This document shows positions 1-64,000 of a stretch of DNA of 64,000 bases, piece after piece. Source of the stretch: Bacteroidia bacterium Ga0077558 (lineage in GTDB: Bacteria > Bacteroidota > Bacteroidia > Chitinophagales > Chitinophagaceae). The stretch lies in assembly GCA_001464625.1 (NCBI GenBank), contig LNFJ01000039.1, positions 1 through 64,000 on the forward strand. The letters run 5' to 3'. Below the pieces are notes generated by a model. The model did not search any database. It saw nothing but the letters and a program-made list of their open reading frames with translations, and was not told the origin of the DNA. Numbering within the stretch: position 1 is the first letter of the stretch; each line of letters begins with the position of its first letter. Made by a program: the position numbers and the translations under genes.

Positions 1-273
1 TTGGTATTACCCTCTCTCTATAGTTTTTTTAGCAAAGTATTTATGATTTTTGGCGCAGGTGGGGGTGATGAAAAGTCCATTGCAGCAAGCATTGGAGTAA
101 ATCCCTATTTCATGAAAGACTATACAAAAGCGGCCCGTTTATACTCCTATCCCGGAGTTGAAAAAGCGTTGTTACTGCTGCATACTTACAATCTTAAGAG
201 TATTGGTATTGGCAGCAACGGCACTGAAGATGCTTCTTTGTTAAAAGAAATGGTTGTGAAAATGATGGCTTAA
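1..273 (+). CDS. holA: DNA polymerase III delta subunit, C-terminal part (5' end outside window)
   Basis: The 90 visible residues match, by recognition, the C-terminal domain of the clamp-loader delta subunit as found in Bacteroidetes. The segment SFFSKVFMIFGAGGGDEKSI is followed by IGVNPYFMKDY, a pattern of tightly packed helices typical of the domain that holds delta in the clamp-loader ring. The delta subunit opens the sliding clamp during DNA replication. The reading frame is open from the first base, so the TTG at position 1 is not a start; the gene begins upstream of the window and ends with TAA at 271-273. There is no sign of damage in the visible part. Identification rests on a short stretch, so a related AAA+ C-domain cannot be fully excluded. 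Confidence 0.8.
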   Translation: MVLPSLYSFFSKVFMIFGAGGGDEKSIAASIGVNPYFMKDYTKAARLYSYPGVEKALLLLHTYNLKSIGIGSNGTEDASLLKEMVVKMMA

Positions 274-360
274 TAGTTGAATAACTATCCGCCCAAATCC
301 CTTTTCTTTGTGCAACTTTTTAAAACAGGCTATCATCTTTTGAGCCATCAAATAAACATA

Positions 361-1116
361 ATGAAAAAATTATTATTTCCGGTTATCCTGCTAACCGCAA
401 TCATTTTAACCGGTTGCTATGAATCAACACAGGAAATTACTTTGAACGAAGATGGAACCGGTACTGTTTCCAATACAAATGATATGAGTGCCTTGATTAG
501 TATGGCAAAGCAAATGGGTGGTGCAGAGAAGATGGGCGAAGCCGGCGACCAAAAGATTGACTCTACTTTTGCTTTAGGTAAAGAAGCAGATAGTATTCCG
601 GGTCTTAGTTTGGAAGAAAAGGAAATGGCCCGTAAAGGAACCGCCAATATTACCCTTAATTTAAAGGACGAAAAATTTATTACTAAATTGAATTTTCCTT
701 TTTCAAATCCTTCAGAGATCGGAACATTAAATCAACTTTCAGGAAAAATTCTGGCTTCTACCATGAAATCCCAAATGGGTGCATTACCAGGCGCTGATGC
801 AGCCGCAATGCCAGAACAAACTTCTGTTGATGATTATTACACCCTGGAATTTTCAAATGGTGAGCTAACCAAAAAAGTAAATAAAGAAAAGTATGCCAAT
901 GCGGCAAATGATAAATATTTAGAAGGATTAAAAGAAGCCGGTGCAATGGGATTGAATACAAAAGTTAATTATGTGATCAACTTGCCCCGCCCGGCTACAA
1001 AAGCGGAAGGGAAATCCGTAAAACTTTCTGAGGATAAAAAGAAAGTGACAATTTCAGCAGACCTGGAGGATTTTTTTGAAGACGCCTCTGCGCTGGAGTT
1101 TAAAATAAAATACTAA
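361..1116 (+). CDS. Predicted lipoprotein, LppM-like or unknown family
   Basis: A 251-residue protein with a lipoprotein signal peptide: MKKLL, a hydrophobic run, then the lipobox LTGC with the lipidated Cys near residue 19. The mature part opens with ESTQEITLNEDGTGTVSNTN, a beta-rich pattern recalling the LppM/DUF3153 type of domain, and ends in a second beta-rich part (VNYVINLPRP, KKKVTISADL). Middle residues are Met/Gly/Ala-rich. The ATG at 361 is chosen over an upstream TTG at 277 because it begins the signal peptide. A strong terminator follows. Function is unknown; the sequence only says that it is an envelope lipoprotein facing the periplasm or the cell surface. Confidence 0.75.
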   Translation: MKKLLFPVILLTAIILTGCYESTQEITLNEDGTGTVSNTNDMSALISMAKQMGGAEKMGEAGDQKIDSTFALGKEADSIPGLSLEEKEMARKGTANITLNLKDEKFITKLNFPFSNPSEIGTLNQLSGKILASTMKSQMGALPGADAAAMPEQTSVDDYYTLEFSNGELTKKVNKEKYANAANDKYLEGLKEAGAMGLNTKVNYVINLPRPATKAEGKSVKLSEDKKKVTISADLEDFFEDASALEFKIKY

Positions 1117-1134
1117 CGTAAATATTTTCTTACT

Positions 1135-1164
1135 AAAGGCAGTAGTTGTAACTACTGCCTTTTT
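1135..1164 (+). terminator. Rho-independent terminator after the lipoprotein gene
   Basis: A perfect 13-bp inverted repeat (1135-1147 and 1150-1162) with a 2-nt centre is followed by a run of seven T. It lies between convergent genes and ends the lipoprotein transcript. Confidence 0.85.
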
Positions 1165-2049
1165 TTATAAAACCTGAAGGCTATCAATTTTATCCTGGTC
1201 TATTTGTTTAACTAAAGCACCCAGGCCCTCGAATTTTATTTCTTCCCGCAAATATTTCTTTACAAACACTTTTAGCTTTTGACCATAAATTTCTTTGTCA
1301 AAATCAAAGATATTTATTTCAATCACTCTTTTCTTTCCATCCACGGTTGGCCGGAAACCTATGCTCATCATAGCTTTTAGCCGGTCAGTTGTACTTTCGG
1401 GTTGTGCATACACAGCATATATTCCATTGCCCGGAATAATTTTTTCTTCATCTTCTACTCTCAGGTTAGCTGTAGGATAGCCTAGTTTTCTCCCAAGTTT
1501 ATCGCCATGGATTACTATTCCTGAGAAAAAGAAATCGTAGCCTAATAATGTATGCGCAGTAGCAATATCATTATGCAATATATGCTTTGGAATTTCTTTT
1601 AGTTGATAATTATAGTCATCGGCTTTCTTTTCGAGCAAACGATAATCACCTAAGCGGTCACGACCAAAACGGTGATCGTACCCAATAATGATCGTATGCG
1701 GATGAAATTTATCGACCAAAAAATTTTTAATATACTCTTCCGCCGGCTGATTGGCAAAAGCATCTGTAAATGGAACGATGACGAGATGGTCAATATTTAG
1801 CTGTCGAAGCAACTCAATTTTTTCATCCAGCGTATTTATTAGACGGATGCCTAGAATGGTTGAAGAAATTACTTTTCTTGGGTGCGGATGAAATGTAATA
1901 ACAACTGACTCCCCATTGTTGGAGGTGGCTTCTGTTTTCAACCGGTCAAGCACCTGGCGATGCCCCATATGTACCCCATCAAATGTACCGATGGTGATCG
2001 CTGCATTCCTGAAATCCGGCAATTGCTCAATATTATAATGTACCTGCAT
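1165..2049 (-). CDS. ribF: Bifunctional riboflavin kinase / FAD synthetase
   Basis: A 294-residue protein that converts riboflavin to FMN (C-terminal kinase domain) and FMN to FAD (N-terminal adenylyltransferase domain). The N-domain shows the nucleotidyltransferase signature ITIGTFDGVHMGHRQVL, with the HxGH-type motif, and later IIGYDHRFGRDRLGD. The C-domain shows GDKLGRKLGYPTANL and GIYAVYA, the flavokinase substrate and ATP loop. Length fits the usual 300 or so. I chose the ATG at 2049 (MQVHYNIEQLPDF); a longer frame up to 2127 would run into the promoter of the divergent purM gene. It converges with the lipoprotein gene and shares an 86-bp upstream region with purM. Confidence 0.93.
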   Translation of the reverse strand: MQVHYNIEQLPDFRNAAITIGTFDGVHMGHRQVLDRLKTEATSNNGESVVITFHPHPRKVISSTILGIRLINTLDEKIELLRQLNIDHLVIVPFTDAFANQPAEEYIKNFLVDKFHPHTIIIGYDHRFGRDRLGDYRLLEKKADDYNYQLKEIPKHILHNDIATAHTLLGYDFFFSGIVIHGDKLGRKLGYPTANLRVEDEEKIIPGNGIYAVYAQPESTTDRLKAMMSIGFRPTVDGKKRVIEINIFDFDKEIYGQKLKVFVKKYLREEIKFEGLGALVKQIDQDKIDSLQVL

Positions 2050-2111
2050 ATAAAATAAGCGAAGATAATTATTAACTGGGATGGAGATGCAAGTCTTTAA
2101 TCGGGAATAGT

Positions 2112-2119
2112 TAGTTTTG
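2112..2119 (+). promoter_or_regulatory. -7 promoter element of purM
   Basis: TAGTTTTG fits the Bacteroidetes TAnnTTTG -7 consensus and lies 16 nt before the purM ATG, giving a predicted 5' leader of about 12 nt. No clear -33 element was seen. Confidence 0.5.
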
Positions 2120-2135
2120 CCGCACAAATTGCATT

Positions 2136-3305
2136 ATGAGTCTTTATTCAAAAAGAGGTGTATCAGCACAAAAAGAAGAAGTACATGCCGCTACGAAAAA
2201 ACTCGACAAAGGGCTTTTTGAAAAGGCTTTTTGCAAAGTATACCCTGATGCTCTTTGTGGTGATGATAACTGGGTGAACATTATGCATGCCGACGGGGCT
2301 GGTACTAAAAGTATTTTGGCTTATTTATACTGGAAAGAAACCGGTGACTTATCAGTATGGAAAGGCATAGCTCAGGATGCTATTGTAATGAACCTCGATG
2401 ATTTGCTTTGTACTGGTATCTACGATCAATTAGTTTTTTCATCTACTATTGACAGAAATAAAAATCTGATTCCGGCTGATGTACTTGAAGCAATCATAAA
2501 TGGCTCACAGGAGTTTTTTGATACCATGAAAACATTCGGTATCAACATTACTTATATGGGTGGAGAGACTGCTGATGTGGGAGATGTGGTTAGGACGATT
2601 GCCGTAAACGGAACGATGGCAGCACGATGGCCAAAGTCAAAAGTAATTACCAACGAGAAGATAAAAGCCGGAGATGTTATTGTTGGGCTGGCTGGCTTTG
2701 GGCAGGCTAATTATGAAACTTCTTATAATAGCGGTTTAGCAAGTAATGGATTGACAAGTGCCAGACATGATGTATTGCATAAAACATATGGAGCAAGATT
2801 TCCGGAAAGCTATGATAATGCATTGGATGAATCGGTAGTGTACATCGGGCCACATAGAATGACGGACACAATTAAAGATGGCGAACGAACAACTACAATA
2901 GGGCAACTTTTATTAAGTCCAACGAGAACATTTGCTCCTGTAATGAAGGAGTTGCTGGAAAATCATTTTGCTGCAATTAACGGAGTAATACATTGCAGCG
3001 GTGGCGGCCAAACCAAATGCCTGAAATATGTGCCGGACAATGTTCGGGTAGTAAAGGACAATCTTTTTGAACCACCAATAATTTTTAAACTGATTCAGGA
3101 AGCTAGTAAATCAGACGACAGAGAAATGTACCAGGTGTTTAATATGGGTACAAGGCTGGAGATTTACACCCATGAAAAAGACGCAGATGCAGTTATCAAC
3201 GTCTCAAAAAGTTTTGGGGTGGATGCACAGGTTATTGGAAGGGTAGAGGCTAGTGAGAAGCAGGAGTTGGAAATTAAAACAACCACTGGCACAATTTCCT
3301 GGTAA
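2136..3305 (+). CDS. purM: Phosphoribosylformylglycinamidine cyclo-ligase (AIR synthetase)
   Basis: A 389-residue enzyme of de novo purine synthesis that closes the imidazole ring of aminoimidazole ribonucleotide using ATP. It has the PurM/PurL fold signatures: MHADGAGTKS near residues 50-59 (phosphate-binding loop), VMNLDDLLCTG, the Gly-rich MGGETADVGD, and GLAGFGQANYETSYNSGL. The length of about 390 residues, rather than about 345, is the form usual in Bacteroidetes. The start follows a -7 promoter by 16 nt. The stop codon is only 4 nt from the stop of the convergent blaR1-like gene, with no terminator between them, so the two transcripts must overlap. Confidence 0.9.
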   Translation: MSLYSKRGVSAQKEEVHAATKKLDKGLFEKAFCKVYPDALCGDDNWVNIMHADGAGTKSILAYLYWKETGDLSVWKGIAQDAIVMNLDDLLCTGIYDQLVFSSTIDRNKNLIPADVLEAIINGSQEFFDTMKTFGINITYMGGETADVGDVVRTIAVNGTMAARWPKSKVITNEKIKAGDVIVGLAGFGQANYETSYNSGLASNGLTSARHDVLHKTYGARFPESYDNALDESVVYIGPHRMTDTIKDGERTTTIGQLLLSPTRTFAPVMKELLENHFAAINGVIHCSGGGQTKCLKYVPDNVRVVKDNLFEPPIIFKLIQEASKSDDREMYQVFNMGTRLEIYTHEKDADAVINVSKSFGVDAQVIGRVEASEKQELEIKTTTGTISW

Positions 3306-3309
3306 ATTT

Positions 3310-5949
3310 TTATTGCTTAATCATTTTATAAGATTTCCCACTTCCATCAGTGCTGGTGAGTTTTATCACATAGATACCAGCTTTCAATGATCTGGTATTG
3401 ATGGTAAGATTATTTAATCCTTTATTTATTGCAGGTCTTTGTGTCAACGCTATTTTACCCGAAGCTTCTATAATCTGAACTAATGCAGTGCCAGCTATGT
3501 TTGACGATAAAGGAATAGTAACAATATTTGTAGCAGGGTTAGGAAAGATGTTTCCAGCATCACTTTCATTGCTTTTGCTGTTATAACCATTAAGTGCAAC
3601 TTCGTTGATAGGCTCTTCTGGTCCTTTAGTTTTTTCTGCGGAACTAGTATTACTTTTTTTAGTTGCATATCCAATAACTACTACTTCATCTAAGATATTA
3701 TTTTGAACAGTTCGTTGCACTTTTTGTTTTATTGGTACTTCAGTAATAACCACCTCGTTTAATTTTTTGGTTTCCTCATTTATAACAAAAGTTATAGGCT
3801 GTTTTTTAACAGCATTTGCCTGTTTGCCATTTTGTATAGCTGGTATCCATTTAGGGCCTTTCCTTATTATTCTTACAGCTTCTTCTTCCAGCCCATAACC
3901 ATGATTAGTTAATGCTTTTACATCGCTGAGATAACCATCTGTATTTACAAGAAATTGTACAACAACTGTGTAAGAATTTATTGGAGCTTTATTTTCAATT
4001 GGAATATTCCCATTGAGATTTTTCATCAGGTACATCTTCCATTTTTCCTCTCCACCTGGAAAAGCAGGCTCTATTTCAACTTTTTCGAATATTTTATTAT
4101 CTGCAGATGGATTAATTGTTGTGTCAACAGCGTTAACTTTATCTTTTGTAGTTACTTCAATTACACCATTCTTTCCCGCCTCTCCATATTTATAAACTGC
4201 TGCCGGGCCTTTTAAAATTGAAAAGGTCTTAATCCTATTCGGTTCTAGTTTATTTAGAACTGCATTTCCTTCAGCATTTGTCATTTTTATACCATCCAAA
4301 ACAACAAGTTTGCCATACGGGTTTTCAGAAACCAGCGTTAAATCATAGGGGTAAGTCTTTCCGTTAATCGTCAATTCTCTTTTGTGGGTTGCATCTTTTG
4401 TATTTTCTTTTGGTGTAGTATCAACCGTGACTACTGAATTTATTGCAAAAGTTGTTTCTTTACTTTGAAAGGTAAAAGTCTTTATACTTTGTAAAATAGC
4501 ATTCGCTATTTCATCTTGTTTAACCGGATCTTTTATATAGGCCAGATCTTTAGGGTTATTTAGATAGCCACATTCAATAATAGCAGAAGGGCAAGGGGCA
4601 TTGTCCAGAATAAAAACAGACATTTTTCTTTTTAGTATATTTTTATTTGTAGTATAGAGTGGTTCAAAATTATTCAGCATAATATTTGCCAGTTTCATAT
4701 TCTCGATTTCAAATTTTTTGTTCTTATCTGAAATATAAATTTCAAAGCCACTTTTAGTAGTAGGTGTTTTTGGAGTTGAGCTTATATGCAGCGAAAGAAA
4801 AAGGTCAGCCTTATGTTTACTTGTATTACCTACTCTTTCCTGTAAGGTTGGTGATACATCGTCTTCTCTTGTAGATATAATTTTTATGTTAGCATCTTCA
4901 TTTAAAGCTTTTACTTTTTGAGCGATAGCTAAAACAATATCTTTCTCTAATGTACCATCGGCTGCTTTAGCACCTTCATCTTCTCCACCATGCCCGGCAT
5001 CAATCACAACTATAAACAATTCTTTACTGTCAAGTAATGTTGCTTCTGATTTTTGACTTTTATAACTAAATGCAAAAAGCATTACAGCTATAGTTGCTAA
5101 AGGCAGCAACATCATCTTTCTCAGATACTGGTAACTTGGTTTTTTTGATGTGGTAATCATGGCAATACGTCTTTTTATCTGGTTATGAAAAAAGGGATTT
5201 ATAAGGTGTTGGTTCGTATTAAAAGCCTGCATTAAAAGCAACTCTGCATATTGCCAGTTTTGCGTGTCTTTCATGGCAAAACGGTCGGCTAAAAACTCAT
5301 GAATTGTTTTTGCTTCTTTTTTAATCAAATGGAAGAATGGATTTATCCAAAGAACAACTGTCACCAGTTCCATGAAAATTACATCCCAGCTATGGCGTTC
5401 TTTTATATGGAATAATTCATGGCGGAATATCTGTTTGCCTTTTTCAGATTGCAGTTCTATTTCTTTATTCCAGAATAACCATTTGAAAAATGAAAAAGGA
5501 GTATTGGGCTCTGTTGTATTCACCAGTCGTATGTCATCCAGTTTTTCTACCGGGTTGTTTTTTATGATAGCTCTTATCTTGATTAATGAAATCAATACTC
5601 TTACCAAAATCGCTGTACCAATTGCGAGATAAGCTAGCAGGAGTATATTTTCTAATGAAAACCATGTAGTGGTAGTTTGCAGCGTAGTAATTCCAGCAAT
5701 TGGTTCTTCGCCTCCAGATGTGGCAATAACAGATAGTGTTTCTAAAATAAAGGAGGTTTCTTTTTCTGCATCAGTAAAATATACAGGGATGTTCAGAAAA
5801 GGAATGACAAGGCTAAGCACTGTACTTAGCAGCAGGTAAAAACGATTGTACTGGTGAAACCTTTTATTCCGCAAGGCAAAATGGTAGTACCCATACAAAA
5901 TGCCCGAAATAGCAATTACCTGTACTAGGTAGTTTAGCAATGCACTCAT
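3310..5949 (-). CDS. BlaR1-type M56 membrane peptidase fused to amidase, TonB C-terminal and T9SS sorting domains
   Basis: An 879-residue fusion. Residues 1-300 form the M56 (BlaR1/MecR1) membrane peptidase: hydrophobic segments near 5-25, 36-55, 100-125 and 277-297, the zinc motif HELFH (177-181) and the third ligand Glu218 in HEFLAD. Residues 310-495 form an N-acetylmuramoyl-L-alanine amidase (Amidase_3) with what look like all four catalytic/zinc residues: His320 in DAGHGG, Glu335, His388 and Glu459. Residues 535-602 resemble a TonB-receptor plug fragment (LVVLDGIKM...GVIEVTTK). Residues 628-725 form a TonB C-terminal domain (FPGGEEKWKMYL). The last 80 residues (NIFPNPATNIVTIPL to the C-terminus) are a type A T9SS sorting domain. 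It overlaps blaI by 4 bp (ATGA). Inference: an envelope or cell-wall-damage sensor that inactivates BlaI. No beta-lactamase gene is nearby. Confidence 0.88.
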   Translation of the reverse strand: MSALLNYLVQVIAISGILYGYYHFALRNKRFHQYNRFYLLLSTVLSLVIPFLNIPVYFTDAEKETSFILETLSVIATSGGEEPIAGITTLQTTTTWFSLENILLLAYLAIGTAILVRVLISLIKIRAIIKNNPVEKLDDIRLVNTTEPNTPFSFFKWLFWNKEIELQSEKGKQIFRHELFHIKERHSWDVIFMELVTVVLWINPFFHLIKKEAKTIHEFLADRFAMKDTQNWQYAELLLMQAFNTNQHLINPFFHNQIKRRIAMITTSKKPSYQYLRKMMLLPLATIAVMLFAFSYKSQKSEATLLDSKELFIVVIDAGHGGEDEGAKAADGTLEKDIVLAIAQKVKALNEDANIKIISTREDDVSPTLQERVGNTSKHKADLFLSLHISSTPKTPTTKSGFEIYISDKNKKFEIENMKLANIMLNNFEPLYTTNKNILKRKMSVFILDNAPCPSAIIECGYLNNPKDLAYIKDPVKQDEIANAILQSIKTFTFQSKETTFAINSVVTVDTTPKENTKDATHKRELTINGKTYPYDLTLVSENPYGKLVVLDGIKMTNAEGNAVLNKLEPNRIKTFSILKGPAAVYKYGEAGKNGVIEVTTKDKVNAVDTTINPSADNKIFEKVEIEPAFPGGEEKWKMYLMKNLNGNIPIENKAPINSYTVVVQFLVNTDGYLSDVKALTNHGYGLEEEAVRIIRKGPKWIPAIQNGKQANAVKKQPITFVINEETKKLNEVVITEVPIKQKVQRTVQNNILDEVVVIGYATKKSNTSSAEKTKGPEEPINEVALNGYNSKSNESDAGNIFPNPATNIVTIPLSSNIAGTALVQIIEASGKIALTQRPAINKGLNNLTINTRSLKAGIYVIKLTSTDGSGKSYKMIKQ

Positions 5950-6317
5950 TTCTGTTGGTTTTGTTGTTTCTTAATTTGCTTCAACAGTGTTTCCAGTTCT
6001 TCCACCGAAATATTATTTTCTTTCACCAGGTAGGAAACGACGTTAGTAAAAGAACCTTCGAAATAGTTTTTTGTAAGATGCTTAATACGTTTGCCTGAAT
6101 AATCTTCTTTTGTTACACGGGTAGAATATCGATGCTGCCGTCCTAATACTTCTACTGCGACCATTTCTTTTTCTATGAGAATTTTCAATAGCGTAGCCAC
6201 GGTATTCTGATGGGGCTTAGGGTTTGGCATAGCCTCTACGATCTCCCGTAGAAAGGCTTTATCCAGCTTCCAGAGTGCCTGCATTATTTGTTCTTCTGCT
6301 TTTGTTAGAGGTTTCAT
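5946..6317 (-). CDS. blaI: BlaI/MecI/CopY family transcriptional repressor
   Basis: A 123-residue winged-helix repressor. The N-terminal half (KPLTKAEEQIMQALWKLDKA, then NTVATLLKILIEKEMVAVEVLGRQHRYS) is the BlaI DNA-binding domain. The C-terminal helices (VVSYLVKENNISVEELETLL) form the dimerisation part, which a partner M56 protease cleaves in known systems. The gene overlaps the M56 fusion gene by 4 bp, so the two are co-translated, as in bla/mec operons. Two perfect 16-bp palindromes lie across its own promoter, which fits autorepression. Promoter and operators sit in the 123-bp region shared with the divergent ftsE gene. Confidence 0.92.
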   Translation of the reverse strand: MKPLTKAEEQIMQALWKLDKAFLREIVEAMPNPKPHQNTVATLLKILIEKEMVAVEVLGRQHRYSTRVTKEDYSGKRIKHLTKNYFEGSFTNVVSYLVKENNISVEELETLLKQIKKQQNQQK

Positions 6318-6333
6318 TTTTTTAATCTTGATT

Positions 6334-6341
6334 CAAACTTA
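6334..6341 (-). promoter_or_regulatory. -7 promoter element of the blaI operon
   Basis: Read on the minus strand this is TAAGTTTG, an exact TAnnTTTG match. A TTG (6362-6364, minus strand) sits 20 nt upstream as a -33 element. Predicted leader is about 12 nt. Confidence 0.65.
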
Positions 6342-6342
6342 T

Positions 6343-6358
6343 AACTAATAAATTAGTT
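6343..6358. promoter_or_regulatory. Probable BlaI operator 1 (16-bp palindrome)
   Basis: AACTAATAAATTAGTT is a perfect 7-2-7 inverted repeat filling the spacer between the -33 and -7 elements of the blaI promoter. The match to a sibling palindrome centred exactly 20 bp away supports binding of two repressor dimers on one DNA face. Confidence 0.65.
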
Positions 6359-6362
6359 TAAC

Positions 6363-6378
6363 AACTAAATTTTTAGTT
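6363..6378. promoter_or_regulatory. Probable BlaI operator 2 (16-bp palindrome)
   Basis: AACTAAATTTTTAGTT is a perfect 7-2-7 inverted repeat overlapping the predicted -33 element of the blaI promoter. It shares the outer AACTAA/TTAGTT half-sites with operator 1. Confidence 0.65.
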
Positions 6379-6440
6379 AAAATAGATTTTTCTGAGTAGT
6401 AAAGCATTCTTTCCTTTATTTTGCATGAAAGCTTACTATA

Positions 6441-7130
6441 ATGGCAGAATCAATAATAGAATTACACAACGTCAATATATATCAGGGTAATAATCTTGTT
6501 TTACAGGATGTTAATCTGACTGTGAACAAAGGTGAGTTTGTGTACCTGGTAGGTAAAACCGGAACTGGTAAATCTAGCTTGCTGAAAACATTATACGGCG
6601 AATTAGAATTAAAAGAAGGGCAGGCAACTGTAGCCGGGTTTAATCTTCGTGACCTTGATTGGAAAAAAGTTCCTTATCTCCGTCGCAACCTCGGTGTGGT
6701 GTTCCAGGATTTTCAATTGCTGACCGACAGAAATGTAAACGACAACCTGAAATTTGTATTAAAAGCAACTGGTTGGACAGATGTGAAACTGATGGATGAA
6801 AAAATAATGGATGTGCTGGACAAAGTAGGATTGAAAGCCAAAGGGTTTAAAATGCCTTTTGAATTAAGTGGTGGAGAGCAGCAGCGTATAGACATTGCAA
6901 GAGCTTTATTAAATTCTCCCAAATTAATATTGGCGGATGAGCCTACAGGTAATCTCGATCCAGAAACTTCAGACGAGATTATGAGTTTACTCGTTAGTAT
7001 TTGTAAGGATTATAACACAACCATCGTGATGGCCTCGCATGATTATATAGTTGTTCAAAAATTTCCTGCCCGTATGATACGTACAGAAAGAGGTCGGGTG
7101 ATTGATAATGCTAGTATAACCATTGAATAA
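6441..7130 (+). CDS. ftsE: FtsE-like ABC transporter ATP-binding protein
   Basis: A 229-residue ATPase. It contains Walker A (GKTGTGKSS, near residue 38), the Q-loop ([10 protein letters not shown]), the ABC signature (LSGGEQQR), Walker B ([13 protein letters not shown]) and the switch His (MASHD). The sequence is closest in feel to FtsE, which with FtsX couples divisome assembly to peptidoglycan hydrolase activation at the inner membrane. No ftsX lies beside it, which is common in Bacteroidetes. Its 3' end overlaps the convergent glycosyltransferase gene by 20 bp. A general MacB-type ATPase is the main alternative, because no permease is next to it. Confidence 0.85.
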
Positions 7131-8241
7131 GCTGCAGGGTGTTCTTTTCGTTGTTATAAGTTAGTGCTAATAATTTTTTGCGTAGCAAAATCTCATTATC
7201 CGTAAAGGGTTGATTATATAACTGCATGATGATGGAAGCAAATGCAGTAGCAGTTGTGCCGGTATGGCAGGCTTCTTCCAGGCCGCTTCCCTTTACCATT
7301 GCATCGTTTACCAGGCAATGTCTTCCCTGGTATAAAGCATGAAGTAGTTTTAAACGTACACCCGTAACATTTTTATTGAAAGATGGTAGCACATTAATAT
7401 GTGCTTTCCTTATTAGATCATTCATTTCGGCTTCCGATGGATCTTTCGCCAGACAAGTGTGCTGGGAAAGCTCAGCTATTTTCTGTAATCGCTTTGATGG
7501 GTTTTTACCTGCAATTACAAACGGCTTTCTTATTTTAAAAAAAACATTTTCCAAAAGCCAAATAGCTGCCTTTTCATTTTCAGGCACGGCCAGGTTGCCA
7601 TGATACAAGCAAAAATTACCTATACCTTCCTCACTTGTTACAGTTTGCCAGGATGGAAAGGCAGGTAAAAAATGTACATGATTTAAATGATATTGCTTTT
7701 TCAGTTGCAAAGTATCTCCTGCAGATATACAGGCATAACGACAATTATCTGGCAACTGCTGTGTGTATTTTTTTAATAAACGGCTTTCATGTAAAAAAAA
7801 TAATTTTTTAAAAAATGATGATTCTGATTTTGACAACTCAAAGTAATAAGTACTCTCATCGTTGTGCATACGAGCCACCACTTTTCTTTTTGTAAGATCA
7901 ATATGGGGCAAGATACCTGTGCAATGTAAACCTTCTAATAAAATAGGATGATCATCTTTGTTCAAATTATTAATCAGCTCCTCATTAATACGGGAAGAAA
8001 CGATGTAGGGTAATTTTGCTGATAAACCTTTTGCGCCAGTTTTTCTTTCATATACATGAATAGTTTCGCAAAATTGGTTTAGTTCATTGGGCATGCCTCT
8101 TTCATTATAGCTGAAATAGTGTAGATGAATGCCAATGCCTAGTTTTTTCAACATCATAATGCGGTTCATCATGTCGATAGCACCGCCATAATCCGCAGGC
8201 CATGGTACATCCAGGCAAACGATATGTAATTCCCGTTTCAA
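7111..8241 (-). CDS. Glycosyltransferase, GT4-like (GT-B fold)
   Basis: A 376-residue cytoplasmic glycosyltransferase. The N-terminus HIVCLDVPWPADYGGAIDMM is the typical first strand and Gly-rich loop of GT-B acceptor domains. The C-terminal half (NFCLYHGNLAVPENEKAAIW, KPFVIAGKNPS, NDLIRKAHINVLPSF, GVRLKLLHALYQGRHCLVND) is the nucleotide-sugar-binding half. The usual E-x7-E motif is not clear; a Lys-Leu pair stands there instead. It overlaps the next glycosyltransferase by 4 bp (stop-start), so they form an operon with the oxidoreductase gene upstream. Likely role: a surface polysaccharide or glycan. The substrate cannot be read from sequence. Confidence 0.8.
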   Translation of the reverse strand: MKRELHIVCLDVPWPADYGGAIDMMNRIMMLKKLGIGIHLHYFSYNERGMPNELNQFCETIHVYERKTGAKGLSAKLPYIVSSRINEELINNLNKDDHPILLEGLHCTGILPHIDLTKRKVVARMHNDESTYYFELSKSESSFFKKLFFLHESRLLKKYTQQLPDNCRYACISAGDTLQLKKQYHLNHVHFLPAFPSWQTVTSEEGIGNFCLYHGNLAVPENEKAAIWLLENVFFKIRKPFVIAGKNPSKRLQKIAELSQHTCLAKDPSEAEMNDLIRKAHINVLPSFNKNVTGVRLKLLHALYQGRHCLVNDAMVKGSGLEEACHTGTTATAFASIIMQLYNQPFTDNEILLRKKLLALTYNNEKNTLQLIQWLY

Positions 8242-9329
8242 TTGTTAATTAAAGATTGGTAAAAGGATAAAAGTTTTTTTTCTTCGTTTTGCCAGTTCAA
8301 TTCTTTTCGGGCTTTTAAGCAATTATTATGCAATTCTTTATGTAAAACATCATCATTAAGCAAATTGTTCAATGCCTGGGCAATTGTTAGGGGGTGCAAG
8401 TCATGAATAAGCAATGCTACTTTGTATTGCTGATTTATTTTTAAATACTCAGGAAATTTCATTGTTATCTGTGGTAGCCCGGCATGCAAATAATCAAAGA
8501 ATTTATTGGGTAAAGCTAAGTATTGATTCATTCCTTCATTTTCTGCGACTGCTACTCCGATATACGCCTGTTGAGAAATTGACAGTAATTCATCAGGACC
8601 TAACATGCCTCTTAGTTCAACCTTGTCACCAAGATTATTTTCTTTTATTAATTCTTTCAGTTGAGTCATAAAATTACCATCTCCACAAATCACTAAACGG
8701 CAATCCACCATTTTCATAGCAGGAATCAGAGACTCAAATCCTCTTGCTTCATTCACAGCCCCTTGGTATATGATGAATTTTTCTTTTTGTGGAATTGTAA
8801 ATAATTCTTTTAACAAAGGCATATTGCGGATGGTTTCATAATTTACGCCATACCGATGTTGAAATTCTTTTGAAATTCCCTCACTAACTGTATATCCATT
8901 TTTAAATTTAGGTACTAATTTTCTTTCAACCCACAGCCAGACTCTTTGTATTGATGGCCTTGTAATTACTTCTTTTAGCTCCGTAAACAATTCATGTGCA
9001 TCATAAACCCTTTTAATCTTTTTGAGTTTTGAAATTGTATAGCAGGGGATAATTGTATCCAGATCAATTGCACAAATAATATTAATTTTTTGAAATAGCA
9101 GATAGAATAAAATACGAAGATTATATTCAGCATAAAATAGCTTGCCTTTATTGAACCAACAGGTTAGTCTTTTCTGCTTAAACTTTTTTTCAGTTAATGG
9201 TAGAGAGGTTCTTAATTTTCTTCCTACCAAAGTTACTGCATAGCCATTTTCTGCTAATGAGGTACAAATGCGGTGCATCCGTTGGTCATAAGTCAGATCG
9301 TTCGTTACAGTAAAGTAGATTTTTTTCAC
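8238..9329 (-). CDS. Glycosyltransferase family 4 protein
   Basis: A 363-residue GT-B enzyme. The N-domain has KIYFTVTNDLTYDQRMHRIC and NIICAIDLDTIIPCY with VYDAHELF, a frequent GT4 signature. The C-domain has FIIYQGAVNEARGFESLIPA, RLVICGDGN and GMNQYLALPNKFFDYLHAGLP, with the acid/base region before the last helices. It overlaps the following glycosyltransferase by 4 bp and follows the Gfo/Idh/MocA gene by 14 bp, which argues for a three-gene glycan synthesis operon. There is no membrane anchor. The sugar and acceptor are unknown. Confidence 0.85.
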   Translation of the reverse strand: MKKIYFTVTNDLTYDQRMHRICTSLAENGYAVTLVGRKLRTSLPLTEKKFKQKRLTCWFNKGKLFYAEYNLRILFYLLFQKINIICAIDLDTIIPCYTISKLKKIKRVYDAHELFTELKEVITRPSIQRVWLWVERKLVPKFKNGYTVSEGISKEFQHRYGVNYETIRNMPLLKELFTIPQKEKFIIYQGAVNEARGFESLIPAMKMVDCRLVICGDGNFMTQLKELIKENNLGDKVELRGMLGPDELLSISQQAYIGVAVAENEGMNQYLALPNKFFDYLHAGLPQITMKFPEYLKINQQYKVALLIHDLHPLTIAQALNNLLNDDVLHKELHNNCLKARKELNWQNEEKKLLSFYQSLINN

Positions 9330-9343
9330 TTATAAGGTGCAAT

Positions 9344-10354
9344 TCACGACAAAGAAACGGAATTGTAAATTCTTTCAATAGTTTCAACGGTTTTAAGCCC
9401 GTCTGCGGCAGATGTAAAAGGGTGATTGTCGTCGTCTAATGCTTTTACAAGGTTTTCATATACTTTATCATGATTGCTCATAGAGCCTTTATAATAGCCA
9501 TAATCGTTCGCTTTTCCGTCTTTTTCGGTCTCAAAGGTTGAGTTATCTATTAGCTGGTATTTTATTTCATTCATATACTGGCCACCTATTTTGATGCTGC
9601 CTTTTTCTGCAATTATAGTTAGCGATACTTCCATATTTTTTTGAAAGCTGTTCACCGACCAGTTAATACCCCCTGTCATTCCATTTTTCATTTCTACGGC
9701 TACTATACCGGTATCTTCAAACTCAATTATGCCCTTATGTGCCATGTTTTTTCGGAAGCCACTAATATTTTCAACATTACCCAGCAACCAAAGCAAGGCG
9801 TCTATATAATGGCTGAATTGTGTATAAAGGCTTCCACCATCTAACGCTAAACTTCCTTTCCATGAATTGGCATAATACTGAACAGGCCTGTTCCAAAAAC
9901 AATTGAGCTGAAAACTGTAGAGTTTACCTAGTGTATTTTTATCAATGATTTTTTTCAAACCTGCCAACGAAGGATTATACCGGGTTGATTTTACGACAAA
10001 TAATTTTTTATTGAACTCTTTTGCTGTTACGATCATTTTATTTCCATCTGCAGCAGTAATACACAAAGGCTTTTCGCAAAGCACATTGCTGCCAGCTTTT
10101 AACGACAGCATTGTATGTTCTGCATGCAATCCGTTTGGAGTACAAATGGAAACTACATCTATATTATTTACTTTGGAAAACAGATCTTCAATAGAATAGT
10201 AGGGGGTACAAGAAAATTCAGATGCCAGTTCATCGGCTTTTTCTTTAATAATATCACAAACCGCCACCAGCTGACCATGCTTGATTATTTCAGCAGCATG
10301 CCTCGGGGCAATTTTACCACACCCAATTATAGCGAATCGTAAAGCAGCTTTCAT
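9344..10354 (-). CDS. Gfo/Idh/MocA family NAD(P)-dependent oxidoreductase
   Basis: A 336-residue enzyme with an N-terminal Rossmann domain (RFAIIGCGKIAPRHAAEI, the GxGxxxxxH pattern), the family motif CEKPLCITA (catalytic-region Lys in EKP), and a C-terminal GFO_IDH_MocA_C-type sheet domain containing DGGSLYTQFSHYIDALLWLLG with the conserved His. Members oxidise or reduce sugars and sugar nucleotides. Standing first in an operon with two glycosyltransferases, it probably makes a modified nucleotide sugar such as a UDP-HexNAc uronate derivative; this is inference. I chose the ATG at 10354 rather than the TTG three codons upstream. Confidence 0.85.
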   Translation of the reverse strand: MKAALRFAIIGCGKIAPRHAAEIIKHGQLVAVCDIIKEKADELASEFSCTPYYSIEDLFSKVNNIDVVSICTPNGLHAEHTMLSLKAGSNVLCEKPLCITAADGNKMIVTAKEFNKKLFVVKSTRYNPSLAGLKKIIDKNTLGKLYSFQLNCFWNRPVQYYANSWKGSLALDGGSLYTQFSHYIDALLWLLGNVENISGFRKNMAHKGIIEFEDTGIVAVEMKNGMTGGINWSVNSFQKNMEVSLTIIAEKGSIKIGGQYMNEIKYQLIDNSTFETEKDGKANDYGYYKGSMSNHDKVYENLVKALDDDNHPFTSAADGLKTVETIERIYNSVSLS

Positions 10355-10384
10355 AAGTTTCAAATATACAGTAGTGCAAAATAA

Positions 10385-10412
10385 AAAGACTCAGTATTCA
10401 AACTGAGTCTTT
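10385..10412 (-). terminator. Terminator after the TonB-linked receptor gene
   Basis: A perfect 10-bp stem (10385-10394 with 10403-10412) closes an 8-nt loop; on the minus strand it is followed by a T-rich tail. It lies directly 3' of the minus-strand receptor gene. Confidence 0.75.
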
Positions 10413-10434
10413 AAATTATAAAAAAGCACCTTAA

Positions 10435-13012
10435 TTATTGTCCAATATTCATATTTTCGGAACCATCACCCCCCTGATTTTTATTGTTTTTCCGTTTGAA
10501 GAGATTTGCATCAAATTTTCCAAAACGCCAATTGAAATTAAGTCGTAATATCTGCGGATCACGGCGGCGAAATACTTCCTGAACAAAGAATGGAGATTCA
10601 GAATAAATATTTTGACGCCGGGTTCTAAAGATGTCGTTTACATTAAGAGAAATTGAAGCCTGCTTGTTTTTCAGGAATTCAAACCTTGCTCCCGCATCCA
10701 CATAATAATTAGCTCTTACAAAACCTTGCGCAGTAGATGTAGACTGTCCAAACATACCACCACCGCCGCCAAATCCACCGCCGCCACGGCCACCACCACC
10801 GCTGTTTGGAGATAATACGGTTTTAGACTGATACTCGCCAGATAACTGGATGCTGAAATTTTTAGGTAGCCGGAAAGTGTTATTTAGTTTACCGAACCAG
10901 CTTAGAATTGGATCCTGATCTTCTACACCTGCAATACCTGTTTTAATTTTAGAAGTAAAAAGATTCAGGTTCGTAGTCATTTCCCACCACTTCGTCATTT
11001 TATTTCTCGACACTAATTCAAAGCCAGTAATGTAGCTGGAAGTAGCGTTGATAAAAGTATTAACAAATATGTCTTTGCCATTAGAAGGATCGGTTTCTTT
11101 TTCCTGAAACCTTGTAATAAGGTCGTTTGTATTCTTGTAATATAAAGATGCAATAAGATTGTCTTTGTTTTTAAATGTTTTTTGATAGGCTATCTCTATG
11201 GAGTTAGTAAACTCAGGACTTAAGTTTGGATTACCCCTGCTTACGTTTAAGGTATCAGAATAATCAGTAAAGGGATATAGCTGAAAGAAATTGGGACGAT
11301 TAATTCTTCTAGAGTAGTTCAACTGTAAATCCTGTGTTTCAGTAATTTTTTGACTAAGAAAAACACTGGGAAAAAGGCTTACGGGAAATTTAATATCAAA
11401 AACCTGATTTTTGTCGGGTAATCTTCCCTGATAATCTGAACTTTCAACTCTTAAACCTAATTGATAGCCGAAACTTTTTAGTTGATTTGAATAAGTACCA
11501 TAAGCAGCATATATATTGTCCGTGCTGTTGTAGTTTACTGAAAGGAGTTGATTAAACAAAGGAGATCCGGTTTCGTAGGAAAAAAAATTATTGATATTTT
11601 CTACCTTTCTGATTTGTGTACGAATTCCAATTTCAAATTTTGATTTTTCTTTTAACGGTTTAGTATAATCAGCTTGGATAGTTATGTTTTCATTGGTGCC
11701 ATTTCCAATTTGGTCTTGCTTGAAATTGCCGGTATACAAATTGCCGGGCAGCTCATAATAATCTGTATTAATATAATTAGCGTTGCTATTATTACTTTTA
11801 TTGTAATTAACATCGGCTGTAAACTCTTCTCCCTGTTTTGGAAAATTATGTTTAAAGCTCAGCATTGCACCTCCATTGTTAAACCTACTGTTGGAGTTGG
11901 AAAAACGTTCACTAAATGCGGATTTTACAACCTGGTACAAGGAGTCAATCAAAATATCGCTTTCAGCAGTGGGTTTAAAGCGGCCACGGCCGATATTGCC
12001 AGTTAAAGTAATTGTGTTTCTATTATCAAGGAAGTAATCAAAACCGGCACGAAAAAACATAAAATTGCCGAGTTGTACATTACGGTCTTGTTGCTGTAAA
12101 AAAGTATTAGGTGTGCCAATTAAAGTAGTGCGGTCTGTATTACCAGTGCTTATCGATTTACGCTGATTCATATTTGCATTCAAAAAGAAGTTGATTTTTT
12201 CCTGCCGAACATTGATATCACCACCAAAACCTACCCTGGCTCTGGAGTCAATATTGGTACGTATGCTACCGCTGTAACCAACCCGTTTTGCTTTTTTTAA
12301 AACCACATTTAAAATACCGGCTGTACCACCTGAGGCATCATATTTTGCCGATGGATTGGTAATGATTTCTACACTCTCTATTGCATCAGCCGGAATTTGC
12401 TCCAATGTTAAATTGGTTGGCCTGCCATCTACAAAAACCTGTGGGGAGTTATTTCGCATTGTTACATTGCCATCAAGATCTACACTTAAGGAGGGTACAT
12501 TTCTCATTATATCAACAGCTGTACCACCGGCAGAAACGAGATTTTTATCTACGTTAAAAACTTTACGGTCAATACCTAATTGTAAACCCGGTTTTGATGC
12601 TGTTACAGTTACATTATCCAATACTTTTTCTTCGATGTCAATTTTAATATTACCAAGATCTTTATCCAGGGCACCCATATCTGCTCCACCACCGCCGGGT
12701 TTTATATCAAAGGATACAGTTTGTTCGTACGACTTAAAGCCAACTACTGATACAACAAGCTTAAACTGGCCAAAAACAGGAACGTTTTCAAGTAAAAATT
12801 CACCGTTTGCTTTGGTAAGCATACCTGTTTTGTAATAATTGAACCGATGCATATTCTATCGGTTTTAGTGATTTAGCCTCCACTAACTTACCATAAAAGT
12901 TGCCTGTCATGTTTGGACGGCTTCCCGCAGGCCTAGTCCCACCTCCTGGTGGTTGGGCAGCAACCATGTAACTGGTTAGTAATGAAGCTAAAACGAATAT
13001 TATATTTCTCAT
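10435..13012 (-). pseudogene. Outer-membrane beta-barrel/TonB-linked receptor, frameshifted near the N-terminus
   Basis: Two frames together encode one protein of about 860 residues. From ATG 13012 it reads MRNIIFVLASLLTSYMVAAQ (signal peptide), then the start of a carboxypeptidase-regulatory-like domain (NFYGKLVEAKSLKPIEYASV), then hits a stop at 12800-12802. From about 12835 the other frame continues GMLTKANGEFLLENVPVFGQ, a plug domain (VDIMRNVPSLSVDLDGNV, DAIESVEIITNPSAKYDASG), a long beta-barrel, a Gly-rich loop and a C-terminal strand. Changing one A in the AAAA near 12831 would rejoin the frames. Relatives usually have some extra residues between these two parts, so a short deletion is also possible. 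It is either a true loss of function, a phase-variable site, or a sequence error. Substrate unknown. Confidence 0.75.
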
Positions 13013-13140
13013 TTTCGGAATTTGATAGTTAGACGGGCATTGAGGCCAGAACTTGCTGACTATTTTATGACAACTTGATAAGTGGCAGTATGACAAAGAT
13101 GAAAGGGGAAAGTTCGGTTTATCAACTGCTGTGTATAAAC

Positions 13141-13746
13141 TTAACTTGTAAAAACGGTTATTAATACCTGTAAGCTTCCAATTATAAAGCCAATTACAGC
13201 ACCGATGATCTCTACAAAGCGAAATTCCTTTGACATAATCTGATAAAGTACTTCTTCAAGCTTATCAGATGAAAAGGCAGCTACTTTTTGGGTAACAATT
13301 TGCTCAAGATCTAGTTCCTCTTTTAAGTTGGCAGCATATTTTTTCATCACTATTGGCAGCAGTGATTCAATTTCTTTCATAAACATGCCCTTTAGATTGG
13401 TTATCGTTTTATCGCCAATAAACATACTAATAACCGGCATTTCATCCTTTAATCTGTTTCGCAGAAAATCATCGATATGCTCTTCAATAAGCGGCATTAT
13501 TTTCTGAAGATTGTCGGGATTGCTTATTTTTTGTTCAATATCGTCAAAGGAAAGAAATTCAGCACTGACCAGCTTTCCAAGCTTTTCAGCAAATTTTTGC
13601 TGTCGTTTTGGAAAGATGCCATGAAAGGTGATACCCAATATTTTTTTCGGTTCCCGCGGGTGGAAAAGCATTTTGATAGCTACCCAATTGGTAACCCATC
13701 CGATAAATGCAGAAATAACAGGAATTAGTAATAGCCAGTAGTTCAT
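13141..13746 (-). CDS. DUF445 family membrane protein
   Basis: A 201-residue protein with a hydrophobic N-terminus (NYWLLLIPVISAFIGWVTNWVAIKMLFHP) and a hydrophobic C-terminus (IIGAVIGFIIGSLQVLITVF). The motif IGWVTNWVAIKMLFHPREPK with GIFPKRQ is characteristic of DUF445 (YheB/SbsP-like). The middle consists of helices likely to face the cytoplasm. This is the short version of the family; others reach about 400 residues. Function is unknown. It stands alone on the minus strand, 127 bp downstream of the start of the broken receptor gene. Confidence 0.8.
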   Translation of the reverse strand: MNYWLLLIPVISAFIGWVTNWVAIKMLFHPREPKKILGITFHGIFPKRQQKFAEKLGKLVSAEFLSFDDIEQKISNPDNLQKIMPLIEEHIDDFLRNRLKDEMPVISMFIGDKTITNLKGMFMKEIESLLPIVMKKYAANLKEELDLEQIVTQKVAAFSSDKLEEVLYQIMSKEFRFVEIIGAVIGFIIGSLQVLITVFTS

Positions 13747-13825
13747 AAGTATACAAAAGAGTGCAAAGAAACTGAAAGGAGAGCCGGAATCAAAATCTGG
13801 TTTTGGAATGAGGAGTGAATTTCTT

Positions 13826-13833
13826 TATTTTTG
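13826..13833 (+). promoter_or_regulatory. -7 promoter element of the predicted tRNA-like small RNA
   Basis: TATTTTTG matches TAnnTTTG exactly and TTTG at 13802-13805 lies 20 nt upstream, so both parts of a Bacteroidetes promoter are present. Predicted start of transcription is about 13837-13839. Confidence 0.65.
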
Positions 13834-13837
13834 CATT

Positions 13838-13920
13838 CCTAAAATGGTAGTCGGTCGGGGGTTCGAGCCCCCTCGATTACCCGGTTTTATAAGCTTCTCT
13901 TATTGAGAAGCTTTTTTTAT
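13838..13920 (+). ncRNA. Predicted small RNA with tRNA-like acceptor/T-arm minihelix
   Basis: The segment 13846-13881 folds like the top half of a tRNA. GGTAGTCG (13846-13853) pairs with CGATTACC (13874-13881) over eight positions with one G-U. A 3-nt linker GTC leads to a T-arm: GGGGG, the loop TTCGAGC (13862-13868, which fits the T54-T55-C56-R57-A58 rule), and CCCCT. There is no D arm, no anticodon arm and no CCA; CGG follows. A promoter ends 4-5 nt before the predicted start and a perfect terminator (13891-13913) follows. A real minihelix RNA, a tRNA remnant and an integration scar are the three readings. The paired 5' half favours an RNA structure over a simple 3'-end scar. Confidence 0.5.
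13891..13918 (+). terminator. Terminator of the predicted small RNA
   Basis: A perfect 9-bp stem (AAGCTTCTC, 13891-13899; GAGAAGCTT, 13905-13913) with a TTATT loop, followed by TTTTTAT. Confidence 0.8.
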
Positions 13921-13985
13921 TTCTGCCACTCATCAAAAACCATTGTTAAAAGGCTATAAAGGCAAGAAAAACAGCCTTTTTACGT

Positions 13986-13993
13986 TAATTTTG
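13986..13993 (+). promoter_or_regulatory. -7 promoter element of the tail-specific protease gene
   Basis: TAATTTTG fits TAnnTTTG. It lies 27 nt before ATG 14021, which rules out the longer frame that opens at 13943 upstream of this promoter. Confidence 0.45.
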
Positions 13994-14020
13994 GGTATGT
14001 CCTCCACAATTAAATACCTC

Positions 14021-16180
14021 ATGAATATGAAAAGACTCCCTATTGTTATATTGATGGTAGTAGCGGCTTCATTCCTTGCATTTAAGACGATGGGAACAGG
14101 CCCAAAGAGTAATACTACCCCGCCAACAAAATATGAACAAATTCTTCGCCTGATTGGTGAAATTTTTTCGCAGGCGCATTATAGTCCCCAAAAAATTGAC
14201 GATGCTTTTTCGCAAAAAGTATTCAAAAAATATATGAAAGATCTCGATGGAGACAGAAGTATGTTTTTACAAAGTGATCTTGATAAATTAAAAAAGTATG
14301 AGACATTAATTGATGAGGAGATCAAAGGCGCACCCGTAGAATTTTTCCTGGCGGCGGGCAAAATTTTTAATACCAGAATGGAAGAGTCGGCAGTTATATA
14401 TAACAACTTACTTTCTAAACCATTTGATTTTACAACCGATGAAAATGTAAGTTTTGATACAGACAAGTTTGAGTTTTTGAAAACCGATACCGAAAGAAAA
14501 GAAAGGTGGAGAAAGAAGATGAAGTTTATGACGTTGGAACGATATACTGATTTGCAGGATGTCCGGGAAAAGAATAAAGGCAAAGAAGGCTTTGTTGTTA
14601 AATCTGATGCTGAATTGGAAAAAGAAGCAAGAGAAAAAGTGAAAAGAGCAATGGATAGAACCTTTGAACGTTATCGCTTTAAATTTTCTGATGACGACAA
14701 GTTTAATGTGTTTGTGAATTCTATTACTACCACTATGGATCCTCACTCAGAATTTTTTCCACCTGTGGATAAAAGATATTTTGATGAGGAAATGAGTGGT
14801 CGTTTTTACGGTATTGGGGCCTCATTACAATATGATGATGGAAATATTAAAATTAGCAGTGTATTGTCTGGTAGCCCGGCCTGGAAGTCTGGTGAAATAC
14901 AGGCAGGTGATTATGTGATGAAAGTGGCCCAGGGAAAAGAAGAGCCTGTTGAGTTGACAGGATTTGTTGTAACAGATGCGGTGAAACTAATTCGTGGAAA
15001 AAAAGGAACAGAAGTAAAACTAACATTGAAGAAACAAGATGGCACTATTAAAGTAGTTTCATTGATCCGTGACGAAATTGTACAGGACGAAACATTTGCC
15101 CGTAGTGCTATTGTTCAAGAAGGCGGGTCTAAGATCGGTTACATATTCCTTCCGGAATTCTATGCAGATTTTGACAGACCAAACGGAAACCGCAGTTATA
15201 TCGATGTTCAGAAAGAAGTAATTAAACTGAAAGAAGAAAAAGTAGATGGAATAGTAATTGATCTTCGTAATAATGGCGGTGGTTCTTTATATGATGTGGT
15301 ACAAATGGCAGGTCTTTTTATTGATGAGGGCCCCATCGTACAGGTAAAAGACAGGGAAGAAAATGCCAGTGTACTAAAAGATAAAGACAAAACAGTTTTG
15401 TATTCTGGTCCGCTAGCCGTTATGGTAAACGAGTTTAGTGCTTCTGCATCTGAAATTTTTGCAGCTGCAATTCAAGATTATGGCCGTGGTGTTGTAATCG
15501 GAAGCACATCTACTTATGGTAAAGGAACGGTACAACGGAATATTGGTCTTGATCCTAAAACAGGATTCTCTATGTCTAATGCCGAATTAGGCACTGTAAA
15601 GCTTACGCTGCAAAAATTCTATAGAATTAATGGAGGTTCCACTCAATTAAAAGGTGTTAGCTCTGACATTGTATTGCCGGATAATTTGGAATATCTGAAA
15701 GTAAGAGAAAAGGATAATGAAGATGCATTGAGCTGGGATGAGATTGGAAAATCTCCTTATGCTAATTGGAATCCTGGTTATAATTTGGAAACAATAAAAA
15801 AATTCAGCAATCAGCGTCTTGAAAATGATCCTACTTTTAAATTGATCAAAGAAAGTACAGAGTGGCTTTCTTTACAGAACGATAAAGAATATTCTTTGCA
15901 TATTGATAAATACAAAGCAGAGCAAGTCAAATTGCGTTCTACTATCAAGCAGTTAGAGACTTTATTAAAATTGAAAGGAGAAATAAATGTTGCAGCTTTA
16001 CCTGCCGAAACAAATCGTTGGGCGGAGGATAAAGCCAAGCAAGACCGATTCAATCAATGGTTAAAAGGCTTGCAAAAAGATATTTATCTTGACCAGGCTG
16101 TAAAAGTGATGAATGATATGATTGGTCAACAGAATCTTGTAAAAGGAAAGACAGAAGAGCCAGCTAAAAAGGCTTTTTAA
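14021..16180 (+). CDS. prc: Carboxy-terminal (tail-specific) protease, S41 family
   Basis: A 719-residue periplasmic protease that trims or degrades proteins from their C-termini and, in relatives, controls peptidoglycan hydrolases. Order: signal anchor (MKRLPIVILMVVAASFLAF), N-terminal helical domain with MKDLDGDRSMFLQSDL, PDZ domain (GIGASLQYDDGNIKISSVL, SPAWKSGEIQAGDYVMKV), then the S41 catalytic core with the nucleophile Ser in EFSASASEI (near residue 473) and Lys in YGKGTVQ (near residue 498), and a C-terminal helical DUF3340-like part. Length fits the long Prc type of Proteobacteria and Bacteroidetes. The start at 14021 (MNMKRL) or 14027 (MKRL) is set by the promoter at 13986. Confidence 0.92.
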   Translation: MNMKRLPIVILMVVAASFLAFKTMGTGPKSNTTPPTKYEQILRLIGEIFSQAHYSPQKIDDAFSQKVFKKYMKDLDGDRSMFLQSDLDKLKKYETLIDEEIKGAPVEFFLAAGKIFNTRMEESAVIYNNLLSKPFDFTTDENVSFDTDKFEFLKTDTERKERWRKKMKFMTLERYTDLQDVREKNKGKEGFVVKSDAELEKEAREKVKRAMDRTFERYRFKFSDDDKFNVFVNSITTTMDPHSEFFPPVDKRYFDEEMSGRFYGIGASLQYDDGNIKISSVLSGSPAWKSGEIQAGDYVMKVAQGKEEPVELTGFVVTDAVKLIRGKKGTEVKLTLKKQDGTIKVVSLIRDEIVQDETFARSAIVQEGGSKIGYIFLPEFYADFDRPNGNRSYIDVQKEVIKLKEEKVDGIVIDLRNNGGGSLYDVVQMAGLFIDEGPIVQVKDREENASVLKDKDKTVLYSGPLAVMVNEFSASASEIFAAAIQDYGRGVVIGSTSTYGKGTVQRNIGLDPKTGFSMSNAELGTVKLTLQKFYRINGGSTQLKGVSSDIVLPDNLEYLKVREKDNEDALSWDEIGKSPYANWNPGYNLETIKKFSNQRLENDPTFKLIKESTEWLSLQNDKEYSLHIDKYKAEQVKLRSTIKQLETLLKLKGEINVAALPAETNRWAEDKAKQDRFNQWLKGLQKDIYLDQAVKVMNDMIGQQNLVKGKTEEPAKKAF

Positions 16181-16200
16181 TTTCCTTTAAACCGTAAATA

Positions 16201-16231
16201 AAAAAGCCCGGAATTTCCGGGCTTTTTTATT
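16201..16231. terminator. Bidirectional terminator between prc and the DinB-like gene
   Basis: AAAAAGCCCGGAA (16201-16213) pairs perfectly with 16215-16227; A and T runs on both sides make it work for both convergent genes. Confidence 0.85.
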
Positions 16232-16245
16232 TAGTATCGAATTAT

Positions 16246-16755
16246 TTATAAATATCTTTCTTTTATTACTGCTACATGATGGTTGATATGGCCAACAATA
16301 ATAAATCCTATTCCTAAAACATATACAGGTTTGTCACTGGCAAGGCCGTTTGTTTCTAATTGATCGCTATCAAAACTTTTAAAAAGTATAGCTGTTGATT
16401 GACGAACTACTTTAAATTCTTCCAGCATTTCATTCCAATCTCTCCCTGAAGCTTTAGAATTATCTGCATAACTGTTTTCATCAAAGCCGGGTAGGGGAGT
16501 AGTATCTTTTCTTGCAAAGCAAAGTGCCCGGTAAGCAAATATCCTTTCGGTATCAATAATATGCTGCAAAACTTCTTTAATAGTCCACTTATCGTCTGCA
16601 TACCGGTATTCTATTTTATCAGCCGGTAGAGATGCCAGAAACGAAATGAAATCATTCGTTTGATTTCGAATAGCTACATTTAAATCAATTTCAGATACCT
16701 GATTGATATAACGATGATACCATTCAGGAACCCGGCTAAGATCTGGTTGCGGCAT
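16246..16755 (-). CDS. DinB-like family protein (putative metal-dependent)
   Basis: A 169-residue four-helix-bundle protein of the DinB/YfiT clan. Signatures are KWTIKEVLQHIIDTERIFAY (first metal-ligand His) and VGHINHHVAVIKERYL at the C-terminus (further His ligands). Clan members bind a divalent metal; several act as thiol-dependent transferases, while most have no known substrate. Its ATG is 5 nt after the stop of the next-upstream minus-strand gene (the repeat lipoprotein), so the two are probably co-transcribed. Confidence 0.85.
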   Translation of the reverse strand: MPQPDLSRVPEWYHRYINQVSEIDLNVAIRNQTNDFISFLASLPADKIEYRYADDKWTIKEVLQHIIDTERIFAYRALCFARKDTTPLPGFDENSYADNSKASGRDWNEMLEEFKVVRQSTAILFKSFDSDQLETNGLASDKPVYVLGIGFIIVGHINHHVAVIKERYL

Positions 16756-16760
16756 TATTA

Positions 16761-17498
16761 TTATTGTTTCGGTTTGTTTGCTTCAGTTGTAACAGCTGGA
16801 GTAGTTGGTTTACTATCCAAAGGTGCACCTACAGATATATCGCAACGATGACCTGGCTGACCATGCGCAGGATTCATTCCTTTGGCAACTGGTGTAGCTG
16901 CGGCTGATTGTGTACTTACTGGTGTGTAAGGCAAAACTGCCGGAGCTGGTGTTAGGTTTGCGGTGGTAGTTGGTTGTTGAATAGAGGCTTGAATAGGTTT
17001 ACTATCAAGCGGTGCCCCAACAGCAATATCACAACGATGACCCGGCTGTCCATGTGCGGGGTTTATTCCAGCACCAGTTTTTGCAGGCTTGCTACTATTT
17101 ATTGAAGGAGAAGTAGGCGTAACAACTGGCTGAGATATGTTAACTGGTGTACTACTACTTATTGAAGGTGTAGAAACTGATGGAGTCGATGGCTTGCTAT
17201 TTAAAGAAGCTCCTTCAGCAATATCGCAACGATGTCCGGGTTGTCCGTGAGGAGGATTAATTCCTGAGTTGGTAGTTGACGCAGACGGTGTGGAAACAGT
17301 TCCTGGTGTTGTTGCTACAGTCGGTGCAGGTATAGTGCCCGGTGTTGTAGTAGTTGGCGTACTAGTAGTTGAGGTTGCTGGTGCAGTATTACCTTCTATT
17401 GTTGTAGTTGGTGTTGCTTGTGTTTCTTTATCAGATGAGCCACAACTAACAATTACAACTGAAGTGGCAATAGCTGTAAAAAATTTTATATATCTCAT
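16761..17498 (-). CDS. Lipoprotein with three HGQPGHRCDI repeats
   Basis: A 245-residue protein. MRYIKFFTAIATSVVIVSCG is a lipoprotein signal with the lipidated Cys at residue 19. Three 25-residue repeats stand at about 79-103, 144-168 and 207-231; each has NP-x-HGQPGHRCDI followed by GA-x-L-x-SKP. Ser/Thr/Pro-rich linkers separate them, as in disordered surface spacers. Two His and one Cys per repeat (HGQPGHRC) could bind metal or haem; this is inference. I recognise the repeat as recurring in Bacteroidetes proteins but know no function for it. Good codon conservation of the repeats, against variable linkers, suggests selection on the repeat. It is likely co-transcribed with the DinB-like gene. 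Confidence 0.75.
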   Translation of the reverse strand: MRYIKFFTAIATSVVIVSCGSSDKETQATPTTTIEGNTAPATSTTSTPTTTTPGTIPAPTVATTPGTVSTPSASTTNSGINPPHGQPGHRCDIAEGASLNSKPSTPSVSTPSISSSTPVNISQPVVTPTSPSINSSKPAKTGAGINPAHGQPGHRCDIAVGAPLDSKPIQASIQQPTTTANLTPAPAVLPYTPVSTQSAAATPVAKGMNPAHGQPGHRCDISVGAPLDSKPTTPAVTTEANKPKQ

Positions 17499-17574
17499 GA
17501 TTATCGGTTTAGATTTTTAAATAATGTAACCTGCAAAATACTCAACTTTTCTAACACTTTTAAAAAGGAATAGT

Positions 17575-17611
17575 AAAGCAAACCCCAGATATAAACTCCG
17601 GGGTTTGCTTT
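17575..17611 (-). terminator. Terminator after the subtilase gene region
   Basis: A perfect 12-bp stem: AAAGCAAACCCC (17575-17586) with GGGGTTTGCTTT (17600-17611), 13-nt loop. It lies directly 3' of the minus-strand subtilase gene. Confidence 0.8.
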
Positions 17612-17620
17612 AGAAATGTT

Positions 17621-19324
17621 TTATCCTTTTATTTTGGGCTTTACTGTGGTTGTAGGTTTTACAGAAGCTGGTTTTCTTTCGCCTTTAAGCGTAGAAGCTA
17701 ATTTTATTGCTTCATATGCATTGATAACACCTCCTGCTTTGCTTAATTCACTTAGGTCAACATCATCACCCGTTTCAGGATTTTTTACTTTTATCCCGGG
17801 ATTTTGAGATGATTTTTCAAGCACCATTTTTACCTGTGCAGGACTCAGGTTTGGGTAATATTCCAATAAGAATGCTGCAAGGCCAGCCACTACAGGGGAT
17901 GCCATACTGGTGCCTTGTAAATTTTGATATGTATTACCTCCTGGAACGGTAGAATAAATGCGAACACCCGGAGCAAAAACATCTACTTCTTTTTTACCAT
18001 AATTAGAAAAACTTGCAGTAAGGCCTCCTGCTGCAGGATCGCCACTAGCTCCAACAGTTATCCAATTTGCAGCTCTTTCATTATTGGCGTCAAAAACAGG
18101 AGAAGGATAATTATATGATGTATCAAGATTTTTTGCATCATTACCTGCTGCATGTACTAATAATACACCTTTGCTTTCAGCATACTTCACTGCTTCATCT
18201 ACCCATTTTTTTTCAGGAGAAAAGCTTTTGCCAAAGCTCATATTGATTACCTGTGCGCCATTGTCAACTGCATATCGTATGGCTAATGCAATATCCTTAT
18301 CATGTTCATCTCCATCCGGCACTGCTCTTAAGGTCATAATTTTTACATTACCAGCTACACCTTTCATTCCAACATTATTTGTTCTGGATGCTCCAATAAT
18401 ACCAGAGACATGGGTGCCGTGTAATGCAGATTTATTGTTAACCATTACATCAGGATTGCCATAAAACTTATCATTAAAATCGTCATAATTATCTTTCACA
18501 ATATCCGCTCTATAAGTTTTTGGCGGTGTACTTGCTGCCGTTGCTTTTTTCTCTTCGCCATTTACATAATCACCAAAACCCTCTAAAAATTCCTGGTTTG
18601 TTGATTCTAATGCATCATTGCCGGACATTAGGCCGTATAAAGAGTTTTTTGCTTTTTTGACATCAGCGTCAGTAGAAGTGAATTCCCCTAATTCTATCCC
18701 GGTAAATTTTTCTTTACCCATCGCTTTTCGAAGAATACTATCACTCTTGAGACAATTGGTGTAAGCTCTTTTCAAAAACATAAACTCCAATCCGCTTGAC
18801 TTGCTATTGCCAACAATTTCCTTTTCCGCTCTTTTCCACATCTGGTATTCAATGGCTTCTTCTTTGGAAAGATTTGCAACAGTAATTGTTTTGTCTTCAT
18901 ATTTGCTTTTATACTTATGATAAACTCTTGCCGCTTCATACGAATCTTGCTCCACACTTCTGCCATCACGACCACCTAAAAAATTCCATCCATATATATC
19001 ATCTACATAACCATTCTTATCATCATCAATACCGTTGCCGGGTATTTCTTTGGGGTTTTTCCAAAGCACTTCTTTTAGATCTTCATGTAGTGTATCAATT
19101 CCAGAATCAATAACAGCTACAATAACTGTTTTACTTTTTAGGTTTTTTGATTTTACAAAATCGTAAGCTTTATCGATACTGATTCCATAATAGCCGTTCG
19201 CTTGTTTATCCAATAAGTGCCAGCCCTTTGGTACCTCATCAGATTGTGAGGTTTGGGCAAATGCAAGGACAGAAAACAAGCTGCTAATCGTAAATAGTGA
19301 GGTACGCTTCATTAAACTATTCAT
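17621..19324 (-). CDS. Subtilisin-like serine protease (S8 family), secreted
   Basis: A 567-residue protease. It has a signal peptide (MKRTSLFTISSLFSVLAFAQ), a short pro-segment, then the catalytic triad: Asp in VIAVIDSGIDTLHEDL, His in LHGTHVSGIIGA and Ser in GTSMASPVVAGLA. The Asp and His are about 210 residues apart, because of a large insert rich in Lys and Glu (YHKYKSKYEDKT, then ALESTNQEFLEGFGDYV). Such inserted subtilases are frequent in Bacteroidetes. The C-terminus is a short Lys/Pro/Thr tail (KPASVKPTTTVKPKIKG), not a T9SS domain, so it is probably periplasmic or lipid-free secreted. Two starts are possible (19324 or 19312); both keep the signal peptide. Confidence 0.9.
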   Translation of the reverse strand: MNSLMKRTSLFTISSLFSVLAFAQTSQSDEVPKGWHLLDKQANGYYGISIDKAYDFVKSKNLKSKTVIVAVIDSGIDTLHEDLKEVLWKNPKEIPGNGIDDDKNGYVDDIYGWNFLGGRDGRSVEQDSYEAARVYHKYKSKYEDKTITVANLSKEEAIEYQMWKRAEKEIVGNSKSSGLEFMFLKRAYTNCLKSDSILRKAMGKEKFTGIELGEFTSTDADVKKAKNSLYGLMSGNDALESTNQEFLEGFGDYVNGEEKKATAASTPPKTYRADIVKDNYDDFNDKFYGNPDVMVNNKSALHGTHVSGIIGASRTNNVGMKGVAGNVKIMTLRAVPDGDEHDKDIALAIRYAVDNGAQVINMSFGKSFSPEKKWVDEAVKYAESKGVLLVHAAGNDAKNLDTSYNYPSPVFDANNERAANWITVGASGDPAAGGLTASFSNYGKKEVDVFAPGVRIYSTVPGGNTYQNLQGTSMASPVVAGLAAFLLEYYPNLSPAQVKMVLEKSSQNPGIKVKNPETGDDVDLSELSKAGGVINAYEAIKLASTLKGERKPASVKPTTTVKPKIKG

Positions 19325-19397
19325 TTGTCTTATTTTATTATCTACAAAATTGGTAAAGGGGTTAAAATTAATGATTACCATTCATACATTTTACATA

Positions 19398-19425
19398 AAT
19401 AAAGCCCCGTTTAAAGGGCTTTATT
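19398..19425 (-). terminator. Terminator after the OmpA/TSP3 gene
   Basis: A perfect 10-bp stem, AATAAAGCCC (19398-19407) with GGGCTTTATT (19416-19425), loop CGTTTAAA. It follows the stop of the minus-strand gene. Confidence 0.7.
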
Positions 19426-19453
19426 GCAGTTTTTTGACGCTTGCTTAACAAGC

Positions 19454-21028
19454 TTAGTTGCTTAGCTTCAATTCAACACGACGATTTTGTGATTTCTCTG
19501 CAGCTGTTTTACCAGTACTAAGTGGTAGATCAGGACCATAACCTTTAGTGGTAAGCCTGCCTGCCTCAATACCTTTTAATTCAAGATAAGATTTTACTCT
19601 TTCGGCTCTTTTTTCCGACAAAATCATATTGGCGGCATAAATTCCATCATTACTGGTATGTCCTTCAATTAAAACATTTAATAATGGGTTTTCCAGCAAA
19701 ATCTTCGCTACATCATCCAACACTTTTAAAGAGCCTGGTAATAAATCAGCTTTTGCATGTTCAAACTGTATTCGTTGAGCAGCAAAATTTACTTTATCTA
19801 CAATTGCCTTTTTGATTTCCGGGCAACCACTATTTTCTTTTAGGCCCTTTTCTTTAGGACATTTATCTTCTTCATCATTAACACCATCTCCATCCGTATC
19901 CGGTACAGGGCATCCATTATATTTTGCCAAACCTACTTGAGTTGGGCATTTGTCATTTTCATCATTAATGCCATCTTTGTCTGTATCAGGAACCGGACAG
20001 CCATTATATTTGGCTGCACCTGCTACATCCGGGCATTTATCAACATCATCAGAAACGCCATCTTTGTCTGTATCAGGAACCGGACAGCCGTTATTTAATT
20101 TCGGCCCTTTTGCATCCGGACATTTATCATCTTTGTCAGCCACTCCATCACCATCTTTATCCGGGCAGCCATTAGTTGCTAATGTTCCGGGTTCGGTTGG
20201 ACATTGGTCTTTATCATCTGCTATACCATCTGCATCTGCATCGGGGCATCCATTCGTAATTGCAGGACCTGCCTCTGTTTTACAACTATCCTGATCATCA
20301 GGAATGCCATCTCTGTCTTTATCTTTTATTTTTTCAATGGCAACTGGTTTGCCAAGAAAAACACCTAATGTAAGACCTATAACCTGGTGCTTAAATGTTC
20401 CATTGTAATCTATTGCTGTAAAGAAATCATTTAAACCACGGCTGTAATTAGCGGTAAGAAACACACGGCCAAACTCAACACCAATCAAACCATTCACACC
20501 AAAATTTAATACTTCGTACTGCCCTGGTTTTTTTCCAACAGGCAGATCGTTGTTCTCATCAGATTGCGACACGCCAGTTTGTGTGATAGTTTGCGAAGTT
20601 TCCTGGCCATTAAAAAAGAAGGATGCATAAGGACCAACACCAATCAGGAATTTCGTTTTAGTACCAAACTTCCGAACTATGTTTAAAGGAACATCTATAT
20701 AATTTACATACTGGGTGTTTTTTTGGCTTATGATGGTGCTTGTGGAAGGATCAAATCGCTGATCGAATTTTCTTCCTTTGTGATGATAAAGCACACCCGG
20801 CTGAAAGTAAAAATTGGAATTCATACCGAATTGTAAATCGGCAATAAAGCCCAGGTGTAATCCTGTTCTTCCTTTGTAACTGTCTTTTATATCGTTCCAA
20901 TTTGGCAGATCGTTTGTTTCAATCACACTTGATTGATGGCCACCACCGGCAAGAGCAATTCTGAGTTGTGCCTGAGAGATTATACTGCCGCATATTATTA
21001 TTAGGAAGAGAAGGCCAATTTTTTTCAT
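19454..21028 (-). CDS. OmpA-family outer-membrane protein with thrombospondin type 3 repeats
   Basis: A 524-residue protein. It has a signal peptide (MKKIGLLFLIIICGSIISQAQ), an outer-membrane beta-barrel of about 220 residues (VLYHHKGRKFDQRF, GVEFGRVFLTANYSRGLNDF), then about six calcium-binding TSP3 repeats of the type DxDxDGxxDxxDxCP (roughly 235-405). The OmpA C-terminal domain follows (VLIEGHTSNDGIYAANMILS, RAERVKSYL, GYGPDLPLS, NRRVELKL), which binds peptidoglycan. Such proteins anchor the outer membrane to the cell wall. The TSP3 part is also a DNA-level repeat and could vary in copy number. It is monocistronic between two terminators. Confidence 0.93.
   Translation of the reverse strand: MKKIGLLFLIIICGSIISQAQLRIALAGGGHQSSVIETNDLPNWNDIKDSYKGRTGLHLGFIADLQFGMNSNFYFQPGVLYHHKGRKFDQRFDPSTSTIISQKNTQYVNYIDVPLNIVRKFGTKTKFLIGVGPYASFFFNGQETSQTITQTGVSQSDENNDLPVGKKPGQYEVLNFGVNGLIGVEFGRVFLTANYSRGLNDFFTAIDYNGTFKHQVIGLTLGVFLGKPVAIEKIKDKDRDGIPDDQDSCKTEAGPAITNGCPDADADGIADDKDQCPTEPGTLATNGCPDKDGDGVADKDDKCPDAKGPKLNNGCPVPDTDKDGVSDDVDKCPDVAGAAKYNGCPVPDTDKDGINDENDKCPTQVGLAKYNGCPVPDTDGDGVNDEEDKCPKEKGLKENSGCPEIKKAIVDKVNFAAQRIQFEHAKADLLPGSLKVLDDVAKILLENPLLNVLIEGHTSNDGIYAANMILSEKRAERVKSYLELKGIEAGRLTTKGYGPDLPLSTGKTAAEKSQNRRVELKLSN
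19855..20320 (-). repeat. Imperfect in-frame repeats encoding the TSP3 region
   Basis: About six units of roughly 70-80 bp inside the OmpA-family gene, each carrying a variant of the GGACATTTATC / CCATCTTTGTC / GGGCA pattern. Two neighbouring units near 19970-20090 are almost identical, a possible site of repeat-number change. Confidence 0.65.
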
Positions 21029-21110
21029 GGGTTAAGTTGTTGATTTGGTGGATTGGGGGTGTAAAAGTTGCAAATATTTCTCATAAATCAAAGCAAAAGA
21101 CCGCATAAAT

Positions 21111-21140
21111 AAAGGGCTTTAGTGAAAACTAAAGCCCTTT
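21111..21140 (-). terminator. Terminator after the aldehyde dehydrogenase gene
   Basis: A perfect 13-bp stem (21111-21123 with 21128-21140) and GAAA/TTTC loop, followed on the minus strand by a T-rich run. Confidence 0.85.
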
Positions 21141-21180
21141 AAAGGTGTTGTTTCTTAATGCTTTAGGCCAGCTTTACCAA

Positions 21181-22704
21181 TTATATATCAAACTTAATAC
21201 CTTGTGCTAATGGAAGGGATGTGCTGTAATTGATGGTGTTCGTCTGCCTCCGCATATATACTTTCCATGCATCGCTACCGCTTTCACGGCCACCACCAGT
21301 TTCTTTTTCGCCACCAAAAGCACCGCCAATTTCGGCACCGGAAGTACCAATGTTAACGTTGGCAATACCACAATCACTCCCGGCATGAGAAAGAAATTGT
21401 TCCGCTTCTCTTAGGTTTAAAGTCATAATAGAAGAAGATAATCCTTGCGGCACTTCATTTTGTATAGCAATCGCTTCATCAATTGTTTTATACTTCAATA
21501 AATAAAGTATTGGTGCAAAAGTTTCATGCTGCACAATTTTATATCCAGGTTGTGCTTCTGCCACACAAGGTTTTACATAACAGCCACTTTCATATCCTTT
21601 TCCGGTAAGTTCACCACCTTCCACAACAAAGTTGCCGCCTTCGGCTTTGCATTGTTCAATTGCTTTCAGATACATCGCTACCGCATCTCTATCAATCAAC
21701 GGGCCTACATGATTATTTTGATCTAAAGGATCGCCAATGCGAAGCTGTTTATATGCAGCAACTAACTTATTTTTTATAGAATCATAAATGTCTTCATGAA
21801 TAATCAATCTTCTTGTGGTAGTACAACGTTGCCCTGCCGTACCAACCGCACCAAATATTGCACCGAGTATAGCAATATCGAGATCTGCATCTTTTGAAAT
21901 AATGATGGCATTGTTTCCACCCAATTCTAATAATGCTCTTCCTAATCTTGCACCTACAGTTGCGCCAACTGCTTTGCCCATTCTCGTGGAGCCGGTTGCG
22001 GATAATAATGGAACTCTTGTATCAGCACTCATCCATTCACCAACTTCACGGCCGCCGATTATTAAACCGCAAACTCCTTCCGGGACATTATTCTTTTTAA
22101 ATACTTCTGTAATTATATTTTGACAAGCTATACCGCACAATGGAGTTTTTTCTGAAGGCTTCCAAATGCACACATCACCACAAACCCATGCAAGCATAGT
22201 GTTCCAACTCCACACTGCTACCGGAAAATTGAAGGCCGAAATTATTCCAACTATACCCAATGGATGATATTGCTCATACATTCTATGCCCCGGCCGTTCA
22301 CTATGCATCGTCAATCCATGTAATTGTCTGGAAAGACCAACAGCAAAATCACAGATGTCTATCATTTCCTGCACCTCACCATAGCCTTCCTGCAAGCTTT
22401 TGCCCATTTCATATGATACAAGTTTGCCTAATGGTTCTTTATATTGTCTTAATGCTTCACCAACCTGCCGTACAATTTCACCTCTTTTTGGCGCAGGCAT
22501 TAAACGCCAAGTGATAAAAGCTTCTTCAGCTTTTTTGATTACGGCTTCATACCTTGCTTTATCGGCAGAAATTACAGAACTTATCTTTTTCCCATCAACA
22601 GGAGAGAAGGAATCAATTGTTTCGCCTGCAGATTCTAACCATTCTGTCCCTGTACTTACACCTTTATTTGTCGTTTCAATTTTTAATGCTTTCAGAAAAT
22701 CCAT
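21181..22704 (-). CDS. amaB: ALDH7-type aldehyde dehydrogenase (probable aminoadipate-semialdehyde dehydrogenase)
   Basis: A 507-residue NAD-dependent aldehyde dehydrogenase. The catalytic Cys lies in GTAGQRCTTTRRL and the general base Glu in RALLELGGNNAII. NAD-binding residues stand in ISAFNFPVAVWSWNTM and WKPSEKTPL. Length and motifs (SEMGKSLQEGYGEVQEMID-type N-part, then NIGTSGAEIGGAFGGEKETG) fit the ALDH7/antiquitin group, which oxidises 2-aminoadipate semialdehyde in lysine breakdown. The lysine pathway is inferred from the subfamily; no other lysine gene is adjacent. A terminator follows, and the TonB-dependent receptor stop is 15 nt upstream of its start, so they may share a transcript. 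Confidence 0.85.
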   Translation of the reverse strand: MDFLKALKIETTNKGVSTGTEWLESAGETIDSFSPVDGKKISSVISADKARYEAVIKKAEEAFITWRLMPAPKRGEIVRQVGEALRQYKEPLGKLVSYEMGKSLQEGYGEVQEMIDICDFAVGLSRQLHGLTMHSERPGHRMYEQYHPLGIVGIISAFNFPVAVWSWNTMLAWVCGDVCIWKPSEKTPLCGIACQNIITEVFKKNNVPEGVCGLIIGGREVGEWMSADTRVPLLSATGSTRMGKAVGATVGARLGRALLELGGNNAIIISKDADLDIAILGAIFGAVGTAGQRCTTTRRLIIHEDIYDSIKNKLVAAYKQLRIGDPLDQNNHVGPLIDRDAVAMYLKAIEQCKAEGGNFVVEGGELTGKGYESGCYVKPCVAEAQPGYKIVQHETFAPILYLLKYKTIDEAIAIQNEVPQGLSSSIMTLNLREAEQFLSHAGSDCGIANVNIGTSGAEIGGAFGGEKETGGGRESGSDAWKVYMRRQTNTINYSTSLPLAQGIKFDI

Positions 22705-22719
22705 ACTTATTATTTAAGG

Positions 22720-24639
22720 TTACAAAGCTATCTCAATTCCGGCTGATAACCATCGGCCTGGCATTTTGCTACCCAGAAGATCACTATATTTCTTATCAAA
22801 TAAATTATCTGTCTGTATAAATAGTTTCCCACCCTTTTTTAAGAACTGCCAACCAACTTTTGTATTAAATACAAAGTAAGAGGGAGTAATTTCTGCACTG
22901 ATAGGATTTGCTTTTTGTGCCGTCCGTTTTTTATAAACACCACTTACGGAAATACTGAAAGCCTGAAAACGATAGGCCGCAGCGAAATTCAGTAAATATT
23001 TTGCATGAGATGAAATATAAAATGATGGAACCGGAGCATCATTTTTTGATCGTAGCGAAGTAAATCCGGCAGTGGCAAATAATTCTGAATTAGCATTGAT
23101 TTTTTTATTGTACATCAGATCAATTTCAATACCAGTTGTTTTTACAGTTTCTACATTTTTGGCTAAGGCATAGTTTCCAGCGGGACTAAGATTTTCCTTT
23201 CTTGGCATTTCTGAATATGGAGTAGGTGTCCAATCAATTAAATCATTATGGTCACGATAAAAAATAGTGCTGGTAATTTTAAAACCATTTCCTGCATTAT
23301 AATCAACACCGGCTTCAACATTCCATGATTGTTCTGCCTTTAAATCAGGATTGCCGATGCTGCCACCAGTTACAAGAGCTTTACCATAGTTGTTATATCG
23401 TTCTGTAAAATCTGCGTCCCTGAACGATTTACCTGCTGAGGCTCTTACAGTAAATTTTGAAGATGACCAGGCTGCATTTACCTGTGGTACTAATACTACG
23501 CCATAGTTTTCATCCCAATCCAATCGTACACTTTCATTTATATAAAAGCCGTTTCCCAATTTGTGACGGAGTATTCCATACAATGCTCCATGCCACAACT
23601 CATGGTTTCCTCTGTCATTTGATTTGATTGCTTTTCTATGTGTTTGAACACCTGCTGTGAAACTGTGTTGAGGGTTAATAACTCCGGAATAATATAATTG
23701 TGTTGTAAAAAGATTGCTTTTATTATCATTGGGAACAGACCGGGGATTGAACCAATATTGGTCTCTTAATTTTTTATATGCCACATCAAAATTGAAACTA
23801 CCTTTTTTTGTTTTCTTTACCAGGTTAAGATGATTCCAAAAGGTGTTTACTTTTTCATTGGCGGTATCGCTTGCAAAAGTGGTATAGAAATTCTGTGCAT
23901 TAAATTTTCTAAAATCAACAGCGGTTCTAAAATTGATTGTCCAATCTTTTTTTAATTGTTGTGAGAATGCAATAGTAGCAGTAGTAAGATGAAAAAATCC
24001 ATCCGTTCCTCGCAATTGTGGTCCGTTTGCATTGTTTGATGCCAACCCTCCTGAAAGAGTCGTTTTGTTTTTTGTATAACTAAAAGCTGCGTCCGCATTA
24101 AAGAGTTGGTACTCGCCACCAACTATTCTGCCCGTCAATTGATTTTTTCTTTTTTCAAGTTTATTAGCAAAAGTTTTAGTGATGATATTAATTACACCAC
24201 CTACTGCTTCAGAGCCATATATTGCAGAAGCACTTCCTTTTAGAATTTCAATTCTTTCTATTTCTGATGGATGGATGGGAGAATAGCTGTTAAAGTGTCC
24301 TGTCAAAGGATCATTTAGTTTTACGCCGTCAATAATTACCAATACTTGTTGAAATGTGCCTCCACGAATTACAATATCACTTTGCGAACCTTGTGCCCCC
24401 CGCATTTGCACTTCAATGCCGGGTAAGTAACGAAGCAATTCATCAATAGAATTAACAGGTAGTGATTTAAAGAGTTCCCCCTTTATACTAATTACATTTC
24501 TTCCACTTTCTTTTTGTTGCTGTGCAGATTGATTAGCGGTTATAATTACATTCTCCATTTCCACATCCGTTTGTTGCGAATAGAGATCTGTAATTAGATA
24601 ATAAGAGACGAGTAGTAATAAACCCTTTCGGAATTGCAT
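22720..24639 (-). CDS. TonB-dependent outer-membrane receptor (BtuB-like size)
   Basis: A 639-residue receptor: short signal peptide (FRKGLLLLVSYYLITDLYSQ), TonB box-like ENVIITAN, plug domain (LPVNSIDELLRYLPGIEVQM, SQSDIVIRGGTFQQVLVIID, EILKGSASAIYGSEAVGGVI) and a 22-strand-type barrel ending GRWLSAGIEIAL with a C-terminal hydrophobic residue. It lacks the N-terminal carboxypeptidase-regulatory domain of SusC proteins, so it is more like a siderophore or cobalamin receptor. The 85-bp upstream region is too short for, and shows no sign of, a cobalamin riboswitch. Substrate unknown. Confidence 0.88.
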   Translation of the reverse strand: MQFRKGLLLLVSYYLITDLYSQQTDVEMENVIITANQSAQQQKESGRNVISIKGELFKSLPVNSIDELLRYLPGIEVQMRGAQGSQSDIVIRGGTFQQVLVIIDGVKLNDPLTGHFNSYSPIHPSEIERIEILKGSASAIYGSEAVGGVINIITKTFANKLEKRKNQLTGRIVGGEYQLFNADAAFSYTKNKTTLSGGLASNNANGPQLRGTDGFFHLTTATIAFSQQLKKDWTINFRTAVDFRKFNAQNFYTTFASDTANEKVNTFWNHLNLVKKTKKGSFNFDVAYKKLRDQYWFNPRSVPNDNKSNLFTTQLYYSGVINPQHSFTAGVQTHRKAIKSNDRGNHELWHGALYGILRHKLGNGFYINESVRLDWDENYGVVLVPQVNAAWSSSKFTVRASAGKSFRDADFTERYNNYGKALVTGGSIGNPDLKAEQSWNVEAGVDYNAGNGFKITSTIFYRDHNDLIDWTPTPYSEMPRKENLSPAGNYALAKNVETVKTTGIEIDLMYNKKINANSELFATAGFTSLRSKNDAPVPSFYISSHAKYLLNFAAAYRFQAFSISVSGVYKKRTAQKANPISAEITPSYFVFNTKVGWQFLKKGGKLFIQTDNLFDKKYSDLLGSKMPGRWLSAGIEIAL

Positions 24640-24724
24640 GCATCAATTTTATCGCAAAAATAGGGGAGTGGTTGTAAAGAAAAATCTTATGTGTAGGTAG
24701 TACGCTGAAGTTTGCCTTAACATG

Positions 24725-25540
24725 TCAGTATTGCTCACTATCGTTCGGAAAATCTTTCGATTTTACATCACTGATATATTGCTGCACTGCTTTAGTAGCC
24801 TGCTCATGAATATTAAGATATTGACGGAGAAAGCGAGGCTTGAATTCTGTGATGATACCCAGCATGTCATGCATTACTAAAACTTGACCATCGCAATTGC
24901 CGCCTGCTCCAATGCCGATTGTTGGGATAGATAAACTTTCAGAAACTTCTTTGGCTAAATTGGCTGGAATTTTTTCTAACACAATGGCAAAACAACCAGC
25001 TTCTTCCAATAGCTTGGCATCTCTTTTTAACTTATTTGCCTCCGCTTCTTCTTTAGCCCTTACAGTGTAAGTGCCGAATTTATAAATTGATTGTGGAGTT
25101 AATCCTAAGTGCCCCATTACCGGAATACCTGCAGAAACTATTTTTTTTATGGAATCAAGTACTTCTTCACCACCTTCTAATTTGATGGAGTGTCCGCCTG
25201 TTTCTTTCATAATGCGAATGGCAGATGCAAGAGCAATGTCGGAGTTAGACTGATAGGAGCCAAAAGGTAAATCAACTACCACCAAACAACGGTCAATGCC
25301 ACGTATAACTGACGAGGCATGATAAATCATCTGATCAAGAGTTATGGGTAAAGTAGTTTCATGGCCTGCCATAACATTAGATGCAGAATCTCCCACTAAT
25401 ATCACATCAATCCCTGCTCCATCAATAATTTTAGCAAAGGAAAAATCGTAAGCCGTTAGCATGCTGATCTTTTCACCAGCAACTTTCATTTTTAGCAAAG
25501 TATTGGTCGTTACTTTCTTTACTTCTTTATTAACTGACAT
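24725..25540 (-). CDS. panB: 3-methyl-2-oxobutanoate hydroxymethyltransferase
   Basis: A 271-residue enzyme of pantothenate synthesis that adds a hydroxymethyl group from methylene-THF to ketoisovalerate to give ketopantoate. Signatures: [18 protein letters not shown] (substrate loop), [17 protein letters not shown] (metal-binding Asp), [19 protein letters not shown] and [17 protein letters not shown]. The TIM-barrel length fits. It stands in a minus-strand group with ppx, ppk, rfaE2 and panC; panC, which takes its product one step later, is about 5 kb upstream. Confidence 0.95.
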
Positions 25541-25572
25541 GCGGAAAATTTAGAGTATAAATGTATTTAAAA

Positions 25573-26469
25573 TCAAACTTCAAGATCTTTCAGCCTTACT
25601 TCTTCGTAGAGGTGTTGAATTAATCCATCTGCCAAGCCAATTTTAGGAACGTAAATTTCTTCGGCATCGGCCCAGCGCATAACATTTATATAAATAAGTA
25701 ATGCAGGAACAATAACATCGGCCCTGTCTTCTCTTAATTTGTGCAAACTTATTCGTTGCTCCATCGACAGATTACTAAATTCCTTGTAATAGTCTCTGAG
25801 TAAATCCAATGACAAAGGCTTTCCTTCCTTGCGTTTAGAAAGAGAGAATATTTTATTGATATTGCCACCGGATCCAATAGCTGTTACATGATGATAGCCT
25901 TTTGTTTTTGTACGGATGTATTCCTTCAACTCATCCCATGCAGCCTCAGCTACCTGATTTTTTAATAAACGAATGGTACCAATATTGAAGGATTCTTTAA
26001 AGATCAATTTGCCATCACTAAAAAAAGTAATGTCAGTACTGCCCCCACCAACGTCCACATATAAATAAGATTCGTCAGCAGTCATTGCCTCTGCAACATG
26101 ATTCTCATAAATAAAAGAAGCTTCTTCCTGTCCACTTATTACCTTTATTTCAATGCCTGTTTCTGCTTTTACTTTTTTGATAATGTCGGCAGCATTCGTG
26201 GCATCCCGCATGGCAGATGTGGCACAAGCTTTCAAATGTTTTACCTCGTATACATCCAGCAATAACTTGTAGGACTTTATTGTCTTGATGATTTTTTCTG
26301 TTTTGCCTGCAGAAATTTCGCCCTTGTCGAAAACATCAAAGCCGAGACGTAGTGGCACTCGGACCAGAACAGTTTTAATAAATTCAGGAACTCCCTGCGG
26401 TCCTGCAATTACATCAGTTATTAATAATCTTGCTGCGTTACTTCCAATATCAATTGCTGCCAGTCTCAC
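25573..26469 (-). CDS. ppx: Exopolyphosphatase (Ppx/GppA family)
   Basis: A 298-residue protein of the ASKHA phosphatase superfamily. Phosphate-binding loops: AAIDIGSNAARLLI at the N-terminus and YVDVGGGSTDITFFS near residue 140; the catalytic region includes SGQEEASFIYENH. It removes terminal phosphates from polyphosphate or hydrolyses pppGpp. It is short, lacking the C-terminal HD-like domain found in longer Ppx proteins, as is common in Bacteroidetes. Its start lies inside the 3' end of ppk (20-bp overlap), so breakdown and synthesis of polyphosphate are translated from one message. Confidence 0.92.
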   Translation of the reverse strand: MRLAAIDIGSNAARLLITDVIAGPQGVPEFIKTVLVRVPLRLGFDVFDKGEISAGKTEKIIKTIKSYKLLLDVYEVKHLKACATSAMRDATNAADIIKKVKAETGIEIKVISGQEEASFIYENHVAEAMTADESYLYVDVGGGSTDITFFSDGKLIFKESFNIGTIRLLKNQVAEAAWDELKEYIRTKTKGYHHVTAIGSGGNINKIFSLSKRKEGKPLSLDLLRDYYKEFSNLSMEQRISLHKLREDRADVIVPALLIYINVMRWADAEEIYVPKIGLADGLIQHLYEEVRLKDLEV

Positions 26470-28549
26470 GGTTTGTCTGTGTTTTTTTAAACAGGTAGTT
26501 AAAAGTTTCTACCTGCGATCTTATTTTCTTTTTTGTGGTGCGAACATATTCATTGCTTAGTTCATTATCCAGCCACCTGGCTTTTACATTATCCTGCAAT
26601 TGTATATCGAGGATGTCTTTCAATTCTTGCTTCAATTCCTCATGCCATATAGGACAAGTTGCTTCTACCCGATGTTCTAAATTTCTTCGCATCCAGTCTG
26701 CCGAAGATATATAAACTTTCTCTTTACCTCTGTTATGAAATACCCACACTCTTGCATGCTCAAGATATTCATCAACAATACTAATGGCCTTGATTGGCTT
26801 TTCAAATTTTTTATTTTCTGATAACATGCAATAAACACCACGAATGATTAATTTAATTTCAACTCCTGCACGGGCCGCTTCGTATAATTTTTGTATCATC
26901 TCTTCATCGCTTAGCGAATTCATTTTTAAAGTAATGGCGGCTGGCTTTTTCTTACGGGCTTGCTTTATTTCTTCATCAATGAGTTTGAGCATTTCTCTTT
27001 TTACAAACATCGGACTGGGGATAATCACTTTGCAATCCCTCAGAAAATGCATACCTGTTTTTGGTTGTTCCAAAAAGCTGAAAATGCGATTTACATCTGC
27101 CATTATTTTTTGATTGGCGGTAAGCAGGCAATGATCAGCATATACCTTAGAGGTCTTTTCATTCAAATTGCCCGTGCTTATAAATCCATACAGCAAGAAG
27201 TTGTTGTCTTTCGTTCTTTTTTTAATTATACATATTTTTGAATGCACTTTCATGTTTGGTATTTCAATCAACACTTTGGCACCTTCTTCTTCCAACCTGT
27301 TCTTCCATTCTATATTAGCTTCTTCTTCAAACCGTGCCCTTAACTCCAGCATTACCACCACTTCTTTTCCATTACGAACGGCATTTATCAATGCGTTAAT
27401 GATTTTTGAATTTTGTGCCAGCCTGTAACAAGTGATTTTTATAGTGGTTACATCCGGGTCAAATGCGGCCTCCCGAATAAGATCTATTAGTGGTAAAAAA
27501 GAATGGTATGGAAAATGAAGCATCACATCTTTTTCTAAAATAACATCTGTAACACGACGAACAGTGAGCAGCGGATGGTCAAACGGTTTTTTGCGTAGCC
27601 TTTTCTCTTTAAATACCTGGTCAGGAAAATCCATAAAGTGGCGGAAATTGTGGATTCTGCCACCCGGTATCAGGTTATCTCTTTTAGAAAGATTTAAACG
27701 GCGCACTAAATATTCTAACAATCCCGGATCCATTTCCCTGTCGTATACAAAACGTACAGGTTTTCCTTTGCGGCGGTTCTTAATTCCTTTTTCAATTTTT
27801 TGAATGATGTTGGTAGAAACATCCTGGTCTATATCTAGCTCTGCATCCCGGGTTACTTTAAAAACATGTGACTGATATTGGTCGTACCCGAAATATGAAA
27901 ATATATCAGGTAAATTAAACCGGATAATATCTTCCAGTAAAATAATATGACTTTCATCGGGTTTAGGAGATGGGAGTAGGGTAAATCTTCCAAGGCTCCG
28001 GCTAGGTACTTCTATTAAAGCATATTTTTTTTTCAGTGCATTCTCTTTCTTCCACATTACTACAGCCAGATAGATGGATTTATCCCGTAGCATGGGAAAG
28101 ATGGGGATGTTTTCAATCATCAATGGTATTACATCAGAACTTACCTCTTCTTCAAAGTGATTGCGGACAAAATTTTGTTGTTCAGCGTTTAATTCTTTTT
28201 CAGTGCGGAGAAATATTTTTTGTTCATTCAATTGTTGCGACACCTCTTCCCATATTCTGTTAAATTCCCCCTGGTGATTTAATACCGTCATTTGTATTTC
28301 ATCAATAATCTGTTGCGGGTCATTTTCCAGATGCATATTGGCTTTTGATCCAAATTGTATCATACGGCGTAGGGTAGCCACACGAACCCGGAAAAACTCA
28401 TCCATATTATTAGAGAAGATGCCAAGAAATCGTATCCGTTCTCTTAATGGAACAGAATTGTCTGCGGCTTCCTGCAATACTCTTGCATTGAAGGAGAGCC
28501 AACTTATGTCCCGGGCAATTGTTTTTCTTTTGGTAGTATTTTGTGCCAT
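26450..28549 (-). CDS. ppk: Polyphosphate kinase 1
   Basis: A 699-residue enzyme that makes polyphosphate from ATP. Order: N-terminal domain (RDISWLSFNARVLQEAADNS), head domain with KINNPDEF-like FSNNMDEFFRVRVATL, then two phospholipase D-like catalytic domains. The autophosphorylated His is in IPNMKVHSKICIIKK and the second His in RRNLEHRVEATCPIW. The ATP/Mg pocket residues follow in ISTGNLNEKTSKVYADH. Length (about 690) is standard. It overlaps ppx by 20 bp downstream. Confidence 0.96.
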   Translation of the reverse strand: MAQNTTKRKTIARDISWLSFNARVLQEAADNSVPLRERIRFLGIFSNNMDEFFRVRVATLRRMIQFGSKANMHLENDPQQIIDEIQMTVLNHQGEFNRIWEEVSQQLNEQKIFLRTEKELNAEQQNFVRNHFEEEVSSDVIPLMIENIPIFPMLRDKSIYLAVVMWKKENALKKKYALIEVPSRSLGRFTLLPSPKPDESHIILLEDIIRFNLPDIFSYFGYDQYQSHVFKVTRDAELDIDQDVSTNIIQKIEKGIKNRRKGKPVRFVYDREMDPGLLEYLVRRLNLSKRDNLIPGGRIHNFRHFMDFPDQVFKEKRLRKKPFDHPLLTVRRVTDVILEKDVMLHFPYHSFLPLIDLIREAAFDPDVTTIKITCYRLAQNSKIINALINAVRNGKEVVVMLELRARFEEEANIEWKNRLEEEGAKVLIEIPNMKVHSKICIIKKRTKDNNFLLYGFISTGNLNEKTSKVYADHCLLTANQKIMADVNRIFSFLEQPKTGMHFLRDCKVIIPSPMFVKREMLKLIDEEIKQARKKKPAAITLKMNSLSDEEMIQKLYEAARAGVEIKLIIRGVYCMLSENKKFEKPIKAISIVDEYLEHARVWVFHNRGKEKVYISSADWMRRNLEHRVEATCPIWHEELKQELKDILDIQLQDNVKARWLDNELSNEYVRTTKKKIRSQVETFNYLFKKTQTNRETGSN

Positions 28550-28619
28550 ATGATATTCTATTCAGGAATAAAATTATTGAGAAGCAGTAGAATTTGATAT
28601 TAAGTTTTAAGGGAAACTC

Positions 28620-29111
28620 TTAGCCTTTGCGAACTTGTTCAATTATTCTGGTAGTGGAAAATCCATCCAGTACTGGATTGATGACCACTCTGCCACCAGC
28701 AGCCAGTACTTCTTTTGCGCCAGCTATTTGGTCAATGGTATAATCGCCGCCTTTCACCAGCACATCAGGCATAATAAAGTTTATCAATTCAAGTGGGGTG
28801 TCTTCATCAAACAATACAACTGCATCCACCATTAGTAGAGATGCCATCACCAATGATCTTGCAGCTTCATTATTTATCGGGCGGCTTTCACCTTTTAATC
28901 TTTTTACTGAAGCATCTGTGTTTAATCCTACAATTAAGTAGTCAGCTTCTTTAGCAGCTTCGCTTAATGAAAATATATGCCCCTGGTGAATAATATCAAA
29001 CACACCATTAGTGAATGCAATTTTCTTGTCTAATACTTTCCATTGCAAGATTCGTTTCAATAGCTCCGGTGCAGTGAAAATTTTCTGTGGTATAATGTCA
29101 GCTCTTTTCAC
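28620..29111 (-). CDS. rfaE2: D-glycero-beta-D-manno-heptose 1-phosphate adenylyltransferase
   Basis: A 163-residue cytidylyltransferase-fold protein with FTNGVFDIIHQGHIFSLSEA (HxGH motif), GLNTDASVKRLKGESRP and the C-terminal GFSTTRIIEQ (substrate-binding Thr-Thr). It matches the stand-alone RfaE domain II that makes ADP-heptose for the lipopolysaccharide core. The kinase half (RfaE1) is not in this window. It overlaps the flippase-like gene by 14 bp. A general nucleotidyltransferase with another sugar substrate is possible. Confidence 0.88.
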   Translation of the reverse strand: MKRADIIPQKIFTAPELLKRILQWKVLDKKIAFTNGVFDIIHQGHIFSLSEAAKEADYLIVGLNTDASVKRLKGESRPINNEAARSLVMASLLMVDAVVLFDEDTPLELINFIMPDVLVKGGDYTIDQIAGAKEVLAAGGRVVINPVLDGFSTTRIIEQVRKG

Positions 29112-30111
29112 TTGTTTTTTGTTTATTGTAATAAGGCATTGCTACAAAGCTAATCAAACCTCCAAATACTATTACAGCAGTTGTTGCCAGCCACAATATC
29201 CACCCAAATGCAATAGCAATGGTGGTGTTAAGACCATATAGCTCCATTGTTTTTTCTATCAGGTAGGCATAAGCACCCAGTCCACCGGGAGATGCAATCA
29301 TACCCACACTTCCTGCTGATAATACAGTAAACGCTTCTTTAATTCCGTACTGGCTTGTTTCCTGGAAGGCCATAAAGCCAATATACCCACCGGAAAGATA
29401 AAGTGTCCATAAGGCGATAGTGAAAAAAATAAACAGCTTTCTTTTTTTTAAATGCCGGATGCTGCCCACACCTTGTAAAACACTTTTCCATACTTTTTTT
29501 ACAATTGCGGATAAATCACTGAATGATTTCTTTTTTATAAACATCCACAAGCCAAGTAGTATTACAACTGCTCCTAAAAGAATGGCACTGATGAGTAAAG
29601 AGGAAACTTTTTTCCCTTCTTTTTCTTGCGAAGAATTAAAAAAAGTATCGATAATGCGGGAGTATAGCTCTGGTTGTATAATTAATGTAATGCCGAAAAT
29701 TAGTAATAAGGTTAATGCATCAATCAGTCTTTCGAGAATGATTGTGCCAATTAATTTTTCGGCTGGAATTTTTTCGTAGCGGGAAAGAACAGTACATTTA
29801 ACTACTTCACCGAGTCGTGGTACACCCTGGTTTACCAGATATCCAATCATTACTGCAAAAAATGCATTGGCTTTTGAAGTGCTATAGCCAAGGGGCTCAA
29901 TTAATAATCTCCAACGTAAAGCTCTCACAAAATGGCTCAGCAATAAAATTACAAGTACTGGTATTATCAACCAATGCCGGGCATTAGCAAAAGCAGTTTT
30001 AATCTGCGCCATATTTTCTTTGTTCAAACTTTTCAGCGAAAGCCAGCCAAAGAAAATGCCGAGTCCCAGGAAGAAAAAATATTGGAGTATGGTGCGTACT
30101 TTTTTATTCAT
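29098..30111 (-). CDS. Lysylphosphatidylglycerol synthase-type transmembrane (flippase-like) protein
   Basis: A 337-residue integral membrane protein with about eight hydrophobic segments (for example YFFFLGLGIFFGWLSL, WLIIPVLVILLLSHFV, TLLLIFGITLIIQPEL, LISAILLGAVVILLGLWMFI). It keeps the family motifs FFAVMIGYLVNQGVPRLGEV and MIASPGGLGAYAYL. This is the UPF0104 / LPG_synthase_TM family, in which members flip or help move lipids. No lysyltransferase domain is attached. Neighbour rfaE2 suggests an envelope-lipid or glycolipid context; that is inference. Confidence 0.85.
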   Translation of the reverse strand: MNKKVRTILQYFFFLGLGIFFGWLSLKSLNKENMAQIKTAFANARHWLIIPVLVILLLSHFVRALRWRLLIEPLGYSTSKANAFFAVMIGYLVNQGVPRLGEVVKCTVLSRYEKIPAEKLIGTIILERLIDALTLLLIFGITLIIQPELYSRIIDTFFNSSQEKEGKKVSSLLISAILLGAVVILLGLWMFIKKKSFSDLSAIVKKVWKSVLQGVGSIRHLKKRKLFIFFTIALWTLYLSGGYIGFMAFQETSQYGIKEAFTVLSAGSVGMIASPGGLGAYAYLIEKTMELYGLNTTIAIAFGWILWLATTAVIVFGGLISFVAMPYYNKQKTSEKS

Positions 30112-30170
30112 GCAAGGCCGAAAGTATAACGATGTGGTGGATTGTCAAATTCTGTTATAAAATATTACTG

Positions 30171-31019
30171 TTAATTAAGAACCATGTTATCGATCAATCT
30201 AATCTCATTCAGGAAAGCGGCCACCAGAACAACTATTTTTTGCTGTCCGTTCCACTCATTCAATAAAGTAAGATCGGTAGCATCTGCTATCTCAACATAA
30301 TCAGTTTTAAAACCTGCGTTGTCCAGTATTTCTTTAGCCTGGTCTTTAACGGCAGTTACATCACCTTTCGAAATATTGTTTTTTATAAAGAGGAGGGAAT
30401 GATAAATAGTAACAGCCGTTTCTCTTTCTTCAGTATTCAATCGCATATTACGGCTGCTCATGGCAAGTCCATCGGATTCTCGTAGAGTAGGGCTAATATG
30501 AATGTTGATTGTGAACTTACCAATTATAACTATGAGTTTTTTTATTACCATGCATTGTTGGTAATCTTTTTGGCCCAGATAAAGATTATCGGGGCTTACA
30601 ATATCTAAGAGACGATGTACTACCATACATACACCCTGAAAATGGCCGGGTCTAAACTTTCCATCTAATATGGTTTCTACAAATCCTAAATCATATTTTT
30701 TCGTGGTGGAAAAACCATCCGGATATATTTCATGAACTGATGGAAGAAATAATACATCACAACCTGCCTGCTCCAACATCTCAATATCTTTTTCAATAGT
30801 AATGGGATATTTCTCAAAATCCTTCGGATTGTTGAACTGCGTTGGGTTAACAAAAATGCTGGAAACAACCAGGTCGTTGCCTTTTTTTGCGGCTGTTATC
30901 AACGAAAGGTGACCCGGGTGTAATGCTCCCATCGTGGGTACAAATCCAATGATATTGGCTTTTTTTCGTTGAGCATCAAGCCATTTATCGAGGTCAGCTG
31001 TCTTTTTAAATAAAATCAT
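30171..31019 (-). CDS. panC: Pantoate--beta-alanine ligase
   Basis: A 282-residue pantothenate synthetase. ATP-binding HIGH-like motif in IGFVPTMGALHPGHLSLI, VVSSIFVNPTQFNNPKDF (the KMSKS-side substrate loop follows later), NLYLGQKDYQQCMVIKKLI, and SDGLAMSSRNMRL, which carries the Ser-Ser-Arg-Asn motif. It condenses pantoate with beta-alanine, the last step of vitamin B5 synthesis. It is transcribed divergently from the glycogen-synthase-like gene, with a 99-bp shared region. Confidence 0.95.
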   Translation of the reverse strand: MILFKKTADLDKWLDAQRKKANIIGFVPTMGALHPGHLSLITAAKKGNDLVVSSIFVNPTQFNNPKDFEKYPITIEKDIEMLEQAGCDVLFLPSVHEIYPDGFSTTKKYDLGFVETILDGKFRPGHFQGVCMVVHRLLDIVSPDNLYLGQKDYQQCMVIKKLIVIIGKFTINIHISPTLRESDGLAMSSRNMRLNTEERETAVTIYHSLLFIKNNISKGDVTAVKDQAKEILDNAGFKTDYVEIADATDLTLLNEWNGQQKIVVLVAAFLNEIRLIDNMVLN

Positions 31020-31077
31020 ATATGATGTAATGGATGCTCTGTTTAATGTAAACTTAACTATTTAGCTATAAATTAAT

Positions 31078-31085
31078 TACCTTTG
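31078..31085 (+). promoter_or_regulatory. -7 promoter element of the glycogen-synthase-like gene
   Basis: TACCTTTG is an exact TAnnTTTG match, 33 nt before ATG 31119, predicting a leader of about 28 nt that contains the purine-rich AAAGGGAG. Confidence 0.6.
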
Positions 31086-31118
31086 CCACCTTTTACAAAA
31101 GGGAGCTAAATTAAACAG

Positions 31119-31940
31119 ATGCCCATGTCAGCAAAGAAAAGAATTTTATTTATCGCTAACGAGATGTCGCCCTACCTGGAGCTGACGGAATTTTCTGAAA
31201 TTGTGAACAAACTGGCAATTAAAGCCAACGATAATAACCTGGAGGTACGCTGTATAATGCCCCGTTTTGGTATTATCAATGAACGCCGCCATCGCCTGCA
31301 TGAGGTAGTCCGCTTATCGGGCATCAATGTATCGGTAGATAATGAGGATATGCCATTGCAAATTAAAGTGGCCTCTTTGCCTAGTGCCAGATTGCAAGTT
31401 TACTTTTTGGATAATGAAGATTTGTTTAAACGCAAATTTGTGTTCAACGATGAAGAAGATAAGTGGTATGATGATAATGGTCTTCGCACAGTCTTTTTTT
31501 GTAAAGGTGCGTTAGAAACCGTAAAGAAATTTGGCTGGCCTCCGGATATTATTCATTGCAGCGGCTGGATGACAGGGTTAATACCTTTTTACTTAAAAAC
31601 TGTTTATAAGAAAGAGCCTGTTTTTGCACACAGCAAAGTTGTTTACACGTTAGGTCAAAACACATTTAAAGAAAAATTGGGTAGTGATTTTGTAAAAAAA
31701 GCACTCATTCATGCCTCGTTAAAGGAAAAGGATTTAGAAGTATATAAAGATGCTAATAATACAGCGATGCTTCGGGGCGGTGCCACTTTTGCTGATGCAA
31801 TAACTTTTGGAGCTGAAAAGATAGAAAAGAAGCTAACAGATGAATTTTCTAAGGTAAGAGGTAAAAAAACATTGCTCTTTAACCCCGAAGGAGATTTAAC
31901 AGACTATTTACAACTGTATAGCGACCTTGCGAGCAAATAA
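31119..31940 (+). CDS. Glycogen/starch synthase N-terminal domain only (GT5-like)
   Basis: A 273-residue protein matching only the N-terminal (Glyco_transf_5) half of glycogen synthase: KKRILFIANEMSPYLELTEF, VRCIMPRFGIINERRHRL, WPPDIIHCSGWMTGLIPFYL. The C-terminal GT1 half with the E-x7-E nucleotide-sugar site is absent, and the KxGG motif of true synthases is replaced (LTEFSEI). Stand-alone proteins of this size beside panC are known in Bacteroidetes, so this is a stable family rather than a truncation; its activity is unproven. The DUF4270 gene follows by 29 bp in the same direction and may be co-transcribed. Confidence 0.82.
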   Translation: MPMSAKKRILFIANEMSPYLELTEFSEIVNKLAIKANDNNLEVRCIMPRFGIINERRHRLHEVVRLSGINVSVDNEDMPLQIKVASLPSARLQVYFLDNEDLFKRKFVFNDEEDKWYDDNGLRTVFFCKGALETVKKFGWPPDIIHCSGWMTGLIPFYLKTVYKKEPVFAHSKVVYTLGQNTFKEKLGSDFVKKALIHASLKEKDLEVYKDANNTAMLRGGATFADAITFGAEKIEKKLTDEFSKVRGKKTLLFNPEGDLTDYLQLYSDLASK

Positions 31941-31969
31941 AAATCACTAACCCGATATAAATTTACTTT

Positions 31970-33469
31970 GTGAAGAACAGACATCTTGCACTTTTTTTTA
32001 TAGCAATCGTAACTACGATTGCTATTGTATTTTCCGCTTGCAAAAAGATAAATGAATCTACAGATTTGGGCGGAGGGCTAATTCCGCCGGTTGATAATAT
32101 TACTACGTTTGATACATTGATAGATGTACAGACGTATAATGATACATTTTCAATTGTTAATGATTCAACAAGAATCGGGAATAATATTACTGGCTTTTTT
32201 GATGAATTTTTTCTTGGGAAAATCACCAACGATCCGTTTTTTGGCTCCAGCGAAGCACAAATTTTCTTGCAATTAAAGCCTTCTAATTTTCCATTTGCTT
32301 TTAGAAATAAACCACATCCTGATAGTTTGTTTATTGACTCTGTGGTTTTGATACTTGATTATGTTGAAACCTACGGTGATACACTTGTTCCGCAAACTGT
32401 AACCGTTCAGGAATTGGATCAGTCGCCTGCCAACTCAGGTTTCAGGTATGATTCTGTTTTTCTGTTGCGCAGAAATAATCTAACAACATTTCTCGGCCCC
32501 CCTCTTGGTATCCGAATCTTTACTCCGGCAATGTTAAAAGACTCGGTTAAAGCATTTGGAGGTGATACAACAGCAAATCAGCTCCGAATCAGGCTTAATG
32601 ATAGTTTTGGACAACGGTTGTTGATGTATGATTCAACTATCACAGGTGCTTATGCCAATGATTCTGTATTTAACAGTAAGGTTAAAGGGTTTGCTATAAA
32701 ATCAATTGCGGGTGGAAATGCATTAATGGGTTTCAATCTTCCGGGCTCTAACACTAAATTGGCGATCTATTATAAGTACGCAAATTCATTACCTAATATA
32801 GATACAACGGTTGCTTATTTTACTTTCGGTTCATTATCTGCAAGTGGTAATTATGCTACACGAAATTATATTGGAACTCCTGCAGATGCTTCATTGAACA
32901 ATGGCCTTGCTCAGGATCAGATCGTTTATCTGCAAAATACTCCTGGTTTTTTTACAACAGTTAAATTTCCGGGTTTAGGTGCCATTAGTAACAGGGTGAT
33001 TCATCGTGCAGAATTGGTGATGGAGCAAATTTATGATATAAGCGACAGTACATTTCGTTCCCCGGATTTTCTTTTTCTTGATGCAATTGATCCAACAATT
33101 ACAGATCCAATTAAATTCAGAACTGTTCCTTACGACTTTACTTTTGATCCTAACAGTGGGGCATTTAATCTGGGATCATTTGGTGTAGCACCTGTTATTG
33201 GAACCGATCCATTCGGTAACAGAATAAGGATTTGGCGTTTTAATATATCAAGATATGTGCAACATGTATTGACCGGAACTTTACCGGTATATGATTTACG
33301 ACTTTTCCCAGCATTCAGATATCCTGTTCAGTTTGGGATACCGCCAGGAAGTAATGTGCTTACAACGGTATCTGTTAATCCGGCTGCTATAAAAGGAAGG
33401 ATAAGATTAGGAGGCGGAAATCATCCCACTCAAAAAATGAAGCTTCGCCTTATCTATTCAAAACTTTAG
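31970..33469 (+). CDS. DUF4270 family surface lipoprotein
   Basis: A 499-residue protein with a lipoprotein signal (HLALFFIAIVTTIAIVFSAC, lipidated Cys near residue 24). The mature part starts INESTDLGGGLIPPVDNITT, typical of DUF4270, and is rich in beta-strands and Asp/Ser/Thr (DSVVLILDYVETYGDT, FKIKSIAGGNALMG-like). It is anchored in the outer membrane; its function is unknown. The start is GTG at 31970, since no ATG lies nearby in frame. A perfect 26-bp palindrome at 32000-32025 lies inside the signal-peptide codons. A terminator follows the stop. Confidence 0.8.
   Translation: MKNRHLALFFIAIVTTIAIVFSACKKINESTDLGGGLIPPVDNITTFDTLIDVQTYNDTFSIVNDSTRIGNNITGFFDEFFLGKITNDPFFGSSEAQIFLQLKPSNFPFAFRNKPHPDSLFIDSVVLILDYVETYGDTLVPQTVTVQELDQSPANSGFRYDSVFLLRRNNLTTFLGPPLGIRIFTPAMLKDSVKAFGGDTTANQLRIRLNDSFGQRLLMYDSTITGAYANDSVFNSKVKGFAIKSIAGGNALMGFNLPGSNTKLAIYYKYANSLPNIDTTVAYFTFGSLSASGNYATRNYIGTPADASLNNGLAQDQIVYLQNTPGFFTTVKFPGLGAISNRVIHRAELVMEQIYDISDSTFRSPDFLFLDAIDPTITDPIKFRTVPYDFTFDPNSGAFNLGSFGVAPVIGTDPFGNRIRIWRFNISRYVQHVLTGTLPVYDLRLFPAFRYPVQFGIPPGSNVLTTVSVNPAAIKGRIRLGGGNHPTQKMKLRLIYSKL
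32000..32025. repeat. Perfect 12-2-12 palindrome inside the DUF4270 signal-peptide codons
   Basis: ATAGCAATCGTA (32000-32011) and TACGATTGCTAT (32014-32025) are perfect inverted arms around AC. In the protein this gives the repeated peptide IAIV-TT-IAIV. A hairpin 28 nt after the start codon could slow translation. Confidence 0.6.
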
Positions 33470-33500
33470 AATTACAGATTTAGTTATCAAGATATGTTTA

Positions 33501-33534
33501 AAAGTCCACCAATTAAGAAGGGTGGGCTTTTTTC
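33501..33534 (+). terminator. Terminator after DUF4270
   Basis: AAAGTCCACC (33501-33510) pairs with GGTGGGCTTT (33521-33530), one G-T pair, then a run of T. It lies upstream of the metK promoter. Confidence 0.8.
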
Positions 33535-33550
33535 ATTATACATTGCCCCT

Positions 33551-33558
33551 TATCTTTG
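33551..33558 (+). promoter_or_regulatory. -7 promoter element of metK
   Basis: TATCTTTG is an exact TAnnTTTG match 18 nt before ATG 33577. The leader is short; no SAM riboswitch fits in it. Confidence 0.6.
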
Positions 33559-33576
33559 CACCTCAAAATTTAAAAC

Positions 33577-34833
33577 ATGCCGTATTTATTTACATCAGAA
33601 TCTGTAAGCGAAGGACACCCGGACAAAGTAGCTGACCAAATATCTGATGCGCTGATCGATAATTTTCTTGCTTTTGATGCACAATCAAAAGTGGCTTGCG
33701 AAACATTAGTAACCACCGGCCAGGTAGTATTAGCCGGCGAAGTAAAATCAAAAGCCTATTTAGATGTGCAGGAAATTGCCCGTGGTGTTATCCGTAAAAT
33801 TGGATATACCAAAAGTGAATACATGTTTGAAGCAAGCAGTTGCGGTGTATTATCAGCTATACATGAACAATCGGCTGACATCAACCAAGGTGTAGATAAA
33901 AAGAAAAAAGAAGAGCAAGGTGCCGGCGACCAGGGAATGATGTTTGGTTATGCCACCAACGAAACAGAACATTATATGCCATTGGCATTGGACTTAGCAC
34001 ATAACCTGTTGATTGAATTAGCGGTTATTCGCAGAGAAAAGAATTCAAAAATGCCTTACCTGCGTCCGGATGCAAAGAGCCAGGTAACATTGGAATACGA
34101 TGATAATAACCAACCCGTTCGTATTGATGCGATTGTAATATCTACTCAACATGATGATTTTGACAGCGAAACAAAAATGCTTGCTAAAATTAAAAGTGAT
34201 GTGATCAATATTTTGATACCAAGAATAAAAGCAAAGTATAAGAAATATGCGAAGTTGTTTAACACCGATATCAAATACCACGTTAACCCAACAGGTAAGT
34301 TTGTAATCGGCGGACCACATGGTGATACAGGATTAACTGGTCGTAAGATCATTGTTGATACTTATGGTGGTAAAGGTGCTCATGGTGGTGGAGCTTTCAG
34401 CGGCAAAGACCCTTCTAAGGTGGACCGTTCTGCAGCTTATGCTACAAGACATATTGCTAAGAATCTGGTAGCGGCAGGAGTGGCTGACGAAATATTGGTA
34501 CAGGTTTCTTATGCTATTGGTGTAGCACAACCTACCAGCATCAATGTAAATACATATGGTACTGCAAAAGTTGAATTAACCGATGGGCAAATAAGCAAAA
34601 TTGTTGAAGGTGTATTTGATATGCGTCCCTACTTTATTGAGCAACGTTTGAAATTGCGCAATCCTATTTACAGCGAAACAGCAGCTTACGGACACATGGG
34701 TCGTACGCCAGCAGTAGTAGAAAAAACATTTGTTTCTCCGGACGGAAAGAAGGTAACGAAGAAAGTTGAATTGTTTACCTGGGAGAAATTGGATTATGTA
34801 ACTAAGGTGAAGAAGGCATTTGGCTTAAAATAA
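33577..34833 (+). CDS. metK: S-adenosylmethionine synthetase
   Basis: A 418-residue enzyme that makes SAM from methionine and ATP. N-terminal signature [20 protein letters not shown], the hexapeptide loop [16 protein letters not shown] and the Gly-rich P-loop [20 protein letters not shown] are all present. Bacteroidetes proteins of about 415-430 residues with such insertions are usual. It is monocistronic between two terminators, with its own promoter at 33551. Confidence 0.97.
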
Positions 34834-34851
34834 CCCAACCTAAGTAATTTA

Positions 34852-34887
34852 AAGCCTGTAAGTTTTTAATTGCTTACAGGCTTTTTT
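34852..34887 (+). terminator. Terminator of metK
   Basis: A perfect 11-bp stem (AAGCCTGTAAG 34852-34862 with 34873-34883) followed by TTTT. It ends 3 nt before the rlmB -7 element. Confidence 0.85.
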
Positions 34888-34889
34888 CA

Positions 34890-34897
34890 TTTCTTTG
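34890..34897 (+). promoter_or_regulatory. -7 promoter element of rlmB (leaderless)
   Basis: TTTCTTTG matches TAnnTTTG except for the second base. The rlmB GTG starts 4 nt after the G, where transcription is expected to begin, so the message is predicted to have no 5' leader. Confidence 0.45.
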
Positions 34898-34901
34898 CAA
34901 C

Positions 34902-35669
34902 GTGAGAAATTTTAGACAACATCAACAACGCCCCAAAAAGAATTCACTCGTAATTGGTCGTTCGGCTGTAATTAAAGCATTACAATCCGGACAGCAATTA
35001 GACAGAATATACCTTGATGCGAGAGCCCAGGGAGAAGAGATCAGTGAGTTGAAAAAACTGGCTTCGCAAAATGGAGTACCCATAAACTATGTACCCGTTG
35101 CAAAATTGAATGGCTTCAATATTACCGACCATGAAGGTTGTGTGGCACAAATTGCCAAAGTTCAATACCAGAATTTGCAGGATGTTATCTCGCTGGTAAC
35201 TGAAAGCGGTGAAGCTCCTTTGTTCTTGATACTTGATGGCATCACTGATGTCAGAAATATTGGTGGCATTGCCCGTACTGCTTATTGTACCGGGGTACAT
35301 GCAATCATTATTCCGGAAAAAGGAGTAGGGGCATTGAATGAAGATGCGATAATGACTTCTGCGGGAGCATTGGAGCAGATTGCAGTGTGCCGTGTAAATA
35401 GCTTGATGAAAGCAGTGGATGAATTGCATCTCAACGGCTTCAAAGTTTTTGCCACTGAAATGAAAGCAGAAAAAAATATTGCTGATGTAGATTTTAAAGA
35501 ACCCTGTGCAATTGTAATGGGTAGTGAAGACAATGGTATCTATCCTGCGTTGATGAAAATATGTGATGATAAAATAAAAATCCCCATGGTAGGGGATTTT
35601 GAAAGTTTGAATGTATCAGTTGCCACAGGTATTATTTTGTATGAGGCAATGAAACAGCGGCTTGGCTAA
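34902..35669 (+). CDS. rlmB: 23S rRNA (guanosine-2'-O-)-methyltransferase RlmB-type
   Basis: A 255-residue SPOUT methyltransferase. The N-terminal substrate-binding domain (KNSLVIGRSAVIKALQSGQQ, NYVPVAKLNGF, HEGCVAQI) is followed by the trefoil-knot SAM domain with LDGITDVRNIGGIARTA, IVMGSEDNGIYPALM and IPMVGDFESLNVSVATGIIL. It methylates the 2'-OH of a G in 23S rRNA (position 2251 in E. coli). GTG is used as start at 34902. Its last 4 bp overlap the convergent LA_2272-like gene. Confidence 0.92.
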   Translation: MRNFRQHQQRPKKNSLVIGRSAVIKALQSGQQLDRIYLDARAQGEEISELKKLASQNGVPINYVPVAKLNGFNITDHEGCVAQIAKVQYQNLQDVISLVTESGEAPLFLILDGITDVRNIGGIARTAYCTGVHAIIIPEKGVGALNEDAIMTSAGALEQIAVCRVNSLMKAVDELHLNGFKVFATEMKAEKNIADVDFKEPCAIVMGSEDNGIYPALMKICDDKIKIPMVGDFESLNVSVATGIILYEAMKQRLG

Positions 35670-36292
35670 ATCCCCCAATTTATAAATGGTAATCCCCTGT
35701 TACCGCTTTTATTCCATAAGCCAATTTGGAAGCCCTTCAGGTTTTTGCAATAGTTAAAAAGGCCAATTTGTATACCAACGCCTTTATTTGCAATATTATG
35801 TATACCAGAAATACAAATGCCATCAAAAGACAATGTCTTGGTATATATTCTTGTTATAGAAATACCTTTTAGTTGGTAAATGCCTTTCGTTCCACCTGCT
35901 ATGTTTATACCTGTAATGGATACAGCAAGTTCACCACCCATACTTATGCTGATTCCTTTTATACTTGTCGCAGCACTATCCGATATAAGGAATTCCAGGT
36001 TTGTCTTTTTTTTGAATGGGAAACTCGAAAATAGGCCATAGAATGTAGCTACTACACCTCCCATTCCCGCATCTACATTTATTCCATTAATAGTTAACTT
36101 TTTTCCATCAACGTTCATTGCCTGTACACCAATTGCAACGCCATTGATTTTAGTCGCCCCACAAGGTGTAAACCAGGCAATGTTTTTTGCCTTTTCCTTT
36201 AAAAAAATAGTATCTGACTGCGCCATTAGTAACACTGGAGATAAAGCAAACACAATTGCTATTAGTGATTTCAATTTAGGTAAGTTATTCAT
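35666..36292 (-). CDS. LA_2272-like surface repeat protein
   Basis: A 208-residue protein with a signal peptide (SLIAIVFALSPVLLMAQ). The mature part is a series of short Gly/Ile-rich repeats (INGVAIGVQAMNVDGKK, IKGISISMGGELAVSITGIN, GVGIQIGLFNYCKNLKGFQIG) typical of a repeated beta structure. It ends LWNKSGNRGLPFINWGI, a C-terminus I associate with the LA_2272 family. It is secreted or outer-membrane linked, function unknown. The ATG at 36292 is preferred over an upstream one at 36325, because it starts the signal peptide. Confidence 0.75.
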   Translation of the reverse strand: MNNLPKLKSLIAIVFALSPVLLMAQSDTIFLKEKAKNIAWFTPCGATKINGVAIGVQAMNVDGKKLTINGINVDAGMGGVVATFYGLFSSFPFKKKTNLEFLISDSAATSIKGISISMGGELAVSITGINIAGGTKGIYQLKGISITRIYTKTLSFDGICISGIHNIANKGVGIQIGLFNYCKNLKGFQIGLWNKSGNRGLPFINWGI

Positions 36293-36353
36293 ACGGTATT
36301 TATTTAAAGTTGATATAGGGAGCAAATACAGTTATATTTTTAGTAACACATCC

Positions 36354-37439
36354 TTAGTTGGGCCTTTGAACAGTTCCCATCAATTTAAGATAACGGTAAT
36401 GCGAACGGATAGACTGAAAGAGATTTAGTTTATTATATGGTAAACCAAATTCTTTTGCTTTTTCCTCGATTAACCATGCAATATCCGGATAGATAGTATG
36501 CGGCAGTTTTGGATACAGGTGATGGGCTGCATGGGCATTGAAGCCTCCCAAAAACAGGTTATAAAATCTACTCGCTGGTGAGTAATCAAGTGAGGTAGCA
36601 AGTTGATGCGTATAATAATCATCCGGAAGAAAACCAGAACTTTTTGTTTCAGGGAATTGTGTTTCCATAGATAAGTGAGTTGCTATCAGAAAATGAATAA
36701 AGAAAAGTGAGTTAATGATATGCATAATGAAAAAGGAAAGCAATACATCCGCAAAAGAATAACCCGCCAGTATTGGCAGCACCAATGTCAGCAATAAATA
36801 AAAAGCTTTCCAGCCGAAGAAAAGTAGCTTCTGTTTTATTGGGTGGTTTTTTTGCTGCAGGTTGCCTACTTTTTTGGCGTATAAGTAGAAAAAGTCTTTG
36901 AAGAATACCCAATGTATTGTGTAAAAACAATAAACGAAAATTGAATAAAGGTGCTGATATCGCTGGTATTTTCGTAAAGGGTGTTGTGGCGACAAACGGA
37001 TAAAAGGATTGTTGTCTATATCTGCATCACATCCATCAACATTAGGAAACACATGATGGGAGCCAATGTGCCGCACCTTCCATAAATAGGCATTTGTACC
37101 CTGTAAGTTGAATGAGAAATGATAAAGCCAGTTATTAATGACTTTGTTTTTTGAGAAAGAGCCATGCATAGCATCATGCGAAACATTAAAGCCCAATAGC
37201 AAACCTGATATACCTATAAACACATAGTTTAAAATCAGGCTTCCCGTAGTTGTATGTGCCAATAGAAAAAGTATTGACCATGCTCCGAGATGAAGCAGAA
37301 CATAAAAGATCATTTTGCGCCATAACATTCTTTTTGCAGTTTGTAATAAATCTGATTCACCGAGTAGCTGCCTGATCTCAATATCAAGGGAACGAAAAAA
37401 AATAGAAGAAGACCCTGAATTGAATTTGATTTTTTGCAT
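36354..37439 (-). CDS. Membrane fatty acid desaturase (acyl-CoA/front-end type)
   Basis: A 361-residue membrane di-iron enzyme with three His boxes: HDAMH, HIGSHH and HAAHH. Hydrophobic pairs stand before each box (FYVLLHLGAWSILFLLAHTT, SLILNYVFIGISGLLLGFNV and so on). The pattern fits the desaturase group that acts on acyl-CoA or phospholipid acyl chains, including linoleoyl-CoA-desaturase-like proteins; no cytochrome b5 domain is present. The gene is 24 bp downstream of the clan-CD-like protein gene on the same strand and may be co-transcribed with it. Substrate position is unknown. Confidence 0.88.
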   Translation of the reverse strand: MQKIKFNSGSSSIFFRSLDIEIRQLLGESDLLQTAKRMLWRKMIFYVLLHLGAWSILFLLAHTTTGSLILNYVFIGISGLLLGFNVSHDAMHGSFSKNKVINNWLYHFSFNLQGTNAYLWKVRHIGSHHVFPNVDGCDADIDNNPFIRLSPQHPLRKYQRYQHLYSIFVYCFYTIHWVFFKDFFYLYAKKVGNLQQKNHPIKQKLLFFGWKAFYLLLTLVLPILAGYSFADVLLSFFIMHIINSLFFIHFLIATHLSMETQFPETKSSGFLPDDYYTHQLATSLDYSPASRFYNLFLGGFNAHAAHHLYPKLPHTIYPDIAWLIEEKAKEFGLPYNKLNLFQSIRSHYRYLKLMGTVQRPN

Positions 37440-37463
37440 ATTTTATTTATTAGCTAATGAAGT

Positions 37464-38366
37464 TTATTTGTATAGACCTGTTTCTAAACTTTGTAAATTC
37501 TTCAACAAATCTTTTTTCAAATCCTTTTCCTGCACATATGATTCTCCTCTAATAACTATATTGCCAAATTTATCCATGGCAATAGGATTGCTGCTCTTAA
37601 ACTCATTGATTCCAGCATCATAAAAATTCCATTTACCCACATTTTCCCAGGCTGGTTGATAGCAATAATCTCTGAATAGTTTGCGGCCGGGAAATCCACC
37701 AACAGCAGCTTTTTTACGAAATAAACCTGGCTTTGTCATTACCCAACTTTCGCTGCCATAGATATTGGCCTTTTTAAATATTTTACCAATAGCGATCATT
37801 AGGGAGTCGCCATTCATCCGGGTTGTGTCTTTATAATCAATAGAGGGTCTTTTGTATGTGGCACCTCCATAGCAGGAACCAATTATGAACTTTGTTTTAT
37901 TATCGCTATAAGGAGCAAGTTGTTCCAGTGGTTTACTTATTGCTGAGTCATTTATTGTTTTGTAACTATACTCATCTTTCCCAATAAAAAATAAGGAGTA
38001 GCCCTTTTTATATTGGCCATGTGAGTCAAACCAGATTGTGCCAATTTGGGCATTGTGTTTTTTAAGATGATGTTCTACCCGGGTACTCATACGGCTTGCG
38101 TTACGGGCCACAACTGCAATGAATTCTTTTTTTCGTAGTACTCCTTTTAGCTTGGCTCGTAGTACATTAAAACGGGTCGCCAAATCAAGTTTTCCTTTTG
38201 TTCTTTTAGTAACAATAAAAAAATTGAGATGTTTCTTTTCTGCATCAGATATTTCGTTTGTTGGGGTAGAACTGGCAAAAGAAACGATGTCTTCATTTTG
38301 AGCTAAGGTGCTTGTTGTAGTTAGTATCAAAATAGTAATAGCTACTATTAGTTGGTTTGGTTTCAT
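37464..38366 (-). CDS. Secreted protein with clan-CD cysteine-peptidase-like His and Cys motifs
   Basis: A 300-residue protein with a signal peptide (LIVAITILILTTTSTLAQ). I do not recognise the family. Two motifs resemble clan CD peptidases (caspase, gingipain, clostripain): a hydrophobic strand ending in His-Gly (IGTIWFDSHGQ, His116) and, 49 residues later, a strand ending in Ser-Cys (KFIIGSCYGG, Cys165). Order and spacing fit that clan. The remainder is Lys-rich with no known domain. Inference: a secreted cysteine peptidase or inactive relative. It has its own promoter at 38389-38396 and lies beside a desaturase gene. Confidence 0.6.
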   Translation of the reverse strand: MKPNQLIVAITILILTTTSTLAQNEDIVSFASSTPTNEISDAEKKHLNFFIVTKRTKGKLDLATRFNVLRAKLKGVLRKKEFIAVVARNASRMSTRVEHHLKKHNAQIGTIWFDSHGQYKKGYSLFFIGKDEYSYKTINDSAISKPLEQLAPYSDNKTKFIIGSCYGGATYKRPSIDYKDTTRMNGDSLMIAIGKIFKKANIYGSESWVMTKPGLFRKKAAVGGFPGRKLFRDYCYQPAWENVGKWNFYDAGINEFKSSNPIAMDKFGNIVIRGESYVQEKDLKKDLLKNLQSLETGLYK

Positions 38367-38388
38367 AACAGTGGTTTTGTTTATTCAA

Positions 38389-38396
38389 CAAACCTA
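38389..38396 (-). promoter_or_regulatory. -7 promoter element of the clan-CD-like gene
   Basis: On the minus strand TAGGTTTG is an exact TAnnTTTG match, 22 nt before the ATG at 38366. Confidence 0.5.
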
Positions 38397-38559
38397 TTAG
38401 TGTGCAATACACTTTCATAATGGAAACCAGCCGCTTGTTTTTTTGCTTTGGCAAATTTCAATTGTGGTTAGGTGGTTGCAGTATGTCAATCTTAATTATC
38501 CGTGTTTACATCAGCTTTGGAGCTGCTATTAGCAGAAAATCGTAGACAATGCTTTGATT

Positions 38560-38578
38560 TTACGGATTTTCCGTAAAT
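38560..38578. promoter_or_regulatory. Palindrome just upstream of the HTH regulator gene
   Basis: TTTACGG (38560-38566) and CCGTAAA (38572-38578) are perfect inverted arms around 5 nt, ending 11 nt before the start codon. A candidate autoregulatory operator. Confidence 0.45.
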
Positions 38579-38589
38579 TTCCTTTTAAC

Positions 38590-39579
38590 ATGGAAGACAA
38601 CCAACTGCAACAAGAACTTTTTAGCCAACTAAAAAACAACCTGCCGCCACACCTTTCTTTGGTAGATGAGTTGTCCGATTTGCTTGATCTAGGTGCCGAT
38701 AGTGTGTACCGGAGAATTAGGGGAGAAAAGCCCATCAGCCTTTTGGAACTTAAAAAGATTTGTGAGCATTATCATCTTTCACTTGACCAGTTATTACAAC
38801 TTCAAAGCGACACTGTTGTATTCCGTTCACCAGATCTTAATAGAAAGAATTTGCCTTTTACAGAACAGTTGAGTAGCATATTGATGCAAGTAAAATATTT
38901 CAACAGCTTTCGTAATAAGCAGATTCTCTATATCTGTAAAGACATGCCTATCTGGCAATTTTATCTTTCAAGAGAATTGGCAGCATTTAAAACCTTTTTC
39001 TGGGCTAAAACTATAAATAAGGAACCTGCATATGCTGATAAAATGTTTTCTCTGGCAGAGTTTGATTTTGAAGAGACGTTTGAACTTGGCCGCCAGGTAA
39101 TTGCTGAATATAACCAAATACCTTGTGTTGAACTCTGGAATCAGGAAAGCATCAATAGTACTATAAGCCAGATCAATTTTTATAAAGAATCTGGTCAGTT
39201 TAAAAATGACAAGGATATAGAGGCTGTTATTGATTCATTTGATGCAACCCTCGATCACCTTAAATTACAAGCAGAAAAGGGATTAAAATTTATGCCGGGT
39301 GATAGCGATGTGTTACACAAGTCATCGGTACAGTTATACATTAATGAAGTAGTTATTGGCAGCAACACCATACTTGCTGAATTGGATGCTGTGAAACTTG
39401 CATTTATTCCATACAACGTTTTTAGTTTCATTATGACCAAAGACCCCAGGTTCAATGAAAGTGTTTTTGAGGGATTTGAAATATTAAAAAGCCGTTCTAC
39501 ATTAATAAGCGGTACCGGTGAAAAAGACAGGAACCGCTTCTTTAAAATTTTAAAAGATCGGGTGAATAATCTCCGTTAA
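38590..39579 (+). CDS. HTH-type transcriptional regulator of unknown family
   Basis: A 329-residue protein. Residues 1-70 form a Cro/XRE-like helix-turn-helix (LVDELSDLLDLGADSVYRRI, RGEKPISLLELKKICEHYHL, LDQLLQL). The long C-terminal part (FTEQLSSILMQVKYFNSFRN, LYICKDMPIWQFYLSRELAA, ILAELDAVKLAFIPYNVFSF) looks all-helical and ends GTGEKDRNRFFKILKDRV; I know of no ligand. I chose the ATG at 38590 because the upstream ATG at 38554 reads through the palindrome. The regulator is divergent from the clan-CD-like protein gene (223 bp apart) and may control it. Confidence 0.7.
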   Translation: MEDNQLQQELFSQLKNNLPPHLSLVDELSDLLDLGADSVYRRIRGEKPISLLELKKICEHYHLSLDQLLQLQSDTVVFRSPDLNRKNLPFTEQLSSILMQVKYFNSFRNKQILYICKDMPIWQFYLSRELAAFKTFFWAKTINKEPAYADKMFSLAEFDFEETFELGRQVIAEYNQIPCVELWNQESINSTISQINFYKESGQFKNDKDIEAVIDSFDATLDHLKLQAEKGLKFMPGDSDVLHKSSVQLYINEVVIGSNTILAELDAVKLAFIPYNVFSFIMTKDPRFNESVFEGFEILKSRSTLISGTGEKDRNRFFKILKDRVNNLR

Positions 39580-39599
39580 TTGTATGGGCCGTTATTAAT

Positions 39600-39607
39600 T
39601 ATCTTTG
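39600..39607 (+). promoter_or_regulatory. -7 promoter element of the HMG-CoA lyase gene
   Basis: TATCTTTG is an exact TAnnTTTG match. ATG 39616 comes 8 nt later, so the predicted leader is only 4-5 nt. Confidence 0.55.
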
Positions 39608-39615
39608 TTTTCAAT

Positions 39616-40470
39616 ATGAGTGAAGTAAAACTGATTGAATGTCCCCGTGATGCCATGCAGGGTTGGAAAGCATTTATTCCTACGGAAAAGAAAATCGAAT
39701 ACATCAACTCTTTATTGAAGGTTGGATTTGACACAATTGACTTCGGAAGTTTTGTTTCACCCAAAGCCATCCCGCAAATGGCAGATACGGCAGAAGTAGT
39801 TCGGAGTTTGGAGTTTGGAGTTGACGGCACAAAACTACTAGCCATTGTCGCCAACATGAGGGGTGCAGAAGAAGCCAGTATTTTTGATGAAATAACTTAT
39901 CTCGGATTTCCATTCTCTGTATCTGAAACTTTTCAGCAACGAAATACGAATTCATCCATCAGCGAATCACTCAACAGGGTAGAGGAGATACAAAATCTTT
40001 GTATTAAAACAGGAAAGCAATTAGTGGTTTATATGTCAATGGGCTTTGGTAATCCCTATGGTGACCCGTACGACGAAGAAATTGTTTTTGAATGGGTGAA
40101 TCAATTAGTGGCAATGGATATCGGAATTATTTCTTTGGCGGATACAGTGGGTGTCGCAACTCCTGAACAGGTGTATGATATGACCAGCTTTTTAATTGAA
40201 TCATTGCCGGGCACTGAAATAGGTGTTCATTTACATTCCACTCCAGAAAACTGGAAGGAAAAATTATCTGCAGCTGTAAGAGCTGGCTGTAAAAGATTTG
40301 ATGGAGCCTTGAAAGGAATTGGTGGTTGTCCTATGGCAGATGATGAACTGATAGGTAATATGGATTCAGAATTGATGATACCTTACTTTAAGGAACGAAA
40401 TTTAATTACTGATTTAAATGAAGAGGCATTGAATAGAAGTCTTATAATGGCGGGTAAAATTTTTATGTAA
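39616..40470 (+). CDS. hmgL: Hydroxymethylglutaryl-CoA lyase
   Basis: A 284-residue TIM-barrel enzyme that splits HMG-CoA to acetyl-CoA and acetoacetate, the last step of leucine breakdown. Metal and substrate motifs: IECPRDAMQGWKAFIPTEKK at the N-terminus, VHLHSTPENW (metal-binding His pair) and GALKGIGGCPMADDELIGN (catalytic Cys). The start ATG at 39616 is set by the -7 element; the earlier frame opens upstream of it. The GSCFA gene follows by 6 bp, so they share a message. Codons near 39799-39822 look like a decayed intergenic repeat (see findings). Confidence 0.92.
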   Translation: MSEVKLIECPRDAMQGWKAFIPTEKKIEYINSLLKVGFDTIDFGSFVSPKAIPQMADTAEVVRSLEFGVDGTKLLAIVANMRGAEEASIFDEITYLGFPFSVSETFQQRNTNSSISESLNRVEEIQNLCIKTGKQLVVYMSMGFGNPYGDPYDEEIVFEWVNQLVAMDIGIISLADTVGVATPEQVYDMTSFLIESLPGTEIGVHLHSTPENWKEKLSAAVRAGCKRFDGALKGIGGCPMADDELIGNMDSELMIPYFKERNLITDLNEEALNRSLIMAGKIFM

Positions 40471-40476
40471 GCGACT

Positions 40477-41478
40477 ATGGATTTGATGGTGAACATTGAT
40501 ATTAAAAAACTATCGCAGCCCATAGGCTATAAAGACAATATTTTATTGATCGGCTCTTGTTTTACGGAGCATATTGGCAATGCATTACAAGAATTAAAGT
40601 ATCCGGTTCTTCAAAACCCCAATGGTATTTTATTTGGACCGGATAGTGTTTGCAAAAGTCTTCTTTCCTATATCCAAAACAAACAATACACAAAAGCAGA
40701 TCTATTTCAATTGAATGAGGTGTGGAATAGCTGGCAGCATCATTCCCGATTTTCAAATATTAATGCAGATGTTGCAGTTGCTGTTATCAATCAATCTCAA
40801 GAGAAAGCACATAAGTTTTTGAAGGATGCCGATTGGTTAATTATAACCTTAGGTTCTTCGTACACCTACCAACTAACTCCTTTAGCTGATAAGGCAACTG
40901 AAACAACGGGAAATACAGTGGCTAACTGTCATAGAGCCCCTGCCAATTGGTTTGCAAAACAAATGCTGGAAACAGAAGATATAAAATCAATGCTGGAAGA
41001 TTGTTTAAAGCAATTGAAAGCATTTAATCCAAAATTGAAATTCTTGTTTACTATTAGCCCGGTAAGACATATACGGGATGGGGTAGTGGAGAATAACCGG
41101 AGCAAAGCAAGATTGATAGAATCGGCTCATTACATTGTCAATAAGTTTGAATCAGCATTTTATTTCCCTGCTTATGAATTGGTAATTGATGTTTTGAGGG
41201 ACTATCGCTTTTATGATATTGATCTTGTTCATCCCAACTACCCGGCTACAGAATTTGTATTGGGGAAGTTTGCTGAATTTTGTATTGATGATGAATCAAG
41301 GCTATTAATGCAGGAAGTAAAGAAAATTGTTATCGCAAGAAAGCATAAAGCCTTTCAGCCACAAACAAAAGCACATCAGCAATTTTTACTTTCTCATTTG
41401 GAGAAGACAAAAGAATTGCAACAGAAATATCCTTTTCTTAATTTAAAGGAAGAGTTGGATTATTTTTCTAAAACTTAG
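40477..41478 (+). CDS. GSCFA domain protein
   Basis: A 333-residue protein with the name-giving motif IGSCFTEHIG near the N-terminus, then NPNGILFGPDSV, WLIITLGSSYTYQL, FTISPVRHIRDGVVENN and VHPNYPATEFVLGKF. These look like an SGNH-like hydrolase fold with a Ser-Cys nucleophile region, a Gly, and His in the last block. GSCFA members are widespread in Bacteroidetes with unknown substrate, probably carbohydrate or ester. It lies 6 bp after hmgL and 3 bp before a small membrane protein gene, in one operon. Confidence 0.88.
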   Translation: MDLMVNIDIKKLSQPIGYKDNILLIGSCFTEHIGNALQELKYPVLQNPNGILFGPDSVCKSLLSYIQNKQYTKADLFQLNEVWNSWQHHSRFSNINADVAVAVINQSQEKAHKFLKDADWLIITLGSSYTYQLTPLADKATETTGNTVANCHRAPANWFAKQMLETEDIKSMLEDCLKQLKAFNPKLKFLFTISPVRHIRDGVVENNRSKARLIESAHYIVNKFESAFYFPAYELVIDVLRDYRFYDIDLVHPNYPATEFVLGKFAEFCIDDESRLLMQEVKKIVIARKHKAFQPQTKAHQQFLLSHLEKTKELQQKYPFLNLKEELDYFSKT

Positions 41479-41481
41479 TGC

Positions 41482-41721
41482 ATGTGGTTAGTAACTATCA
41501 TTTATTGGTTGCAAGCTTTCTTATGCCCGTTTGTTATATGCGTAGCAATTGGTTTTGGAATTACTAAGAATATATCTGTTATTTCAATTGTGATAGGAGG
41601 AATAGCCGGAATTGTATTCGCCGAATATATTAGACGAAAATTTGGCCTTGATGTATTTTTTGGTAGGCTATATGGTCCAAATGAAATGGATGATAAGCTT
41701 AAGAAGAAAGACGAAATATAA
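41482..41721 (+). CDS. Small membrane protein, unknown
   Basis: A 79-residue protein with two hydrophobic segments (YWLQAFLCPFVICVAIGFGI and VISIVIGGIAGIVFAEYI), a basic turn between them and a charged C-terminal tail (MDDKLKKKDEI). I do not recognise a family. Its ATG lies 3 nt after the GSCFA stop, so it is the last gene of that operon. Confidence 0.65.
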   Translation: MWLVTIIYWLQAFLCPFVICVAIGFGITKNISVISIVIGGIAGIVFAEYIRRKFGLDVFFGRLYGPNEMDDKLKKKDEI

Positions 41722-41780
41722 TTTACATGAATTGAGTGTGAGAGGGTAACTCTTCCTCCAGATGGTGGAGCAGTAGGCTT

Positions 41781-42389
41781 TTAATGTATCCTGTCACCCC
41801 TCAACGTAAGCGTTTGAATTATCTCCGCCTCATACTGTAGCCATTCTTGCCAACGTTTCCGCACCTTTTCCTTATCAACATAGGTTTCAGACAAATCGAT
41901 AAACAATGTATAATGTCCGGCTTCGCTTTCCATAAAACGGCGATAGAATTTTTGCATATAGGGATCGTTCAATCCTTCACTTAATCGTTTAAAACGTTCG
42001 CAGCTGCGGGCTTCAATTAATGCCATGCTTAGCATCTGGTCTAAAAAACGATCATCAATATGCCCGCCTTTTTTTTGAAAGGCGAGTAATGCATTAACAT
42101 ATTCATCTTTTCGTTGCTTGCCCAGTTTCAATCCCCGTTTATGCAATTCAGCCAATACTAATCTGAAGTGGCCCCATTCTTCTGTAACAATGGGGGAGAG
42201 TTCAGTGACCATCTTTTCTCTGTCGCTGTATCGTTGAATGAGTGAAATGCAGGTGAGAGCTGCCTTTTGTTCACAATAAGCATGGTCGGTTAAAATATCT
42301 TCCAGCGATATTTCTGCAAGACTAACCCAACGGGGATCGGTTGGTAATTTAAGTCCGAGTATGTTTTTAGTGTCTTGTGATAATTCCAT
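41781..42389 (-). CDS. miaE: tRNA-(ms2io6A)-hydroxylase, MiaE-type
   Basis: A 202-residue ferritin-like di-iron oxygenase. Expected metal ligands: Glu in ILTDHAYCEQKAALT (first EH), the EExGH motif (EEWGHFRL), and ESEAGHYTLFID in the second pair of helices. In characterised relatives it hydroxylates the isopentenyl group of ms2i6A37 in tRNA. The name is a family assignment. A small 59-bp gap separates it from the convergent small membrane protein gene, with no terminator seen. Confidence 0.9.
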   Translation of the reverse strand: MELSQDTKNILGLKLPTDPRWVSLAEISLEDILTDHAYCEQKAALTCISLIQRYSDREKMVTELSPIVTEEWGHFRLVLAELHKRGLKLGKQRKDEYVNALLAFQKKGGHIDDRFLDQMLSMALIEARSCERFKRLSEGLNDPYMQKFYRRFMESEAGHYTLFIDLSETYVDKEKVRKRWQEWLQYEAEIIQTLTLRGDRIH

Positions 42390-42415
42390 TCGATTGCAAT
42401 ATTACTACCAAAATA

Positions 42416-42449
42416 AAAATCCGTTCCTATTTAAATCGGAACGGATTTT
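42416..42449 (-). terminator. Terminator of the small outer-membrane protein gene
   Basis: AAAATCCGTTCC (42416-42427) pairs perfectly with GGAACGGATTTT (42438-42449). It follows the stop of the minus-strand gene at 42472 and lies upstream of miaE. Confidence 0.85.
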
Positions 42450-42471
42450 ATTATTTCTTCGACTATTTGAA

Positions 42472-43110
42472 TTACTTCTGGCAAATAGTGTAGTAAAAAC
42501 CAACATTGAATCTGTTTCCAAGTGTACCGGCATCTAATCCGAACGTTGATGTTTTGTGTTTTACATTACTACCTACTTGTTCAGTTGTTAGATGGCTGTA
42601 GCCCAAAAAGCCAAAAGACCCTATTGTGGTAAACCTCTTGCTGATGGCATATCCGAATCCGGCGTTGAAGTTAGCACCGAAGGTGAATGTTTTTGATTCG
42701 TTTGTTGTTGTGCTAAAAGTATACTCACTTTTACCTGGCGCAGCCGAAACATTGAAACCTACAAATGGTTTGAAAGCTTCTTTTCCAAAAAAGTAACGGC
42801 TGTACAACGTAGCGCCATAGCTATTGCTTCTATTAATACCCGGAGTTGGAGTGCTCTGGTCATCAAACTTTGCACCGCTTAAAGTTAGTCCGATACCTAA
42901 TTGGACATTATTGGTTAGAAAAGTACCTAACTCAGGTGAAAATGACCAGGAAGTACTTTTGCCATTATCTGAACTCGTTCCGCTTACTTCCCTTTTGTTT
43001 TGGGAAGAAGATAGCCCCGCATTTCCACCCAAATACCACGAGCCTTTTTGAGCCGTTGCTGAAATAGATACCAAAGCGAATGCGGAGAGTAGGATTGTTT
43101 TTGTTTTCAT
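42472..43110 (-). CDS. Small outer-membrane beta-barrel protein
   Basis: A 212-residue protein with a signal peptide (TKTILLSAFALVSISATAQ) and alternating strands for an eight-stranded barrel of the OmpW/opacity type: GSWYLGGNAGLSSSQNKREV, TNNVQLGIGLTLSGAKFD, GATLYSRYFFGKEAFKPFVG, FTFGANFNAGFGYAISKRFT, GNRFNVGFYYTICQK. It is likely a surface protein of unknown role. It is monocistronic with its own terminator. Confidence 0.82.
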   Translation of the reverse strand: MKTKTILLSAFALVSISATAQKGSWYLGGNAGLSSSQNKREVSGTSSDNGKSTSWSFSPELGTFLTNNVQLGIGLTLSGAKFDDQSTPTPGINRSNSYGATLYSRYFFGKEAFKPFVGFNVSAAPGKSEYTFSTTTNESKTFTFGANFNAGFGYAISKRFTTIGSFGFLGYSHLTTEQVGSNVKHKTSTFGLDAGTLGNRFNVGFYYTICQK

Positions 43111-43224
43111 ACTGTTTTTTTTGTTTAATCAATTGATTTCGTGCCACAAAGCAAGCAATTAGTGTGGTATATATTTTCGAGAATTTTGTTAAAGTAGACT
43201 TGCCTGTTTCTGGGATTTATACCT

Positions 43225-43232
43225 TACCTTTG
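43225..43232 (+). promoter_or_regulatory. -7 promoter element of rpsO
   Basis: TACCTTTG is an exact TAnnTTTG match, giving a leader of about 48 nt before ATG 43285, long enough for S15 feedback control. Confidence 0.55.
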
Positions 43233-43284
43233 CCGCCGCAATAAGTGGATGAATAAAAAAGATGAAATTCTAAAAAATTAAAAG

Positions 43285-43554
43285 ATGCCTTTAACTAAAG
43301 AAAAAAAAGCTACAGTTTTAACTGCCTACGCCGGGTCTGCAACTAATACCGGTTCTACTGAGGGTCAAATTGCCCTATTGACTGAAAGAATCAGCCAGAT
43401 CAGTACACATTTACAACAAAACAAAAAAGATTTCTCTACTCACCGTGGTTTGATGAAATTGGTTGGTGAACGTAAAAGTTTGCTGAACTACTTGCAAAAG
43501 AACAACCTGACTGGTTACCGCCAATTGATTGAGAAATTAGGAATTAGAAAATAA
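43285..43554 (+). CDS. rpsO: 30S ribosomal protein S15
   Basis: An 89-residue protein, the standard S15 length, with the conserved core NTGSTEGQIALLTERISQIS and LMKLVGERKSLLNYLQKNN. It binds the central domain of 16S rRNA early in 30S assembly. The classical rpsO-pnp pair is kept but is split by a 286-bp spacer full of hairpins and repeats. Confidence 0.97.
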   Translation: MPLTKEKKATVLTAYAGSATNTGSTEGQIALLTERISQISTHLQQNKKDFSTHRGLMKLVGERKSLLNYLQKNNLTGYRQLIEKLGIRK

Positions 43555-43590
43555 GACTCCCAACCCCTAAAGGGGAGTTTTGGGAGAGTC
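43555..43590 (+). repeat. Nested hairpin directly after rpsO
   Basis: An inner stem CCCC/GGGG with loop TAAA sits within outer arms GACTCCCAA and TTGGGAGAGTC (one bulged base). The CCCCTAAAGGGGAG type of hairpin is a common dispersed repeat in Bacteroidetes genomes; a related, weaker one is near 54500. Confidence 0.6.
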
Positions 43591-43634
43591 ATTATATTCC
43601 GAAGTTTAATCAACAATTGAATTTCATTATAAGC

Positions 43635-43665
43635 TATTCCCAACTTCTTCCTGATGTTGGGAATA
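43635..43665. repeat. 10-bp hairpin in the rpsO-pnp spacer
   Basis: TATTCCCAAC (43635-43644) pairs with GTTGGGAATA (43656-43665) around 11 nt. No T run follows, so it is probably a repeat or RNA-processing structure rather than a terminator. Confidence 0.5.
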
Positions 43666-43704
43666 ACTGTTTTTGGACTACAGACTTTCCGTTGTACAAG
43701 TACT

Positions 43705-43752
43705 CTTCGCAAATGCTCAGTAATGGACAGAACGTACAAGAGTGCGACGCAA
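43705..43752 (-). repeat. Dispersed repeat, copy A
   Basis: On the minus strand this matches copy B at 57734-57782: the first 23 nt are identical, later parts differ at several places. The only other content of the rpsO-pnp spacer. Confidence 0.7.
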
Positions 43753-43840
43753 GGAATGACCATAGTAGCAATACCGCTTGGTAAATTAAACTCTTCAAAA
43801 GTTTGGGCGATCAACTGTCTCAAACACTAAATTAAAACGT

Positions 43841-46009
43841 ATGCTTTCACAACCATTACAATCAAAATTTATAATAAGTGGTGACCGTGAGGTGATCATT
43901 GAAACAGGCCGTTTGGCCCGCCAAGCCGATGGTTCAGTAACTGTTCGCCAGGGCAATTGTGTTATTCTTGCAACTGTTGTTGCAAATAAAGAACCGAAAG
44001 AAGGACAAAGCTTTTTCCCATTGTCAGTTGACTACCAGGAAAAGTTTGCTTCTGCAGGTCGTATTCCAGGGTCGTTCTTTAAAAGAGAAGCGAGACTGAA
44101 TGATTATGAAATTTTAACGAGCCGTCTTATAGACAGAGCTCTTCGTCCATTATTTCCGGAAGATTATTTGTGCGAAGTACAAGTGCTGGTTACATTGATC
44201 AGCAGCGATCCTGAAGTTATGCCTGATGCACTGGCTTGTTTAGCTGCATCTGCTGCATTAGCTGTTTCGGATATTCCGATCCAGGAAATTATTTCTGAAG
44301 TAAGAGTTGCCCGTATCAATGGTGAATATGTGATCAATCCCTTCCGCAGCGAATTAGCGAATGCTGATTTTGAATTTATTATTGCTGCTACCAACAAGAA
44401 CATTATGATGGTGGAAGGGGAAGGTAAAGAGTGCCAGGAAGAAGATTTGATCAAAGCAATCGAACTTGGCCATGAAGCAATCCGTGTGCAGGTAAAAGCA
44501 CAGGAAGAATTAAGAGCTTTGAAAGGCATTACAACAAAAAGAGATTACGCAAAGCCTTTACATAACGAAGAGCTGAGAGAGAAAGTAAATGCTTTTGGAA
44601 AAGAGAAAGTATATGCTGTAGCAAAAGGTGCTTTGGCAAAACATGACCGTTCAGACAAATTCAAAGAGATCCAGGAAGAATTGATGGAATACCTGCGGAA
44701 AGAATACATCAAAGAAGAAGGTGGAAGCTTGCCGGAAGATGTGAAAAAATGGGCTAAGACTTACTATGCCGATCTGCAATATGATGTGGTGAGAGATATG
44801 ATTTTGAACGATAAGGTTCGCTTGGATGGCCGTAAGCTGGATGAGGTTCGTGGATTGAATATGGAAGTGGATGTATTGCCTTCTCCGCATGGAGCAGCAT
44901 TATTTACAAGAGGTGAAACACAATCACTTACAACGGTTACTTTAGGAACTCCGTTAGATGCTACTTTATTGGAAAGTGCAGCGGTTTCTGACTATTCTAA
45001 ATTCTATTTGCACTATAATTTCCCACCATTTTCAACTGGTGAGGTGAAGATGATGAGAGGCGTTGGCCGTCGTGAAGTGGGTCATGGTAACCTGGCAATG
45101 CGTTCATTGAAAAAGATGATGCCGGGTGGAGATTTTCCCTACACCGTTCGTGTAGTAAGTGATATCCTTGAATCAAACGGTTCGTCATCTATGGCTACAG
45201 TTTGTGCAGGTTCACTTGCTTTAATGGATGCAGGTATTGCAATTCCTAAACATGTATCTGGTGTAGCCATGGGATTGATCAGCAAAGGCGACCAGTTCGC
45301 TGTATTGACTGATATCTTAGGTGATGAAGATCATTTGGGAGACATGGACTTTAAAGTAACCGGTACAAGAGATGGTATTTGCGGTGTGCAAATGGATATT
45401 AAAGTAGACGGACTTAGCATGGATGTAATGCGCAAAGCATTATCACAAGCTAAAGAAGGCCGCTTGCATATTTTGGATGCGATGTATGAAACTATACCTG
45501 CTGCAAGAGAAGATGTGAAACCTCATGCACCTAGAATGGTGAAGTTGTTTATCGATAAAGAATTCATCGGTGCAGTGATCGGACCAGGTGGTAAAGTGAT
45601 ACAGGAAATACAAAGAGAAACTGGTACAACCGTTAACCTGGAAGAGAAAAACAATATGGGTGAGATCAGCATCTTCGGTACGAAGAAAGAAGGTGTTGAC
45701 AAAGCAGTTTCCTGGATCAAGGGAATTACTGCGGTGCCTTCTGTAGGTGATGTGTATGAAGCGGTAGTAAAATCAATCATGCCGTTCGGTGCATTCGTAG
45801 AGTTTATGCCGGGTAAGCAAGGGTTGGTACACATTAGTGAAGTAAGCTGGAAGCGTTTGGAAACTCTGGAAGGATTAGTACATGAAGGTGATGTGATGAA
45901 AGTGAAATTGATTGGTACCGATCCTAAATCTGGTAAATTCAAATTGTCAAGAAAGATCTTGATGCCAAAACCGGATGGTCAGCAGCAAGGCCCGCCTCAA
46001 GGCAATTAA
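43841..46009 (+). CDS. pnp: Polyribonucleotide nucleotidyltransferase (PNPase)
   Basis: A 722-residue 3'-5' exoribonuclease of the RNA degradosome. Two RNase PH domains (FPLSVDYQEKFASAGRIPGS; LFTRGETQSLTTVTLGTP, FPPFSTGEVKMMRGVGRREV) flank an alpha-helical domain. Then come a KH domain (FIGAVIGPGGKVIQEIQR) and an S1 domain (GDVYEAVVKSIMPFGAFVEF, VHISEVSWKRLE). The C-terminus MPKPDGQQQGPPQGN is short and Gln/Pro-rich. Length is standard. A terminator follows. Confidence 0.97.
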   Translation: MLSQPLQSKFIISGDREVIIETGRLARQADGSVTVRQGNCVILATVVANKEPKEGQSFFPLSVDYQEKFASAGRIPGSFFKREARLNDYEILTSRLIDRALRPLFPEDYLCEVQVLVTLISSDPEVMPDALACLAASAALAVSDIPIQEIISEVRVARINGEYVINPFRSELANADFEFIIAATNKNIMMVEGEGKECQEEDLIKAIELGHEAIRVQVKAQEELRALKGITTKRDYAKPLHNEELREKVNAFGKEKVYAVAKGALAKHDRSDKFKEIQEELMEYLRKEYIKEEGGSLPEDVKKWAKTYYADLQYDVVRDMILNDKVRLDGRKLDEVRGLNMEVDVLPSPHGAALFTRGETQSLTTVTLGTPLDATLLESAAVSDYSKFYLHYNFPPFSTGEVKMMRGVGRREVGHGNLAMRSLKKMMPGGDFPYTVRVVSDILESNGSSSMATVCAGSLALMDAGIAIPKHVSGVAMGLISKGDQFAVLTDILGDEDHLGDMDFKVTGTRDGICGVQMDIKVDGLSMDVMRKALSQAKEGRLHILDAMYETIPAAREDVKPHAPRMVKLFIDKEFIGAVIGPGGKVIQEIQRETGTTVNLEEKNNMGEISIFGTKKEGVDKAVSWIKGITAVPSVGDVYEAVVKSIMPFGAFVEFMPGKQGLVHISEVSWKRLETLEGLVHEGDVMKVKLIGTDPKSGKFKLSRKILMPKPDGQQQGPPQGN

Positions 46010-46020
46010 ATAATAAAAAT

Positions 46021-46046
46021 AAAACCCTGAGCAATCAGGGTTTTTT
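46021..46046 (+). terminator. Terminator of pnp
   Basis: AAAACCCTGA (46021-46030) pairs with TCAGGGTTTT (46035-46044), GCAA loop, followed by more T. Confidence 0.85.
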
Positions 46047-46086
46047 GTTGGTGGTAACACTCCCTTGTAGAAAACCTGGAATAAGT

Positions 46087-46094
46087 TATTTTTG
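46087..46094 (+). promoter_or_regulatory. -7 promoter element with TTG 19 nt upstream (leaderless gene)
   Basis: TATTTTTG is an exact match, with TTG at 46065-46067. The GTG of the next gene begins 4 nt after it, at the expected transcription start. Confidence 0.6.
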
Positions 46095-46098
46095 AGTA

Positions 46099-46458
46099 GT
46101 GGAAGATTTAAAACAATTTAAAAATGAATTACAATATATCATTAACTCAAATGAACAACTTGGGCAAACAAATCTTGTTAAAGCAGCCCAAAATTTCCTT
46201 CGAGCAAATCTCCCTTCAGGTTCAGCAACTAAAGATGAAAACAAAGACCGGACAAAAGAAGAAAGGACATTAGCCGACTTTGCCGATTTACACTCTCTTT
46301 GGGTTAAAGAAGAATCACTTGGATTATATGTAACCGAAGGTGCCGAACAAAAGTTTTTTTCTGATAAAAGCAAAAAAGTAATAAAGCTTGCAGATGGTAT
46401 TATTATCATCCTTACCTGGGAATTATTCTTGAAGACCTTCATGATGAAAATGTACTAA
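46099..46458 (+). CDS. Small soluble protein, unknown
   Basis: A 119-residue protein without recognisable family. The N-terminal half is helical and charged (DLKQFKNELQYIINSNEQL, LVKAAQNFLRANLPSGS), the middle is acidic/basic (DENKDRTKEERTLADFADLH), and the C-terminus ends in a hydrophobic helix (LADGIIIILTWELFLKTF). It starts with GTG at the predicted transcription start. It lies 61 bp before prmA on the same strand. Confidence 0.6.
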   Translation: MEDLKQFKNELQYIINSNEQLGQTNLVKAAQNFLRANLPSGSATKDENKDRTKEERTLADFADLHSLWVKEESLGLYVTEGAEQKFFSDKSKKVIKLADGIIIILTWELFLKTFMMKMY

Positions 46459-46519
46459 CGAGTAAGGGAGTTTTGTTTTTTGTTGATACTGTCTTTTATA
46501 TAACGGATAATTTTTTTGA

Positions 46520-47338
46520 ATGACGAATAACCACATACAAATAGAATTTCAAAATATTCAGTTAGAGCAATCCGATTTATTAATGGCTCAATTAACCATG
46601 ATTGGCTTTGAAGGGTTTGAAGAGTCGGATAATAACCTGAAAGCATTTATACCTGCCAACGATTTTGATGAAGTTGCGGTGAACGAAATTGCTGATAGCC
46701 ACAATATTTCTTTCATTCAATCAATTATTGAAGAAACTAACTGGAACGCCGTTTGGGAATCCAACTTTGAACCAGTGTTGGTAGATGATTTTGTTTCTAT
46801 CCGTGCAGATTTTCATGAAGTGGCAACAGGAGTGGAACATGAAATTGTGATCACCCCCAAAATGAGTTTTGGCACCGGTCATCATGCTACCACATTTATG
46901 TTGATCCAGCAAATGAGGGAAATTGATTTCAAGAATAAAACTGTTTTTGATTTTGGTACCGGCACCGGGGTGCTGGCAATATTGGCAGAAAAATTAGGTG
47001 CGGCAGCAATTTACGCTGTTGATAACGATGAGTGGAGCATCTTAAATACAAAAGAAAATATTGAAAGAAATAATGCAGTAAAGGTTGTGTTAGAAAAAAT
47101 AGATGTAGTTAGTGATTCAGGGCAGTTCGATATTATTCTGGCCAACATCAACCGGAATGTAATTCTGGATAATTTTTTAGCATTGAAAAATAGCCTGTCT
47201 GTTGGTGGTACTTTATTACTTAGTGGCTTGCTGGAGGAGGATGAAAACGTAATTTCCACGAGGGCAACCGAACTTTCTCTCACATTAAATAAAAAAATAC
47301 TTCATAACAACTGGATAAGTCTAAGGTTCAGTCATTAA
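46520..47338 (+). CDS. prmA: Ribosomal protein L11 methyltransferase
   Basis: A 272-residue SAM-dependent enzyme that trimethylates ribosomal protein L11. Signature FGTGHHATTFMLIQQM, motif I VFDFGTGTGVLAILAEKLGA, YAVDNDEWSILNTKENIERN and the catalytic-site IILANINRNVILDNF are present. The N-terminal domain is short (first 100 residues), as in PrmA of Bacteroidetes. It uses a normal ATG at 46520. Confidence 0.92.
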   Translation: MTNNHIQIEFQNIQLEQSDLLMAQLTMIGFEGFEESDNNLKAFIPANDFDEVAVNEIADSHNISFIQSIIEETNWNAVWESNFEPVLVDDFVSIRADFHEVATGVEHEIVITPKMSFGTGHHATTFMLIQQMREIDFKNKTVFDFGTGTGVLAILAEKLGAAAIYAVDNDEWSILNTKENIERNNAVKVVLEKIDVVSDSGQFDIILANINRNVILDNFLALKNSLSVGGTLLLSGLLEEDENVISTRATELSLTLNKKILHNNWISLRFSH

Positions 47339-47387
47339 GGCATTGTTATTGGGTTATTAAATTAATGTTACACTTCTCATTTTTGCT

Positions 47388-47395
47388 TATTTTTG
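47388..47395 (+). promoter_or_regulatory. -7 promoter element of plsY
   Basis: TATTTTTG is an exact TAnnTTTG match, 21 nt before ATG 47417. Confidence 0.6.
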
Positions 47396-47416
47396 CAATC
47401 CGGTTAGCAGCGAACT

Positions 47417-48085
47417 ATGAATGAACTTTTATTAATTCTTTTGGCTTATTTGATTGGCAGCATCCCAACATCTGTTTGGGTTAGCAAACAATTCTTCGAC
47501 ATTGACATCCGTGACTATGGAAGTGGAAATGCCGGAGCTACCAATACCTACCGAGTGCTGGGTCCCAAATGGGGAACATTCGTTATGGTAGTGGACATGG
47601 TCAAAGGAATCATTGCCGTAAAACTGGCATTACTTCTTCCTGAATATGCGGATAGTGAAGTCAATCTTCAAAACCTTCAAACAGGTTTAGGATTGGCAGC
47701 AGTGGTGGGACACATATTTCCTATTTGGGCTGATTTTAGAGGTGGTAAAGGCATTGCAACCTTGTTTGGATTGGTATTAGGTATCTCTCCCTGGACAGCA
47801 CTTAGTTGTGTAGCAATTTTCACAGTAGTGTTATATCTTACCCGCTTTGTATCGCTCAGCTCCATATTAGCCAGTATAGCTTTTCCTTTTTTTATACTGG
47901 TGATATTTAATGTTGAAAATCCTATCTATCGAACATTTGCTATTGCAGTTGCATTAATGGTATTGCTAACGCATCAAAAGAATATTGGTCGTTTACTCAA
48001 AGGAAACGAAAGTAAAGTGCCTATTCTTAAAGGCCGGGACCGACGCAGGCAACGTCGCCGGGAGTCGTCCGGCCGGCAGGATTAA
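47417..48085 (+). CDS. plsY: Acyl-phosphate glycerol-3-phosphate acyltransferase
   Basis: A 222-residue membrane enzyme that adds the first acyl chain to glycerol-3-phosphate using acyl-phosphate. Three conserved motifs are seen: YGSGNAGATNTYRVLG, GHIFPIWADFRGGKGIA and the C-terminal THQKNIGRLLKGNE. Five hydrophobic segments fit the family. The basic tail DRRRQRRRESSGRQD is longer than usual. Confidence 0.95.
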   Translation: MNELLLILLAYLIGSIPTSVWVSKQFFDIDIRDYGSGNAGATNTYRVLGPKWGTFVMVVDMVKGIIAVKLALLLPEYADSEVNLQNLQTGLGLAAVVGHIFPIWADFRGGKGIATLFGLVLGISPWTALSCVAIFTVVLYLTRFVSLSSILASIAFPFFILVIFNVENPIYRTFAIAVALMVLLTHQKNIGRLLKGNESKVPILKGRDRRRQRRRESSGRQD

Positions 48086-48177
48086 CTTACACTAGAAAAT
48101 TGTACCTTACTGATAGAAAACTATTGGCTTATCCAACTTTGGTACAATGATTGGCATCTACATAAAAAATTACTAAA

Positions 48178-48990
48178 ATGATACAAAAAATCACCTCGGT
48201 TTTTATTTTGGCAGCATTCCTCGTAGCCTGTTCAAAAAATGCATTAACGGGTAAAAATCAGCTTACATTATTGCCAGAAGGCGAATTGCAAACAATGGCA
48301 ACACAAGAATATCAGACATTTCTTTCTACCAATAAAGTAGTAGCCACCAGTGGTAACAGGGATGCAGAGATGGTGAAAAGAGTAGGGCAGCGTATTACCA
48401 AAGCAGTTGAAACCTACTATGCAGATAAAGGATTGACAGAAAAATTAAACGGATTTAAATGGGAATATAACCTGGTGAATGATCCAGCCGTTAATGCATG
48501 GTGTATGCCAGGTGGAAAAATTGTTGTGTACACAGGTATACTTCCTGTTACACAAAATGAAGCGGCATTAGCAGCAGTAATGGGACATGAAGTATCGCAT
48601 GCATTATTGCAGCACGGTAATCAACGTATGAGCCAGGGATTGTTGCAACAATTAGGAGGTGTAGCATTGTCTGTTGCGGTAGCAAACAAACCTGCTGAAA
48701 CACAAAATTTGTTTTTAGGAGCTTATGGTGTTGGTTCCAATGTAGCGGTATTACTTCCTTTTTCCCGCAAGCATGAGTTAGAAGCCGATCGCTATGGATT
48801 AATATGGACTGCAATGGCTGGCTATAATCCACAGGAAGCAATTGGTCTTTGGGAAAGAATGGAGAAGCTTAGCAATGGACAAAAACCACCAGAATTTATG
48901 AGTACTCACCCTGCAGAAGGCCGCAGAATCGACCAATTAAATAAATATATGCCGGAAGCAATGACCTATTATAAGCCGGTTGGCAAATAA
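48178..48990 (+). CDS. M48-family metallopeptidase lipoprotein
   Basis: A 270-residue protein with lipoprotein signal (MIQKITSVFILAAFLVACSK, Cys near 18) and a Zn-protease core. HEVSH (zinc and catalytic Glu) sits near residue 140 after ALAAVMG, and HELEADRYG supplies the third ligand. The pattern fits the M48C (BepA/Oma1-like) class, which degrades or helps fold outer-membrane proteins at the periplasmic face. Length is typical for a single-domain form without TPR repeats. It lies downstream of plsY by 92 bp; a terminator follows. Confidence 0.9.
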   Translation: MIQKITSVFILAAFLVACSKNALTGKNQLTLLPEGELQTMATQEYQTFLSTNKVVATSGNRDAEMVKRVGQRITKAVETYYADKGLTEKLNGFKWEYNLVNDPAVNAWCMPGGKIVVYTGILPVTQNEAALAAVMGHEVSHALLQHGNQRMSQGLLQQLGGVALSVAVANKPAETQNLFLGAYGVGSNVAVLLPFSRKHELEADRYGLIWTAMAGYNPQEAIGLWERMEKLSNGQKPPEFMSTHPAEGRRIDQLNKYMPEAMTYYKPVGK

Positions 48991-49007
48991 TTTCTTGATT
49001 CAGATGA

Positions 49008-49044
49008 AAAAATCCCGTTCAAATAAAAGCTGAACGGGATTTTT
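49008..49044 (+). terminator. Terminator of the M48 lipoprotein gene
   Basis: AAAAATCCCGTTCA (49008-49021) pairs with TGAACGGGATTTTT (49031-49044). Confidence 0.85.
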
Positions 49045-49078
49045 GTTCAATAAAGGTTTCAACTCCCCATATTTTGTT

Positions 49079-49086
49079 TACCTTTG
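49079..49086 (+). promoter_or_regulatory. -7 promoter element of the DUF3052-like gene
   Basis: TACCTTTG is an exact TAnnTTTG match; it predicts a leader of about 75 nt before ATG 49165, long for this genome. Confidence 0.5.
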
Positions 49087-49164
49087 CAGTCCCCGCTTTT
49101 GAGAACGTTGTCAGTATATCACGAACCAAAGCTGACAAGAACCTTTTAAATTAGTTTCATAAGT

Positions 49165-49611
49165 ATGTCACAAACTGTTTTTGAAAAGTTAGAACTGGCA
49201 GACGAAAAGAATCTCTTAATTCAGGGTTTGCCCTCTTCCATCGAAAAGCAATTCAACAAATTGTCATTTTGTAAAAACATGACGCCGTTATTAAAAACAC
49301 GGAAGATTGATTTTGCATTGGTATTTGCCGTAAGCGAAAACCAATTGAATGGTATTTTGAAAGATGTTATGCCGTCGTTGAAAGATGGTTCAAAATTCTG
49401 GGTAGCTTATCCAAAATCCACCTCCAAAATTGTTACGGATCTGAATCGTGACCGTAGCTGGAACCGCCTTACCGATGAAGGATACGAAAGTATCAACCGG
49501 GTAGAACTGGATCATGTGTGGAGTGCCATGCGATTTGAAAAAGGCGAAACAGTCCGGGGCGAAGAAGTTCCGCATACAAGGAAAAGGGAAGCTGCTCCAT
49601 TAGCTGATTAA
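49165..49611 (+). CDS. DUF3052-like conserved protein
   Basis: A 148-residue soluble protein. Features: LIQGLPSSIEKQFNKLSFCK, FAVSENQLNGILKDVMPSLK, then the most conserved part KFWVAYPKSTSKIVTDLNRD and SWNRLTDEGYESINRVELDH followed by VWSAMRFEK. The W-x-YPK and DHVWSAMRF blocks recall DUF3052, seen beside thioredoxin and peroxiredoxin genes elsewhere; none are near here. Function unknown. It is monocistronic with a terminator. Confidence 0.6.
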   Translation: MSQTVFEKLELADEKNLLIQGLPSSIEKQFNKLSFCKNMTPLLKTRKIDFALVFAVSENQLNGILKDVMPSLKDGSKFWVAYPKSTSKIVTDLNRDRSWNRLTDEGYESINRVELDHVWSAMRFEKGETVRGEEVPHTRKREAAPLAD

Positions 49612-49637
49612 GGCCGGTATTACCCCAAAAAGTATTT

Positions 49638-49669
49638 AGGTTTGTTGCGTTAAGCAACAAACCTTTTTT
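49638..49669 (+). terminator. Terminator after the DUF3052-like gene
   Basis: AGGTTTGTTGC (49638-49648) pairs with GCAACAAACCT (49654-49664), then TTTTT. The remaining 160 bp before the next gene show nothing clear. Confidence 0.85.
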
Positions 49670-49833
49670 ATTGCATTATTTCAAAAATGCAATACCGAAT
49701 CAGTGGGGCTATGGGCCTCGAAATAATTTTTAGTCATTTTTTCGGAGCGTTGACTTTTTTTGTTACTTTTTTGTGTTAAGACAAAAAATTAAAAGCTTCA
49801 TTTTAAGCGTAGTATTTAAATAATGGATATCAT

Positions 49834-50355
49834 ATGTCACTCCTCAACGTAGAAATAAAAGCCCGATGCAATAACGCATCTTCTATCCGAAAATATTTAC
49901 TCGACAACAATGCCAACTTTAAAGGAGTAGATGAACAAACAGATACTTATTTTAATGTGCAACACGGACGTTTAAAACTCCGGGAAGGAAATATAGAAAA
50001 CAACCTCATCTTCTACGAACGAACAAACCAGGCAGGACCCAAGAACTCACATTTCAATTTAGTAAAAGTAGAAGATGCCAAAGGATTGAAAGAAGCCTTA
50101 CAAAAATCAATCGGTATAAAAGTGGTTGTACAGAAGCGAAGAGAAATTTATTATATCGCCAATGTAAAATTTCATATTGATGAAGTACCCGGCTTAGGCT
50201 CATTTGTAGAAATTGAAGCAGGAAATGTATTGGCTGATTTATCGCAGCAGCAATTAAATGAGCAATGCAATTTTTACCTGCAAGAATTTAGAATCAACGA
50301 AGAAGATTTAATGGAAGTGTCGTACAGTGATATGTTGTTGGCAGAAATAAAATAA
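49834..50355 (+). CDS. CYTH-domain protein (class IV adenylate cyclase-like)
   Basis: A 173-residue protein of the CYTH superfamily, which binds triphosphates in a tunnel of beta-strands. The N-terminal ExExK motif appears as NVEIKAR, with the first Glu replaced by Asn. Then [48 protein letters not shown] follow in CyaB order. Related proteins are adenylate cyclases, thiamine triphosphatases or inorganic triphosphatases; which one cannot be decided here. It lies 16 bp before the Uma2 gene. Confidence 0.85.
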
Positions 50356-50371
50356 AGAAGTAAATTTAAGT

Positions 50372-51004
50372 ATGCGAAATGAAGTGAGAGAACCCGCAGT
50401 TGCGTATGGCAAAAGCAAATTCACTGAGGAAGAATATCTTCAGATGGAAAGACTTGCTACTGAAAGGCATGAATATTATAAAGGTGAAATATTTGCAATG
50501 CATGGTTTCGGTGACTTATTAGCCATGTCTGGTGCTGCAGAAAACCACAATGAAATCTTCTCAAATCTATTCACTTCAATCGGTTCTCAGCTAAAAGGGA
50601 AAAAATGCAGGCCGTATGGTCCGGATATGCGATTGTATGTGGCAGAAAATACTTTGTACACTTATCCTGATATTTCTATTTATTGCAAAGACCCGGTAGA
50701 CAGAGAAAAGAGCGATGACATTGCTGAAAATCCTACTGTAATTATTGAAATACTTTCACCTTCTACCCGCAACTACGACATGGGTGGTAAGTTTGATCTG
50801 TACAGAGATATTTCAACATTGAAAGAATATATATTGGTGGATTCAGAAGCAGTAAAAGCATATGCTTTTAGAATAAACGAAACCGGTCACTGGGAGTTAG
50901 AAGAATACAAAAGGGCAGAAGATACACTGGAAATAAAAGTTCTTCAACTATCTATCCCACTTACAGAAATTTACGAGGGAACTAAATTGATCACTACCGG
51001 ATAA
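50372..51004 (+). CDS. Uma2-family (DUF820) putative endonuclease
   Basis: A 210-residue protein with the PD-(D/E)xK fold of Uma2: the start [20 protein letters not shown], then [20 protein letters not shown] (catalytic Asp), [20 protein letters not shown] (Glu and the family hallmark ILSPST) and [19 protein letters not shown]. The family is common in accessory genomes and its nuclease role is unproven. It overlaps dnaG tail-to-tail by 11 bp, the usual result of a tight convergent arrangement. Confidence 0.88.
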
Positions 51005-53027
51005 TCACCGCACCCATCTTCTTCGTCAACTCCATTTCCATTTGCTTTAAATGCTCATGTGTCTGGTGCAGCATATTATATTCATCAGGAGTGTGCTGCT
51101 TTTCCATATCTAACTGATTTTCCAGCAGCATCCGTTTTATTTTACGCAGCTTCAAATAATTCACGGCTGATTCAACTTCAATATTGGTTTTATCTTCTCC
51201 CATTTTCAGGAAGCTCATTAAATGGTCGTCATTATCCCGGGCCAGTGTTTTAATAAAATCTTCATAGGGCTGCTCAAAAAGTTTTTTCTGGTAGCCGTCG
51301 GATTGGCTGTATTCTTTTTTCCAATGATCACTTTCTTCATAGGGAAAGTTGAGCAGCGACACAGCCAAAGCACTCAGCTTGGTATCCGGGTGATGAATAA
51401 AATAACTTCTCGTAGCAGTAGCAGGACTATTTTGTAACAACTCTTTAAAAGCAGCGATCAATCGTATCACATCTTTATTATCGATCAAACTTTCATCCAC
51501 CATTTCTTCTAAAATGTAATTGCCAACCAGTTTGTCATCATCATATTTTTTTATGCCGTACTCCAATAGAATTCTTGCTACTTCCCGTTCCTGCAACTCA
51601 TCTTTAAATAATAAGTTGAAAGTAGCATCATCATAATTGGTTTCTTCCGCCTGCTTTGCATTCTCTTCTAGTTGCTTTGCATCATTGAAAGAATCTTTCC
51701 GTTCCTGTGTAGCAATCCGGTCCCGGATAAATTTATTAACCAATGCATGTAAGCCACCTTCTTCAATCCGCAAAATCTCTGAACATTGCTTGATATAATC
51801 CTGCTGCTTGGTAAAATCTTCTACTTTGTTGATCTTGGAAATGGTTTCTGCCATCTTGTTCACCACTTCCGATTTCTTTACGGAATCAGTACCCGCATCT
51901 TTCAACGCCACTTCTAACTGAAAAAGAATAAAATCTTTTTTATTCGCCTGCACAAAATCCCGGAAAGCAGATACACCCACTTTGTTTACATAACTATCCG
52001 GGTCTTCTTTATCCGGTATCAACACCAGTTTTACATTCAGCCCTTCTTCCAATGCAAGGTCCAATCCCCGCAAGGCGGCTTTTATTCCCGCTGCATCCCC
52101 ATCATAAATAATCGTAAGATTGTTGGTGTATTTTTTTACCAGTCGTAATTGATCCGGCGTCAATGATGTACCACCACTTGCCACTACATTTTCAATACCC
52201 GCCTGGTGTAGGGATACAACATCGGTATAACCTTCAACCAATAAACATTCATCGGCTTTATCAATTGCTTGTCTTGCCTGGTAAGAACCATAGAGAATTT
52301 TACTCTTAATGTAAATTTCATTCTCCGGTGTATTGATATACTTGGGTGCTTTATCGTTGCTCTTTAAAATTCTTGCACCAAAGCCCAGCACTTTGCCACT
52401 GTGATTGTGTACCGGGAAAATGATCCGGCCCCTGTAATTATCCATCAACTGATCATTACGGTTAGCCACCAAACCAGATTTGATCAATATTTCAGCAGTG
52501 TATTGTTTCGCCAACGCTTCTTTGGTAAAGGCGTCTCTTTGTTCCGGCGAATAACCGAGTTGAAATTTCTTAATGATCTCTTCTCTAAAACCTCTTTCCT
52601 TTAAATAGCTTAAACCAATATCCTGTCCTTCTTCTGTTTCAAACAATGTTTTAGAAAAAAATTGCTGCGCAAAAGCATTCACGATGTACAGGCTTTCAGC
52701 CACCTGCATTTGCTGCCGCTGTTCATCATTCTGAAAAGTTTCTTCGATCTCAATACCATACCGGCCGGCAAGCCATTTCAGCGCATCTACATAACTATAC
52801 TTTTCATGCTCCATGATGAAGCTGATGGTATTGCCGGCCTTACCGCAACCAAAACACTTGTATAATTCCTTGCTGGGAGAAACGGTAAACGACGGCGTCT
52901 TTTCATTATGAAAAGGGCAGAGGCCCAGGTAGTTACTGCCTCTTTTCTTCAGCTTCACAAAACTGCCCACCACATCCAATATATCAAGGCGGCCCAGTAT
53001 CTGTTGTATCGTATTTTGCGAGATCAT
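50994..53027 (-). CDS. dnaG: DNA primase
   Basis: A 677-residue primase that makes RNA primers. N-terminal zinc-binding domain: [17 protein letters not shown] and [11 protein letters not shown] (Cys-His-Cys-Cys). The RNA-polymerase domain contains the TOPRIM motif ([37 protein letters not shown]). The C-terminal helicase-binding region is helical. I chose ATG 53027 ([12 protein letters not shown]), not the TTG four codons upstream. Length is typical. It is convergent with Uma2 and divergent from the secreted protein gene. Confidence 0.96.
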
Positions 53028-53125
53028 TCGGGCGGGCAAGTTATCGAAATAAGTGCAGGGAGCGGAATTCCCGATGCCATTTTGTAAGGAAATCCGTACA
53101 TTTAGTTACTACCAAAACCTTAACT

Positions 53126-54346
53126 ATGCGACTCTTCCTTCTGCTAGTAGCAATCAGTTGCGCCAGCCTGGTATATGCACAACCCTCCGATGCAAAAGTA
53201 AAAAGCGATGCCGTAGGCAATGGCGGCGGTGTCATCAGTTTTAAGTTTACAAAAAGCACCGGCACCCGTCAATGGAACAGCAGTGCAGGTAATTGGGAAT
53301 ATGTAAGAGGGGTAGAAATAAAACGTAAAAGCGATTATCCCGGCATCAACATGATTGTAAATGAAGATGTGGTGTACCAATATGTTGGCAATGGCGGATA
53401 TAGTTTTTGGAAAGTACGGGTATTGAGTAATCGCTATGAAGGTATTCCCAATCCTACCGCTTCAGAAATAAACAACTTCATCAGTAAAGACTGGGCAAAA
53501 TTCTATGGGTATTATTATACCACCATCGTTAAACTATGGCACCAACCCATGCTGGCCGATAACCCGCAATGGATATGGCACGACATCAACTCGGTGGAGT
53601 TTAGAATGAAAATGAAATTTGATCATATCATACGGGCAACTGGTATTGAAACTCTCGAATGCATCTGGAACGTACGTCTGTATCGTGACGATCCCAAAGC
53701 CCCGTGGAAAAATATGCTGGCATTACGAAGTGAAGAAGCGGCCGATTTAAAAGTAGTAGGTATGAAAAACTACACTGTGCAACAAATGGAAGATTTTGAA
53801 AAGCAAACGCTGGCTTTTACCATGGCGGAACAAACAGCCAAACAACAGCAGAATGACCTGTCAAAAATTATTACTGTTCCTGCTTTTAATGATGCAGATG
53901 AAATGCTTCGATTTGTACATAATATATTGCGCAATGGCAATCCCGAACAATTGCGGGCAGTAATGTTGCAGGTGTTAGCACCCGGCTTTTTTGTAGAAGG
54001 TAGCAAAGTACAGTTATCAGGCAACGAAGAACGAAACCTGGCAGATGTAATAACCGCTGCTTACAACAATAAAGTAAAGTACAAACAACTCTATTGCCAG
54101 GAGCCGCCCTATACGGTAGAAAAATGGGGCAACAGTAATACAAGAAAAGACATCGTAATTAAAAGTGTGGTAGATAAATGCAATACTCTTTTTACCATTG
54201 ATCGGGTAAATGTTGGGTATATAGAAGGCAAGCCTGTTACCAAACTTGTTATTATGTCGTATGGCATTTATGTGCGGCAGGATCAGGATGTGATTAATTA
54301 TATCAATTCATTTTCCGACAGAAAGAAAATGTGCCCCAACGATTAA
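53126..54346 (+). CDS. Secreted protein, unknown family
   Basis: A 406-residue protein with a signal peptide (MRLFLLLVAISCASLVYAQ). No domain is recognised. Central features: RGVEIKRKSDYPGINMIVNE, GNGGYSFWKVRVLSNRYEGI, RMKMKFDHIIRATGIETLEC, then an acidic helical linker (QQMEDFEKQTLAFTMAEQTA), and a second part with FVHNILRNGNPEQLRAVMLQ and CNTLFTIDRVNVGYIEGKP. The C-terminus carries a Cys-rich end (KKMCPND). It has four Trp-rich strands and looks like a tandem beta-rich protein. Its 3' end is followed by a repeat-rich spacer. Confidence 0.6.
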   Translation: MRLFLLLVAISCASLVYAQPSDAKVKSDAVGNGGGVISFKFTKSTGTRQWNSSAGNWEYVRGVEIKRKSDYPGINMIVNEDVVYQYVGNGGYSFWKVRVLSNRYEGIPNPTASEINNFISKDWAKFYGYYYTTIVKLWHQPMLADNPQWIWHDINSVEFRMKMKFDHIIRATGIETLECIWNVRLYRDDPKAPWKNMLALRSEEAADLKVVGMKNYTVQQMEDFEKQTLAFTMAEQTAKQQQNDLSKIITVPAFNDADEMLRFVHNILRNGNPEQLRAVMLQVLAPGFFVEGSKVQLSGNEERNLADVITAAYNNKVKYKQLYCQEPPYTVEKWGNSNTRKDIVIKSVVDKCNTLFTIDRVNVGYIEGKPVTKLVIMSYGIYVRQDQDVINYINSFSDRKKMCPND

Positions 54347-54981
54347 AAGCCTGAGTTCTCGCAAAGCCACAAACCCGCCACAGCCGTAAAGGAGATTTGT
54401 ATTCTTTGCACCTTTGCGATTTTGTGAGCATATTTTTTGGCCTCTCCCCGAACTACGTTCCCAACCTTCGTACCTCGGTTGCCTTCTAGGAGGAACCTCC
54501 CCAAACCCCTCACAAGGAGGGGCTTCAAGTCGTTTGTATTTTAAAATTCATTAAAGTGTCCAACCTGTGTTCATTCCTTTGCCGCAGGCAAACTAATTTC
54601 TATTTTACTCTACTCAAATCCATGCCCTTCAAAAAGCTCCCAGCTATCAACCGCTAACTCCGAACCTGTCTGCCGACAGGCAGGCTCAGAACTCCGAACC
54701 TGTCTGCCGACAGGCAGGCTCAGAACTCCGAACCTGTCTGCCGACAGGCAGGCTCTGAACTCCGAACCTGTCTGCCGACAGGCAGGCTCTGAACTTTATT
54801 TGTGCATTTCTTTTTTATAAATACCTTCCACAAATGCTTTGATTTTTTAAAATTTGGACTTACTTTACTAACGTTCCTTAACCGAACCTCCTGAGCATAA
54901 TCCGTCACCTTACCGAAAAATAAAAGCCTCTTTTATTTTTTAACCCTGTTTGCCTGTTGGTAAACACAAAACTTAAACGAC
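54347..54981. other. Repeat-rich intergenic stretch (635 bp), no gene seen
   Basis: The stretch holds a decayed segment with CTTTGCACCTTTGCG and CTCGCAAAGCCAC parts (54355-54430), a hairpin-like CCTCCCC/GGAGGGG piece (about 54500-54523), the 4 x 34-bp tandem array (54656-54791), and then plain AT-rich sequence up to the next gene. A 62-codon minus-strand open frame here is only the repeat read in frame. Confidence 0.75.
54656..54791. repeat. Tandem array of four 34-bp units
   Basis: Four copies in direct order, 136 bp, starting AACTCCGAACCTGTCTGCCG; copies 3 and 4 end TCTG instead of TCAG. Each unit holds the palindrome CCTGTC-TGCC-GACAGG. The AACTCCGAAC core also appears in short form at 55360-55391. 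No spacers are between units, so this is not a CRISPR array. Confidence 0.88.
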
Positions 54982-55359
54982 ATGGTTCAGGTAGACATCT
55001 CACAGCTAACTTCAGAGTGCAACACCTGGAGAGAGCAGCTTCGCCTTCATCGGGAAGAATTCACCACCGACGAAACAAAGCTACAGCAGGTAGCCGGTCG
55101 TCAACTCTCCAAAGAACAACTGCAAGACGTAGAACATTTACACAACCAGTTTCACATTCAGCTTATCAACATCCATGACCTTAAACAATCTATCAAAGCC
55201 CATGAACGCAAAATGGAATTTGAAAGAGTAGCCTTTAATGGTAAAGTGAATGAAGATAGTTTGATACGTCACGAAAGATTGCATGATGAGTACCAGGCCC
55301 TTCAACAAACGTTGCAGGATCTGCGTGCCGAATTCAGCAATTTTCTTAGCAGAACGTAA
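54982..55359 (+). CDS. Coiled-coil protein, unknown
   Basis: A 125-residue protein almost entirely helical and charged: QLTSECNTWREQLRLHREEF, LSKEQLQDVEHLHNQFHIQ, NIHDLKQSIKAHERKMEFER, LIRHERLHDEYQALQQTLQD. His and Leu heptad-like spacing suggests a coiled coil. No family is recognised. It lies 84 bp before the EF-G-like gene in the same direction and after the repeat array; AACTCCGAAC repeats follow its stop. Confidence 0.6.
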   Translation: MVQVDISQLTSECNTWREQLRLHREEFTTDETKLQQVAGRQLSKEQLQDVEHLHNQFHIQLINIHDLKQSIKAHERKMEFERVAFNGKVNEDSLIRHERLHDEYQALQQTLQDLRAEFSNFLSRT

Positions 55360-55443
55360 AACTCCGAACTAAGAACTCCGAACTCGGAACTGTTTTCAAC
55401 CCCATTGAATTCAAAGCATTCTTCATCTCTAAACCAGATTGCC

Positions 55444-57579
55444 ATGCCTGAATTTGATACCTCACACGTCAAAAATATTGTCTTGCTGGGCCATGCCGGC
55501 TCCGGTAAGACCACCTTAGCGGAGTGCATGTTGTTCGAAGCCGGACTCATCAACCGCAGAGGTTCCATCGCAGAGCGAAACACCACAGGAGATTACCACG
55601 AACTTGAACAAGACCGTGGTAATTCTATTTTTAGCAAGCTCCTGCATACTAAATGGAGAGGCTACAAAATAAATATCATCGATACTCCCGGCTATGATGA
55701 TTTTACAGGCGAAGTAATATCTGCCCTGCGGGTGGCCGATACCGGCGTTATGCTGCTCAACGCTATGATGGGAGTAGAAGTAGGCACCGATATCATTTGG
55801 GAATACACGGACAAGTTTAAAACCCCCATGATATTCGCCGTAAATAAACTCGATGATGATAAAGCCGACTTCGATAAAACCGTACGGGATGCCAAAGCAC
55901 ATTTCGGAAACAATGTAGTAGTGGTGCAATACCCACGACAAACCGGTGCCGGCTTTCATGAGATCATTGATGTGCTGCGCATGACCATGTATAAATTCAA
56001 CAACACCGGCGGTAAACCGGAGAAGCTGGCGATACCAGATGATGAAAAAGCAAAAGCAGATGAACTGCACAAAGAATTAATAGAAGCCATTGCCAGCAAC
56101 GATGAGAGCCTCATGGAAAAATATTTCGACCAGGGCGAACTCACCGAAGATGAAATGAAGAACGGGATGAAAAAAGCCATGATCAATCATGATCTGTTTC
56201 CGCTTTTCTGTCTCTCTGCCGAACGCAATATGGGCAGTGGCCGCCTCATGGGCTTTATAGATAATGTTTGCCCCAGTGCAAATGAAATGCCGCCGCAAAA
56301 AACAAAGAAGGGAGATACACTCACCTGCGATGCCAATGGCCCCGCCTGCATTTTCATTTACAAAACAATTTCGGAGCCGCATGTAGGAGAGTTGTCTTTC
56401 TTTAAAGTATATAGCGGCACAGTAAAGAGTGGTATGGAACTGGAGAACGAAACCACCGGCGTCACCGAAAAACTAACGCAGTTATTTTTAGTAGAAGGAA
56501 ATAAACGAACCGCTATTAATGAACTCGTAGCAGGCGATATTGGTGCAACACTCAAATTAAAGAACACACATGTTAATAACACCCTGCATACAAAGGGAAA
56601 AAATTACGAACTGCCACCAATAGAATTTCCATCACCCAACATGACGGTGGCCATTGAAACCATCAAAAAAGGAGAGGAGGAAAAACTATCACAAGCCATG
56701 CACCAACTGCGGGAAGAAGATCCCACACTGCTGGTAGAAGTTTCTTCCGAATTAAAACAAACACTCATCCATTGCCAGGGGGATATGCATCTCGCCGTAG
56801 CCAAATGGAAAATAGAACACCAGCACAAGCTGGAGGTAAAATTCATTAAACCAAAAATTGCGTACCGGGAAACCATCCGCAAAATGGCCGATGCCAGTTA
56901 CCGCCACAAAAAACAAAGTGGGGGAGCCGGGCAGTTTGGCGAAGTGTATATGCGTATAGAACCCTGGTATGATGGTATGCCCGAACCCACGGAGTTCAAT
57001 GTGCGGGGGCGGGATGCACATGATCTTGATTGGGGTGGCAAACTCGTTTTCTACAATTGCATTGTAGGTGGTGCTATTGATGCAAGGTTTCTTCCCTCCA
57101 TCTTAAAAGGTGTGATGGAAAAAATGCACAACGGCCCACTCACCGGTTCCTATGCAAGGGATATACGGGTATCGGTGTACGATGGTAAAATGCACCCGGT
57201 TGATAGTAACGATATATCCTTTAAAATAGCAGGCCTCCAGGCATTCCGCACCGCCTTTCAGCAGGCCGACCCGCAAATACTGGAACCTATCTATCATGTA
57301 GAAGTGCTATGTCCCGATGATTTAACCGGTGCTGTCATGGGCGACCTGCAAAGCCGCCGTGCCATAGTAGAAGGTATAGATAGCGAAGGCCATTTTCAAA
57401 AAATACTGGCCCGTGTACCATTGGCCGAAATGGATGGTTACTCATCCTCCCTGCGATCCATTACCCAGGGCCGAGCAAGGTTTACTATGAACTTTGTGGC
57501 CTACGAAGCAGTGCCTTTTGAGTTGCAACGGAAGTTGATTGATGAGTATAGTAAAACGGCCAAAGAAGAATACGCTTAA
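55444..57579 (+). CDS. Elongation factor G-like GTPase (EF-G paralogue)
   Basis: A 711-residue translation GTPase. G1 LGHAGSGKTTLAE, switch/G2 region with RGNSIFSKLL, G3 NIIDTPGYDDF, G4 AVNKLDDDKADFDKTV, then EF-G domains II to V (GELSFFKVYSGTVKSGMELE, HLAVAKWKIEHQHKLEVKF, SGGAGQFGEVYMRIEP, DLTGAVMGDLQSRRAIVEGI). The G3 His of canonical EF-G (DTPGH) is Tyr here, as in EF-G2-type paralogues, in which GTP hydrolysis is altered. It is not the main translocase; a special or stress role is inferred. The start is ATG 55444. A terminator follows. Confidence 0.88.
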   Translation: MPEFDTSHVKNIVLLGHAGSGKTTLAECMLFEAGLINRRGSIAERNTTGDYHELEQDRGNSIFSKLLHTKWRGYKINIIDTPGYDDFTGEVISALRVADTGVMLLNAMMGVEVGTDIIWEYTDKFKTPMIFAVNKLDDDKADFDKTVRDAKAHFGNNVVVVQYPRQTGAGFHEIIDVLRMTMYKFNNTGGKPEKLAIPDDEKAKADELHKELIEAIASNDESLMEKYFDQGELTEDEMKNGMKKAMINHDLFPLFCLSAERNMGSGRLMGFIDNVCPSANEMPPQKTKKGDTLTCDANGPACIFIYKTISEPHVGELSFFKVYSGTVKSGMELENETTGVTEKLTQLFLVEGNKRTAINELVAGDIGATLKLKNTHVNNTLHTKGKNYELPPIEFPSPNMTVAIETIKKGEEEKLSQAMHQLREEDPTLLVEVSSELKQTLIHCQGDMHLAVAKWKIEHQHKLEVKFIKPKIAYRETIRKMADASYRHKKQSGGAGQFGEVYMRIEPWYDGMPEPTEFNVRGRDAHDLDWGGKLVFYNCIVGGAIDARFLPSILKGVMEKMHNGPLTGSYARDIRVSVYDGKMHPVDSNDISFKIAGLQAFRTAFQQADPQILEPIYHVEVLCPDDLTGAVMGDLQSRRAIVEGIDSEGHFQKILARVPLAEMDGYSSSLRSITQGRARFTMNFVAYEAVPFELQRKLIDEYSKTAKEEYA

Positions 57580-57602
57580 ATACACATGAGATACAAATTA
57601 CA

Positions 57603-57634
57603 AAGCCCCGGCACTTCAATGTCGGGGCTTTTTT
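57603..57634 (+). terminator. Terminator of the EF-G-like gene
   Basis: An 11-bp stem with one G-T pair, 57603-57613 with 57620-57630, then TTTT. Confidence 0.85.
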
Positions 57635-57664
57635 CCTTTCAGGTTTGTTATCCCGAATTTCGGA

Positions 57665-57687
57665 GTCTTGTCATTCCGACGAAGGAG
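57665..57687 (+). repeat. 23-bp direct repeat, copy 1
   Basis: Identical to 57818-57840 at 22 of 23 positions; core CCGACGAAGGAG. Confidence 0.7.
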
Positions 57688-57733
57688 GAATCTTGTATTT
57701 GTTGCCCAACTGCATTACTACTATCACCGTCTG

Positions 57734-57782
57734 TTGCGTCGCACTCTTGTACGTTCGGTAATTCTACTCAGCATTTGCAAAG
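57734..57782 (+). repeat. Dispersed repeat, copy B
   Basis: Matches the minus strand of 43705-43752: identical over 23 nt at the start (ending GTACGTTC), then about three-quarters identical up to GCATTTGC-AAG. Confidence 0.7.
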
Positions 57783-57817
57783 TCTCCGCATTGTTCGCAA
57801 TATTCACCAATAGCAGG

Positions 57818-57840
57818 GTCTTGTCATACCGACGAAGGAG
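57818..57840 (+). repeat. 23-bp direct repeat, copy 2
   Basis: Second copy of the 57665-57687 repeat, 22 of 23 positions shared. Confidence 0.7.
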
Positions 57841-57888
57841 CCATCTCAATCTCTTTGCTTATTTTCGGAGATAAATCAAAACTCTCCC

Positions 57889-59343
57889 ATGTTCGAACAA
57901 ACCTTCAAGAATATTGATGATATACTCCACAAAGATGCCGGTTGCAGTAGCGAGTTAGATTATGTAGAACAAACCAGTTGGGTATTGTTCTTAAAGTACC
58001 TGAGTGATTTAGAAGAAGATCGCCGCACCAAAGCAGAACTCGTTGGTAAAGAGTATGAATACCTCATCGGCAAACAATACCGCTGGGAAGTGCTGGCTCC
58101 CAAAACGAAAGACGGAAAGATTGACCACCAAAAAGCATTGACGGGTGATGACCTGAAAGATTTTGTTGATCTCAAACTCTTTCCTTACTTAAAAAAATTC
58201 AGAACCGATGCAGTCTCTGCTGATACATTAGAATATAAAATCGGCGAAATATTCAGCGAACTGAAAAACAGGATGCAAAGCGGTTACAACCTGCGGGAAG
58301 TAATCAACCGCATTGATGAACTGCGTTTCCGCACCTCGGCAGAAAAACATGAGATGAGCCATCTCTACGAATCCAAGATACAGAACATGGGCAATGCCGG
58401 CCGCAATGGTGGTGAATACTATACACCCCGCCCATTGATAAGAACGATTGTAAAAGTAGTAGCACCGGAACTGGGACAAAAAATTTATGATGGGGCTGTT
58501 GGTTCTGCCGGTTTCTTATGCGAAGCATTTGAATATTTAAAAGAACAAAACAAAAACCGCAGTACGGCACAGGATAAAATATTACAGACAAAAACATTTT
58601 ACGGCAAAGAAAAAAAATCATTGGCCTACATTATTGGCACCATGAATATGATTTTGCATGGCGTGGAAGCTCCCAATATTATACATACCAATACACTGGC
58701 CGAAAACCTGGCCGATATACAGGAGAAAGACCGCTATGATATTGTATTGGCCAATCCACCATTTGGCGGAAAAGAAAGAGCGGAAGTGCAACAAAACTTT
58801 CCAATAAAAACAGGTGAAACCGCTTCTTTATTCTTACAGCATTTTATTAAAATATTAAAAGCAGGTGGCAAAGCCGGTGTGGTAATTAAAAATACTTTCT
58901 TAAGTAATACCGATAATGCATCTGTTGCCTTGCGCAAACAACTATTAGAAAACTGTAACCTGCATACGGTATTAGATTTACCCGGCGGCACATTTACAGG
59001 TGCCGGTGTAAAAACAGTGGTATTGTTTTTTGATAAAGGAGCACCAACAAAAAAAGTATGGTTTTACCAATTAAACCTTGATAGAAATCTTGGTAAAACA
59101 AATGCACTGAGCGAAAAAGATTTGGCAGATTTTGTTGCCTTACAAAAAACAAAAGCCGATAGTGAAAACAGCTGGACCATTAAAATAAAAGACATTGACC
59201 CAACTACTTTTGACCTGAGTGCAAAAAACCCCAATAAAAAAGAAGAAGCTGCATTGCGCCAACCGGAAGAAATTCTTGAAGAGATGAAAGCATTAGATGA
59301 GGAAAGTGCGGATATTCTAAAATCAATTTTGGATCTGATATGA
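57889..59343 (+). CDS. hsdM: Type I restriction-modification DNA methyltransferase subunit
   Basis: A 484-residue N6-adenine methyltransferase. N-terminal helical HsdM_N domain (LDYVEQTSWVLFLKYLSDLE), SAM-binding motif I-like VGSAGFLCEAFEYLKEQ, catalytic motif IV in DIVLANPPFGGKERAEVQQN (N-P-P-F) near residue 288, and later HTVLDLPGGTFTGAGVKTVV. It methylates the target site and is the modifying core of the R2M2S complex. Its stop overlaps the hsdS ATG by 4 bp. It is the first gene of the defence locus, after the repeat-rich spacer. Confidence 0.96.
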   Translation: MFEQTFKNIDDILHKDAGCSSELDYVEQTSWVLFLKYLSDLEEDRRTKAELVGKEYEYLIGKQYRWEVLAPKTKDGKIDHQKALTGDDLKDFVDLKLFPYLKKFRTDAVSADTLEYKIGEIFSELKNRMQSGYNLREVINRIDELRFRTSAEKHEMSHLYESKIQNMGNAGRNGGEYYTPRPLIRTIVKVVAPELGQKIYDGAVGSAGFLCEAFEYLKEQNKNRSTAQDKILQTKTFYGKEKKSLAYIIGTMNMILHGVEAPNIIHTNTLAENLADIQEKDRYDIVLANPPFGGKERAEVQQNFPIKTGETASLFLQHFIKILKAGGKAGVVIKNTFLSNTDNASVALRKQLLENCNLHTVLDLPGGTFTGAGVKTVVLFFDKGAPTKKVWFYQLNLDRNLGKTNALSEKDLADFVALQKTKADSENSWTIKIKDIDPTTFDLSAKNPNKKEEAALRQPEEILEEMKALDEESADILKSILDLI

Positions 59344-60560
59344 AACAAGGTTGGAAAATAGTGACTTTAGGTGATGTTTGTAAAACAACTCAGGGTATTC
59401 AAATATCAAAAAGTAACCAAGAAAACAAACTGCTTCATAATTATAAGCGGTATCTCTATATATCTGATTTTAAGAATGAAAAGAATCTAAAATATGTTGA
59501 AAATATTTATCCTGAGAAAATTGTAACTGAAAAAGATCTAATAGTTGTAAATACTGGTGCATCTGCAGGAGATATATTTAGAGGCATTGATGGAATTTTA
59601 AGTAACAACCTTTTTAAAGTTTCTTTTGATGATAAAATAATTGATCCTGATTTTATATTCTATTTTGTAAATTCTGATATTTTCAAGAATCACCAAAGTT
59701 TTATTATGCGAGGTACAGCAAATCCTCATATGGGCCATGAAAATTTTAAATCCACTCCTTTTAAATATCCAAATATTAATGAACAAAAAAGCATAGTGGC
59801 CATCTTAGATGAAGTCTTTGCCTTCATAGCTAAAGCAAAAGCCAACGCCGAGCAAAACCTAAACAATGCCAAAGAGCTTTTTGAAAGTTATTTGCAATCG
59901 GTGTTTGAAAATAAAGGAGAGGATTGGGAAGAGAAGACAATTCAAGAAATTACAAAAGTGGTAAATGGTTATGCTTTTTCCAGTAAAGATTTTAGGTCAA
60001 CTAATACAATCAAATCAATCAAAATAACAAATGTTGGCGTAAAAGAATTTGTGGAGGAAACAGATAATTTTTTACCAGAAAAATATAAAACAACGCTAAA
60101 GGAATATCAGGTTAAAGAAGGAAACATCGTAATTGCGTTAACGAGAACAATAATTGCAGCAGGTTTAAAAGTTGCTGTGGTTCCTAAAAGTTATGATGGA
60201 GCATTAATTAATCAACGAGTTGCTGCATTAGTTCCAAATGAAAAGTTAGTAAATCAAAGATATTTATATAATTACCTAACAACTGCTGGTGTAACAAAAT
60301 ATGTATTGTCGAATGTTAATACACTAATGCAGCCTAATCTTTCAATCAATGATTTAAAAAATATGCTTGTTCCTTGCCCGCCACTAGAGGAACAACAAGC
60401 CATCGTCCGCAACCTCAATGCCCTATCCGCCGAAACCAATAAATTAGAAACCATCTACCAGCAAAAAATAAATGATTTGGAAGAATTAAAAAAATCGGTA
60501 TTGCAAAAGGCGTTTAGAGGGGAATTGAAGACTGAAAAATCGGTTTTTGCATCAAATTAA
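59340..60560 (+). CDS. hsdS: Type I restriction-modification specificity subunit
   Basis: A 406-residue protein with two target-recognition domains, each followed by a conserved helical spacer: TRD1 from KQGWKIVTLGDVCKTTQGIQ, spacer NEQKSIVAILDEVFAFIAKA with SYLQSVFE; TRD2 from GEDWEEKTIQEITKVVNGYA, spacer PLEEQQAIVRNLNALSAETN with LKKSVLQKAFRGEL. This is the layout of a full-length HsdS that recognises a split asymmetric site. The two TRDs differ clearly in sequence and the central and C-terminal repeats are the likely points of recombination. It overlaps hsdM by 4 bp. Confidence 0.94.
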   Translation: MKQGWKIVTLGDVCKTTQGIQISKSNQENKLLHNYKRYLYISDFKNEKNLKYVENIYPEKIVTEKDLIVVNTGASAGDIFRGIDGILSNNLFKVSFDDKIIDPDFIFYFVNSDIFKNHQSFIMRGTANPHMGHENFKSTPFKYPNINEQKSIVAILDEVFAFIAKAKANAEQNLNNAKELFESYLQSVFENKGEDWEEKTIQEITKVVNGYAFSSKDFRSTNTIKSIKITNVGVKEFVEETDNFLPEKYKTTLKEYQVKEGNIVIALTRTIIAAGLKVAVVPKSYDGALINQRVAALVPNEKLVNQRYLYNYLTTAGVTKYVLSNVNTLMQPNLSINDLKNMLVPCPPLEEQQAIVRNLNALSAETNKLETIYQQKINDLEELKKSVLQKAFRGELKTEKSVFASN

Positions 60561-60683
60561 TAATCATTTGCCTGAAAATCATTTCATTATCTCACCAACT
60601 TGATTTTACCCATGCTCATGAGCCAAATGTATTAGATTTGTAAAAAATAAACCTATAGGTTGATTATTAAATAGAAACACTGT

Positions 60684-61223
60684 ATGTTTGCCTTATCTGA
60701 AATCGTCGAAGAAAAACTGTTTGCCCTTAAAGAGGGTGGCCGTTTAGACGCTTTTCATCAGTGTTTTGAAAATTGGCAGGATGTAGAATATGTATACAAT
60801 TTTTTTAAAAGCCGCCCAGAGGCTTTGCTTTATTATGGAGTGGACCATAGGACAGCCGTGCGGTTAATACTCAGAGAAAGCGAACAGTTTTTTGATGATA
60901 TTTTAAATATTGCAGAAGAAGAAAATGCTACATCATTAGATAAAATTATTTTTCAACCATTACATAACGGCGATGATTTTGATTTGCCCATTATAGAAAC
61001 CAAAGCGTATGGTAAAGAGTCTGGCAGAAGTTTTCTCCGTCTATATGCTATACGTCTCAGTGATGGCGCATATATTATTGTCGGCGGCCTTATAAAAACC
61101 ACAGAAGCATTACAGGATTGTGAAGAAGGGAAAGCAGTGTTAAAAAAATTGAAGGAGATAGCAGATATCCTTAGAAAAAGCGAAATGTTTGACACATTTG
61201 ATATTGGCATCTTAGTTGTCTAA
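60684..61223 (+). CDS. Putative toxin, RelE/HigB-like C-terminal domain
   Basis: A 179-residue protein of unrecognised family. The C-terminal half resembles RelE-fold toxins: FLRLYAIRLSDGAYIIVGG, IKTTEAL, then KAVLKKLKEIADILRKSE, in which a short strand set and a final helix follow the basic/aromatic pattern. The N-terminal 100 residues (LDAFHQCFENWQDVEYVYNF, VDHRTAVRLILRESEQFFDD) are an extra part not present in simple RelE. It is followed by an XRE gene 25 nt later and a SecB-like gene, within the type I locus. Toxin role is inferred from fold resemblance and operon order. Confidence 0.5.
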   Translation: MFALSEIVEEKLFALKEGGRLDAFHQCFENWQDVEYVYNFFKSRPEALLYYGVDHRTAVRLILRESEQFFDDILNIAEEENATSLDKIIFQPLHNGDDFDLPIIETKAYGKESGRSFLRLYAIRLSDGAYIIVGGLIKTTEALQDCEEGKAVLKKLKEIADILRKSEMFDTFDIGILVV

Positions 61224-61248
61224 ATGTATACAATAGAACTTGATAATT

Positions 61249-61692
61249 ATGTCTACTAAAAACAAACTGGAAGAAGTATTTGGAAAGATCGAAGCCAGTA
61301 AATGGAATGAAGCTGCACACAAGCAGAAAGAGGCTAAGACCTGGCTTCATTATTCACAGGAAGTAGCACTTGCCCTTTTAGAATTGATGGATCAGAGGAA
61401 AATCACTCAAAAAGCGTTGGCAGAAAAAATGAATGTGTCTCCGCAACTCATCAATAAATGGGTAAAGGGAAAAGAGAATTTCACTTTTGAAACCGTTGCC
61501 AGACTTGAAGAAGTGTTTGGTGTTAAACTTCTTAAAGTTGAATTGAAGTCAAACAAAGTTTCAATACCAGTAGAAATTTTAAAGGTTTACATAGAAGAGT
61601 ATATACGACCTAGCTTGAATTTGTGGGCAAATAAACCCCTGGCCAGTAAGATTATAAAGATCCCTAAAACGGAATACGCAAAAGCGAATTAA
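61249..61692 (+). CDS. XRE-family HTH antitoxin-like regulator
   Basis: A 147-residue protein. An N-terminal helix (KNKLEEVFGKIEASKWNEAA) precedes the Cro/C1 domain (residues about 45-95: VALALLELMDQRKITQKALA, MNVSPQLINKWVKGKENFTF, ARLEEVFGVKLLKVEL). A C-terminal extension of about 45 residues holds Trp and hydrophobic residues (VYIEEYIRPSLNLWANKPLA); in TAC antitoxins an extension of this kind is the chaperone-binding site. I chose ATG 61249 over the TTG at 61240. The SecB-like gene starts 1 nt after its stop, so translation is coupled. Confidence 0.75.
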   Translation: MSTKNKLEEVFGKIEASKWNEAAHKQKEAKTWLHYSQEVALALLELMDQRKITQKALAEKMNVSPQLINKWVKGKENFTFETVARLEEVFGVKLLKVELKSNKVSIPVEILKVYIEEYIRPSLNLWANKPLASKIIKIPKTEYAKAN

Positions 61693-61693
61693 C

Positions 61694-62131
61694 ATGCCTG
61701 AAAAAAAAGACCTGAATATTAAATTTCGCATTCAGCGAATAGAAACTCTGCAATTCGCCATTTTACAAGAAGAAGTAAGCCGGGAAAAGCTTGCATATTC
61801 TACCAATTTTGGTTATGGAATTGATCCTGATTCATTCATTATACGTTCATCTTTCCGATACGAAATGTTATGTGAGGATAAGTCATGCCTCATAATAGAA
61901 GTAGCAATAGATTTTGAAATTGAGAAAGATTGTTTCGAGAAACAATTCAAAAAGGATGGCAAGCTTTTAATCGAAAAAAAATTTGCTTCCCATCTTGCCG
62001 CAGTGGTTGTAGGGACGTCACGAGGGATTCTTCATGAAAAGACGAACGGGAAATCTATCAATTCGTTTCCTATTCCAACAATTAATGTGTTCAACAAGAT
62101 AACCGAAGACATTTCATTCGAAGTCAGGTAA
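61694..62131 (+). CDS. SecB-like chaperone (proposed)
   Basis: A 145-residue beta-rich protein. It starts with a Lys-rich strand (LNIKFRIQRIETLQFAIL), then TNFGYGIDPDSFIIRSSFRY, EMLCEDKSCLIIEVAIDFEI, a helix (HLAAVVVGTSRGILHEKT) and a C-terminal NSFPIPTINVFNKITEDISF. Order and the Arg-Gly then Pro-rich end recall the SecB fold (four strands, two helices, C-terminal P-x-I). I know no direct name for it. In known TAC operons a SecB-like gene stands after the antitoxin, as here. A stop-start gap of 1 nt links it to the XRE gene, and hsdR begins 41 nt later. Confidence 0.5.
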   Translation: MPEKKDLNIKFRIQRIETLQFAILQEEVSREKLAYSTNFGYGIDPDSFIIRSSFRYEMLCEDKSCLIIEVAIDFEIEKDCFEKQFKKDGKLLIEKKFASHLAAVVVGTSRGILHEKTNGKSINSFPIPTINVFNKITEDISFEVR

Positions 62132-62172
62132 GTTTGCATTTTCTCTATTCTATTTTTATCTTTCATCCATAC

Positions 62173-64000
62173 ATGAACGAAGCCGAAACAAGAGCCGAAC
62201 TTATAGACCCCCAACTAAAAGAAAATGGCTGGGATGGTAAAGCTAACTCCGAAGTAAAAGTACACCGGGAGTATATTATATCTGCTGGTAAAATAAAGGC
62301 AACTGGGGGCAGACAAAAACCAGTGATTGCGGATTATGTATTAACCTATAAGGGGAAAAAGCTGGCGATAGTAGAAGCAAAAGCTGATGAGTGTGAAGTA
62401 GGCGAAGGTGTCGCACAGGCAAAAGATTATGCCACTAAATTACAAATAGAAGATACTTATGCAGCCAATGGCAGGGAGATTTATCATATAGATATGGATT
62501 CGGCCAGCGAATGCTTGGTTAATAATTTTCATTCTCCCGAAGAATTATACAACAAGCAATTTCCCTCACCCAACAAATGGAAAGAAGAATTTAGCGAATC
62601 GCCTTACGAAACAAAAGGCGGCACCATGGGTGGCCGCTTCTATCAGGAGATAGCAGTAGACAAAACAATGGATGCTATTGCAGAAAAGAAAAATAGAGTA
62701 TTGCTTACATTGGCAACCGGCACTGGTAAAACATTTATCGCATTTCAAATCGCCTGGAAGTTATTTCAGACACGATGGAATTTACAATACGATGGAAAGA
62801 GAAGGCCGAGAATATTATTTCTCGCAGATAGAAATATTTTAGCCGACCAGGCTTTTAATGCATTTTCTGCGTTTCCTGAAGATGCGTTGGTAAGAATTAG
62901 CCCGAAGGAAATAAGAAAGAAAGGCAGTGTGCCAACAAATGGCAGTATTTTCTTTACCATCTTTCAAACCTTTATGAGTGGCACAGACAAAGAAGGAAAT
63001 CCTGTTCCTTACTTTGGCGAATATCCCAAAGACTATTTCGATTTAATATTTATAGATGAGTGTCACCGGGGCGGTGCAAACGATGAAGGTAATTGGCGGG
63101 GTATTCTCGAATATTTTTCTCCCGCCGTACAGATAGGCTTAACAGCCACACCCAAAAGAAAGGAGAATGCAGATACCTATAAATATTTTGGTAATCCTGT
63201 TTATATCTATTCGCTGAAAGAAGGCATTGATGATGGCTATTTAACTCCGTTCAAAGTAAAAAGAATAACTACTTCGCTGGATGAATATACTTACCAGGCC
63301 GACGACAATGTAGTAGAAGGAGAAATAGAAGAAGGCAAAACCTATAAAGAAAGCGACTTCAATAAAATCATCGAGATAAAAGAAAGAGAAGCCAAAAGAG
63401 TAAAAATCTTTATGGACCTGATAGACCAGAATGAAAAAACACTGGTCTTTTGTGCCACACAAGAACATGCCGCTGCCATCAGGGATTTGATCAATCAATA
63501 TAAAAAAAGTAAAGAACCGGATTATTGCGTAAGAGTTACCGCTAATGATGGAGAGTTGGGGGAGCAATACTTGAGAGAGTTTCAGGATAACGAGAAAAGT
63601 GTACCTACTATTCTTACCACCTCTCAAAAATTGTCAACCGGCGTAGATGCAAGAAATATCAGGAATATTATTTTGTTGCGTCCGGTAAACAACATCATCG
63701 AGTTTAAACAAATTGTGGGAAGAGGTACCAGGTTATTTGACGATAAGAACTTTTTTACCATTTATGATTTTGTAAATGCCAGCGAACGGTTTAAAGACCC
63801 GGAGTGGGATGGAGAACCAATTGAACCGGTAGAGATTGACCCAAGACCTAAAAAAGAAACCCCAACAGATACAGAACCTTACGAAGATGACCAACCGCCC
63901 TACCAAAAGGAAAGCAAGATTAAAGTAAAGCTGGCCAACGGAAAGGAGCATTTTATAGAACATGTTATCACTACTACGTTCATTGGTCCAGATGGTAAAC
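62173..64000 (+). CDS. hsdR: Type I restriction enzyme R subunit, N-terminal part (3' end outside window)
   Basis: The frame is open from ATG 62173 to the end of the window (609 codons). N-terminal nuclease: DPQLKENGWDG and VIADYVLTYKGKKLAIVEAK, giving D-x(n)-ExK with Glu near residue 67. Then helicase motifs: Walker A LATGTGKTFIAFQ (about 177-190), DECHRGG with IGLTATPKR, FCATQEHAAAIRDL, and motif VI QIVGRGTRLF (about 514-523). The protein translocates DNA and cuts it away from unmodified sites. It is the last gene of the interrupted type I operon. No frameshift was seen in the visible part. The C-terminal HsdM-binding domain is missing only because of the window edge. Confidence 0.93.
   Translation, partial: MNEAETRAELIDPQLKENGWDGKANSEVKVHREYIISAGKIKATGGRQKPVIADYVLTYKGKKLAIVEAKADECEVGEGVAQAKDYATKLQIEDTYAANGREIYHIDMDSASECLVNNFHSPEELYNKQFPSPNKWKEEFSESPYETKGGTMGGRFYQEIAVDKTMDAIAEKKNRVLLTLATGTGKTFIAFQIAWKLFQTRWNLQYDGKRRPRILFLADRNILADQAFNAFSAFPEDALVRISPKEIRKKGSVPTNGSIFFTIFQTFMSGTDKEGNPVPYFGEYPKDYFDLIFIDECHRGGANDEGNWRGILEYFSPAVQIGLTATPKRKENADTYKYFGNPVYIYSLKEGIDDGYLTPFKVKRITTSLDEYTYQADDNVVEGEIEEGKTYKESDFNKIIEIKEREAKRVKIFMDLIDQNEKTLVFCATQEHAAAIRDLINQYKKSKEPDYCVRVTANDGELGEQYLREFQDNEKSVPTILTTSQKLSTGVDARNIRNIILLRPVNNIIEFKQIVGRGTRLFDDKNFFTIYDFVNASERFKDPEWDGEPIEPVEIDPRPKKETPTDTEPYEDDQPPYQKESKIKVKLANGKEHFIEHVITTTFIGPDGK

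What the first reader, a model, noticed from the sequence alone, without database searches (positions are those of the whole stretch)
60684..62131. Putative toxin-antitoxin-SecB-like chaperone module inserted in a type I restriction locus
Seen: three genes lie between hsdS and hsdR, with gaps of 25 nt and 1 nt. They encode a RelE/HigB-like protein with a long N-terminal part, an XRE protein with a hydrophobic C-terminal extension, and a beta-rich 145-residue protein with SecB-like order of elements. Established: TAC systems (for example Rv1955-Rv1956-Rv1957 of M. tuberculosis) need a SecB-like chaperone to protect an antitoxin through its C-terminal extension. Inference: this is a Bacteroidetes TAC variant that may link loss of the R-M locus to toxicity or be released by phage interference.
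Basis: partly seen in the sequence, partly recalled or inferred. Interest (0 to 1): 0.78.

Follow-up and report, generated by a model that had tools for sequence, protein, structure and literature searches.

The report
Chaperone-guarded toxin–antitoxin inside restriction locus
Three neighbouring genes in a Bacteroidia genome look like a growth-stopping toxin, its fragile antidote and a dedicated chaperone that keeps the antidote alive, a set found across Bacteroidota and repeatedly inside a DNA-restriction defence locus, which makes it a likely second line of defence against phages.

Summary
Between hsdS and hsdR lie three co-directional genes (gaps 25 and 1 nt): P1 60684-61223, P2 61249-61692, P3 61694-62131. 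Pfam and NCBIfam name neither P1 nor P3; PADLOC lists relatives of all three as an undescribed candidate, PDC-M64. Structure models give the folds: P3 is SecB-like (nearest: SecB, Z 10.1, and Rv1957, 8.6), P1 RelE/HigB-like with conserved basic residues at catalytic positions. The gene order recurs: P2 in 119, P1 in 108 of 123 P3 loci. Nineteen antitoxins from 17 chaperone-less loci are a natural control: 0 of 19 have an aromatic-rich tail, against 103 of 110 with chaperone, and 4 of 19 end in A/G/S against 89 of 110. A palindromic operator precedes the toxin gene in 66 of 102 loci; the window copy equals the consensus. Of 88 loci with enough flank, 13 lie between hsdS and hsdR. [quoted passage not shown] Toxicity, chaperone dependence and defence are untested. 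New variant of a known kind.

The parts
57889..59343 (+). hsdM, type I DNA methyltransferase
   Evidence: Pfam N6_Mtase E 1.6e-63 and HsdM_N E 4e-10; the only HsdM_N match in the genome as held
59340..60560 (+). hsdS, specificity subunit, complete (406 aa)
   Evidence: Pfam Methylase_S E 5e-34
60633..60640 (+). TAGATTTG, matches TAnnTTTG (recalled as the Bacteroidota -7 promoter element); possible promoter of the module itself
   Evidence: TAnnTTTG in the 50 nt before the operator in 13 of 65 loci, shuffled mean 2.8, largest 7
60646..60665 (+). AATAAACCTATAGGTTGATT, near-perfect palindrome (core AACCTATAGGTT), candidate operator of the XRE antitoxin
   Evidence: only site in the window at up to 3 mismatches (core); equals the column consensus of 65 loci; at most 3 mismatches near the toxin start in 66 of 102 loci, 0 of 618 other ORFs
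60684..61223 (+). P1, toxin candidate, RelE/HigB (BECR) fold, 179 aa
   Evidence: AlphaFold pLDDT 89.9; Foldseek top 6af4 E 2.9e-3; VIA Z 9.4 to 6af4 and 7.3 to HigB1 7nbu; 30 of the 32 highest-ranked entries are toxins or toxin-antitoxin complexes by title
61002..61097 (+). stretch with K107 (61002-61004), R119 (61038-61040) and K138 (61095-61097): candidate catalytic residues at the end of beta2, start of beta3 and just after beta4
   Evidence: R119 and K138 invariant, K107 in at least 90% of 70 sequences; strand positions; compare RelE K54/R61/R81 and S. pneumoniae HigB R68/R73/K92 (PMC9098466, passages)
61249..61692 (+). P2, XRE antitoxin candidate, 147 aa (an in-frame TTG at 61240 would give 150 aa)
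   Evidence: HTH_3 E 1.2e-13; PDC-M64C E 1.6e-16
61540..61689 (+). C-terminal extension of P2 (50 aa), candidate chaperone-addiction region (ChAD)
   Evidence: median 55 aa in 110 antitoxins with chaperone, 103 of 110 with 3 or more aromatics; 0 of 19 without chaperone
61672..61689 (+). terminal EYAKAN of P2, similar to the genome's own ssrA tag end QYAMAA (3 of 6), candidate ClpXP degron
   Evidence: tmRNA tag GNTQYAMAA; 3 or more of 6 identical in 13 of 110 chaperone-linked antitoxins, 1 of 913 other ORFs, 0 of 19 chaperone-less
61694..62131 (+). P3, SecB-like chaperone candidate, 145 aa
   Evidence: AlphaFold pLDDT 90.3; Foldseek top 5mtw (Rv1957) E 2.1e-4 and SecB 1fx3/1qyn; VIA Z 10.1, rmsd 3.0-3.2 over 119-122 residues
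62021..62044 (+). RGILHEKT signature of P3 (R110, G111, L113, K116, T117 invariant); falls opposite a gap in a weak alignment to SecB
   Evidence: 79-sequence alignment; (hhalign, probability 3.8%)
62134..64000 (+). hsdR, EcoAI/FtnUII-type restriction subunit (start may be ATG 62174; continues to 64500 on the contig)
   Evidence: NCBIfam NF046051 E 2e-206

Best explanation
A tripartite toxin-antitoxin-chaperone (TAC) module, carried as defence cargo at the hsdS-hsdR junction of a type I R-M system. P1 is a RelE/HigB-type toxin, most likely a ribosome-dependent mRNA endonuclease (fold by model and conserved basic residues shown; activity inferred). P2 is the XRE antitoxin. It binds P1 and represses the operon from the palindrome at 60646-60665 (operator conservation shown; binding inferred). 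P2 also ends in a variable aromatic tail with a ClpX-type end, so on its own it would aggregate or be degraded (inferred from the tail and its absence in chaperone-less relatives). P3, a SecB-fold chaperone, binds the tail, hides the degron and keeps P2 able to block P1 (fold by model; binding inferred from Rv1957 and CmdC). When P3 is drawn away, most plausibly by a newly made phage structural protein as in CmdTAC, P2 is degraded and P1 stops translation, a suicidal second line behind the non-suicidal R-M system (inferred).
For: P3 fold SecB and P1 fold RelE/HigB. Basic residues at RelE-type catalytic positions. Conserved three-gene order. The antitoxin tail is tied to the chaperone: 103 of 110 against 0 of 19 with 3 or more aromatics; the chaperone changes at least 9 times on the toxin tree, and in 5 pairs on supported branches the aromatic tail goes the same way in 4.9 and the other way in 0.0 on average. 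ClpX-like ends (89 of 110 against 4 of 19) and likeness to the host ssrA tag. Operator. A relative (L237) has a PF02556/CmdC-type SecB as its third gene. Matches to PADLOC candidate PDC-M64, and to PD-T4-9_C (CmdC) in 8 of 79 P3 sequences (best E 2.3e-5). Other probable defence cargo at the same junction in R-M relatives.
Against: No toxicity, binding or phage data. No Pfam SecB match in the 11 P3 sequences scanned and none among the NCBIfam matches of 79; hhalign to a small SecB alignment is only suggestive (probability 3.8%, E 0.011). P1's Foldseek match is modest (E 2.9e-3). The window's own antitoxin ends in Asn, not A/G/S. With fewer than 6 pairs the tree-corrected sign test cannot reach 0.05. 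In 9 distant P3 loci and 2 close ones (L044, L086) no P1 relative was recognised. One chaperone-less locus (L181) ends 303 nt after P2, and its genome carries a P3 elsewhere. Only 4 of 97 relatives, the window's genome included, carry a P3 by single-protein search.
Confidence: 0.82

Rival explanations
1. A selfish addiction module: an ordinary toxin-antitoxin set that stabilises the R-M locus or a mobile element (post-segregational killing), with the chaperone only as a folding aid and no role in sensing phage.
For: RelE/HigB fold toxin with XRE antitoxin. Chaperone-less copies exist, one locus with three tandem pairs (L210). P1 relatives occur on 3 plasmid records. One full copy lies on a viral contig beside tail-like and relaxase-like genes (L238, my reading of the translations). 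The window's R-M is the only HsdM_N match in its genome as held.
Against: A chaperone and an aromatic tail are not needed for addiction, yet they change together on the toxin tree. Flanking genes of ten loci checked are diverse, from restriction subunits to a histidyl-tRNA synthetase and an esterase-like protein. Characterised TAC systems CmdTAC and MqsRAC defend against phage (PMC9519451 and PMC11618068, passages).
Confidence: 0.25
2. The module guards the R-M system: phage anti-restriction proteins or loss of Hsd subunits trigger P1, so restriction and suicide are wired together.
For: 16 of 120 loci have hsdS upstream and hsdR downstream on the same strand within 4.5 kb, with a fewest-change count of 7 on the P3 tree. 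HsdM lies in the flanks of 14 of 52 loci against 0.21 expected. DarTG2 sits at the same junction in E. coli (PMC12255303, passages).
Against: 75 of 88 loci with at least 2.5 kb on both sides do not show that arrangement. The junction carries unrelated cargo in R-M relatives: STAND, Schlafen-AlbA and PD-(D/E)XK genes. The module has its own conserved operator, found nowhere else in the window. Hitch-hiking in a defence hotspot explains this as well.
Confidence: 0.12
3. P1 is not a toxin but a regulator or RNA-binding protein of RelE fold, and the operon is a stress-responsive transcription unit.
For: No Pfam or NCBIfam toxin family was seen for P1 (one search shows 25 of 48 weak families, none of RelE type); toxicity was not tested. 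Some HigB toxins showed no toxicity (M. tuberculosis HigB2 and HigB3, PMC9098466, passages).
Against: The three basic catalytic positions are conserved. A neutralising antitoxin with a ClpX-like tail makes little sense without a toxin.
Confidence: 0.07

Closest known systems
TAC of M. tuberculosis, HigB1-HigA1-SecB(TA) (Rv1955-Rv1956-Rv1957)
   Same: Gene order; RelE/HigB fold (Z 7.3 to 7nbu); antitoxin with C-terminal extension; SecB-fold chaperone (5mtw is the Foldseek top hit); ClpX-type antitoxin end (Val-Ala in HigA1, PMC8165232, passages).
   Different: P3 is 10-16% identical to Rv1957 over the fold, not matched by Pfam SecB, with its own RG-[VI]-L-H-x-K-T-E motif; toxin 179 aa with a helical insertion; Bacteroidota; chaperone-less sisters; in some loci nested in type I R-M.
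CmdTAC (PD-T4-9) of E. coli
   Same: Toxin, antitoxin and SecB-like chaperone; antitoxin ending LAA for ClpXP (PMC11618068, passages); weak profile match to PD-T4-9_C in 8 of 79 P3 sequences.
   Different: CmdT is an ADP-ribosyltransferase; P1 models as RelE/HigB. CmdA is described there as two helices and an unstructured tail, without an XRE domain.
PADLOC candidate PDC-M64 (A/B/C)
   Same: Profiles match P1 (E 4.3e-6), P2 (1.6e-16) and P3 (2.2e-8); all 79 P3 sequences match PDC-M64C; 57 of 70 P1 sequences match PDC-M64B PDLC04756.
   Different: Listed as a candidate without description; no paper held names it. I recall that such candidates come from a scan for genes embedded in defence loci (not verified).
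DarTG2 embedded in a type I R-M system of E. coli (RptR island)
   Same: A toxin-antitoxin pair between hsdS and hsdR, a site described as a potential recombination hotspot (PMC12255303, passages).
   Different: Different toxin, no chaperone, different regulator.

Membership tests
TAC (toxin-antitoxin-chaperone) systems | Type II toxin and antitoxin genes in one operon with a SecB-like chaperone gene | tested here: met
   gaps 25 and 1 nt; order conserved in relatives: P2 in 119 and P1 in 108 of 123 loci; co-transcription itself not tested
TAC (toxin-antitoxin-chaperone) systems | Third protein has the SecB fold | tested here: met
   AlphaFold pLDDT 90.3; VIA Z 10.1 SecB, 8.6 Rv1957, 8.5 and 8.1 two streptococcal proteins of unknown function (2o2a, 2hng), then 7.8 SecB again and 5.3 for a beta-lactamase; Foldseek
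TAC (toxin-antitoxin-chaperone) systems | Antitoxin bears a C-terminal extension (ChAD) that chaperone-independent relatives lack | tested here: met
   3 or more aromatics in the extension: 103 of 110 with chaperone, 0 of 19 without; same direction in 4.9 of 5 supported tree pairs. Some chaperone-less antitoxins do have a long tail (7 of 19 at 38 aa or more), but lysine/serine-rich
TAC (toxin-antitoxin-chaperone) systems | Antitoxin ends in a ClpX-type degron | tested here: inconclusive
   family level yes (89 of 110 end in A/G/S against 4 of 19); the window protein ends EYAKAN, 3 of 6 identical to its ssrA tag end but with Asn last
TAC (toxin-antitoxin-chaperone) systems | Toxin arrests growth and is neutralised only when the chaperone is present | not testable with these tools
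   needs expression assays
HigBA / RelE-ParE superfamily | Toxin has the RelE/HigB (BECR) fold | tested here: met
   VIA Z 9.4 to 6af4 over 115 residues; 30 of the 32 highest-ranked entries are toxins or toxin-antitoxin complexes by title, the others Cami1 (8phj) and HP0894 (1z8m); Foldseek E 2.9e-3
HigBA / RelE-ParE superfamily | Match to a curated toxin family profile | tested here: not met
   none for the window protein in Pfam or NCBIfam; none among the 25 of 48 weak Pfam families shown for 70 sequences
HigBA / RelE-ParE superfamily | Ribosome-dependent mRNA cleavage | not testable with these tools
   three basic residues at catalytic positions conserved
Canonical SecB (PF02556) | Match to Pfam SecB | tested here: not met
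   no match for the window protein or 10 relatives; no PF02556 match at E 0.001 in the genome
Canonical SecB (PF02556) | Acidic SecA-binding cluster | not tested
   no residue-level structural alignment was at hand
CmdTAC | ADP-ribosyltransferase toxin | tested here: not met
   P1 model matches RelE/HigB structures instead
PDC-M64 (PADLOC candidate) | Matches to its protein profiles | tested here: met
   all three proteins, E 4.3e-6, 1.6e-16 and 2.2e-8

The most novel reading that the evidence does not exclude
A Bacteroidota TAC clade in which the antitoxin's chaperone-dependent tail evolved into an imitation of the ssrA degradation tag. Every molecule made is a ready ClpXP substrate unless the dedicated SecB-like chaperone masks it. 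The module would therefore read two infection signals at once, chaperone titration by phage proteins and ClpXP availability, and its recurrent placement between hsdS and hsdR would give a graded response: restriction first, arrest of translation second. Chaperone addiction would have been gained or lost several times over an unchanged toxin-antitoxin-operator core.
Probability: 0.3. Interest if true: 0.78.

Novelty: new variant of a known kind. Interest (0 to 1): 0.62.

Why it matters
It gives an undescribed candidate defence family (PDC-M64) a concrete mechanism that can be tested, and it takes chaperone-dependent toxin-antitoxin systems into Bacteroidota, in a genome where no Pfam SecB was found. 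The chaperone-less sisters with the same toxin family, antitoxin core and operator are a natural experiment on how chaperone addiction arises, a point addressed so far, in what I read, by grafting ChAD tails in the laboratory (PMC5105189, passages). The recurrent hsdS-hsdR position adds a case of suicide systems nested in restriction systems.

Tried and rejected
Sequence-only routes to SecB failed: Pfam and NCBIfam scans, PDB profile searches, and hhalign against E. coli SecB, against the L237 protein and against a small SecB alignment (the last is collinear but weak). PDB profile search with P1 gave nothing convincing. A single-protein genome scan with P3 found nothing; an alignment of 11 did. 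The window's P3 found nothing on plasmids; a P1 relative found 3 plasmid records (not followed). One viral contig carries a P3.

Generic inverted-repeat scoring upstream of P1 was barely above shuffles (8 of 102 at p 0.05 or less). Its listing showed a repeated motif, which one search then scored against 618 other ORFs. The motif was taken from these loci (it is the window's own copy), so the 66 of 102 is not independent of its choice; the control ORFs were scored with the same motif and window. For chaperone-less loci the best site anywhere in the locus was taken, not only upstream of P1.

A first regex for the HTH end failed on 30 of 110 antitoxins, and 60% clustering left 2 chaperone-less representatives because four clusters mix both kinds; I replaced both by an alignment-based cut and a tree. 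Dropped before those counts: L041, L194, L204 (fused antitoxin-chaperone ORF), L198 and L213 (decayed copy), L237 (other SecB type); antitoxins with identical last 30 residues were counted once. Of the 19 chaperone-less antitoxins, three come from one locus (L189/L210) and two (L234, L235) have only toxin fragments and were not in the tree.

The comparison of nearest R-M relatives was meant to show an empty hsdS-hsdR junction; instead it showed other cargo. Two streptococcal proteins of unknown function (2o2a, 2hng) rank among the SecB matches of P3; whether they are SecB relatives was not tested. The BFVD search gave two phage proteins named SecB at E 1.2e-4 and 5.2e-4, not followed.

Literature: no held paper names PDC-M64. 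Searches for TAC with phage defence, with ClpXP degrons and with Bacteroid/Flavobacteri showed no Bacteroidota TAC of this kind in the listings, of which I saw the first 20; most subscription papers are not held, so this is not proof of absence.
Full report
WHAT IS THERE. On the + strand, hsdM (57889-59343), hsdS (59340-60560), P1 (60684-61223, 179 aa), P2 (61249-61692, 147 aa), P3 (61694-62131, 145 aa) and hsdR (from 62134, or ATG 62174) follow each other. Pfam and NCBIfam identify the Hsd proteins (hsdR as EcoAI/FtnUII type) and P2 as an XRE helix-turn-helix protein, and give nothing significant for P1 or P3. PADLOC profiles of an undescribed candidate, PDC-M64, match all three. The genome's class is very probably Bacteroidia: three genomes that the tool calls 'same class' carry contigs of the same length as named Bacteroidia/Bacteroidetes records with the same match (G397:C24 and JAUIKF010000017.1, G212:C76 and JAIBAH010000003.1, G312:C18 and MEPB01000018.1).

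FOLDS. With 78 relatives aligned P3 models at pLDDT 90.3 as four long strands and a long helix. Foldseek's best PDB matches are Rv1957 with its antitoxin peptide (5mtw, E 2.1e-4) and SecB (1fx3, 1qyn). VIA-align gives Z 10.1 to SecB (rmsd 3.0-3.2, 119-122 residues), 8.6 to 5mtw, 8.5 and 8.1 to two streptococcal proteins of unknown function (2o2a, 2hng), 7.8 to another SecB entry, and then 5.3 to a beta-lactamase. TM-scores of the nine best Foldseek rows are moderate (0.42-0.55), so this is a distant relative. P1 models at pLDDT 89.9. Its best matches are a S. pneumoniae toxin-antitoxin structure (6af4, which I recall as HigBA; Foldseek E 2.9e-3; Z 9.4) and M. tuberculosis HigB1 (7nbu, Z 7.3). 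Of the 32 highest-ranked entries of the VIA list, 30 are toxins or toxin-antitoxin complexes by title; the other two are Cami1 (8phj) and HP0894 (1z8m), which I recall as RelE-fold too. R119 and K138 are invariant and K107 is in at least 90% of 70 sequences. They lie at the end of beta2, the start of beta3 and just after beta4, the order described for RelE K54/R61/R81 and S. pneumoniae HigB R68/R73/K92 (PMC9098466, passages). This correspondence is by secondary-structure position, not by a residue-level superposition.

CONSERVATION. A P3 relative occurs in 4 of 97 close genomes (single protein) and in 36 of 395 genomes drawn from the class (alignment), the window's own included in both. In genome contigs 155 stretches encode one and 80 were kept; the record titles are nearly all Bacteroidota, with a Sulfurimonas MAG (L126), a Chlorobiota MAG (L128) and a Stygiobacter (L130) among them. 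Across the 123 loci read (three contigs twice) the P2 family is adjacent in 119 and the P1 family upstream in 108. Of the 15 P1 misses four are at contig ends (L100, L103, L113, L137), nine are distant copies whose toxin, if any, the profile does not recognise, and two close ones (L044, L086) are unexplained. L237 carries a related toxin and antitoxin with a third gene that is a Pfam SecB (E 9.7e-7, above cut-off) and matches PD-T4-9_C. So the toxin-antitoxin core is found with SecB-type partners of two kinds.

NATURAL CONTROL FOR CHAPERONE ADDICTION. Searches with P1 found P1-P2 pairs without P3. After removing copies with identical ends, fused or decayed copies and L237, 110 antitoxins have a chaperone and 19, from 17 loci, do not. 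Extension after the HTH: median 55 aa against 34; 3 or more aromatics in 103 of 110 against 0 of 19; last residue A, G or S in 89 of 110 against 4 of 19 (Fisher p 2.6e-17 and 6.7e-7, not corrected for kinship). On a toxin tree (125 rows bearing both traits) the chaperone changes at least 9 times; in the 5 pairs on supported branches the aromatic tail goes the same way in 4.9 and the other way in 0.0 on average, the A/G/S end 4.2 and 0.1; with 5 pairs the sign test cannot reach 0.05. Caveats: the contig of L181 ends 303 nt after P2, and its genome (G433) has a P3 elsewhere; whether the other chaperone-less genomes hold one elsewhere was not tabulated. Published TAC antitoxins carry such tails, which chaperone-independent antitoxins lack (PMC5105189, passages), and end in ClpX signals (HigA1 Val-Ala, PMC8165232, passages; [quoted passage not shown]

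SSRA LIKENESS. The genome's tmRNA encodes the tag GNTQYAMAA. At least 3 of its last 6 residues are matched in place by 13 of 110 chaperone-linked antitoxins, 1 of 913 other ORFs, 0 of 19 chaperone-less antitoxins, 0 of 101 P1 and 0 of 116 P3. The window's EYAKAN scores 3 but ends in Asn, so for the window itself the degron is a guess. The tags of the other genomes were not looked up.

OPERATOR. AATAAACCTATAGGTTGATT lies at 60646-60665 and nowhere else in the window at up to 3 mismatches (core). Elsewhere in the genome there are only 3-mismatch matches, at two places, as many as for the reversed control. Within -150 to +60 of the toxin start it is present with at most 3 mismatches in 66 of 102 loci, mostly 22 nt before the ATG (38 nt in the window), against 0 of 618 other ORFs (fewest mismatches 5) and 0 of 121 P3 starts. 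It equals the column consensus of 65 loci. It is also present at up to 3 mismatches in 14 of the 17 chaperone-less loci, so it belongs to the toxin-antitoxin core. I read it as the operator of the XRE antitoxin. A TAnnTTTG element lies just upstream in the window.

R-M CONTEXT. Of 120 distinct loci, 16 have hsdS upstream and hsdR downstream on the same strand within 4.5 kb: 11 of 52 genome-contig loci with at least 2.5 kb on both sides, 2 of 36 such genome-search loci (one is the window), and 3 with a shorter flank. Some carry a further gene between. HsdM lies in the flanks of 14 of those 52 loci, against 0.21 expected from 58 HsdM_N matches in about 207 Mb (the two counts use different detectors, phmmer and Pfam). 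The fewest-change count for embedding on the P3 tree is 7. The host systems are of two kinds: EcoR124-type (L125, L097) and EcoEI/EcoAI-type (the window, and L104, whose contig ends upstream). In the nearest R-M relatives the same junction holds other genes: a 909-aa DUF4062/nSTAND protein (PDC-S60 by profile), a Schlafen-AlbA protein, a PD-(D/E)XK protein. So the junction looks like an exchange site and the TAC like one of its cargoes. DarTG2 at this junction in E. coli is a published parallel (PMC12255303, passages).

MECHANISM. Shown by sequence or model: folds, gene order, tail-chaperone linkage, operator conservation. Inferred: toxicity, ribosome-dependent mRNA cleavage, repression, chaperone binding, ClpXP degradation, phage trigger. 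For the trigger the best precedent is CmdTAC, where T4 capsid protein takes the chaperone and CmdA is then degraded by ClpP (PMC11618068, passages); a HigBAC set is described as activated by the lambda major tail protein (PMC11980606, passages).

NOVELTY. The kind (TAC) is known and the family is listed by PADLOC as a candidate. I found no paper in the held library that describes it. I therefore call it a new variant: a Bacteroidota TAC clade with a SecB-fold chaperone outside Pfam SecB, a HigB-like toxin for which I saw no Pfam toxin family, chaperone-less sisters and a conserved operator.

Noticed in passing
L041 5936-7693: Antitoxin and chaperone are one 291-aa ORF, and the toxin gene is split into two ORFs (129 and 65 aa); possibly a decayed copy left with a fused antidote.
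   Followed up: partly
L210 5960-9007: Three tandem toxin-antitoxin pairs of this family without any chaperone gene, with near-identical antitoxin ends.
   Followed up: partly
L237 1381-2653: Related toxin and antitoxin followed by a Pfam SecB / PD-T4-9_C-type chaperone instead of the P3 family; antitoxin ends YRLAG.
   Followed up: partly
L262 4389-7118; L263 4459-6150; L265 8074-8493: The hsdS-hsdR junction of the nearest R-M relatives carries other probable defence cargo (DUF4062/nSTAND PDC-S60, Schlafen-AlbA, PD-(D/E)XK).
   Followed up: partly
L238 5074-6426: A full toxin-antitoxin-chaperone set on a viral contig, downstream of what read like phage-tail and relaxase genes (my reading of the translations).
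   Followed up: no
window 62021-62044 (P3 R110-T117): Conserved RG-[VI]-L-[HF]-x-K-T-E motif at the end of the long helix, opposite a gap in the weak SecB alignment; role unknown, perhaps tail or toxin contact.
   Followed up: no
L213 6383-7777: A decayed copy in a genome that has another copy elsewhere (L053): short antitoxin ORF and chaperone reading frame interrupted.
   Followed up: no
BFVD A0A8S5P8E8, A0A8S5U130: Phage proteins named SecB match the P3 fold; could be prophage TAC parts or counter-defence chaperones.
   Followed up: no
plasmids NZ_AP025293.1, NZ_CP103198.1, CP103229.1: P1 relatives on plasmids of Persicobacter, Phocaeicola and Bacteroides; neighbours not read.
   Followed up: no
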